A DNA stretch of 33,827 bases from NCBI RefSeq assembly GCF_002287235.1, contig NZ_LMVP01000323.1:1-33827 (forward strand). Reading direction: 5' to 3'. The notes under the pieces were generated by a model that was not told the origin of the DNA, did no database searches, and saw nothing but the letters and a program-made list of their open reading frames with translations. Positions 1 to 33,827 of this stretch are shown here, piece by piece; the stretch's first letter is position 1; the number at the start of each line of letters is the position of its first letter. Origin of the DNA: Methanosarcina spelaei. Its GTDB lineage: Archaea; Halobacteriota; Methanosarcinia; Methanosarcinales; Methanosarcinaceae. The position numbers and the translations under genes are program-made.

Positions 1-85
1 AAATTAACACTTATCAAATTAACACTTATCAAATTAACACTTATCAAATTAACACTTATCAAATTAACACTTATCAAATTAACAC
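1..85. repeat. 15-bp tandem repeat array
   Basis: The unit AAATTAACACTTATC is repeated head to tail without change five times (1-75), followed by a partial sixth copy up to about 85. The array is cut by the window edge, so its true length is unknown. It is AT-rich, non-coding and has no spacers, so it is a simple minisatellite and not a CRISPR array. Confidence 0.95.
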
Positions 86-633
86 CGAAAAATAAGTTCG
101 ATTAATAACTTTTTTCAGTTATTGAGGTACCTTAAGGGGATAATTGATTATTATCAATTTTGGAACTGAAATTCTTAAAAAAACCAGATTGAAGTTGCGT
201 TAAAAAATTTCATCATAAACGGAATCTCACCAGAACTCATAAAAGAAAACATGTAAAGTAATTTTAAGGGAACTGAAGAGAAAAATAGATTCATGAGAAA
301 TCATATAGTTCTAGTGCTTCGATTCCAAAATCAATTCTTTATTTCCCTAGAAAGATCAGTGATCTTCGGATCTATTCAAAAGTTAAGTTTTATGAACCTA
401 CTTCGGAATCGCAGTACTAGTTGTTAATGTTTATATAGATTAAGAAAGCCGACAGACTTATTTCATGGTGTTTATTTATAGAGGGACTTAGAGGGGAAAA
501 AGTCCTAATATTCAACATCATCTTGAGTATATAATACCCTATAATTTCATTTTCAAAAGTGTAAAAAACATCTTGAAAATGAAGGACTAAACGGAGTTCA
601 GCACTAAAAGAAATTTATTTTCAGGTACCGGAA
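86..633. other. intergenic region upstream of the flippase gene
   Basis: No convincing gene is present. A TATA-like sequence TTTATATAG at about 430-438 could drive the downstream flippase gene with a leader of roughly 170 nt. A short open stretch around 185-256 reads like a protein tail (ending in a PELIKENM-like segment) but has a stop just upstream and no start, so at most it is a decayed gene end. Direct short repeats of CATCTTGA/AAATGAAGGAC character occur near 517-590. Confidence 0.4.
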
Positions 634-2127
634 ATGGATGAAATAACAGCAGATGCAGTAGAGAAACGGTCTGATAACAGCAAAAAGGAAAGCTTTGTTT
701 TTGATGTGCTAACACTTGCAGGCGGGACAACTTTTGCTCAAATCCTTACAATTCTAGCTGCTCCTGTACTGACTCGTCTCTATGGGCCTGATGATTTTGG
801 AGTTTGGGCTATATACCTTTCTATTACCAGCATTATCAGTGTCATTGCCTGCATGAGATACGAATATTCCATAATGCTACCTGAGTCGAGTGAAGAAGCT
901 GTAAACCTGTTAGGGCTGAGCTTTCTAGCAGTACTGCTCGTAACAGGCTTAACCTTTCCAGTCATATGGTGTTTTAAAGAGCCGATAGTTAATATTCTGA
1001 ACTCTCAGCAGATAGGAAATTATCTCTGGCTTGTACCTCCTTTTATTTTTGTAAACGGATTATTTCTTGCACTGAATAGCTGGAATTCAAGAACAAAACT
1101 TTTTAAAAGACTTTCCCTTTCAAGAGTCTTCAGTTCGGTTTCTAGTACTGTAACACAGGTAGGAATAGGGTTTACAGAAAAAACCGGAGCAAGCGGATTA
1201 ATAGTTGGCAGTCTTGCTGGTCAGTCTATTGCAACATTTGCGCTTGGAGGACAGATCTGGAGAGATGATAGGAAATTGATTGTGAAAAATCTGAGCTGGG
1301 AAAAAATCTATGAGGGATTTAAGAAGTACCGTAAATTTTCGCTTGTAGATACTTGGGGTGCCCTCATGAATTCAATCTCCTGGCAGCTTCCTGCTTTCCT
1401 TCTTTCGGCTTTCTTCACTCCTGCGGTGGTAGGTTTTTATTCTCTCGGCTTTCGCCTTCTGCAGATGCCGATGAGTTTAATAGGAGGTTCGATTTCACAG
1501 GTTTTCTTCCAGAGAGCCTCAAGAGCCTTTGCCGAGGGCACTCTTGCTTCCCTTGTTGAGAATGTGTTCAGAATGCTTGTGGTTATAGGTATGTTCCCTA
1601 TACTTATCCTGACAATTGTCGGCAGCGACGTTTTTACGGTTATTTTCGGAAAAGCCTGGGCAGAAGCAGGCATCTACGCTCAGATTCTTAGTCTCTGGGC
1701 TTTTGTATGGTTTATCTCCTCTCCGTTAACTGCTATATATGTAGTAGTCAAAAAATATCACTTCGGTTTCCATTATAATTTTTTCAATCTGATAACGCGC
1801 CTCCTTTCCCTTACAATCGGCGGCTTGCTCGGAAATGCACGTACGGCACTTATTCTTTTTTCACTATCAGGTATTGCGGTATATGGTTACCTTTGCCTGA
1901 AAATGATGTCCTATGCCGGAGTAAAGACCTCTAAAGTCATGAAAATAGTAATTTCAAATTTTATTCTCTTCGTTCCTGCAGGAACCGTTATTATTACCCT
2001 TAAAATCTTAGAAATAGACAAGATATTACTTGTTATCTTTTCCGGCATGATTGTCTGTCTTTACTATGTATATATATTGAAAAAGGATGCACAAATGAAA
2101 AAGATAATTAGAGAGTTCAGAAATTGA
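634..2127 (+). CDS. polysaccharide flippase (Wzx/PST-type membrane protein)
   Basis: The 497-residue product is a polytopic membrane protein with about 12-14 hydrophobic helices. After a charged cytoplasmic N-terminus of about 20 residues, the segment FDVLTLAGGTTFAQILTILAAPVLTRLYGPDDFG is the typical opening of polysaccharide biosynthesis/Wzx-like proteins, split here only for description: the diagnostic part is TRLYGPDDFG near residues 47-56. Family members move lipid-linked sugars across the membrane before polymerisation or transfer to protein. The length is normal for the family. Neighbouring glycosyltransferase and epimerase genes support a surface-glycan role. The start is the first ATG of the frame; the Shine-Dalgarno site is weak. 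The substrate cannot be read from sequence. Confidence 0.9.
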   Translation: MDEITADAVEKRSDNSKKESFVFDVLTLAGGTTFAQILTILAAPVLTRLYGPDDFGVWAIYLSITSIISVIACMRYEYSIMLPESSEEAVNLLGLSFLAVLLVTGLTFPVIWCFKEPIVNILNSQQIGNYLWLVPPFIFVNGLFLALNSWNSRTKLFKRLSLSRVFSSVSSTVTQVGIGFTEKTGASGLIVGSLAGQSIATFALGGQIWRDDRKLIVKNLSWEKIYEGFKKYRKFSLVDTWGALMNSISWQLPAFLLSAFFTPAVVGFYSLGFRLLQMPMSLIGGSISQVFFQRASRAFAEGTLASLVENVFRMLVVIGMFPILILTIVGSDVFTVIFGKAWAEAGIYAQILSLWAFVWFISSPLTAIYVVVKKYHFGFHYNFFNLITRLLSLTIGGLLGNARTALILFSLSGIAVYGYLCLKMMSYAGVKTSKVMKIVISNFILFVPAGTVIITLKILEIDKILLVIFSGMIVCLYYVYILKKDAQMKKIIREFRN

Positions 2128-2330
2128 AGAATTCATTTAAACAATAAAACCTGAAAACTTAAAATCAGGCTTCAACTCAGGAAGCTCCGAGAAAGTCTGT
2201 TCAAGTGGACTAAAAGAGAACAATTCTTTTTGTTCGCACACCATTAAAAGCGATCTCCTTCTCCCATTTTTTAATAATAACAAGTTTATACTTGACGATT
2301 TTCCAGGGTATGATCTTGAGTAATTATATA

Positions 2331-3296
2331 TTACGTAGCCTCAGTTTGAGCCACCTCAGCCATGGAATGCATTACAATTCCTGTTACTGTCATATATACA
2401 CCGGCAACAGATAGAAAAACCATTATAAGTATATACCATAAATGAAGACTTTCGATTCCAAAGACTAGATCTTCAAGAAACTTCAAACCCATATAAAAAC
2501 CGCATGTAGCAAGGGCAAAACCTGGCACTGCATAGAAGTATAGTGGCTTATTGGCCTCTATATCCCTTACTACACCTCTCAGTATTCCAAGAACATACTT
2601 GCCTGGAGCTTGCACCCGATCTTCAAATTTATAATGGGTACCTATTTCAACTTCTTTTATGCGAAGACCAGATTTGCATGCATTTACAAGCATCTCATCT
2701 TCTTTTGCCAGATCATTGACATCAAAGTGTATCATATCTTTTGTAGAGGCTGCAAAGGCACGAAAAGGAGTTTGATAATCTCTAATTTTGCCAGATTTTT
2801 TATTGGAGAATCTGCCCAAAATCGTTTGCCCAACACGACGGTAAACAGGAATGTTCCTATCCACACTATTTAAATATCGAGTTCCATTGACCACATCTGC
2901 AGTTCCTGTTACTATCGGGTCAATGAGCCTGGGGATGTCGTCAGGGTTATGGCGACCTCTTGAATCCATTGTCACAATTATATCAGCGCCGAGATTGACT
3001 GCAGATTTAAAACCTGTTTCGAGAGACGCACTTTTTCCTTTATTAGTCTTGTTTGTAATCACTTCAGCCCCAGCTTTTTTTGCTATCTCGGCTGTTTGAT
3101 CTGAACTGGCATCATCAACCATAATCACCCTATCAGCATAGAGCCTGGTGAGAAGTATAATGCTTCCTATAGACGTTTCTTCATTGTAGGCAGAAAGGAC
3201 AACTATGACATTTTTAGAGGCTCTGCTGATAGTACATTTATTTTTTTTATTTATTATTGACCCTGTGCCAATTTCCATAAGTAGCTGATCATTCAT
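2331..3296 (-). CDS. family 2 glycosyltransferase with two C-terminal membrane helices
   Basis: The 321-residue product has a GT-A fold glycosyltransferase 2 domain at about residues 29-230: VVLSAYNEE near 33-40, the nucleotide-binding DDASSDQT at 61-68, and NKGKSASLETGF near 85-96. The C-terminus holds two hydrophobic helices (about 253-275 and 284-310), as in DPM1/GtrB-like enzymes that transfer sugars to polyprenyl phosphate. The site where the family normally has a DXD (as in D-A-D-G-Q-H) reads D111-S-R-G-R-H, so the second acidic residue is missing. It is convergent with the flippase gene and divergent from the first DUF1616 gene. A GGGGG-rich Shine-Dalgarno-like stretch lies just upstream of the ATG. 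The donor and acceptor are unknown. Confidence 0.88.
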   Translation of the reverse strand: MNDQLLMEIGTGSIINKKNKCTISRASKNVIVVLSAYNEETSIGSIILLTRLYADRVIMVDDASSDQTAEIAKKAGAEVITNKTNKGKSASLETGFKSAVNLGADIIVTMDSRGRHNPDDIPRLIDPIVTGTADVVNGTRYLNSVDRNIPVYRRVGQTILGRFSNKKSGKIRDYQTPFRAFAASTKDMIHFDVNDLAKEDEMLVNACKSGLRIKEVEIGTHYKFEDRVQAPGKYVLGILRGVVRDIEANKPLYFYAVPGFALATCGFYMGLKFLEDLVFGIESLHLWYILIMVFLSVAGVYMTVTGIVMHSMAEVAQTEAT

Positions 3297-4142
3297 TCTT
3301 GATAACCCCCATTGTATAGCTATACAAATATTTAGATTAAGTTTAGTTATAAAAAGTTCTAAAAATCATTAAATAAGGAAGAGATTGAACCTTTTAAATA
3401 TTACCGCAATATTAGTTTTTTAAAGTAAAATTTGGAAGATACATATATAAATTTATTGACAGTCGTACTTTAAAAAAAATAAAATACAGTGCGTATTAGT
3501 ATGCTGCGACACTATACTAATATAAATATAAAATTGGTCAATTGAAATAACGACTATTGAAGATATGCATTAACTGATAGAGTATAAAAATATAGATAAA
3601 TAAATAAAAAGTAAGCCAGAGAATCAATAGTAAGGAAGCTCAACGTATAGGATTTCAGTCCCGCAAACTTATGGAACTTTTTGGTAATCCATTAAGAAAT
3701 ACCTACAGTTTCAAAATTATATTATTCATTCTGGCGACTTGCCGCAATTTTTAATATAGAGAGTAGAGAAGTACAGAAAGTTGTAAGAGATAAAACAAAC
3801 TGTAAAGTTTGTCTTACCAAAGAAGAGAATATTAAAAAGTGAAATATGCCTATTAGTATTTTAGGGAAGTAATTGAGCTGCTCTTATTAAAGAAGTATCA
3901 GCTAGAGAGGTTGAGAAAAAGATTCAGGAAAAAGAATAAAAAGGAAGCTGTAAATAAAGAGGAAAGTACTTTTTAGGACAATGGCAGACAATTGAGATGG
4001 ATTGGAAAAGATGGGCACAGAAGTTGGAGACAAAATATGAGTATTCACATCTTGGAAAAATACATCGAAAGAATAAAAAAGATTAGAAAAACATTTACTC
4101 ACCTAAATGAAACTAAAAAGAGTATAATTTTTTAAAAGCTGG
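3297..4142. other. long intergenic region, possibly with decayed coding remnants
   Basis: About 850 nt separate the divergent glycosyltransferase and DUF1616 genes. I see no intact gene. Several short open stretches look protein-like but are broken by stops and frame changes: one near 3653-3752 (contains KLMELFGNPLRNT), one near 3760-3842 (contains NCKVCLTKEENIKK), and one near 3995-4086 (begins MDWKRWAQKLETKYEYSH). They may be remnants of an old gene or mobile element, but I cannot name it. A TATA-like TATAATTTT at about 4123-4131 precedes the DUF1616 gene. Confidence 0.35.
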
Positions 4143-5048
4143 ATGACCCGCATGACTGTAAAAAGAATTCCTTCAGATCTATTTATTATTATGGGGCTCG
4201 TGCTCCTAACAGATATCTTTGTGCTCACTCCTGGAATAAATGAAACAATGTTCCGGAATATACTTGGACTGCCACTTGTGTTATTTCTGCCAGGGTATGC
4301 TCTGATTGCAGCTCTTTTTCCTGCAAAATCTGATCTTGACGGGATTGAGCGGGTCGCTCTTTCTTTCGGACTAAGTATTGCAGTTGTGCCATTAATAGGC
4401 CTTGGTCTCAATTATACCCCATGGGGGATCAGACTTCTGCCAATTCTCACAAGCTTGTCAGTATTCACCTTTATTATGTGTGGCCTTGCATATCTTAGAC
4501 GGGCAAGTCTCCCAGAAAGTGATACTTTTGGAGTTTCTTTTAAAGCAGTAGCACTTTCACTCAAAGCCGAGGTCATGGAAACATCAGAATCAAGACTGGA
4601 TAGAGCTCTCACGGTTTTCCTGATAATTTCCATTCTCCTATCCATTGCTACCCTAGCTTATGTGGTTGTGAGCCCAAAAGAAGGAGAACATTTTACAGAG
4701 TTCTATCTTCTTGGACCCGAAGGAAAAGCAGATAATTATACTACAAACTACACGATCGGGCAAAGTGGAACAGTAATAGTTGGAGTTGTAAATCATGAGT
4801 ACAGGCCTGTAAATTACACAATGGAAGTAAAGCTTGAGAATAAATCACTGTTCCTTCCGGAAAATGTGAAGCATATCAATCTTGCCTATAATGAGACCTG
4901 GGAAGAGCCAGTTACTATTATGCCTCCTCTTGAGGGAAAGAATATGAAACTCCAGTTCCTGCTCTTTAATGACACTGAGAAAAGTGTACCTTATAGAGAC
5001 CTTCATCTATGGGTAAATGTGACTGCACCAAAACAACTGAAAACTTAA
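4143..5048 (+). CDS. DUF1616-like membrane protein with glycosylation-rich outer domain
   Basis: The 301-residue product has four hydrophobic helices in the first 120 residues and a fifth at about 155-177. The conserved segments FLPGYALIAALFP and IERVALSFGLSIA are typical of the archaeal DUF1616 family. The last ~120 residues are hydrophilic, begin with PKEGEHFTEFY, and carry seven N-x-S/T sequons (NYT three times, NKS, NET, NDT, NVT), which suggests an extracytoplasmic, N-glycosylated domain. It is a close paralogue of the protein encoded at 6735-7616, and the sugar epimerase gene lies between them. The start could also be the ATG at 4152, which would sit about 26 nt after a TATA-like box. 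The biochemical role of the family is unknown to me; an envelope or glycosylation role is inference from context. Confidence 0.82.
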   Translation: MTRMTVKRIPSDLFIIMGLVLLTDIFVLTPGINETMFRNILGLPLVLFLPGYALIAALFPAKSDLDGIERVALSFGLSIAVVPLIGLGLNYTPWGIRLLPILTSLSVFTFIMCGLAYLRRASLPESDTFGVSFKAVALSLKAEVMETSESRLDRALTVFLIISILLSIATLAYVVVSPKEGEHFTEFYLLGPEGKADNYTTNYTIGQSGTVIVGVVNHEYRPVNYTMEVKLENKSLFLPENVKHINLAYNETWEEPVTIMPPLEGKNMKLQFLLFNDTEKSVPYRDLHLWVNVTAPKQLKT

Positions 5049-5258
5049 ACTTCAGGCGAGAAAAGCATAGTTAGGAAGAGCTCTTAAATTTCCAGGCTAC
5101 TAGCTTCTAGTACAGTCTTTAAGCTGCCCCTGCAGTTAAGAGCTCTACAGCTAAAGAGTTTGAGACTATATAACTCAGTCATTCAGACTCGACTTTTTCA
5201 AAAAGGTTAGCTCTAATTGTATAGAAATCTTATATAGTAAGCTGGAAACCAGCAGGGT
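5049..5258. other. intergenic region with large inverted repeat and promoter-like site
   Basis: An 11-bp perfect inverted repeat (AGAGCTCTTAA at 5077-5087, TTAAGAGCTCT at 5136-5146) encloses 48 nt that themselves contain short palindromes; it sits 30 nt past the DUF1616 stop and may end that transcript. Further on, CTTATATAGT at 5229-5238 is a good archaeal TATA box for the RNA candidate that follows, and GCTGG-AAA-CCAGC (5241-5253) is a short hairpin. Confidence 0.55.
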
Positions 5259-5333
5259 ATGTGTCCTTAGGGCAAGAAACTGCCTTAAACCAACGGGAAA
5301 GCTGCTGTTTAATTGACAGCAGCTTTCTTTTTG
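5259..5333 (+). ncRNA. candidate small structured RNA with terminator hairpin
   Basis: A TATA box at 5229-5238 predicts a transcription start near 5259. What follows is not coding but folds simply. The first hairpin is TTAGGGCA (5267-5274), loop AGAAAC, and TGCCTTAA (5281-5288), 8 bp with one G-U pair. The second has a perfect 12-bp stem, GAAAGCTGCTGT (5297-5308) pairing with ACAGCAGCTTTC (5316-5327), a 7-nt loop and then a run of T. Promoter, two hairpins and U-tract together fit a ~75-nt independent RNA. The alternative is that only the last hairpin matters, as a terminator for one of the convergent neighbours. I could not match it to a known Methanosarcina sRNA. Confidence 0.5.
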
Positions 5334-5363
5334 ATATTAAGAAGTAAGCGTTCTTACAATCTA

Positions 5364-6260
5364 TTAAATCAGACTTTTTAACCCTTCCTGCAGTTCGATA
5401 TCTCCTTTCCACCAGCCTGAGATTTTTGAGACATCAGCTTTTGAGTCATGAACATCACCTGCTCTTGAAGCGGCATGTACAATTCTGCTAGAAGAGCCAG
5501 TTAACTTAATAATATTTTCGGCAAGTTCCATAACTGTCACGCTTTTTCCCATAGCTACGTTAAAGACCTGACCATCCCCATGCTCAAGAGCCGCGACGTT
5601 TGCCCTGACTACATCTGTAACATGAACAAAATCTCGGCTCTGCAGTCCGTCTCCGTAAATAACAAGATCCTTTCCAAGTTTCGCCCTCTCGAGGAAAATT
5701 GGAATAACGGCTGCATATGGAGATTTTGGATCCTGACGAGGGCCATAGACATTGAAATAACGCAGGCAAGTTGTACGAAGCCCATGGTCCTCATAAAACA
5801 TCTTTGCCAGGTATTCTCCATCAAGTTTAGAGATAGCATAAGGAGAAGCCGGCTCAGGGTACATATTTTCTTGCTTTGGAAGGATAGGGTTATTTCCGTA
5901 AATTGCAGCTGAAGATGCTGTCACAAATTTATCGACTTCGGCTTTAACGCAGGCCTGTAGTACGTTAAGTGTTCCAAGCGTGTTAATCTGGAAAGCTTCA
6001 GAAGGTTTTTCACAGCTTAAAGGAACAGATACAAGGGCAGCTTCGTTAAAGACATAATCCATGCCTGAAACAGCCTTTTCGACTGATTGAAAATCACAGA
6101 TATCTCCTTTAATGAACTCGATATTTTTATACTGTGGAATATTTCTGAGGAAACCTGTGGAAAGAGTGTCCAAAATCCTGACAGTGTGTCCTGCTTCTGC
6201 AAAATATTCAGCTATGTGGGAGCCTATGAAACCTGCTCCTCCAGTAACCAACACTTTCAT
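5364..6260 (-). CDS. NAD-dependent sugar epimerase (UDP-glucose 4-epimerase family)
   Basis: The 298-residue product is an extended short-chain dehydrogenase. The N-terminal Rossmann motif GGAGFIGSH is at residues 7-15, Ser117/Ser118 of TASSAAIYG are at the catalytic serine position, and the catalytic pair Tyr141-x3-Lys145 lies in PYAISK. Later RYFNVYGPRQDP and the segment near GDGLQSRDFVHV are typical of GalE/WbpP-like enzymes that interconvert nucleotide sugars. A longer frame runs up to 6404, but a TATA box at about 6311-6320 predicts transcription starting near 6290, and the family begins at MKVLVTGG, so I take the ATG at 6260. It probably supplies a sugar nucleotide for the surface glycan enzymes around it. 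The exact substrate is not deducible. Confidence 0.9.
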   Translation of the reverse strand: MKVLVTGGAGFIGSHIAEYFAEAGHTVRILDTLSTGFLRNIPQYKNIEFIKGDICDFQSVEKAVSGMDYVFNEAALVSVPLSCEKPSEAFQINTLGTLNVLQACVKAEVDKFVTASSAAIYGNNPILPKQENMYPEPASPYAISKLDGEYLAKMFYEDHGLRTTCLRYFNVYGPRQDPKSPYAAVIPIFLERAKLGKDLVIYGDGLQSRDFVHVTDVVRANVAALEHGDGQVFNVAMGKSVTVMELAENIIKLTGSSSRIVHAASRAGDVHDSKADVSKISGWWKGDIELQEGLKSLI

Positions 6261-6734
6261 GCTTGCAGAAAGGGAAAAGTACAAAATAAAATTTTCTATG
6301 CACGCCCAGATGTTTATAAGATGAACTCGAAACGTTCCTGAAGTGTGCAAAATATAACGCAGGCTGGAAAAGATCTCTTTCAGAAGAGGAAAAACGTCCT
6401 TCAAAAGAGGGAAAATTTTTCATACAAAGAAATCTTACCAATAAAATAAGTCTAAAAATTTGAAAACTGAAATAATTTTCAGAAAGTTGTACCTAAGAAA
6501 AAAAGTAAAATTATCCTCAGAACTAGACTTCAGAAATAGAGAACAGTCCAGCAAAAAATAAATTCAAAAGAAAAGACATGTTCTCCCTTGTTTTCCTGCA
6601 AGAACAATCCGAAAGGACAAATCTGAAAGAACGAATTATACTTTGAAACAAAATATAGTAATTGGGGCGTGAAAGGATTGCATAGATATAAATTCAAAGA
6701 GGATACAATATGAAATAATTTTTCCAGTGATAAA
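6261..6734. other. divergent intergenic region
   Basis: This space holds the leftward promoter of the epimerase gene (TATA as TTATAAACA on the minus strand, about 6311-6320) and the rightward control region of the second DUF1616 gene. Short imperfect direct repeats of the form CTTTCAGAAGAGG / CTTCAAAAGAGG are seen at about 6377-6411. I see no gene and no strong hairpin. A GTGAT Shine-Dalgarno-like site lies just before the ATG at 6735. Confidence 0.5.
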
Positions 6735-7616
6735 ATGGCCGGAAATAGACAACTTTCCATGGACCTGTTGCTTGTTGCAGGTTTTGTGCTTATTACTAAC
6801 ATCTTTATACTCGTACCTGTGCTTAGCGACAGCTTCCTGCGCACGTACCTGGGGGTTATTCTGGTGCTTTTCTTACCAGGCTATGCCCTTACTGGAGCTC
6901 TCTTCCCGGCAAAAAAAGATATTGATGGAATTGAGAGAGCTGCGATTTCTTTCGGACTTAGTATTTCAGTTGCCCCAGTACTGGGACTTAGCCTGAATTA
7001 TTCCAGCTGGGGGGTCAGGGAAATTCCTCTGTTGACAGAATTTTCAATTTTTACTCTTCTGATGTGTGCAATTGCTTATTACAGAAGGAGACTGTTGTCT
7101 GAAACCGAAGTCTTTGGAGTTTCATTTAAAAAATGTTACCTTAGCATGAAGGCTAAAGTTCTTGAAAAATCCGAATCGAAAACTGATAAGGTTATTGCAT
7201 TTATCTTTGTCCTTTCTATGCTAGCCTCTATAGGGAGCCTCGCCTACATTATAGGAAACCCTAAAGAAGGAGAGCACTTTACCGAATTTTATATTCTTGG
7301 AAACAACAGTACGATAGGAGACTATCCTACGGAATTTGTACAGGGAGAAAAAGGAACAGTCACTGTAGGGATCATAAACCACGAGTACAGACCAATGGAT
7401 TATACAATAGACGTAAGGCTTGAAAACAGGTCTCTTCCGGAAAGTCAGAAACAGATAAGCCTTGGAAATAATATGTCCTGGGAAGAACCAGTTACTTTTA
7501 CGCCACCTCTTAAAGGAAAAAACATGAAACTAGAGTTTTTGCTCTTTAATGAAACCGAGAAAACCATACCTTACAGGAACCTGAATCTCTGGATTAACGT
7601 TACTGAGGAGGCCTGA
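6735..7616 (+). CDS. second DUF1616-like membrane protein
   Basis: The 293-residue product is a paralogue of the one at 4143-5048 and aligns along its full length: five hydrophobic helices (the first four before residue 120, the fifth near 152-172), the conserved FLPGYALTGALFP and IERAAISFGLSIS segments, and an outer C-terminal domain beginning PKEGEHFTEFY. That domain has five or six N-x-S/T sequons (NNST, NRS, NMS, NET, NVT). It lies upstream of the CPBP protease gene with a gap of only 3 nt, and its last codons (GAGGAGGCC) provide that gene's Shine-Dalgarno site, so the two are almost certainly co-transcribed and co-translated. Function is unknown; surface location is inferred. Confidence 0.83.
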   Translation: MAGNRQLSMDLLLVAGFVLITNIFILVPVLSDSFLRTYLGVILVLFLPGYALTGALFPAKKDIDGIERAAISFGLSISVAPVLGLSLNYSSWGVREIPLLTEFSIFTLLMCAIAYYRRRLLSETEVFGVSFKKCYLSMKAKVLEKSESKTDKVIAFIFVLSMLASIGSLAYIIGNPKEGEHFTEFYILGNNSTIGDYPTEFVQGEKGTVTVGIINHEYRPMDYTIDVRLENRSLPESQKQISLGNNMSWEEPVTFTPPLKGKNMKLEFLLFNETEKTIPYRNLNLWINVTEEA

Positions 7617-7619
7617 AGA

Positions 7620-8495
7620 ATGGCACCTTCGGACTTTACTTCTTCAGAGCTGGAAACGGGAAAGGTCTCTTTGCCGGAGCTCGGAAAAATGCTTAAAGTG
7701 CAAACTGAAGAAAAAACCGGATTCCTGAAAAAGATGATTTATGTAGGAACCCCTGTAGCTACAATTACTCTTATCGAACTGTTGATTTTTGGAGGAAGGC
7801 TAAAAGAAGCTTCAATAGCTTATACCTTGCTTTTGCTCTCGCTTTCGTATTCAATAGCAGTTATGAAAAAGCCTGAGATAAGGAAAATCTACCAGGCCCT
7901 CTTACTTCTGACAATATTTAGATTGGTAAATTTCTCAATGCCTATTTTTTTTGAGAAGAGTCTTTACTCTTTCATATTTGTCTACGTACCTATGGCAATT
8001 CCGATAACTCTTGCTACTGTTCATCAGAAGGTGAGGTATGAGAGAAAAAGAGACACTCTGAAGAGGATGTGGATCTACCTTCCTCTATCTGTTCTTGCCG
8101 GCCTGGTTTTTGGACAAGTAGAATATATACTGATAGGAGCCAGAGAACTGATATCAGATCTCTCTTCGACAAATCTGCTAATACTCATAATAGTAATGGT
8201 TTTTATTGTAGGGCTTATAGAAGAACTCATCTTCAGGTCAATTCTCCAGACAAGCCTGGAAAAATTCCTGGGATCAGCCTGGGGAATTTTCCTTTCAAGC
8301 CTCCTTTTCGGAATAATGCATTCTACTTACGGTACACCCTACGAAATAGTATATACATTCTTTTTAGGAGGCTTTTTAGGATACTTATTTTATAGAACTC
8401 GAAGTATTCCCCTTGTGATAATGATTCACGGCTCAATAAATGTGTTCTTGTTTGGGATAATCCCACATACAGGACCCATATTTGGATTGATATGA
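7620..8495 (+). CDS. CPBP-family intramembrane metalloprotease
   Basis: The 291-residue product has about eight hydrophobic helices. The three Abi/CPBP (CAAX-protease-like) motifs are intact: E201-E202-x3-R206 in EELIFR, His234 in FGIMH, and His270/Asn274 in HGSIN. These residues form the metal and active site of Rce1-like glutamyl proteases. An N-terminal hydrophilic stretch of about 38 residues precedes the first helix. The gene starts 3 nt after the DUF1616 stop with a GGAGG site, so it probably forms an operon with that gene; processing of an envelope protein is possible but is inference. Other CPBP proteins act in bacteriocin immunity or prenyl-protein processing. Confidence 0.88.
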   Translation: MAPSDFTSSELETGKVSLPELGKMLKVQTEEKTGFLKKMIYVGTPVATITLIELLIFGGRLKEASIAYTLLLLSLSYSIAVMKKPEIRKIYQALLLLTIFRLVNFSMPIFFEKSLYSFIFVYVPMAIPITLATVHQKVRYERKRDTLKRMWIYLPLSVLAGLVFGQVEYILIGARELISDLSSTNLLILIIVMVFIVGLIEELIFRSILQTSLEKFLGSAWGIFLSSLLFGIMHSTYGTPYEIVYTFFLGGFLGYLFYRTRSIPLVIMIHGSINVFLFGIIPHTGPIFGLI

Positions 8496-8652
8496 AACAC
8501 TGTAAATGTTGACTTGATGAAACTTATGAAAATTAGCGTATATGATGATCTTAATATAAGTGATCTAAAAGAAATTACCTAATAGAAATGAGTAGACTTA
8601 AGTCCTGATCACTTAAGCATCATTTTGCTTACAGCAATTATCTTTTTCCTAT
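8496..8652. other. intergenic spacer after the CPBP gene
   Basis: A 21-codon open frame (8517-8582, encoding MKLMKISVYDDLN and ending KEIT) reads like the start of a protein but stops early. It has no good ribosome site, so it may be a truncated remnant. CTTAAGT-N6-ACTTAAG (8598-8617, reading ACTTAAGTCCTGATCACTTA) gives a small inverted repeat. Nothing else is recognisable. Confidence 0.3.
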
Positions 8653-8754
8653 TGAGCTCATCCCAAAACCAATTTCATTCCCAAATCTATTATACTATTT
8701 TCACGTTAGAAATTGGAGCGATTATTCAAAATTCAAGGTTTTGGGATAGGCTCA
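8653..8754. repeat. MITE-like 102-bp inverted-repeat element
   Basis: Imperfect 18-bp terminal inverted repeats, TGAGCTCATCCCAAAACC (8653-8670) and GGTTTTGGGATAGGCTCA (8737-8754), match at 16 of 18 positions and enclose 66 bp of AT-rich sequence. An inner AATTTC/GAAATT pair extends the possible fold. The size and the CCCAAAAC-type ends resemble non-autonomous insertion-element derivatives. No clear target-site duplication is visible, so a terminator or simple palindrome is not excluded. Confidence 0.55.
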
Positions 8755-8888
8755 TTAAAAGAGAAATCATCTGTAGAGCAAAATAGCGACCGGAGTTTTG
8801 GAAAGAAACGAACTTCCATTGTCATGGCATAAGAAGAGAATAAGAGACTAAAGAGTAAGCAACCTGCCAGTTTACCCTCGAAGAACAA

Positions 8889-8903
8889 GAAAATATAAAT
8901 ATA
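8889..8903 (+). promoter_or_regulatory. TATA box for the acyltransferase gene
   Basis: The sequence AAAATATAAATATAT is a strong archaeal TATA element. Its spacing predicts a transcription start at about 8922, which excludes the ATG at 8903 as a start codon and supports the ATG at 8966. Confidence 0.6.
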
Positions 8904-8965
8904 TGTATTTAAAAGAAGATTGCCATTCTTATGAACGGAACATAATGTGCTCCGGAGAAAATTTT

Positions 8966-9733
8966 ATGGCCAGATATGCAGACCGCCTCTGGGAAATTGA
9001 TTGTCTGCGAGGATTTGCTGTCCTCTTGATGCTCCTTTATCATTTTCTTTATGACTTGGACTTTTTCAAGCTTGTAGATATTCAGCTCGGGTCCGGTCTT
9101 ATCTTATATGCGGGCAGATTCTCAGCTTTACTTTTTATTCTGATCTCAGGAGCTGCCCTTTCTATAAGCCATTCAAGAGCCCTTAGCAAAGAGTCTGCTG
9201 GAAATGGAGCAGAAAATTTTTCTAAGTACTTGAAAAGAGGAATAAAGCTCTATTTAATGGGACTTTTGCTCACAGGTATAACCTGGATCTTTTTACCTGA
9301 AGAGTATATTGTTTTTGGGATCCTCCACTTTTTTGGGGTTTCAGCAGTACTCGTTTATCCTTTCCTGAGATATGGGAAAGAAAATCTTTTTTTTAGTATA
9401 TTTTTCGGCCTTTTAGGGCTTTACTTAAGGAATATGACTTTTGGGTTTTCCAGCCTGCTCTGGCTGGGATTTACTCCCGGAAATTTTAGGACCCTTGATT
9501 ACTTTCCTGTACTTCCATGGTTTGGGGTATTACTTGCAGGAGTTTTTCTGGGGAATTTCCTATATCCAGAAGGAAAAAGGCAGTTTGAAATGCCCTATAC
9601 TGGAAAAAATCCGCTTATCAGACTGTCTTCCAGAGTGGGGCAACATTCCCTCTTCATATATTTCATTCATCAACCGCTCTTTCTAGGGTTCTTATTCCTT
9701 AGTGGGCTACTTAATCTGAATATGCCATTATAA
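8966..9733 (+). CDS. DUF1624 / HGSNAT-like membrane acyltransferase
   Basis: The 255-residue product is a membrane protein with about seven hydrophobic helices. It opens with RLWEIDCLRGFAVLLML and YHFLYDL, the hallmark of the DUF1624 family, which is related to heparan-alpha-glucosaminide N-acetyltransferase; a conserved histidine (in YHF) follows the first helix. Such proteins move acyl groups from cytoplasmic donors to sugars across the membrane. The frame is open from 8903, but GGAG at 8954-8957 is 8 nt before the ATG at 8966 and the TATA box lies at 8889-8903, so I choose 8966. It probably modifies an envelope glycan made by the genes to its left; this is inference. Confidence 0.82.
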   Translation: MARYADRLWEIDCLRGFAVLLMLLYHFLYDLDFFKLVDIQLGSGLILYAGRFSALLFILISGAALSISHSRALSKESAGNGAENFSKYLKRGIKLYLMGLLLTGITWIFLPEEYIVFGILHFFGVSAVLVYPFLRYGKENLFFSIFFGLLGLYLRNMTFGFSSLLWLGFTPGNFRTLDYFPVLPWFGVLLAGVFLGNFLYPEGKRQFEMPYTGKNPLIRLSSRVGQHSLFIYFIHQPLFLGFLFLSGLLNLNMPL

Positions 9734-10045
9734 AGTTCATTATAAACCCTTCTTAAAAAACTAGAAAAATATACTTTAGTATTTGTTACAACTTAAAATT
9801 ACTACTATTTACAACTCAAAATTACCAGTAGATACTAAACCTGCTAGTTTTATATTATCTAACATACGTAATTTATGTATCTGTTTGCTTGCATTTATAT
9901 ACTGATTAGTCTTCACCTGCTCGTTGAAAAATAGTACGGATATAAAATATAATCAGGATATAAGGTCAAAAAGAAATCAGATTCATATTTTCAGTCCGAC
10001 AGAGAAGCAGGAAGTGCAAATCAAAAACAGAAGATGGAGAAAAAA
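9734..10045. other. intergenic region with promoter for the small membrane protein
   Basis: A TATA element ATTTATATAC at 9893-9902 predicts a start near 9925 and a leader of about 120 nt. The sequence ACAACT(T/C)(A)AAATTAC is repeated near 9788-9802 and 9811-9824. A GGAG at 10036-10039 lies 6 nt before the ATG at 10046. No gene is seen. Confidence 0.5.
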
Positions 10046-10360
10046 ATGTATATTGAAATTGCGATGTTTGCCTATTTTGTAGTTCTGTTCCTGACCCTTC
10101 GAGATGTCCGGATCTTTAAAAGAACAGGTTATCGTTCTTACAGGACAGGAGCCATGAAAGGGCTTGCAGCTTCTTCCCTTGTTTTGATAGGGGCAATTGC
10201 TGTTGAGGCAAACCCGGAACTTGGGCTGCTTTTCGTATTAATAGGACTCTTTATTAACCGTAAAGGAGTAAGAGAGCGTGTTTTTACTAGTGCAGGAACT
10301 CTTGACCGTTTTCTTGGAAAAACAGACTATGTAAAGAGAAAATCTCAGCAAAACAGATAA
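10046..10360 (+). CDS. small uncharacterised membrane protein
   Basis: The product has 104 residues (108 if the upstream ATG at 10034 is used; the GGAG at 10036-10039 favours 10046). It has one hydrophobic segment at the N-terminus (YIEIAMFAYFVVLFLTL), a basic loop rich in Arg and Lys (residues about 24-48 with YRSYRTGAMKG), and a second hydrophobic hairpin (about 48-80), then a basic tail. I do not recognise the family. It stands alone between long intergenic spaces. Confidence 0.7.
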   Translation: MYIEIAMFAYFVVLFLTLRDVRIFKRTGYRSYRTGAMKGLAASSLVLIGAIAVEANPELGLLFVLIGLFINRKGVRERVFTSAGTLDRFLGKTDYVKRKSQQNR

Positions 10361-10824
10361 TGAAGAGGAAATAAGAGAGATAATAAATACGGATACTGAA
10401 TATACCTAAATGCAAAATATACAAATCCACATAACAAAATTATCCCTCAGAATCTAACTGTAGCTGCTGCAACGATGATGCAAAAAATATATTAAAGGAA
10501 AATTTAGAGAAGAATTAAAGCATTGACTACATATTCTATTAATTGAGATAAGAAATTAAGCCTCATAGGTGTAGACTGGAGCGTCTACCCCAAAACTTAT
10601 AAATCTCAAGTGACCTATTAGTCGACGAAATCATGATCAATCAAATTATTATATCCAGTTTTTGCTAAACCTATCAATTCGAGAGAAGAAAATAAACATC
10701 GAAGAACTATTTTCTATTTCGGGCTTCACGTTAACCAGAGTTCACAGGAAAACATGTGAGATAAACTGGAAGTAGAATTGAATAACTGGACTAAAAAACA
10801 GCAAAAACATTAAGAGGAGATACG
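10361..10824. other. intergenic region and putative structured leader of rps17e
   Basis: No gene is evident. GTAGAC-TGGAGC-GTCTAC (10572-10589) forms a small hairpin. A TATA-like TTATAAATC near 10596-10604 predicts transcription from about 10627, giving a leader of nearly 200 nt before rps17e. In that leader, CCAG (10735-10738) pairs with CTGG (10766-10769) around an inner TCACA/TGTGA stem (10742-10746, 10755-10759), a shape that could be a ribosomal-protein control element. A strong GAGGAGA Shine-Dalgarno site precedes the ATG. Confidence 0.4.
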
Positions 10825-11019
10825 ATGGGAAATATAAGACAGACAAACATAAAAAGAATCGCATTTCGACTGATTGAGAACCACGCTGATGTCTTCACAA
10901 AAGACTTTGAAACTAATAAAACTCTTGTGACAAAGTATACAACTATTGAAAGCAAAGTTATAAGGAACAGAGTTGCAGGTTACGTCACAAGAAAAGTTGC
11001 ACGTATGAAAGTATACTAA
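10825..11019 (+). CDS. 30S ribosomal protein S17e
   Basis: The 64-residue, strongly basic product matches archaeal S17e over its full length: it begins [20 protein letters not shown], followed by an [16 protein letters not shown] segment near residues 43-58. Archaeal S17e is a small-subunit protein shared with eukaryotes and absent from bacteria. The length is typical. A GAGGAGA ribosome site lies at about 10812-10818. The dapA gene begins 40 nt downstream on the same strand, so the three genes may be co-transcribed. Confidence 0.96.
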
Positions 11020-11058
11020 GCAGAAGACTTACTTCTGGACACGGTGGGGATATCTGAA

Positions 11059-11934
11059 ATGTTTGAAGGAGCAATGCCTGCCCTGATAACTCCTTTTACA
11101 AAGGACGACAAAATTGACAGGGAAGGTTTACAAAGGAATATTGAATTTGTTGAAGAGGGAGGAGTTACAGGGATTGTGCCCTGTGGCACCACAGGAGAAT
11201 CCGCAACTCTTTCCGCACTTGAGCACGAAGAAGTAATAGATATTGCAGTGGAGTGTTCAAAAGTTCCTGTAATTGCAGGAACAGGTTCAAATAATACAGG
11301 AGAAGCTCTCCAGTTTACAAAACACGCTGCAGATGCAGGTGTTGACGGTGTACTTCTGATTTCTCCCTATTATAACAAGCCAAATCCTGCAGGCCTGCTT
11401 GCGCATTTTAAGAAAATAGCAGAAGCCGTCGATGTTCCTATGGTTATGTACAATATCCCCTCCCGTACAGGACAGGACATGCCATTAGAAGTCATTGTCG
11501 AACTTGCAAAAGTCGAGAATATCGTAGGAATTAAAGAAGCCAGTGGGAATGTCGGTAAAGCTTCCCAGATTTTGGAAAATACTGTAGATGAAGACTTCGT
11601 GGTTATTTCAGGTGAGGATAATTTAACTCTTCCGATTCTCTCTGTAGGAGGACGAGGAGTCATTTCTGTTGCCGCAAATATAGTGCCTGACAGAATGTCC
11701 AGAATGGTAAACGCAGCTCTGACCGGAAACTACGAAACTGCAAGGAAGATTCATTTTGAAATTGCTCCTCTGATTCGCGCCCTTTTCCTAGAAACGAACC
11801 CAATCCCTGTTAAAAAAGCTGCGGAACTTGCAGGTCTGGCAAGCGGGCATCTGAGGCTTCCACTCGCGCCCCTTAGTGGGACAAATGCTCAGAAGATTGA
11901 AGATGAACTCAGGAAATTGGGGGTTATAGAATGA
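11059..11934 (+). CDS. 4-hydroxy-tetrahydrodipicolinate synthase
   Basis: The 291-residue TIM-barrel enzyme condenses pyruvate with aspartate semialdehyde, the first committed step toward diaminopimelate and lysine. Visible catalytic residues are Thr44-Thr45 in CGTTGES, Tyr131 and Arg136 in MYNIPSRTGQD, and the Schiff-base Lys159 in VGIKEASGN. The family begins with MFEGAMPALITPF, so I take the ATG at 11059 and not the in-frame GTG at 11044, which overlaps the likely ribosome site GGTGGGG. Its stop overlaps the dapB start by 4 nt (ATGA), indicating translational coupling. Confidence 0.97.
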   Translation: MFEGAMPALITPFTKDDKIDREGLQRNIEFVEEGGVTGIVPCGTTGESATLSALEHEEVIDIAVECSKVPVIAGTGSNNTGEALQFTKHAADAGVDGVLLISPYYNKPNPAGLLAHFKKIAEAVDVPMVMYNIPSRTGQDMPLEVIVELAKVENIVGIKEASGNVGKASQILENTVDEDFVVISGEDNLTLPILSVGGRGVISVAANIVPDRMSRMVNAALTGNYETARKIHFEIAPLIRALFLETNPIPVKKAAELAGLASGHLRLPLAPLSGTNAQKIEDELRKLGVIE

Positions 11935-12722
11935 TTAACGTAGCAGTACTCGGAGCCTGCGGCAGAATGGGCTCTTTAATTGTGGAGAATGTTACCAACT
12001 CTGCGGATATGCAACTTGTTGCTGCTTTTGACATCAGTAATTTCGGAAAGGACGCAGGGGAATTTGCCCGAGTAGGTAACCTTGGAGTTCAGATCTCGGA
12101 TGTAAAAAATCTTGGGGCTGTTCTGAAAGAAAGCAAGGCTGATGTTTTTATCGACTTCACCATAGCTGGCGCAACCGTAGTTAATGCTCCAATAGCAGCC
12201 AGAGCCGGAGTAAATCTCATAATAGGGACTACAGGCCTAACTCCTGAGCAGCGAGCAGTAATTGATGAGGCTATTCAAGAAGGCAAGGTAAGTGCCGTAA
12301 TCTCCCCCAACTATTCAATAGGTGTTAATGTCTTTTTCAAGATTATCAGGGAAGCTGCAAAATATCTTGCAGATTATGATATCGAGATTATTGAAGCTCA
12401 CCACAACCAGAAAAAAGATGCACCGAGTGGAACCGCCCTTCGGGCAGCCGACGTTATCAGTGAGGCTCTTGGCGGAAAGGAATATGTCTATGGCAGAGAA
12501 GGTATCGCCCCACGCGGAAAAGAAATTGGAATTCACGGAGTCCGCGCTGGAGATATCACAGGAGACCATACTGTTCTTTTTGCAGGAAACTCTGAAAGAA
12601 TTGAGATCAAGCACATGGCTCATTCACGCCAGATCTTTGCCAAAGGTGCAGTCCGTGCAGCTGAATGGGTCTGCAGGCAAAAACCAGGAATTTATTCCAT
12701 GGATGATGTGCTTGGTTTATAA
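11931..12722 (+). CDS. 4-hydroxy-tetrahydrodipicolinate reductase
   Basis: The 263-residue product reduces the DapA product with NAD(P)H. The dinucleotide-binding motif GACGRMG is at residues 8-14. The signature EAHHNQKKDAPSGTA near residues 150-165 carries the catalytic His and Lys and the DapB family pattern. The length and ends are normal. It overlaps dapA by 4 nt, so the two are co-expressed. A weak hairpin CCTGA-N9-TCAGG (12773-12791) followed by a T-rich stretch lies about 50 nt past the stop and may be the operon terminator. Confidence 0.97.
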   Translation: MINVAVLGACGRMGSLIVENVTNSADMQLVAAFDISNFGKDAGEFARVGNLGVQISDVKNLGAVLKESKADVFIDFTIAGATVVNAPIAARAGVNLIIGTTGLTPEQRAVIDEAIQEGKVSAVISPNYSIGVNVFFKIIREAAKYLADYDIEIIEAHHNQKKDAPSGTALRAADVISEALGGKEYVYGREGIAPRGKEIGIHGVRAGDITGDHTVLFAGNSERIEIKHMAHSRQIFAKGAVRAAEWVCRQKPGIYSMDDVLGL

Positions 12723-13099
12723 AAACATCTTAATCAGCAATTTAAAGTAAATTTTATATAACTAGTTTGGGTCCTGAGTTTCCTTATCAGGCCTACCCTC
12801 TTTTAACTTAGAACAGAGCTATTTACTCCCCTTTTTCTATTCTTTTTAACTTAAGTCAAGCAAGTTTACTTTTTAGAATATTAATATTAATCTGTCCACT
12901 AGAAAGTTATATATAGTACATCGTAGGAAATAGGATACTGCTTGCTTGCAAGTATAATAGCCCTGAAATCTCAAAAACGTCTTATCATCCCACAACAATA
13001 GGGATACTTGCTTGCAAGCATTATTCCATTAAAACTGTTCTAAGAAAAACTGCAAGCGTGGATAAAAAGATCGAAGTCGAAAGCAAATCCATGTGGATT
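12723..13099. other. intergenic region with strong promoter but no clear gene
   Basis: A strong TATA motif lies inside AGAAAGTTATATATAGT (12901-12917), the same 17-mer that precedes the HTH regulator at 13798-13814. It predicts a transcript starting near 12940. Two related copies of a GATACT-(T)GCTTGCAAG motif lie at about 12933-12960 and 13001-13027, each built around a palindromic core. A frame is open from about 12918 to 13131 but has no start codon except a late ATG, so I do not call a gene. A non-coding RNA or a decayed gene are both possible. Confidence 0.4.
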
Positions 13100-13157
13100 C
13101 TGATAGATGTGAATCCTGACAGATGTGAATCCTGACAGATATGAGTCCTGATAGAAC
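13100..13157. repeat. 16-bp tandem repeat
   Basis: Three units of CTGACAGATGTGAATC-type sequence (13100-13115, 13116-13131, 13132-13147) with a partial fourth lie just past the end of the minus-strand gene at 13173. Units differ at one to three positions. The preceding GGATTC pairs with GAATCC inside the array, so it can fold back on itself. Confidence 0.85.
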
Positions 13158-13172
13158 AATTGTCACACAAAA

Positions 13173-13583
13173 TCATTTATGACTGAAGACAATCCCGGAA
13201 CTTAAATCTTCAATCCTATCCGCTATAACGACATTTCCCTGTATCCCGAGCTTTTTTCCCTTATACCATTTTCCATGAATAAGGAGTCGGTCACCTGCTG
13301 AGATTAAGCAGAGGCCATGATAGAGTACGACTACGGTTTTTCCTTCATATTCGATGGAAAATACACTTTCATATTTGCTTCCGATGCCTCCAAAGACAAT
13401 ACCAATAGGTACACCGATAAAAAAAGATGGGCGTTCATAGGTTCTGGAATCAACCGCTGCTTTAGCTTCAACTCCGAATTCCTCATTCTCATTCTTCGTC
13501 TTTTCTTCTTCACTTTTGGTTTTTGAGTCTTCAGAAAGATATATTACCTCAGGATTTGTTTCAAATTCGTTCTTTTTTTGCAT
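13173..13583 (-). CDS. uncharacterised protein with acidic N-terminus
   Basis: The 136-residue product is in two parts. The first 45 residues are highly charged (runs of Glu, Lys, Asn) and probably disordered. Residues about 50-136 contain a glycine-rich segment (FFIGVPIGIVFGGIGSKYESVF) and a beta-rich end (VVVLYHGLCLISAGDRLLIHGKW at about 85-108, then VVIADRIED), which resembles a small beta-barrel such as an OB fold. I cannot assign a family. A TATA-like ATAATATAAAG and a GAGG site lie within 35 nt upstream of the ATG. It is divergent from the HTH regulator. Confidence 0.65.
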   Translation of the reverse strand: MQKKNEFETNPEVIYLSEDSKTKSEEEKTKNENEEFGVEAKAAVDSRTYERPSFFIGVPIGIVFGGIGSKYESVFSIEYEGKTVVVLYHGLCLISAGDRLLIHGKWYKGKKLGIQGNVVIADRIEDLSSGIVFSHK

Positions 13584-13797
13584 AAAAGAGCCTCGCTGGT
13601 TCTATAACTTTATATTATTTAATTTTGAATGTTATTTTGTAATCAAACTTGAGTAAAAATATTCATTTGCGAACAAGCTTTAATTATCTTCTATATATTT
13701 GTTATGACCAGATCATTAAACTGTATTTGATAAGATTTTTGAATTCTCTTCAGAAAGAACAATTTTTCAGGCAAATAGTTTCAAAAACTTTCAAAGC

Positions 13798-13834
13798 AGA
13801 AAGTTATATATAGTCAACGTTCAGATGTTTACAT
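13798..13834 (+). promoter_or_regulatory. promoter giving an apparently leaderless regulator mRNA
   Basis: The TATA core TTATATAT is centred at about 13807. The usual archaeal spacing of 25-27 nt places transcription initiation at 13833-13835, that is on the ATG of the regulator gene. No Shine-Dalgarno site is present before that ATG, in agreement with a leaderless message. Confidence 0.6.
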
Positions 13835-14284
13835 ATGTTCCTACCGGCAGGTGAAAAACAGTTTGAATTCTGGGTTCTACGCCGAAACGGGCTCCCAAAT
13901 ATCAATATCGCAAAGCGTTTTGGGGTCTCCAGGCAGGCAGTCTCGCGAGCCCTTCTTAGTATGGATAAACGCATTGAAGAAACCCTGCTTGAAATGGCCA
14001 GAGCAAACAGGATCGAAGTCGAAAAACTGGACTCAAAGAAAGGGATACTCTTCGGAAGATCGGTTCCTTTCAAAGCCAATGCAATAATTTTTGTCTCGAC
14101 AAAACACGGAATGCAGGTTTGGTACGAGCACGAAGGAGAATGCGGATCTTGCGAAAGATACAGGGAATGTATTGAGCTCCTCTGGGATTTTGCAGAAGAG
14201 ATGCAGCTCAAACTCCAGAGTACGGAAGATCCCACAAAGATAGCTGATGAATTATTTGAGAAATTAAAAGAATCGATAGAATAG
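13835..14284 (+). CDS. HTH transcriptional regulator with cysteine cluster
   Basis: The 149-residue product has an N-terminal helix-turn-helix: residues about 10-45, with NINIAKRFGVSRQAVSRALLS as the recognition region (helices split by FGVS). The middle is beta-rich (residues 66-105), and a C-x2-C-x5-C cluster (in ECGSCERYREC, about residues 107-117) could bind a metal or sense redox state. The C-terminus is an amphipathic helix. It resembles archaeal Tfx-like regulators but I do not assign it firmly. The message appears leaderless. The fourteen-gene paralogous array starts 39 nt after its stop on the same strand, so it is likely in, or in control of, that operon. Confidence 0.78.
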   Translation: MFLPAGEKQFEFWVLRRNGLPNINIAKRFGVSRQAVSRALLSMDKRIEETLLEMARANRIEVEKLDSKKGILFGRSVPFKANAIIFVSTKHGMQVWYEHEGECGSCERYRECIELLWDFAEEMQLKLQSTEDPTKIADELFEKLKESIE

Positions 14285-14323
14285 GCCTGATCAAAGGCAG
14301 GTAAAACTGAGGGAAAGATAACA

Positions 14324-14644
14324 ATGAACGTATTCACAAAAAGCATAAAGAGATTAATCGGATGGTGCCCGAACGCAAAAGCACTTGAAACCGGATCTCA
14401 AACTGTTCCTGCAAATTTTGAGATATATGATAAATCTGGAGGAGAAAAGGCCGGAAACAATCCCAGCCGCACGAGAAGAATAGGATTGTCACTTACAAGT
14501 ATAGGCGCTTTTGTTTTAGCATTAACACTTATTCTGGAAATACGAGTAGTTTCAACTAAAGATGAAATCCTGGTATCATCACTTATGACAGGATTAGGAA
14601 CGCTTTTACTTCTAACTGGTGCTGCTCTCTATATTAAAGGATAA
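14324..14644 (+). CDS. array member 1: two-TM miniature of the GWCPN (DUF1673-like) family
   Basis: This 106-residue protein carries the family N-terminal module (IKRLIGWCPNAK at residues 8-19, then NFE and SGGEKAGNN), followed by only two hydrophobic helices (about 53-70 and 80-103). The shared N-terminus is nearly identical to member 2. A GAGGG ribosome site is at 14309-14313. It lacks the four-TM body and the charged C-terminal tail of later members, so it is either a truncated copy or a deliberate short form. I recall the family as Pfam DUF1673, described only from Methanosarcinaceae, with no known function. Confidence 0.75.
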   Translation: MNVFTKSIKRLIGWCPNAKALETGSQTVPANFEIYDKSGGEKAGNNPSRTRRIGLSLTSIGAFVLALTLILEIRVVSTKDEILVSSLMTGLGTLLLLTGAALYIKG

Positions 14645-14739
14645 TAACGATTCCATGTATCAGAATGAGGTTTCTTGATAGAAAAGGATGGCTGTCCACA
14701 ATTCCAGTGGAAATAAGCTGAAAATGGGGAAAGATAACA

Positions 14740-15039
14740 ATGAATGTATTCACAAAAAGTATAAGAAAAATTATGGGATGGTGCCCCAATGCAAAAGCAC
14801 TTGAAACCAGATCTCAAACTGTTCCTGCAAATTTTGAGGCATATGATAAATCTGGAGGAGAAAAAGCCGGAAACAATCTTAGTCGTATGAAAAAAATAGG
14901 ATTGTTACTTGTCAGTATAGGTGCTTTACTTACAGTATTGTCGAATAGATTTTTACCAAATGGAGAAGCAGGATGGATCATATTCTATATTGGAATCCTT
15001 CTATTTGCCATTGGCTTTATTCTTTATACAAAATATTAA
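14740..15039 (+). CDS. array member 2: two-TM miniature of the GWCPN family
   Basis: This 99-residue protein starts MNVFTKSIRKIMGWCPNAK and matches member 1 closely over the first 50 residues and more loosely over the two hydrophobic helices. It has the same GGGGAAAGATAACA leader directly before the ATG as member 1. The 95-nt gap to member 1 contains CCACAATTCCAGTGG (14695-14709), which recurs as a variant before member 3, so the duplicated unit includes non-coding leader. No stop-codon damage is visible. Confidence 0.75.
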   Translation: MNVFTKSIRKIMGWCPNAKALETRSQTVPANFEAYDKSGGEKAGNNLSRMKKIGLLLVSIGALLTVLSNRFLPNGEAGWIIFYIGILLFAIGFILYTKY

Positions 15040-15201
15040 ACTGTATCACAAGTTGACTACTTAGTGTTTTGTCTCTAATAAATAATTTCGTTTTCGGAAA
15101 AAGCATATGAAATAATGAGGTAAAATAGTAGGAGTATTTTAGGCAGAGTATTTGTCCACAATTTCAGTGGGAATAAGCTAAGAATGGAGGAAAGATACCC
15201 T

Positions 15202-15909
15202 ATGAATGTGTTAATTAAGAACATAAGGAAATTGATGGGATGGTGCCCGAACGTAAAAACGCTTGAAACTCAACGTTCCATTAATTCTGGATATTTTGAG
15301 ACGAGTGATCCAGCTAGAGGAAAAGACGCTGGAGATCTTCCTGTTTTACCCACTGGTTGGTGGAACAAACGCCATAACAGGGTATTAATGATGTCCTCAG
15401 GACTGACTCTTATTTCTGTGCTGGGAATTGGATTTCTGGAAGTTCATCTAATAGATAAAATTTTCATTTTTGGGTTAATTATCGGAACCATTTTTAACCT
15501 ATACATTTGCATCTGGAACTGGCATTACCTAGATAATATAAAAAATACAGGCAAGAAAATAAAGAGGAATATTAGATCTTCAAAATGGAGAATTATAAAT
15601 CTAATACTTTCCCTGGTATTATTGTATCTCTTATTTTCACAGTTTAAATGGGGACTCATTTTGTTTTTTGTTTCTGCCTTTTGTTTGATAGCTTTGTTTT
15701 ATTACTTTAATTTCGACTCAACTGGCCTGGTACTGCTTCTTGCCTTTGGTTCATCGCTTGGTTGGAGACATACTATAGGATTTCTATCTGGTTTTTGTCT
15801 GACGGCTTTTCTGTATTACCTTACAGACGTATACTGGGAAAAGAAGAATGGGAAAATGATACTTGTGTACGGACGTAAAATGCCAGAGATCTACATTGTA
15901 AATTCATAA
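15202..15909 (+). CDS. array member 3: six-TM GWCPN-family membrane protein
   Basis: The product has 235 residues. The module IRKLMGWCPNVKTLET is followed by a spacer with YFE and a membrane domain of about six helices, more than the four usual in the array, split by a basic loop (residues about 111-130, rich in Lys and Arg). The end retains the family hallmark YWEKKNGKM but the last tail differs. I choose the ATG at 15202, which lies 11 nt after GGAGG (15186-15190); an in-frame ATG at 15184 would overlap that site. A 162-nt gap separates it from member 2. Confidence 0.78.
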   Translation: MNVLIKNIRKLMGWCPNVKTLETQRSINSGYFETSDPARGKDAGDLPVLPTGWWNKRHNRVLMMSSGLTLISVLGIGFLEVHLIDKIFIFGLIIGTIFNLYICIWNWHYLDNIKNTGKKIKRNIRSSKWRIINLILSLVLLYLLFSQFKWGLILFFVSAFCLIALFYYFNFDSTGLVLLLAFGSSLGWRHTIGFLSGFCLTAFLYYLTDVYWEKKNGKMILVYGRKMPEIYIVNS

Positions 15910-15923
15910 ACGGGGTAACAACT

Positions 15924-16541
15924 ATGACTCTGGAACACATCAAGAAACTGATGGGATGGTGTCCGAATGTAAAAACTCTTGAAGCTGAATCCCGGATTAA
16001 CTCTGATAATTTTGAATTACATGATCAATCTGGAGGAGAAAAGGCCAGAAATCCAGGGATTCCAAGTCGTTTTTCCAGGCTTTTTTCCAGATTTGATATC
16101 CGAATTCTCTTACCAACACTATTCCTAACTCTTATTTACATAAATTTGCTATTTCAAAAAGGTATAAATGCAGAAGCTTTCTTTTTAGGTTTTTCGCTTT
16201 CTCTGCTGATATATCTGCTAGGCTGGAAAAAGCAGATGTATTATTATGATTCCCTAGCAAAAAAGCCTGTTGTTGGCTCTTCCTCAACGAAAATGCTCTT
16301 ATGGGTTTTTTTAGCCCTAATCTTGCTCTTAACTTTGCCTATGGTTTTCTTATCTCAGATACCCTCTTTTCTTAACGCTCGATCGCTGTATTCCTTAGTT
16401 GCTGGAGCCTGGATGTTTATGTGGGGAAGTTATCTTCAGCTAATTTACTGGGAAAGGAAAAACAATATGAAAATTTATGTGAAAAGTGAAAAGGGATTCC
16501 AAAAGATGTATGCTATTGGGGAAAAGGAGGGAGAATTATGA
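15924..16541 (+). CDS. array member 4: four-TM GWCPN-family membrane protein
   Basis: The 205-residue product is the standard array form: N-terminal module IKKLMGWCPNVKTLEA (residues 6-21), a hydrophilic linker with NFE and SGGEKA, four hydrophobic helices (about 56-75, 80-98, 125-148, 156-177), then the cytoplasmic tail YWERKNNMKIYVKSEKGFQ and GEKEGEL. The short cytosolic loop between helix 2 and 3 carries WKKQMYYYDSLAKKP. Its end overlaps member 5 by 4 nt. It is most similar to members 5 and 10. Confidence 0.8.
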   Translation: MTLEHIKKLMGWCPNVKTLEAESRINSDNFELHDQSGGEKARNPGIPSRFSRLFSRFDIRILLPTLFLTLIYINLLFQKGINAEAFFLGFSLSLLIYLLGWKKQMYYYDSLAKKPVVGSSSTKMLLWVFLALILLLTLPMVFLSQIPSFLNARSLYSLVAGAWMFMWGSYLQLIYWERKNNMKIYVKSEKGFQKMYAIGEKEGEL

Positions 16542-17155
16542 ATTGGGAAGCAAAATATATTAGAAAACTAATGGGATGGTGCCCGAATGCAAAAACGATT
16601 GAAACCGGATCTAGAATTAGCCCTGTTAATTTTGAAGCATATGCTCGATCTCGAGGAGAAAAAGCCAGGAGCCCGATGGCTCTGAGCCGCTTTTCCAGGC
16701 TTGATGTCAGACTACTCCTACCAACCCTTTTCTTAACTCCTATTTACATAGTTATGCTATTCCTAAAGGGTGTAAATTCAGAATTCTTCTTTTTGGGCGT
16801 TTTGTTTTCTTTGCTGATAAATTTACTTTTTTGGAAAAATCAGATACGTGAGTATGAGGCTGCGGCAAAAAAACCCACTGTTCGTTATGTCTCTAAAATA
16901 GTACTCTTCTTTGTTTTCTTATCCCTAATTTTATTTTTGAGTTTACCACCTATGGTTTTCTTGTCTTATACGCCTTCTTCTATTAACTCTCATTCAATGT
17001 ATTCTTTTATTGCAGCAACTTGGATTCTTACTATGTGGGGAACCTGTCTTCAGCTATTTTACTGGGAGAAGAAAAATCACATGAAAATTCATATCAAAAA
17101 TGAAAATGGCTTCCAGAAGACATATGCTATTGGGGAAAAGGAGGGAAAGCTATGA
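16538..17155 (+). CDS. array member 5: four-TM GWCPN-family membrane protein
   Basis: The 205-residue product has the same layout and length as member 4, with IRKLMGWCPNAKTIET near the start, a linker with NFE, four helices, a KKPTVRYVSK loop (helix 2-3), and the tail YWEKKNHMKIHIKNENGFQ ending GEKEGKL. The start ATG overlaps the stop of member 4, and the AAGGAGGGAG coding the end of member 4 is its ribosome site. Confidence 0.8.
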   Translation: MNWEAKYIRKLMGWCPNAKTIETGSRISPVNFEAYARSRGEKARSPMALSRFSRLDVRLLLPTLFLTPIYIVMLFLKGVNSEFFFLGVLFSLLINLLFWKNQIREYEAAAKKPTVRYVSKIVLFFVFLSLILFLSLPPMVFLSYTPSSINSHSMYSFIAATWILTMWGTCLQLFYWEKKNHMKIHIKNENGFQKTYAIGEKEGKL

Positions 17156-17751
17156 ATCGGGAATCCAAACTCATAAAAAAGTTGATGGGATGGTGCCCCA
17201 ATGCCAGAGCATCTGAAGCCAGAAGGAATATTGACCTTGAAAATTTTGATTTTAATGTTCCGGATAGAGCAAGGGGAGATAACAGCCGTTTAAAGAACCA
17301 TGGATGGCTCCAGAGAGAAAGTAATCAAATCCTTCTATTTGCTATTTTTTTAACATTTGTTCATTTCCTTATATACAATTACATAGGCCTTCTCCCATCC
17401 CTTTTCGCATCATTACCTCCCCTATTTTATTTTGTATTTCATTGGAATGAGCGGATTCAGCGATTCAACGACATTGTGAAAAAACCTATTGTTCGTTATG
17501 TCTCTAAAGTATCATATCTTTGGGTTTTGATAATCATACTTTTGATTTTTCTGCTTATGCTTCTCTCTTATATGATAAGACAATCTTGGCACTCAGCCTT
17601 ATTCGGACTTTCAATTCTTTGTTTTTTCATGTGGGGTTTTTATTTCCAGCTAATTCACTGGGAGAAGAAAAACTACATGAGAATTTATATTAAAAGTGAA
17701 AATGGCCTCCAAAAGGCATATGCTATTGGGGAAAAGGAGGGAGAAATGTGA
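17152..17751 (+). CDS. array member 6: four-TM GWCPN-family membrane protein
   Basis: The 199-residue product begins with IKKLMGWCPNARASEA and has the linker form NFDFNVPDRARGDN, a subfamily trait shared with members 7, 8 and 9. Its membrane body (starting ESNQILLFAIFLTFVHF) is most like member 8. The loop has KKPIVRYVSK and the tail is YWE-like (HWEKKNYMRIYIKSE) ending GEKEGEM. The start overlaps member 5 by 4 nt. Confidence 0.8.
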   Translation: MNRESKLIKKLMGWCPNARASEARRNIDLENFDFNVPDRARGDNSRLKNHGWLQRESNQILLFAIFLTFVHFLIYNYIGLLPSLFASLPPLFYFVFHWNERIQRFNDIVKKPIVRYVSKVSYLWVLIIILLIFLLMLLSYMIRQSWHSALFGLSILCFFMWGFYFQLIHWEKKNYMRIYIKSENGLQKAYAIGEKEGEM

Positions 17752-18350
17752 GCCTTAAAGTCAAAAACATAAAAAAGTTGATGGGCTGGTGTCCGAATGC
17801 AAGAACATCTGAAACCAGACGGCACATTAACTTTGAAAGTTTTGAATCTGGTATCCCGGATAAAGCAACGGGAGATAACGGGGATCAAAGAAATCCCGGA
17901 TGGTTCCAAAAAGCAAGTACTCGAACTCTTCTCGTTGACATTTTTCTTACGTTTATGTATTTCTCGGTACTTATTCAACTGAGTGTAAACCTGATTTTTT
18001 TACTTGCAGGATTTTTTACTGCCTTGATTTCGTTTATATTTAGCTGGAATGCGAAAATGAGGCTATATGACTCCTTAGAAAAACAACGATTAATTGACAA
18101 TTCAAACCTGAAAAGACTATGCATTATACTCGCTTATGTACTTTTTTCATTTGTAATAGTTTGTCTTTATATAAGTGGCCGTGGACTTGCCCTGCAAGTA
18201 ACACTTTCATTCTTTGGAGGTTATCTTGTTTACTTCTGGCTTGGATATTTCCAAATATTATACTGGGAGCAGAAAAATCATAAAAGAATTTATTTCGACA
18301 AAAGCCACGGAACATGGAAGAAGTCGTACGTAATCCTGGAGAGAAAATAA
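17748..18350 (+). CDS. array member 7: GWCPN-family membrane protein, GTG start
   Basis: The 200-residue product starts with GTG inside an ATGTGA overlap with member 6. The module is IKKLMGWCPNARTSET, and the linker contains RRHINFESFESG, almost the same as in member 9. Four hydrophobic helices follow. The tail, YWEQKNHKRIYFDKSHGTWKKSY, is a different C-terminal type shared only with member 9. It directly abuts member 8 (TAA then ATG). Confidence 0.8.
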   Translation: MSLKVKNIKKLMGWCPNARTSETRRHINFESFESGIPDKATGDNGDQRNPGWFQKASTRTLLVDIFLTFMYFSVLIQLSVNLIFLLAGFFTALISFIFSWNAKMRLYDSLEKQRLIDNSNLKRLCIILAYVLFSFVIVCLYISGRGLALQVTLSFFGGYLVYFWLGYFQILYWEQKNHKRIYFDKSHGTWKKSYVILERK

Positions 18351-18995
18351 ATGTCCAATAAGACTTTTGTTTTTGATCAGATTAAAAAGCTTATGGGGTG
18401 GTGCCCGAATGCAAAAGCACATGAAGCCAGACAGCACGTTCATCTTGAAAATTTTGGTTCCGATATTCCAGACAGAGCAAGAGGAGAAAACGGAAATTTA
18501 AAGGACTCTGGATGGTTCAGGAAAGAAAGTAATCAAATTCTTCTATTTAGTATTTCTTTAACGTTTGTTTATCTCCTGATATATAATCAGATAGGATTAA
18601 ACCTGATCGCTTTACTTGTCGGATTATTAACTTCCCTATTTCATTTTGCACTTTACTGGAATCAGCGGATTCAGCGATACGAAGCCATTGCAAAAAAACC
18701 TATTGTTCGTTATGTCTCTGAAATAAAATCTCTTAGGGGTTTGCTAACCATAATTAGTCTCGTTTTAAGAATAAGTGTGCTTCTTTTTCTTTCTTTTGTT
18801 CTCTTGCCCCGTATACTCGAGTTTGACTTCAAATCAGCGATATCTATTTTTATCTCAGGTCTTTGGTTCCTTATGTGGGGCTTCTATTTCCAGCTAATTT
18901 ACTGGGAAAAGAAAAATCACATGAGAATTTACATTAAAAGTGGAAATGGCTTCCAAAAGTCATATGCTATTAGGGAAAAGGAGGGAGAAAAGTGA
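18351..18995 (+). CDS. array member 8: mosaic GWCPN-family membrane protein
   Basis: The 214-residue product has an N-terminus with the extra TFVFDQIKK segment otherwise seen only in member 10 (VFIFDLIKK), while its linker and membrane body (ESNQILLFSISLTFVYLL, KKPIVRYVSE) and its tail follow member 6. It therefore looks like a recombinant between two subfamilies. Four helices and a tail ending REKEGEK are present. The start directly follows the stop of member 7; its end overlaps member 9 by 4 nt. Confidence 0.8.
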   Translation: MSNKTFVFDQIKKLMGWCPNAKAHEARQHVHLENFGSDIPDRARGENGNLKDSGWFRKESNQILLFSISLTFVYLLIYNQIGLNLIALLVGLLTSLFHFALYWNQRIQRYEAIAKKPIVRYVSEIKSLRGLLTIISLVLRISVLLFLSFVLLPRILEFDFKSAISIFISGLWFLMWGFYFQLIYWEKKNHMRIYIKSGNGFQKSYAIREKEGEK

Positions 18996-19600
18996 GCCTT
19001 AAAGTCGAAAACATAAAAAAAATGATGGGCTGGTGTCCTAATGCCAGAACATCTGAAACCAGACGGCACATTAACTTTGAAAGTTTCGAATCTGGTATCC
19101 TGGATAGAGAAAAGGGAGATGACGGGTATCAAAAAAATCTAGGATGGCTTCAAAAGTTGAGTAATTATACTCTCTTAATTAACACTTTGTTTACACTCGT
19201 GTATATTATAGCGATTAGTCATCTGGGCCTAAAAATAGCCTTTTTCCTCGCCGGATTTTTCATTTCTGTAGCGCTTATTGTCCTTGACTGGAAGAAGCAG
19301 ATGAGAAGATACGATATCCTGGCACAGAAACTCATTTGCGAGAATCCCGGCATGAAAAAAGTATCTCAAATAATTAATCTAATTTTCTATGCAGTTCTTT
19401 TTTATTGGATTTTTTCAGGAAATGTGGCAAGGAATCACTCTATGCAAGTAATCATTTCACTTATGGGTGGTTTCCTGGTTGGAATGTGGCTTGGTTATTT
19501 CCAGCTAACATACTGGCAGAGAAAGAATCACAAGATAATTTATTTAGACAAAAGTTACGGAAAGTGGAAAAAATCATACATAATTCGGGAGAACAAATAA
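18992..19600 (+). CDS. array member 9: GWCPN-family membrane protein, GTG start
   Basis: The 202-residue product is a near relative of member 7: GTG start, MSLKVENIKKMMGWCPNARTSET, linker RRHINFESFESG, and the tail YWQRKNHKIIYLDKSYGKWKKSY. The start overlaps member 8 by 4 nt as member 7 overlaps member 6, so members 6-7 and 8-9 form duplicated pairs. It directly abuts member 10. Confidence 0.8.
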   Translation: MSLKVENIKKMMGWCPNARTSETRRHINFESFESGILDREKGDDGYQKNLGWLQKLSNYTLLINTLFTLVYIIAISHLGLKIAFFLAGFFISVALIVLDWKKQMRRYDILAQKLICENPGMKKVSQIINLIFYAVLFYWIFSGNVARNHSMQVIISLMGGFLVGMWLGYFQLTYWQRKNHKIIYLDKSYGKWKKSYIIRENK

Positions 19601-20230
19601 ATGCCAGCTAAGGTTTTTATTTTTGATCTGATCAAAAAGTTTATGGGTTGGTGCCCGAATGCAAAAGCACTTGAAACCGGATCCAAAGTTAGCTTTGCTA
19701 ATTTTGGAACAAACGGTCAATCGGAAGGAGAAAAGGCAAAAAATCCGACTGTTCCTAGCCAGCATTCCAGGCTTGATATCTATCTTCTCGTGCTACCGAT
19801 TATCTTTACTCCTGTTTATATAAAACTATTTCAAAAAGGTATAAATAAAGAGGCTTTCCTTCTTGGCCTTTTACTTTCTTTACCGATCTATTTGCTCGGC
19901 TGGAAAAAGCAAATGCATCAATACAATGCCGTGAAAAGAAATCCTTTCGTTTCTCCTTCCTTTAGAAAGACACTTGCCTGTGTGGTCTTATTCCTATTTT
20001 TGGGTTTCACTTTGCTCATGGCTTTCTTGCCTTATATCTCGTCTCGTGCAGCTTATCTCTTTAACGATCAGGTATTGTATTCTTTCACTTCAGGAACACT
20101 GATTCTGATGTGGGGTTTCTATTTACAGCTAATTTACTGGGAGAAGAAAAATCATATAAAAATGTATGTGAAAAGAGAAAAGGGACAGCAAAAGCTGTAT
20201 GTCCTTGGAGAAAAGGAGAGAGAGTTATGA
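19601..20230 (+). CDS. array member 10: four-TM GWCPN-family membrane protein
   Basis: The 209-residue product has VFIFDLIKKFMGWCPNAKALET at its start (the first ten residues recall member 8), then a linker with NFGTNGQSEGEKAKN and a four-helix body close to members 4 and 5 (WKKQMHQYNAVKRNP loop). The tail is YWEKKNHIKMYVKREKGQQ. It is the last classical member before the family changes type. Its stop overlaps member 11 by 4 nt (ATGA). Confidence 0.8.
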   Translation: MPAKVFIFDLIKKFMGWCPNAKALETGSKVSFANFGTNGQSEGEKAKNPTVPSQHSRLDIYLLVLPIIFTPVYIKLFQKGINKEAFLLGLLLSLPIYLLGWKKQMHQYNAVKRNPFVSPSFRKTLACVVLFLFLGFTLLMAFLPYISSRAAYLFNDQVLYSFTSGTLILMWGFYLQLIYWEKKNHIKMYVKREKGQQKLYVLGEKEREL

Positions 20231-20955
20231 GCTGGGAATCCAGATGCATAAAAAAGTTGATGGGATGGTGCCCGGTTTGCAAGAATATGGCACCGAAAAT
20301 AGAATCCCCTTTTATCTCTGAAAACTGGATACCAGTTTCAGGAAAAACAGGAAATCTTCCCGAGTTACGAATTTCAAATGTAGTTTTTCCTGCAAACGTA
20401 GCTCTAATCATGACATTTCTTATGATAAGTTTCAACCTGCTTCTGTTCCTGAGGTATCTGTGGGGCATGCCTCTCTTTCTGGCAGTTCTTTTCCTACTCA
20501 GCTTTTCTTGTTATTTGTTAGCTTTCAAAACCTATAACTCAGTAATTCTGGTAGACAAATTGGGAGTACACCTGCAGGCCTTCAGATTCAAAAAGCTAAT
20601 ACCTTACAATAATATCGAAAGTATAACAGTTTCCAGAATTAATAAAAAATCAAAGAAAATATACTTTCTTCTGATTATTTTAGGGTTTGCCATTTGCGGA
20701 TTCGTGGTCTACATGGCTGTAGTAAAAGGAGAATGGAACGGATTTCTGCTATGGATTTTCCTGCTTCCCTTTGTACTTATCACGGAATGGAAGCAAAAAA
20801 CCCGATTTTGGAATGGAAATACACGGCTTCATATAAAAACCAGACACAAAAAATGGTATGAGTGGACCTGGGCCTCTTACAATTCCATGATCACGGACGA
20901 AGCCTCGGCTGCAGAGATGAACTCATATATTAAAAGGCATTGTGAGGGTTTATGA
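20227..20955 (+). CDS. array member 11: WCPxC variant with PH-like domain
   Basis: The 242-residue product begins IKKLMGWCPVCKN, so the signature has two cysteines (C-x2-C). Two helices follow (about 58-100), then a segment VILVDKLGVHLQAFRFKKLIPYNNIESI that reads like the start of a bacterial-type PH domain. Two more helices interrupt it (about 143-183), and a C-terminal part LHIKTRHKKWY ends with an acidic helix (about 225-242). The ATG at 20227 overlaps member 10; the frame is open further upstream inside member 10, but the family start is clear. It is closest to member 12. Confidence 0.78.
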   Translation: MSWESRCIKKLMGWCPVCKNMAPKIESPFISENWIPVSGKTGNLPELRISNVVFPANVALIMTFLMISFNLLLFLRYLWGMPLFLAVLFLLSFSCYLLAFKTYNSVILVDKLGVHLQAFRFKKLIPYNNIESITVSRINKKSKKIYFLLIILGFAICGFVVYMAVVKGEWNGFLLWIFLLPFVLITEWKQKTRFWNGNTRLHIKTRHKKWYEWTWASYNSMITDEASAAEMNSYIKRHCEGL

Positions 20956-20956
20956 A

Positions 20957-21664
20957 ATGGCTTTTACTGAAACTGTCCGGAAATTGATGGGATGGTGTCC
21001 AGCCTGCAAGAAAACGGCTCACCAAACAAAACAGTCCTGTTACTTTGCAAACACAGCCATGATTTCCGGAAAAACAGAAAACACCACTGAATTCCGAACA
21101 GCAAATGTGATTTTCCCCGCAAATACAACTCTTTTTACTTTACTTTTTGTAATATTTTTCAACCTGCTCATGACCCATACAGAAAATATTTCTCTCTTCT
21201 TAGTCGGTCTCTTCCTGCTGAACATTCCTTGTTACTTGCTAATTCTCAAAACCTTCGAGGCAGCAGTTCTGATAGATAAATCAGGAGTACACCTTCAGGC
21301 ATTCAGATTGAAGAAATTTGACATCCCTTATGAAGAAATCGAAAACATAACGTCACACAGGCTTGAAAAGCGTTCAAAGGGAATGTTCCTTCTCCTTGTA
21401 ATTGGAGGAATTGCCTTCTGCGGATTTGCGGTCTACATGGCTGTAGTAAAAGGGGAATTGAAAATACTTTTGCTATTAATCTCACTGTTTCCCCTTATTC
21501 TATTTGCAGCGAGGAAGCAAAAAACCCAATTTGGTAACCTGAATACACAGCTGTATATCAAGACTAAACACAAAAAATGGTACGAACTAAACTCTTACTA
21601 TTCCTTAATTACGGATGAAGTCTCAGCTGTAGAGATAAAATCATCTATTGAAAGGCATTTGTGA
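20957..21664 (+). CDS. array member 12: WCPxC variant with PH-like domain
   Basis: The 235-residue product is a paralogue of member 11: VRKLMGWCPACKK at the start, two helices, the PH-like GVHLQAFRLKKFDIPYEEIENI segment, two helices (VYMAVVKGE shared), and a C-terminal KTKHKKWYE region. I choose the ATG at 20957, 9 nt after GAGG; an in-frame GTG at 20942 would overlap member 11 by 14 nt. The GTGAGGGTTTATGAAATG leader recurs in similar form before members 13 and 14. Confidence 0.78.
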   Translation: MAFTETVRKLMGWCPACKKTAHQTKQSCYFANTAMISGKTENTTEFRTANVIFPANTTLFTLLFVIFFNLLMTHTENISLFLVGLFLLNIPCYLLILKTFEAAVLIDKSGVHLQAFRLKKFDIPYEEIENITSHRLEKRSKGMFLLLVIGGIAFCGFAVYMAVVKGELKILLLLISLFPLILFAARKQKTQFGNLNTQLYIKTKHKKWYELNSYYSLITDEVSAVEIKSSIERHL

Positions 21665-21675
21665 AGGCGTATGAA

Positions 21676-22440
21676 ATGGTTTTTGTGAAATACTTTAAAA
21701 AATTAATGAGATGGCACCCCACAAAAAATTCCCTCCAGAAAGAAAAGCAGGAAGGTTACTTCTCGGGTTTTGAATTCGAAAATAGAAGTACTCAGTTGAG
21801 CTCTTCTCACGAGGATCTTCAGGAAGGCAGAACTCTTAAGGTGCAGGCTAGTCTCTTTGATTGGTGGTGGATGTCAAGGTTATTAATAGTTACTGCTATC
21901 ACATTAATAATTTCCTTGCTTTTATGGACATTTAGTTCTGAAGACTCTTATTTAATCATATTTTCAGGACTTATTATGTTTCTTTTCCCTCTTACATTAT
22001 TTCTTACTCGCTCTAATGCTGCCACAGTAATGCCTGGAGAAATCATAATTAAACAACCTATGCGTAAGCCCATTGTGATCGAAAAAGAAGATATTACGCA
22101 AATTTCGGTAAAAAAGAATGAAGGTTATTCCCTGCGCTGGTTGATTCGGTTATTTTATGTTATTGCAATACCACTTGATTTTATACTAGGAATACCAAGG
22201 AACTTGCAATACATTAAATATATTGAAGCATCCTTTTCGAACTATGTTGATTTCAGTTTATTACTGGGGCATCTTGCAGTAGTAACAATTATCCTTGTGC
22301 TATTTTACAATAGTGAACTCTTAACGCCTTATCAGTGGGCTCTTAAAGTCGCTACGCACTCAAAACTGGAACTTACGTTTTTTACTAATAAACCTGAAGA
22401 GCTTACAAGTTTCCTCAAAAACGAAAGAGACGAAAAATAA
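21676..22440 (+). CDS. array member 13: degenerate signature, PH-like domain
   Basis: The 254-residue product starts with VKYFKKLMRWHPTKN: the helix and tryptophan remain but the cysteine is gone. Helices lie at about 68-85 and 88-110, then a PH-like stretch (PGEIIIKQPMRKPIVIEKEDITQISVKKN), further helices and a C-terminal LTFFTNKPEELTSFL. The ATG at 21676 has an AAGG site 8 nt before it; an alternative GTG at 21661 overlaps member 12. It pairs with member 14. Confidence 0.75.
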   Translation: MVFVKYFKKLMRWHPTKNSLQKEKQEGYFSGFEFENRSTQLSSSHEDLQEGRTLKVQASLFDWWWMSRLLIVTAITLIISLLLWTFSSEDSYLIIFSGLIMFLFPLTLFLTRSNAATVMPGEIIIKQPMRKPIVIEKEDITQISVKKNEGYSLRWLIRLFYVIAIPLDFILGIPRNLQYIKYIEASFSNYVDFSLLLGHLAVVTIILVLFYNSELLTPYQWALKVATHSKLELTFFTNKPEELTSFLKNERDEK

Positions 22441-22462
22441 AAACGTTTTGAAGGCGTATGAA

Positions 22463-23203
22463 ATGGTTTTTGGGAAAAATTTCAGGAAATTGATGGGATG
22501 GTTCACTATGAAGGATTTTATCAAAAAAGAAAGGAGGAAAGGCAGCTATTTTAGTTTCGGATTGGAAAAACTGGGCCAACCGGCACCTTCTCCTGCAAGT
22601 TTGCAGGAAGGTAAGGTTCTGAAAGGACGGGCTCTTTATAGAGGCTACGGAATTGGAAAAATCATCTTTATATCGTTAGTAATTAGTTTAATTTTGGGAT
22701 TAGACAGTCCTTCAGGCTCTTTTTTCGATCTTTTTTCTTCCTTAATCCTATATCTTGCTCTTTTGGTCTTAATCCTTTATAATCGTACTACTGTGAGGTT
22801 GACTCCTGAAAAAATAATTATTCACAGGCATCTGTTCAGGTCTCTCGTGTTAAGGAAAGAGGATATCGTGCAGATCACTATATCGAAGAACAAAGGCCGT
22901 TCCCTGCGTTGGCCACTACGTTTGTTAGCCCTTGTTACCTTTGCAATTCAACTGCCTCATATCGTAGAAAGTATAACCAGGGATTTGCAAATGGAAGCAG
23001 CTCAAGTTTTCATAAAACTAAGCTCAGTTATGGTAGATTTCTGGATAGTTGCATATGTCCTTGTCATTTATTTTTATATCTTCAAATTCACAGTGCCCTA
23101 TCGACAGATTCTTAAAATTACTACACGTTCAAACTTAAATTTGGAATTCTACACTCAAAAACCGGAAGAAATTATGGCGACCTTCAAAAATAAGAGTGAG
23201 TAG
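22463..23203 (+). CDS. array member 14: cysteine-less, PH-like domain
   Basis: The 246-residue product is the last of the array. The signature is reduced to FRKLMGWFTMKD, without Cys or Pro. The body matches member 13: linker with SLQEGKVLKG, two helices, LTPEKIIIHRHLFRSLVLRKEDIVQITISKN, helices, and LEFYTQKPEEIMATF at the end. The leader TTGAAGGCGTATGAA before the ATG copies that of member 13. It ends convergently, 90 nt from the first DUF5788-like gene. Confidence 0.75.
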   Translation: MVFGKNFRKLMGWFTMKDFIKKERRKGSYFSFGLEKLGQPAPSPASLQEGKVLKGRALYRGYGIGKIIFISLVISLILGLDSPSGSFFDLFSSLILYLALLVLILYNRTTVRLTPEKIIIHRHLFRSLVLRKEDIVQITISKNKGRSLRWPLRLLALVTFAIQLPHIVESITRDLQMEAAQVFIKLSSVMVDFWIVAYVLVIYFYIFKFTVPYRQILKITTRSNLNLEFYTQKPEEIMATFKNKSE

Positions 23204-23293
23204 AAAATTGAAAAATAAGGAAGAAATGGAAGGACTATTTTGAAATTGGATTTCCTGAAGCCGGAATTATTTGAAAACTCACAAACAAACTCA

Positions 23294-23773
23294 CTACTTT
23301 AAACTTTTAATAAGCTCCTGAAAACGCTTTTCGTCAACTACCTTCTGAGTATTGAGCATCCGCTTAAACTCGTCGACGCTTTTTTCCCCACCTTTCCCCT
23401 CAAGTTTGTCTTTTAATTCCATTGAGGCCCGCAAAAGCCCAGTTGCTTCTTCATAAAGGGCTTCAGCCTCTGCTTTTGTAAGTTCTTCCGTCTCCAGCAG
23501 TTCTTCATCTGCTTTTGACTTTTCATTCAATTTTGGGATAAGAGCCCTGATTTCGGCAGTTTTATCCGTATCCAGTGATTCTTTCTCGCTCAGTCCTCTA
23601 ACCATGTCCCTGAGTTTGTACTCGCACCCATCGATCTCTACACTTTCAGGGATTTTCTTTCCTGCCCAGGCAAAATCACTCCTGAGGCTCCAGAGAAGCT
23701 TATTGCGCTCTTCGTAACCAAGATATTCTTCGTCTGCCTCTTCCGTGTCATTATCTCTTTTTATCATGAGCAA
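23294..23773 (-). CDS. DUF5788-like protein, copy A
   Basis: The 159-residue product is acidic and helical. Its start region EERNKLLWSLRSDFAWAGKKIPESVEIDG with the core GKKIPESVEIDG at about residues 38-49 resembles the small archaeal DUF5788 proteins as I recall them from haloarchaea. The rest is predicted to be coiled helices with LTKAEAEALYEEATGLLRA near 104-122. It is a clear paralogue of the gene at 25479-25958, and the two bracket pyrB-pyrI on the same strand. Function is unknown. An inverted repeat at 23815-23848 overlaps its likely promoter. Confidence 0.75.
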   Translation of the reverse strand: MLMIKRDNDTEEADEEYLGYEERNKLLWSLRSDFAWAGKKIPESVEIDGCEYKLRDMVRGLSEKESLDTDKTAEIRALIPKLNEKSKADEELLETEELTKAEAEALYEEATGLLRASMELKDKLEGKGGEKSVDEFKRMLNTQKVVDEKRFQELIKSLK

Positions 23774-23814
23774 TTTCCCCTGAAGATAATAGCAGTTAAA
23801 ACTGTAGTATTATA

Positions 23815-23848
23815 TTCGAATATGAGATTCTAATGGATCATATTCGAA
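23815..23848. promoter_or_regulatory. perfect 11-bp inverted repeat, candidate operator
   Basis: TTCGAATATGA (23815-23825) and TCATATTCGAA (23838-23848) are exact reverse complements separated by 12 nt, about one helical turn plus. It lies 42-75 nt upstream of the DUF5788-like copy A gene and abuts or overlaps its TATA-like box (minus-strand AATATAATA, about 23809-23817). That position suits a repressor or activator site. A hairpin in RNA is the alternative. Confidence 0.55.
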
Positions 23849-23909
23849 CTACACTGAACTGGCAACTGTGAATTTATTCCCGATCACTTCAGTTCTAAGA
23901 GAACCTCAA

Positions 23910-23943
23910 GATAAAAATAAAACTCGTTTTCAGCTTCGCTGAA
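23910..23943 (-). terminator. terminator of the pyrB-pyrI operon
   Basis: On the minus strand TTCAGC-GAA-GCTGAA (23943-23929) forms a hairpin just after the pyrI stop, followed by an AT-rich, T-rich tract (GTTTTATTTTTATC, 23925-23910). The stem is only 6 bp, so the call is moderate. Confidence 0.5.
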
Positions 23944-23951
23944 GGTCATAT

Positions 23952-24422
23952 TTATAGCAAATTTTCGGCTATATTTTCTGAAATTACGTGCTCGCAGTAA
24001 AGGCACCGTAGAATTACCCCTTCTTCTTCGGATTGGAGCACGGAAAACTTGGATTTTATAGGTTCACTGCTGTTAGAAATACAGTTTGGATTGATACAGC
24101 GTACAACGCCTTCAACATAAGAAGGAAGTACAACTTTGTTTTTCTGAACTACTTCAAAATCCCTTATAATATTGATAGTAGCTTTCGGAGATATAAGAGC
24201 AATCCTGTTAAGCTCTTCGACGCTAAGTTCCTTACCTTCAATCTTCACAACGTCTTTTATGCCTGCGGCACCAGGTGCATTCATAACAAAACTGATAGTA
24301 GCTCGAAAAGCATTGGAAATCCCAAGTATACGCAGAACATTCAAGGCCTGTCCAGCCTTTATATGGTCAATCACCGTTCCATTTTCAATTGCCTGGATTT
24401 TCAGGTCTCTTTTTTCCTTCAT
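23952..24422 (-). CDS. aspartate carbamoyltransferase regulatory chain
   Basis: The 156-residue product has the N-terminal allosteric domain (IENGTVIDHIKAGQALNVL, nucleotide effector binding) and the C-terminal zinc domain with Cys109, Cys114, Cys140 and Cys143, which docks onto the catalytic chain. The length is normal. It overlaps pyrB by 4 nt (ATGA), so the subunits are made together. In the holoenzyme it passes nucleotide feedback to the first step of pyrimidine synthesis. Confidence 0.97.
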   Translation of the reverse strand: MKEKRDLKIQAIENGTVIDHIKAGQALNVLRILGISNAFRATISFVMNAPGAAGIKDVVKIEGKELSVEELNRIALISPKATINIIRDFEVVQKNKVVLPSYVEGVVRCINPNCISNSSEPIKSKFSVLQSEEEGVILRCLYCEHVISENIAENLL

Positions 24423-25345
24423 TCAATCACTCCCGTAGCAAGAGCGAGAAGTGCCATCCGCGTGGGAACTCCATAAAAAGCCTGCTCGAAATAACATGCA
24501 TACGGCGTTGAATCTACTTCAGGGGAGATCTCGTTGACCCTTGGAAGAGGATGGAGAATCTTAAGGCTAGGATCTGCGTTTTTCAGCAGATCACCTGTGA
24601 CCCTCAACTTATTTTTGACCTTCTCATACTCTTCAGGATCAGGAAAACGTTCCCTTTGAACCCTTGTCATATAAAGAACTTCGACATCTCCAATTATGTT
24701 TTCCAGAGAATCAGTCTCTCTGATTCTGATATTATTCTTTTGAAGATCCCTGACAATTTCCAGGGGCATCCTGAGTTCAGGAGGTGAAACTAAAGTTATT
24801 TCAGCTCCGTATAGTGATAGGGCATGACATAGGGAATGGACTGTTCTTCCATACTTCAGATCTCCTGCCATAGCAATCTTCAGACCCTCTAGATGACTTT
24901 CCCTACGAATGGTATAAAGGTCAAGGAAAGTTTGTGTAGGGTGGTGTAAAGAGCCGTCACCACCATTGATTATAGGAACACTTGAAAATTCCGCAGCCAT
25001 TCGTGCTGACCCGTCAAGAGGATGACGCAACACTATAAGGTCTGCATAGTTGCTGATTACGCGAATAGTATCGGCAAGATTTTCTCCTTTCATTACCGAA
25101 CTCGCCTCCACTGAACCCAGGTTGAGAACCTGTCCCCCAAGTCTCTGCGTAGCAGCCTCAAAGGACAGCCTTGTCCTTGTGCTTGGTTCAAAAAAAAGAA
25201 GAGCTATTATTTTTCCATCCAGCAACCGAGACCTTTCTTCGCCTCTGGCTACAGGTTCAAGCTTTTCTGCCGTGTCTAGAACGTAATCGATTTCTTTCCG
25301 CGAAAAGTCTTTCATAGAGATGACGTTTCTGTTCTTAAATGACAT
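24419..25345 (-). CDS. aspartate carbamoyltransferase catalytic chain
   Basis: The 308-residue product makes N-carbamoyl-aspartate from carbamoyl phosphate and aspartate. The phosphate-binding S55-T-R-T-R is in FFEPSTRTRLSFE; KGENLADT carries the catalytic lysine contributed to the neighbouring subunit; HPTQTFLDLY, TRVQRERF and HPLPRVNEI are further signatures. The upstream TATA box lies 26-35 nt before the ATG with no Shine-Dalgarno site, so the mRNA may have almost no leader. It is the first gene of the pyrB-pyrI pair. Confidence 0.97.
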   Translation of the reverse strand: MSFKNRNVISMKDFSRKEIDYVLDTAEKLEPVARGEERSRLLDGKIIALLFFEPSTRTRLSFEAATQRLGGQVLNLGSVEASSVMKGENLADTIRVISNYADLIVLRHPLDGSARMAAEFSSVPIINGGDGSLHHPTQTFLDLYTIRRESHLEGLKIAMAGDLKYGRTVHSLCHALSLYGAEITLVSPPELRMPLEIVRDLQKNNIRIRETDSLENIIGDVEVLYMTRVQRERFPDPEEYEKVKNKLRVTGDLLKNADPSLKILHPLPRVNEISPEVDSTPYACYFEQAFYGVPTRMALLALATGVIE

Positions 25346-25370
25346 CTTGTTTTCATAAAGTGGTTCCCAG

Positions 25371-25380
25371 AGATATAACC
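25371..25380 (-). promoter_or_regulatory. TATA box of pyrB-pyrI
   Basis: GGTTATATCT on the minus strand, centred near 25375, predicts initiation near 25349, only about 4 nt before the pyrB ATG at 25345. The pyrB message is therefore probably leaderless or nearly so. Confidence 0.6.
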
Positions 25381-25414
25381 TTTGCTCCAGAAATTTCCAA
25401 AAGTATTGAAGGAA

Positions 25415-25474
25415 TTAAGTTCTGTCACTATACGTCACTTCCAGTTAAGTCCTGTCGCTGTATCTCAGTTATGG
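25415..25474. repeat. 30-bp imperfect direct repeat upstream of pyrB
   Basis: TTAAGT(T/C)CTGTC(A/G)CT(A/G)TA is repeated at 25415 and 25445, a period of 30 bp, with a similar TCA-containing remainder of each unit. It lies 70-130 nt upstream of the pyrB start, between pyrB and the DUF5788-like copy B, and could be a paired regulator site. Confidence 0.6.
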
Positions 25475-25478
25475 CACT

Positions 25479-25958
25479 TTACTTAGACACTTTTTTGATA
25501 AATTCGAGCCAGAGCTTTGCGTCTCTAATCCTCTGATTAGCAAACTGTTCCTGAAAGCGCTTTGTGTTTTGTTTGAAGGTTCCGCTCTCAATATCCTTCA
25601 GATCTGCTATTGCACGCAATAAGCCTGCAGTCTCATGATAGAGCTTTTTTGATTCTTCCGATGTAAGGGCCTTCCCTTCGAGATCTTTTTCGTCCTTCAT
25701 TTCCTTCGCTGAAAGAATTTCAATGTATTTCTCTATCCTGGATTTCTCAGCTTCACTGAGTTCATCTTTTTGAATCAATTCCCATACATAATTGTGCAGA
25801 GGGTAAGTTTCTCCCTCAAACTCAACATAATCCGGGATATATTGACCAACCCAGAAAAGGCGAGAATGCAGAGCCGAAAGTAACTGCCTGCGTTCCTCAT
25901 CTGTGATACAATTCCCAGAAGCGTTCTTCTCATATGTTCCAGGGTTATTTTCCATCAT
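25479..25958 (-). CDS. DUF5788-like protein, copy B
   Basis: The 159-residue product aligns with copy A along most of its length: EERRQLLSALHSRLFWVGQYIPDYVEFEG near the start and LTSEESKKLYHETAGLLRAI in the second half. Both are helical, charged and of the same size. The start is the first of two adjacent ATG codons (25958 or 25955) after a GGGGGGAG ribosome site, which is unusually strong for this window. It lies upstream of pyrB on the same strand with 133 nt between. Function is unknown. Confidence 0.75.
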   Translation of the reverse strand: MMENNPGTYEKNASGNCITDEERRQLLSALHSRLFWVGQYIPDYVEFEGETYPLHNYVWELIQKDELSEAEKSRIEKYIEILSAKEMKDEKDLEGKALTSEESKKLYHETAGLLRAIADLKDIESGTFKQNTKRFQEQFANQRIRDAKLWLEFIKKVSK

Positions 25959-26287
25959 CTCCCCCCATAAACATTATAACATTAATTGAATTCTTATGAC
26001 AACTGGTTAATATTTATTCTTTATCTATGAATGTCAGATATGAAACACCACCGTGAATACAAAAACAGTCAAATAAAAAGAAATATAGGTAATGAAAAAC
26101 TCACATACAAAAATTAGGTAATTCGAATCAAAATAAAAGAATAAATTGAAGAGAATTAAATTAAAAGGACCGATACAAAAACCGGAATTCCGAAAGAATA
26201 AATCCGGAGTGAAACAGGAATGAAAACAGACAGGAAAGAGCTGACAGAGAAATATTTGAGAATTTCAGCTTTGCCTATTTCCCACTT
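25959..26287. other. divergent intergenic region
   Basis: This space separates DUF5788-like copy B and the Hps-RraA gene. A minus-strand AATGTTATAATG lies close to copy B. For the plus strand a TATA-like TTAATATTTATT is near 26007-26018, implying a leader of some 260 nt for Hps-RraA. The stretch 26085-26240 is purine- and A-rich with no gene or clear hairpin. Confidence 0.4.
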
Positions 26288-26295
26288 GAGGTGAT
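26288..26295 (+). promoter_or_regulatory. Shine-Dalgarno site deciding an AUA start
   Basis: GAGGTGAT matches eight consecutive bases of the archaeal anti-Shine-Dalgarno (complement of the 16S 3' end). The GAGG core is 7 nt before the ATA codon at 26299 and 46 nt before the next conventional start (TTG 26338), so it selects 26299. Confidence 0.75.
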
Positions 26296-26298
26296 ACT

Positions 26299-27579
26299 AT
26301 AGTTCCCATAATTCAGGTTGCACTTGATCTTCTGGAATTGGACCGTGCTGTAGAGATTGCGAAAGAGGCAATAAAAGGGGGTGCGGACTGGATCGAAATT
26401 GGAACCCCTCTGATCAAAAGTGAGGGAATGGACGCAATCCGCACCATGAGGAAAGCTTTTCCAGATCGGACCATTCTGGCAGACATGAAAACTGTGGATA
26501 CAGGCGCTATAGAAGTAGAGATGGCAGCAAAAGCTGGAGCTGACGTCGTTATTGTGCTAGGAAGTGCAGATGATTCTACATTACTTGACGCACTCCGCTC
26601 AGCCCACAAATACGGAGTCAGGTTAATGGCAGATCTCATTTCTGCTCCCGATCCTGTAAAAAGAGTGATTGAACTTGAGGCTCTGGGTGTAGACTATGTT
26701 AATGTACACATAGGTATAGACCAGCAAATGCTGGGAAAAGACCCTATATCACTTCTCAGGGAAATTTCACAGAGAGTTAACGTACAGCTTGCAGTCGCTG
26801 GAGGGCTTGATGCAAGTAGTGCAGTACAGGCGGTCAAGGCTGGAGCAAAAGTTGTAATTGTCGGAGGAAATATCACCCATTCTGATAACGTAACCGAAGC
26901 CGCAAGAAAAATCCGGCAGAGTGTGGACTCCCCGGATGCTGTGGAAATCCGCAATGTCAGTACTGTAGACCAGGAGATTAGGGAAATTCTTAAGGAAGTA
27001 TCCACTTCAAACATTTCTGATGCCATGCACCGGAAAGGCGCAATGAAAGGAATTCACCCTCTGGTAAGAGGAAAAATGGTAGGAACTGCAGTTACCGTGC
27101 AAACTTTTCCCGGAGACTGGGCAAAGCCCGTGGAAGCAATTGATATTGCAAAAGAAGGAGATGTACTCGTTATTTATAACGAAAATAAGGATATTGCCTG
27201 CTGGGGAGGACTTGCAACCTGGAGTTCTTTAAACAAGGGAATTGCAGGCGTGGTAATAGAGGGTGCTGTAAGAGATATTGACGAAGTCGAAAACCTGGGA
27301 CTTCCGATTTACACGAGTAATACAGTACCTAACGCCGGAGATCCTAAAGGTTTTGGAGAAATCAATGCTGAGATTACCTGCGGCGGCCAGACCGTGAAGC
27401 CAGGAGATTATATAGTGGGAGATGAAAGTGGTGTTGTGGTAATTCCAGCAGAGAGGGCATACGAGCTGGCGAGAAGAGCAAAAGAGGTTTATAAAACCGA
27501 AAAAAGACTCTTCGATGAAATCAAGAGAGGCGGAACTCTGTCTGAGATTATGAATCTGAAGAAATGGGAAAAACATTGA
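26299..27579 (+). CDS. Hps-RraA fusion (3-hexulose-6-phosphate synthase-like)
   Basis: The product has 426 residues if started at ATA 26299. Residues 1-205 are an Hps/OMP-decarboxylase-superfamily barrel: strand 1 QVALD (6-10), the metal/catalytic DMKTVD (62-67) and the phosphate-binding AGGLD and VGGNI loops (about 166 and 188). Residues about 220-410 are an RraA-like domain with WGGLAT and [10 protein letters not shown]. Hps interconverts hexulose-6-phosphate with ribulose-5-phosphate and formaldehyde and serves pentose supply in archaea. The role of the RraA part (aldolase/decarboxylase-like) here is unknown. Strand 1, with its conserved Asp, lies upstream of any ATG, GTG or TTG, and only the ATA has a well-placed ribosome site. 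A mutated ATG or sequencing error is the alternative. Confidence 0.88.
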
Positions 27580-27689
27580 GTGATCCCATTTTCAGGAGTT
27601 CAGGATAAAAACAAGAAAACATAAGTGAGAATAAAAAACTAGTAAGAATAAAAATCGAAGAAAAACAACGAAGTTTGCAGGGAAGAGTT

Positions 27690-30374
27690 TTACTCGCCGT
27701 CTTCAGACTGAGAAAAACAAATCCTTGACAGAAGAAGAGCCTTGAAAAAATTCATTTCTTCTTCCTGGCAGTTCTCACCCAACCTTGCCCGAAGCAGGGA
27801 ATCCAGTTCAACTTCTAAGCTTTCCAGGGCAGATTTTATCTGCTTTTGTTTTTTGGGTGGTAAAAGTCCTCCAATACCCCTAATATTTCCAGAAAGAGTG
27901 AGCTGTTCAAGTTGCCTGAAAATACTTCTAATACTCATACCCTGGATGTCAGCAATCTCATCGATTCCAAATCCTTTCGTAAAAAGAGAGAAAGTTCTAT
28001 GTAGAGAATCCGTTTCAGAAGAAACGAAGATAGAAGAATCCGCGCTGGTGGTACTTACAGCTCCTAACTCAGATGACGCCTCCATCGAATCTATTTCCCT
28101 GAAGTCGTCTGCCGAAGAATTCCGCTCTGACCAATCCTGAATGCTCGTATCCAGATACCTGCTCTTTTTGGTCGATAAGTTGCAAACTTCTAAACTGTTG
28201 ATTTTATCAGGTTCGGGATCTTGCATTACAGCTCCGAACGTCTCGATCTCAGCTTTGGGATTTTCATCATTTAGAGCAATTTCTTTTGAGATTATTTCCT
28301 CTCGTTCAGGATCCTCACAGACAATCTTTAATTTTTCAGGTTTTTCAGCAGATTTTTCAGGATTTTTACAAGCAATCTTTAATTTTGTAGGTTTTTCAGC
28401 AGATTTTTCAGCAGGTACTAAATTGTAATCTCTGCAGTAGTTTTCGATTTCCTTGAGAAAAACGTCTCCGTATTTTTTTAATTTATGTTCTCCAACTCCT
28501 GTAATGGAACGAAACTCTTCAGAAGTGTGAGGAAATTTTGTAGCCATTTCCTTAAGGGAAGTGTCAGAGAAAATAATGTAAGGAGGAAGATTTTTCTGTA
28601 AAGCAATTCCCTTTCTTAGAGCTTTTAACCTTTCAAAAAGGATAGGATCAGGATCTTTTCCGGATATTATAGATTTTTTCGTCTCTGACGCTTTCAGAAT
28701 GTCAGAAGCAACTGAAAATTTTTCTGGAAAAGAATCTTCCTCAGGGAAACCCGGATCATCGGCTTTTTTGCCTTTTATATCTGTCACTGTAGATGGCACA
28801 AAACTTTCTTCAGACTCAGGAGCAAAACCTTCAGGGCAGACAAGCTCTATTTGTTCCAGCCCTTTCAGTATTTTTCTACTCATGGCATTAAGTTTCAATA
28901 CAGGATACTTTGTCCCACTTACATCCAGAAGACCGGTGTTTATCATTTCGGAAGCTAATGATCTCCATTGTTCTTTTGTGAACTCCAGACCACTGCCATG
29001 ACTTTTCAACCTTTCGTGATGATTTTGCCGGATTTTTTTATTTTTTGAGCCTGTGAGGACATCGATAACATAGTTTGTGCCAAAGCGCTGGTTCAGTTCC
29101 TGGACGCAGGCTATCAATTTTTTTGCAGCTTCAGTTCCGTCAAAGGTATCTTTCGGAGTAAGGCAGCAGTCACAGTTCCCACAGGGTTCTGAAAGCTCTT
29201 CACCAAAGTACTCCATCAAGGTCTGACGCCTGCATTTATTTCCCTCGCAATAAGCTACCATCTGTCTTAACTGCACTAGAGAAATATCCTTTTCCTTTTC
29301 GTTTGTCTTTTGTGAAATAAAGTACTCAATCTTGAAACGGTCCCCTCTACTGAAAAAAAGGATACATTCGCATGGGCTTCCATCCCTTCCTCCTCTACCG
29401 GTTTCCTGATAGTAGCTCTCAAGATTTCTGGGAAGGTCATAGTGGATTACAAAACGTACATTGGACTTATCAATTCCCATTCCAAAAGCAATTGTAGCTA
29501 CTATGATGTCCATGTCATCTTTAATGAACATCTCCTGATTTCGGTTTCTTTCGGTATCCGAAAGTCCTGCATGGTATGGAAGGGCCCTGAAACCTGCAAG
29601 GTTCAGTTTTTTTGTAAGAGCCTCGACACTGTTTCGGCTCTGGCAGTAGATGATACCAGCTTCACCTCTGTGCCTGCGCAGATAGTCAGTAATCTCGGAA
29701 AAAGTTTCCTTTTTCGGCCTGACTTCATAGTAAAGGTTTTTCCGGTCAAAACTGGCTACGTAAGGGCCTTTTTCCGGAGGAAGACGAAGATTGAGTTGTG
29801 ATACGATATCTTCTCGAACCCTTTCTGTGGCTGTTGCCGTAAGCGCAATAACTGGGATGTCAGGAAAACCTGTTTTAGGATCCCTCAAAAGTTTCAATTT
29901 CCTGTACTCAGGCCGGAAATCATGTCCCCACTCGGAAATGCAGTGTGCTTCATCAATTGCAAAGAGGCTGACCTTTCCTTTCTTTAAAAAGGCAAAGGTT
30001 CCTGGCATCATGAGTCTTTCCGGAGCTATGTAAAGGATTTTTAACCGATTTTCAAGAAAAGCTGTCTTCACATCTCGGTTTTCTCTGGCGCTCTGGGTAC
30101 TGTTCATGCAGGCTGCGGCAATACCGTTTGCTTCAAGCCCGTCAACCTGGTCTTTCATCAAGGAAATCAGTGGGGAAACAACAATTGTAACCCCTTCCAT
30201 GAGAAGGGCAGGCAGCTGGTAACATATCGATTTGCCCCCGCCGGTAGGCATGAGCACGAAAACATCTTTTCTTTCAAGAACATCCCTTATGATTTCCTCC
30301 TGCAACGGACGAAAGGAAGTGTATCCGAAATAATGGTGTAGAGCTGAGTACATTCTGGCAGACAGGGAAGGCAT
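27690..30374 (-). CDS. RecQ-family ATP-dependent DNA helicase with C-terminal extension
   Basis: The 894-residue product is much longer than a typical ~600-residue RecQ. In order: helicase domain with PTGGGKS (43-49), DEAH (141-144) and QETGRGGRDG (323-332); zinc-binding Cys376, 381, 398, 401 region; RQC winged helix (to about 510); HRDC domain (about 577-652); a low-complexity linker containing two 17-residue repeats (656-689); an acidic stretch; and a C-terminal helix-turn-helix-like domain (about 805-880, GFGIDEIADIQGMSIRSIF). RecQ unwinds DNA in recombination and fork repair. I use the ATG at 30374; a TTG at 30404 is the only upstream option, and an ATG at 30353 is possible. Confidence 0.92.
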   Translation of the reverse strand: MPSLSARMYSALHHYFGYTSFRPLQEEIIRDVLERKDVFVLMPTGGGKSICYQLPALLMEGVTIVVSPLISLMKDQVDGLEANGIAAACMNSTQSARENRDVKTAFLENRLKILYIAPERLMMPGTFAFLKKGKVSLFAIDEAHCISEWGHDFRPEYRKLKLLRDPKTGFPDIPVIALTATATERVREDIVSQLNLRLPPEKGPYVASFDRKNLYYEVRPKKETFSEITDYLRRHRGEAGIIYCQSRNSVEALTKKLNLAGFRALPYHAGLSDTERNRNQEMFIKDDMDIIVATIAFGMGIDKSNVRFVIHYDLPRNLESYYQETGRGGRDGSPCECILFFSRGDRFKIEYFISQKTNEKEKDISLVQLRQMVAYCEGNKCRRQTLMEYFGEELSEPCGNCDCCLTPKDTFDGTEAAKKLIACVQELNQRFGTNYVIDVLTGSKNKKIRQNHHERLKSHGSGLEFTKEQWRSLASEMINTGLLDVSGTKYPVLKLNAMSRKILKGLEQIELVCPEGFAPESEESFVPSTVTDIKGKKADDPGFPEEDSFPEKFSVASDILKASETKKSIISGKDPDPILFERLKALRKGIALQKNLPPYIIFSDTSLKEMATKFPHTSEEFRSITGVGEHKLKKYGDVFLKEIENYCRDYNLVPAEKSAEKPTKLKIACKNPEKSAEKPEKLKIVCEDPEREEIISKEIALNDENPKAEIETFGAVMQDPEPDKINSLEVCNLSTKKSRYLDTSIQDWSERNSSADDFREIDSMEASSELGAVSTTSADSSIFVSSETDSLHRTFSLFTKGFGIDEIADIQGMSIRSIFRQLEQLTLSGNIRGIGGLLPPKKQKQIKSALESLEVELDSLLRARLGENCQEEEMNFFKALLLSRICFSQSEDGE
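28308..28409 (-). repeat. two 51-bp in-frame repeats inside recQ
   Basis: Two tandem units of 51 bp encode EKSAEKPTKLKIACKNP and EKSAEKPEKLKIVCEDP. They are in frame, so the duplication lengthens the linker between the HRDC domain and the C-terminal domain by 17 residues without damage. Confidence 0.85.
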
Positions 30375-30898
30375 GGGCTCAAGCTCACGTTTACTCGCCC
30401 TCAAGAAGTCATACTCAGTGCTCGTTTTCGATCCCCCTGAACAGTAAAATTAATGTCATGCCAGAATATAAACCCCGGAAGATCCAGGAAAATCAAAGTA
30501 TGGACACGTTCTCGTGCACAGACATATCCTCAATGTTTCAATTTTTACAATAGACCTTTTTATGTTTATGAAAACTGTTCCTCTATGGTATAATTATTCT
30601 CATATAGTGAAGAGTTAGATATCAGTATAAAATGAGTCAGGCATGGAATCCTGACGTTGTGATGTTTTAAGTTCATTATATTTAAGTTGCAGGTGTGCGG
30701 GGTGAAAGTATTCGGATGTATTTAGCTGTAAGCTCTGGATACATATCAGAGATATCTTAAGATAGTAGAGTTCAAAAAAGGTTTTAGAAAGGAAAATTAC
30801 ATCGCCAACGTAGGGAAAAGTCGGAAAAGGATTGAAAAGTATCAATAAGCAAGTGGTTTACTGGTTTCTAGCGTCAACGTTATTAATGTTTGGTTTTG
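30375..30898. other. intergenic region with small hairpins
   Basis: No gene is supported. Small perfect hairpins are present: GTCAGG-N8-CCTGAC (30636-30655) and CTCTG-N9-CAGAG (about 30734-30752). A TATA-like CATATAGTG lies near 30601. The whole may be the 5' part of a structured RNA that includes the strong hairpin at 30909-30954, or the leader region of a lost gene. Confidence 0.35.
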
Positions 30899-30978
30899 AG
30901 GTAAAGGTAGGAAGATAGGAAGTGCGGCTACACCCAGGCACTTTTTGTCTTCCTCTTAAGATAACCTTTTTACCAACC
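30899..30978 (+). ncRNA. strong RNA hairpin, candidate structured RNA
   Basis: AGGAAGATAGGAAGTGC (30909-30925) pairs along all 17 positions with GCACTTTTTGTCTTCCT (30938-30954) across a 12-nt loop; 14 pairs are Watson-Crick and three are G-U. All three wobbles fit a plus-strand RNA (they would be C-A mismatches on the other strand). Outside it, GGTAAAGGT (30900-30908) can pair with the ACCTTTTTACC area at 30964-30974. This is more than a simple terminator. The function is unknown; a MITE-type DNA element is the alternative. Confidence 0.45.
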
Positions 30979-31043
30979 ATCTATGTTTTCCGCAGTTTTT
31001 CGTTCATTGTACGTTTTTCCTTATTCCAAAAATTTCTCTCGCT

Positions 31044-31178
31044 TCAGTCTACAAATTCCTTGTCTTTTACCATCCATTCCAGAGTGTCAGCTATTTTTTT
31101 CTGTGACTCTGCCAGACTTTCCAGGGACTTTGCAATGCTTTGAAGCGTGTCGATAAGCTCATAGTTCTCACTACCCAT
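31044..31178 (-). CDS. 44-residue coiled-coil small protein
   Basis: A short gene inside what looks like empty space. It begins MGSENYELIDTLQSIAKSLE and continues SLAESQKKIADTLEWMVKDK, a clear heptad pattern of leucine and isoleucine, with an acidic end. GGTGAT (31188-31183) is a good ribosome site, and a TATA box AATTATATACAAA (31243-31231) gives a leader of about 33 nt. An in-frame GTG at 31187 is an alternative start. The codon use and the promoter support a real gene. No family is recognised; such proteins are often partners of a larger complex. Confidence 0.65.
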   Translation of the reverse strand: MGSENYELIDTLQSIAKSLESLAESQKKIADTLEWMVKDKEFVD

Positions 31179-31383
31179 TCCTATCACCAATTCCTTTCCG
31201 AGATTTTAATAGGAATATTTTTTGAAAAGCTTTGTATATAATTCTAATTTTTAATTTTCTGGAAAGGGTAAACACAAGTTTCTGCATACGTAGAGTACTT
31301 ATTTTTCATTATCAAAAGCTTAGTTTCTCATTCAGTTTTCCATAAAGTTTTCAAGAAACGGATTTTTAGCTTCTTTTAAAATG

Positions 31384-31417
31384 ATCTTACCAGCCAGTAG
31401 TTACTGGGCAGTAAGAT
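31384..31417. promoter_or_regulatory. 34-bp two-stem palindrome
   Basis: ATCTTAC (31384-31390) pairs with GTAAGAT (31411-31417); inside, CCAGTA (31394-31399) pairs with TACTGG (31402-31407). Three-base internal loops (CAG and GCA) separate the stems. All 13 pairs are perfect. Its right arm overlaps a TATA-like AAGATATAAAA, so it could be a regulator site, or a terminator read from either side. Confidence 0.6.
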
Positions 31418-31618
31418 ATAAAAAAATTAAAACCGGGAATTAAAAATTGGTTTCCTTTTTATAGCTTCCAGATGGGGAAATTACGCTCAAAATTTCATTT
31501 TTTTGAGTAAAAACAAAATGTTTTCACTTATAGGATAACTTCTTTTATGATACCTTTAAATATCAAAAACCCCATGCACAAACTCATATATCACATTAAA
31601 ATAATCAGACTCAGATAA

Positions 31619-31627
31619 TTTATATAA
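31619..31627 (+). promoter_or_regulatory. TATA box of guaA
   Basis: TTTATATAA predicts a start near 31650 and a leader of about 42 nt ending in AGGAG (31680-31684), 7 nt before the ATG. Confidence 0.65.
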
Positions 31628-31691
31628 CGTTCACTGATCACGATCATTTTTTCAAAGGATTTCAATTTAGCATCATTTAAGGAGCATTTCA

Positions 31692-32609
31692 ATGGTAAAA
31701 CCTGAAAAATTCATTCCAAAGGCGATTGAAAAAATTAGCAAGGAAATAAACGACGGGAGAGCAATTATTGCACTTTCGGGCGGCGTGGACAGTTCTGTTT
31801 GTGCGGAACTGGCTTACAGGGCTATAGGTGACAGGCTGCAGCCAATCTATATTGATACGGGGCTTATGAGAAAAGGAGAAACCGAGAGAATAAAGCATAT
31901 TTTCTCCCACATGAATCTGGATGTAGTATATGCAAAGGATAAGTTCCTTGCAGCCCTGAAAGGTATAACTGACCCTGAGGAGAAAAGAAAGGCTATAGGT
32001 GAGACATTCATCAGGGTCTTTGAGGAAGAGGCAAGGAAACTTGCAGCCGATTACCTTATCCAGGGCACTATTTACCCTGATAGAATCGAGTCAGAAGGCG
32101 GAATAAAATCTCACCACAATGTGGGAGGGCTGCCCAGTGTAATGGACTTCAAGAAGATCGTTGAACCTGTCGAGGATCTTTATAAAGATGAAGTTCGGGA
32201 AGTTGCCTGGGCACTCCAGTTACCGGATGAAATCTGTGAAAGGATGCCTTTCCCAGGACCTGGCCTGGCTGTAAGGATTCTTGGGGAAGTTACAGAAGAG
32301 AAACTTGAGGTTGTAAGGGAAGCAAACTTTATAGTTGAAGAAGAACTTCTTGACAGGTTCTGTCCCTGGCAGACTTTCGCTGCTGTACTTGGCAAGGGAA
32401 CAGGTGTAAAGGGAGATATCCGGGCTTACGGATGGATTGTAGCTGTAAGAGCCGTAGGCTCCAGAGACGGCATGACGGCAGAAGCGCTTGAACTTCCCTG
32501 GGATGTTCTCAAAAAGCTGGAGTCCAGAATCACCTCTGAAATCCCGAAAGTAGCCAGAGTGGTTTACGATATCACACCCAAGCCGCCTGCAACTATCGAA
32601 TTTGAGTGA
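31692..32609 (+). CDS. GMP synthase ATP-pyrophosphatase subunit
   Basis: The 305-residue product is the synthetase half of GMP synthase: the PP-loop SGGVDSS is at residues 29-35, [10 protein letters not shown] is near 138-147, and the C-terminal dimer domain ends [17 protein letters not shown]. It adenylates XMP and amidates it to GMP, using ammonia from a separate glutamine amidotransferase subunit; archaea commonly split the enzyme this way, and the partner gene is not in this window. The length is normal. It has its own promoter and a strong AGGAG site. Confidence 0.96.
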
Positions 32610-32647
32610 AGCACAAGCCACTTATACAGAAATATAAGAAATGAATA

Positions 32648-33760
32648 ATGAAGCTGGCTCTCAGCTTCAAAAATCTTTTTTACAATTATAAAAAGCGAGC
32701 CAAAGCGAGTTTTAAACCCATGACCCTGAACAAAGAAGTATTGGAAATCCGGCAGCGGATTAAAGTTAGACCTTCTCCTACCAATGAACCTGCAGCAAGC
32801 TGGACAGGAGTCGACCTGGTAAATGGAACTCAGGTGAAGACTTTAACTGTGATCTTCAAGAGCGCAGGGTGCCGCTGGGGAAAAGCCGGAGGGTGTACTA
32901 TGTGCGGTTATGTCTATGACTGCGCAAGTGAACCTCCAACTCTGGAGGACTACAAGGCCCAGCTTGCAAGAGCAATGAAGAAAGCTGAAAAATTCCCTGA
33001 GTTTATGGTCAAAATTTTCACTTCAGGCAGTTTTCTTGACGAGCAGGAGGTTCCTTCTGAGGCAAGGGACACAATCCTCAAAACTCTTGCAGACGATCCG
33101 AGGGTAGTTAAGGTACTTGCGGAAACCCGCCCTAACTTCGTAACCGAGGAGAATGTACAAGAATGTCTTAAGATCCTGAAAAATAAACCCTTTGAGCTGG
33201 CTTTCGGGCTGGAAACAAGCTCGGACAGAATCCGCAGAGACTCTATCAATAAAGGTTTTACCTTCAGGGACTTTGTCCGTGCCTCAGAAATCGCAAGAAA
33301 AAATGGGGCAACCGTTAAAGCCTATCTGATGCTAAAACCTCTCTTTCTCTCCGAACGCCAGGCTTTGGAAGATATTGTCCGTTCCATAGATGATGCAGCC
33401 CCTTACGCTGACACAATATCTATTAACCTTTGTAATGTCCAGAAAGGCACCCTTGTCGAAGCTCTCTGGGAAAAAGGACAGTATCGCCCTCCCTGGCTCT
33501 GGAGCATTGTAGAAGTCCTGCAACGAGCAAAAGCCGCCCACCCAGACCTCCCTCTTATGTCCGATCCGGTAGGTGCAGGCTCAAAACGCGGCCCTCACAA
33601 TTGTAAAATCTGCAGCTCGGATGTTGCAGACTCTCTCAGGACTTTTTCACTTACTCAGAATCCGGAAGACCTCGGCAAAGCAGACTGTGAATGCAAAGAA
33701 CTCTGGAGGAAAGTCCTGGAACTTGACGACTTTACCTACGGAGCACTTATTTTAGACTAA
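32648..33760 (+). CDS. RaSEA-like archaeosine-synthesis radical SAM enzyme
   Basis: The 370-residue product has a radical SAM iron-sulphur motif of the unusual spacing C75-x7-C83-x2-C86 (CRWGKAGGCTMCGY), then FTSGSFLDE and ETRPNFVTEE barrel strands, and two Cys pairs near the C-terminus (CKIC and CECK) that may hold a second metal. This pattern fits the archaeal Elp3-like family that includes RaSEA, which with ArcS converts preQ0-lysine-modified tRNA to archaeosine at position 15. The start is uncertain: ATG 32648 gives an extra basic 24 residues; ATG 32720 (MTLNKEV) is the alternative. It is 38 nt downstream of guaA. Confidence 0.85.
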   Translation: MKLALSFKNLFYNYKKRAKASFKPMTLNKEVLEIRQRIKVRPSPTNEPAASWTGVDLVNGTQVKTLTVIFKSAGCRWGKAGGCTMCGYVYDCASEPPTLEDYKAQLARAMKKAEKFPEFMVKIFTSGSFLDEQEVPSEARDTILKTLADDPRVVKVLAETRPNFVTEENVQECLKILKNKPFELAFGLETSSDRIRRDSINKGFTFRDFVRASEIARKNGATVKAYLMLKPLFLSERQALEDIVRSIDDAAPYADTISINLCNVQKGTLVEALWEKGQYRPPWLWSIVEVLQRAKAAHPDLPLMSDPVGAGSKRGPHNCKICSSDVADSLRTFSLTQNPEDLGKADCECKELWRKVLELDDFTYGALILD

Positions 33761-33827
33761 GGAACTGTCTCAAAATCAAAGTTGCGCTGGCGCACCCCGC
33801 TGCAAGCAACGGGGTATGTCCGCGCCA
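33761..33827. other. GC-rich hairpin at window edge, possible mobile-element end
   Basis: Right after the RaSEA-like stop, GGAACTGTCTCAAAATC is followed by a GC-rich fold: TGGCGC (33788-33793) pairs with GCGCCA (33822-33827), and ACCCCG (33794-33799) with CGGGGT (33810-33815), loop CTGCAAGCAA, and a 6-nt bulge on the 3' side. The GC content differs sharply from the rest of the window. The start resembles the inverted-repeat end of some insertion sequences, but the element, if any, is outside the window. Confidence 0.4.

Follow-up and report, generated by a model that had tools for sequence, protein, structure and literature searches.

A common N-terminal tag on fourteen membrane proteins of Methanosarcina spelaei and its probable regulator partner: a candidate archaeal membrane-to-gene switch

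Why should fourteen neighbouring membrane proteins keep one short N-terminal tag while their membrane bodies diverge? The question is posed by a contig of Methanosarcina spelaei (NZ_LMVP01000323.1, positions 1 to 33,827; the window is this whole stretch of 33,827 nucleotides), in which an earlier note had described fourteen tandem plus-strand genes for tagged membrane proteins, and reading of the open reading frames placed them at exactly the same positions, 14324–23203. From sequence comparison, the regulator gene ahead of them, its DNA site and the recurrence of the tag on unrelated bodies appear to point to a family of membrane-to-gene switches not described before. All fourteen proteins match the Pfam profile PF07895 (DUF1673; the family is also listed as arCOG06827 and supercluster SC.00027), thirteen of them above the curated gathering cut-off of 30.4 bits and gene 11, with 23.7 bits, below it. 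Gene 1 (14324–14644, IGWCPN) and gene 2 (14740–15039), which duplicates part of gene 1 (87% across 201 bp), encode short tagged proteins with two transmembrane (TM) segments, as judged from reading frame, Pfam and hydropathy. By reading frame and Pfam, gene 3 (15202–15909, alternative start 15184, MGWCPN) is a DUF1673 member, and DUF1673 bodies with multiple TM segments are encoded by gene 4 (15924–16541, MGWCPN), gene 5 (16538–17155, with an ATGA overlap to gene 4), gene 6 (17152–17751), gene 7 (17748–18350, GTG start), gene 8 (18351–18995), gene 9 (18992–19600, GTG start) and gene 10 (19601–20230). Gene 11 (20227–20955, MGWCPV, body cluster 2) and gene 12 (20957–21664, MGWCPA, alternative GTG start 20942) combine four TM segments with a probable split PH-like domain; for gene 13 (21676–22440, variant tag MRWHP, alternative start 21661), AF2 and Foldseek suggest a PH-like domain interrupted by a TM hairpin, and gene 14 (22463–23203, variant tag MGWFT, alternative TTG start 22448) is its homologue. 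The AF2 model of gene 13 runs in the order TM hairpin, four strands, TM hairpin, two strands and helix, and PH folds account for most of its top Foldseek matches at probabilities of 0.8–0.99, but with E values of 0.07 or worse; the Pfam search gave no bPH match for the PH-like candidates of the array. Of the two, four or six helices proposed earlier, hydropathy agrees with two in genes 1 and 2, assigns about three to five to the rest, and lends no support to a clear six-helix member.

The description of the array as one coupled operon holds for genes 3–14, which are tightly spaced with gaps of −4 to +19, and less well for its beginning, where 95 bases separate genes 1 and 2 and 162 bases genes 2 and 3; co-transcription of the fourteen genes is likely because of the gene overlaps. 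The extent given for this operon was too short, as its first gene lies outside 14324–23203. This gene (13835–14284, plus strand), absent from the earlier note, ends 39 bases upstream of array gene 1 and encodes a helix-turn-helix (HTH) regulator of 149 amino acids, proposed here as autorepressor and tag partner, which immediately precedes the array in relatives as well. The regulator carries an invariant site, H99-x3-C103-x2-C106-x5-C112, with the cysteines invariant in 115 alignment rows. Against the Tfx model TIGR00721 it scores 18.5 bits (E 0.0015), far under the cut-off of 60.25 bits, and Pfam gave neither an ArsR nor a LytTR match. The regulator operon MM2440-2441 of M. mazei, known from the literature, was considered and rejected, being of ArsR type and a separate operon.

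The promoter of the operon can be read directly, with a TATA box TTATATATA (13804–13812, plus strand) followed by the palindrome GTCAACGTTCAGATGTTTAC (13813–13832, plus strand), a conserved dyad between TATA box and start codon that constitutes the putative operator. The palindrome GTCAACRT-N4-AYGTTGAC (wider form GTMAACRT-N4-AYGTTKAC) is present in 117 of 119 regulator loci and in 38 of 40 further loci; an ATG stands 2 nt past it in 111 loci, and a TATA-like sequence lies at most 16 nt upstream in 108 of the 117. Positions 13813–13832 are the sole perfect operator site in the genome, where near-matches equalled the reversed-pattern control, and a wider regulon was rejected. No Rfam match was found in or before the array, and an RNA element was likewise rejected. 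It is because of the operator position that autorepression may be expected. The same position bears on another reading, in which the regulator is an activator, or a redox or metal sensor through its Cys3His site, and is inhibited at rest by the membrane proteins, as in LytTR systems, until a signal frees the regulator for the promoter. The invariant H-x3-C-x2-C-x5-C and the identical operon order of LytTR systems would suit it, but an archaeal repressor bound between TATA box and start codon would block transcription, whereas an activator is unexpected there, which makes this reading rather unlikely.

The tag itself reads K/R-x-[M/I]-G-W-C-P in array genes 1–12, with N after P in genes 1–10 only, and is degraded at the array end to RWHP in gene 13 and GWFT in gene 14; the unmutated tag peptide is MNVFTKSIRKLMGWCPNAK. 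It is N-terminal, basic and amphipathic, contains one conserved Cys, and among the array copies its nine-residue core has a mean pairwise identity of 76% vs 24% for the bodies. As all four third bases occur among these copies in the tag's GGN codon, the tag is kept as protein and not via recent gene conversion; a DNA element or a product of DNA-level conversion was ruled out, since synonymous sites vary. Within the genome the exact tag pattern occurs eleven times, always inside the array. Nor are the array genes relics, because dN/dS of orthologous pairs is mostly 0.15–0.5, with few pairs up to 0.8, and the pseudogene reading was discarded; the earlier concern that related strains might lack the operon, or hold only silent, decayed copies, is answered at the sequence level by these ratios and by the presence of the operon in relatives. 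Array size differs widely between genomes, many loci having a single tagged protein, and comparison of the relatives' loci shows arrays that expand, turn over and diverge. The 'MGWCP motif' and the Methanosarcina expansion of DUF1673 have been noted before (PMC4158269, PMC4390880); the available text of these two papers gives no partner, operator or function for the family.

It had been assumed that DUF1673 is specific to Methanosarcina. The family is in fact present in 74 of 238 genomes of the class, spread over 15 genera, and the restriction fails for the tag too, which sits on other bodies in Methanoculleus, Methanoregula, Methanolinea and Methanoperedens genomes. The Pfam DUF1673 model represents a mobile tag joined to one of its bodies, and the first 20–35 positions of PF07895 match proteins with a Yip1 or otherwise unrelated body. 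Among 112 Methanosarcinaceae genomes the co-occurrence of regulator and DUF1673 is perfect (44 with both, 68 with neither), and the tag pattern is found in 43 of 44 regulator-positive vs 1 of 68 regulator-negative genomes, the single case being another gene. Phylum-wide, a tagged reading frame lies downstream of 114 of 119 regulator matches (114 of 117 for close homologues) and of 37 of 38 regulators in the further loci, regulator and tagged gene mostly overlapping by 4 bp; two of the five exceptions are distant homologues, and three close regulators (L107, L111 and L136) are followed by no tagged gene within 1.5 kb. The tagged proteins of the phylum fall into 15 body clusters, and the bodies are unrelated: DUF1673, SdpI/DUF1648, Yip1, a MurJ-like flippase, GPDPase_memb/DUF6159, an STT3/AglB ectodomain and a split PH-like domain, with matches of 2e-15 for SdpI, 4e-13 for DUF1648, 4e-16 for Yip1, 1e-20 for Polysacc_synt_3, 1e-7 for GPDPase_memb and 2e-5 to 4e-5 for STT3/AglB. 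The tagged body of locus L156 scores 56.9 bits with SdpI (PF13630) and 49.4 bits with DUF1648 (PF07853), both above the cut-offs, which none of the window proteins scanned reaches. This linkage, the unrelated bodies and a paralogue with its own tag lend good support to the idea, put forward earlier, of a shared cytoplasmic partner for the constant tag, and by the same comparisons the partner is likely the upstream HTH regulator. A multi-subunit membrane assembly, suggested at the same time, is without support because at other loci just one tagged protein comes after the regulator. That the fourteen products form one hetero-oligomeric complex joined through their tags would agree with the likely co-transcription, but the widely varying array size, the many loci with one tagged protein and the bodies unrelated between lineages render it most improbable.

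The paralogue regulators, recognized by a GITRQG helix, show regulator, operator and tag changing together: they go with the operator GTAAATGT-N4-ACATTTAC and the tag GLC[RP]K. In one body family with six TM segments, all 14 GLC tags stand behind regulator 2 and all 9 GWC tags behind regulator 1 (23/23), a split that corresponds to only two changes on the tree. Glu108 in the Cys loop of the regulator accompanies a basic +1 residue of the tag in 20 of 20 first genes vs 1 of 94 otherwise, counts that are no measure of significance because this covariation, too, amounts to two changes on the regulator tree. In an AF2 model of regulator and tag, made with two stop codons read through, only I-G-W-C of the tag region becomes a strand (pLDDT about 56 vs about 30 around), a contact of low confidence. 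One may ask here whether the tag could be a targeting or anchoring signal, an amphipathic helix recognized by an insertase, or else a site of Cys modification, that never binds a regulator which merely controls the operon. The N-terminal, basic, amphipathic character with one conserved Cys would fit, and an autoregulated operon by itself accounts for linkage and operator; a general signal, however, should also occur away from the regulator and in regulator-free genomes, which is not so, and should not change in step with the regulator paralogue within a constant body family, so that this explanation is unlikely.

We consider it probable that the fourteen genes supply the membrane side of a single autoregulated switch, to which the upstream HTH regulator also belongs. 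The fourteen proteins would have their tag in common because, apparently, it docks this regulator. The HTH protein would bind the palindrome that separates the TATA box from the start codon and thereby repress its own operon, whose products are the regulator and one to fourteen membrane proteins with a cytoplasmic N-terminal tag. The tag, an amphipathic basic helix followed by G-W-C-P, may be the docking peptide for the Cys-rich C-terminal domain of the regulator. A membrane body that senses a change in the envelope, in lipid, peptide toxin or surface-glycan state depending on the body, would capture the regulator at the membrane and so lift repression, and derepression would supply more tagged proteins, as sensors and possibly as effectors or immunity proteins. 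The model gives no account of why one operon has fourteen members. With regard to the envelope role suggested earlier, sensing can be reasoned from the SdpI, Yip1, flippase and STT3/AglB bodies; of anti-phage defence, the other part of that suggestion, the search of PADLOC-DB showed no sign, yielding nothing of weight (best E 0.0046 across a 35-residue stretch).

The bodies also invite a view in which the array is a stock of immunity proteins, switched on together via the upstream repressor, that protects against membrane-active peptides or other toxins of the membrane, the tag being secondary. An immunity-type body, SdpI, is indeed among those tagged, the arrays expand, turn over and diverge, and the family has been noted in fast-evolving 'dark matter' islands (PMC4158269); there is, on the other side, no useful PADLOC match and no toxin gene seen next to the array, and bodies of the STT3/AglB-like, flippase-like or Yip1 kind are atypical of immunity proteins. 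Such a repertoire is possible, if doubtful, and it is compatible with the switch rather than exclusive of it.

For DUF1673, with hundreds of members, the switch offers a concrete and testable role in which a partner protein and a DNA site are named, and it explains the retention of a short tag while bodies diverge. To our knowledge, few routes from a membrane signal to a promoter have been described in archaea. The chances seem about even that the loci represent a phylum-wide and hitherto undescribed kind of transmembrane signalling in archaea, in which one autorepressor family serves many unrelated sensors through an interchangeable docking tag, possibly with a metal site shared by the Cys3His of the regulator and the Cys of the tag; one body would be exchanged for another behind the tag, and regulator duplicates with private tag and operator codes would provide several insulated channels per cell. 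If true, envelope sensors of methanogens and ANME could be found by their tag from sequence alone, and GWC/GLC pairs would be natural insulated signalling channels that arose via joint duplication of regulator, operator and tag.

Three known systems invite comparison. SdpR is an ArsR-family repressor, in contrast to the Tfx-like HTH regulator without ArsR match described here. We know of no GWCP tag on SdpI, whereas here one docking tag would serve many bodies unrelated to each other, with as many as fourteen members in an array. The Bacillus subtilis pair resembles the present loci in its two-part operon, where the gene of an HTH regulator leads and that of a polytopic membrane protein follows, in autorepression, here expected from the operator, and in the SdpI/DUF1648 body found among the tagged bodies of Methanomicrobiales loci. 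In that system, SdpI sequesters the autorepressor SdpR (PMC1626106); for a comparable capture here, linkage, operator and covariation speak indirectly. LytTR Regulatory Systems (HdrRM, BrsRM) couple a regulator to an inhibitor in the membrane, whose gene lies directly behind that of the regulator it controls, and they are likewise autoregulated and occur in bacteria and some archaea (PMC6193735). They differ in binding DNA through a LytTR domain, in having direct repeats ahead of −35 and in their positive feedback (PMC6193735), as against an HTH, an inverted repeat placed after the TATA box and a common peptide tag. The Tfx-family repressor EnfR (8HNO, 8HNP) has a similar length and a like N-terminal HTH, from which the regulator here departs by its invariant Cys3His C-terminal domain; EnfR chains, with their 'eighth note' fold, are the best Foldseek matches of the regulator model (probability 0.82, TM 0.36 by target), but at an E value of 0.26. 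EnfR represses via a pseudo-palindrome near the start codon, and the need for an antirepressor has been suggested for it (PMC10570040).

Between positions 14324 and 23203 the plus strand carries 14 consecutive ORFs, in agreement with the fourteen tandem genes described in the earlier note, and Pfam DUF1673 matches all 14 proteins in a profile search, 13 of them over the cut-off. The common tag claimed there, an N-terminal motif here written as I-[KR]-K-[LMI]-M-G-W-C-P, is indeed shared by the array, but it has degraded in genes 13 (RWHP) and 14 (GWFT). Mean identity between copies is 76% in the 9-residue tag core versus 24% in the membrane bodies behind it, and in an alignment of gene 13 relatives (n = 62) columns close to invariance are limited to the tag residues G, W, C and P. 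From gene 3 to gene 14 the spacing is tight, -4 to +19 bases. Genes 1 and 2 are partial duplicates with only two TM segments each, and the next gene lies 95 bases after gene 1 and 162 bases after gene 2. Orthologues in related genomes mostly give dN/dS values of 0.15-0.5, and the array genes are under purifying selection. A published remark on arCOG06827, "membrane protein expansion in Methanosarcina, MGWCP motif, DUF1673", carries no function in its wording (PMC4158269), and supercluster SC.00027, which holds the family, is listed without one (PMC4390880).

The operon begins with a regulator gene (13835-14284, plus strand) that lies 39 bases ahead of gene 1. Its 149-residue product has a helix-turn-helix at the N-terminus, and its C-terminal domain contains H99, C103, C106 and C112; in an alignment of 115 rows the three cysteines are invariant and the histidine is conserved in 99%. 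In the inspected loci of Methanosarcina and near relatives the array lies directly downstream of the regulator, between dapAB and pyrBI wherever both flanks are in the sequence. Across 112 Methanosarcinaceae genomes the DUF1673 set equals the regulator set (44 both, 68 neither). The DNA pattern [KR]-x-[LMI..]-GWCP, searched independently of the DUF1673 profile, occurs in 43 of the 44 regulator-positive genomes and in one of the 68 negative ones; that single occurrence (KDLGWCP, likewise present in G006 and G009) belongs to a different gene. A small minus-strand protein (13173-13583), divergent to and beside the regulator, recurs in this position in many Methanosarcina genomes, and two paralogous acidic minus-strand proteins, about 36% identical (23294-23773 and 25479-25958), border pyrI/pyrB, close to where the array ends, in almost every Methanosarcina locus. 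The same genome contains decayed copies of the regulator/DUF1673 unit: an orphan DUF1673 gene adjoining a short regulator remnant (G000:C201:29237-30116) and, on another contig, a pseudogene with a stop (G000:C8:3895-4542).

The operator is the palindrome GTCAACRT-N4-AYGTTGAC (13813-13832; GTCAACGTTCAGATGTTTAC in the window). It lies upstream of the regulator, with a TATA box on one side and the start codon on the other, in 117 of 119 loci (one place, L138 = L174, being counted twice), the start codon following 2 nt past it in 111, and is found in 38 of 40 further regulator loci. Judged by sequence, its position is that of a repressor site, because it lies downstream of the TATA box and covers the point at which a leaderless transcript is expected to start. 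In its own genome the window palindrome is the only perfect match, and looser matches there are no more numerous than in the control; repression by the regulator is most likely confined almost entirely to its own operon.

Further families in the order, the class and the phylum also carry regulator homologues (~54-74% identity); named genomes that have them belong to Methanococcoides, Methanolobus, Methanoperedens, ANME-2, ANME-3, Methanoculleus, Methanoregula, Methanolinea and Methanospirillum. A tag lies within 1.5 kb downstream in 114 of the 119 hits, mostly on an ORF sharing 4 bp with the regulator gene, and in 37 of the 38 loci with enough sequence in the second set of 40, whose DNA is different; two of the five hits lacking a tag are 37-39% homologues. 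These distant homologues (L151:876-1292, G401; L177:1875 region, G480) may represent the system before the tag arose; the former retains the palindrome GTAAACCGAAATAGGTTTAC, and downstream of the latter comes a TM protein that contains a PH-like stretch. The bodies are swapped behind the tag and form 15 clusters, with Pfam matches to SdpI (2.3e-15) with DUF1648 (3.5e-13), GPDPase_memb (1.4e-7), DUF6159 (1.8e-6), Yip1 (4e-16) and Polysacc_synt_3/MurJ (1e-20). Genomes of family f7, probably Methanotrichaceae, encode a tagged single-TM protein whose 'WWDYADG' ectodomain is related to STT3 (1.8e-5), and others a 5-TM tagged protein with an AglB-like domain (3.7e-5). Since the tag stands on many unrelated bodies, DUF1673 as defined is, by this comparison, a mobile tag fused to one of its bodies. 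On proteins with unrelated bodies the opening 20-35 positions of the PF07895 model match the tag, and annotation by it can therefore mislabel Yip1-type and other proteins. The widest body mix seen in one operon is that of a Methanoperedens-type (ANME-2d) locus, where a single regulator precedes nine tagged genes whose bodies are of several kinds (L108:5204-12799). A second regulator copy occupies another chromosomal site in Methanosarcina (L121:7600-9600, G079; L122:4500-6950, G077), with a related palindrome, GTCAATTT-N4-ACGTTTAC, and as next gene a MurJ/Polysacc_synt-like flippase tagged KKLMGWCPN.

Regulator, operator and tag change jointly. A paralogous regulator of Methanomicrobiales, regulator 2, has the recognition helix GITRQGVSQAL versus GISRQAVSRAL, the operator GTAAATGT-N4-ACATTTAC, and behind it the tag GLC[RP]K versus GWCP[N]. 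Within one 6-TM body family all 14 GLC members stand behind regulator 2 and all 9 GWC members behind regulator 1, and the regulator-tag pairing holds without exception in all 353 tagged genes for which a regulator was assigned; the tag, as read from this pairing, goes with the regulator and not with the body. Arg108 of the Cys loop is Glu in regulator 2 and in family f7, and a basic residue straight after the C-P position of the tag is present in 20/20 first genes with Glu108 versus 1/94 elsewhere. The GLC/GWC split and the position-108 covariation are good hints of contact, short of statistical proof because each amounts to only two changes on the trees.

For an AF2 model the regulator was joined to the tag through the intergenic stretch that naturally separates them, its two stop codons being treated as residues. 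The regulator part is well folded, comprising an HTH, four strands and two helices, and within the otherwise disordered tag region I-G-W-C alone forms a strand (pLDDT about 56), a weak hint that the tag may join the regulator by strand addition. The best fold matches of the regulator are the EnfR chains 8hnp/8hno (prob 0.82, E 0.26); EnfR is a Tfx-family archaeal repressor for which its authors suggested an antirepressor (PMC10570040). The gene 13 model consists of a TM hairpin and four strands, then a second TM hairpin with two strands and a helix after it. PH domains make up most of its top fold matches, at non-significant E-values; on these grounds genes 11-14 probably encode PH-like domains interrupted by a TM hairpin.

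In the mechanism envisaged, membrane-bound partners would grip the autorepressor by docking of their tag, keeping it off the operator and derepressing the operon, and the 14 array members would together serve as a set of sensors or sensor-effectors controlled by a single switch, for which the body types suggest envelope signals. Sequence comparison shows the operon, the operator, the regulator-tag pairing, the exchange of bodies and the joint change of the three parts, while docking, derepression and the envelope signals are inferred. The model for such action is SdpR/SdpI, where the membrane protein SdpI sequesters the autorepressor SdpR (PMC1626106); SdpI is absent among the window proteins scanned. 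In LytTR systems membrane inhibitors likewise act on a regulator, although the parts are other and the sign is opposite to that proposed here (PMC6193735). The present regulator falls outside the ArsR, LytTR and, by cut-off, Tfx families. We propose that the system would work like SdpR/SdpI and the LytTR systems, a claim about the way of working and not about family membership.
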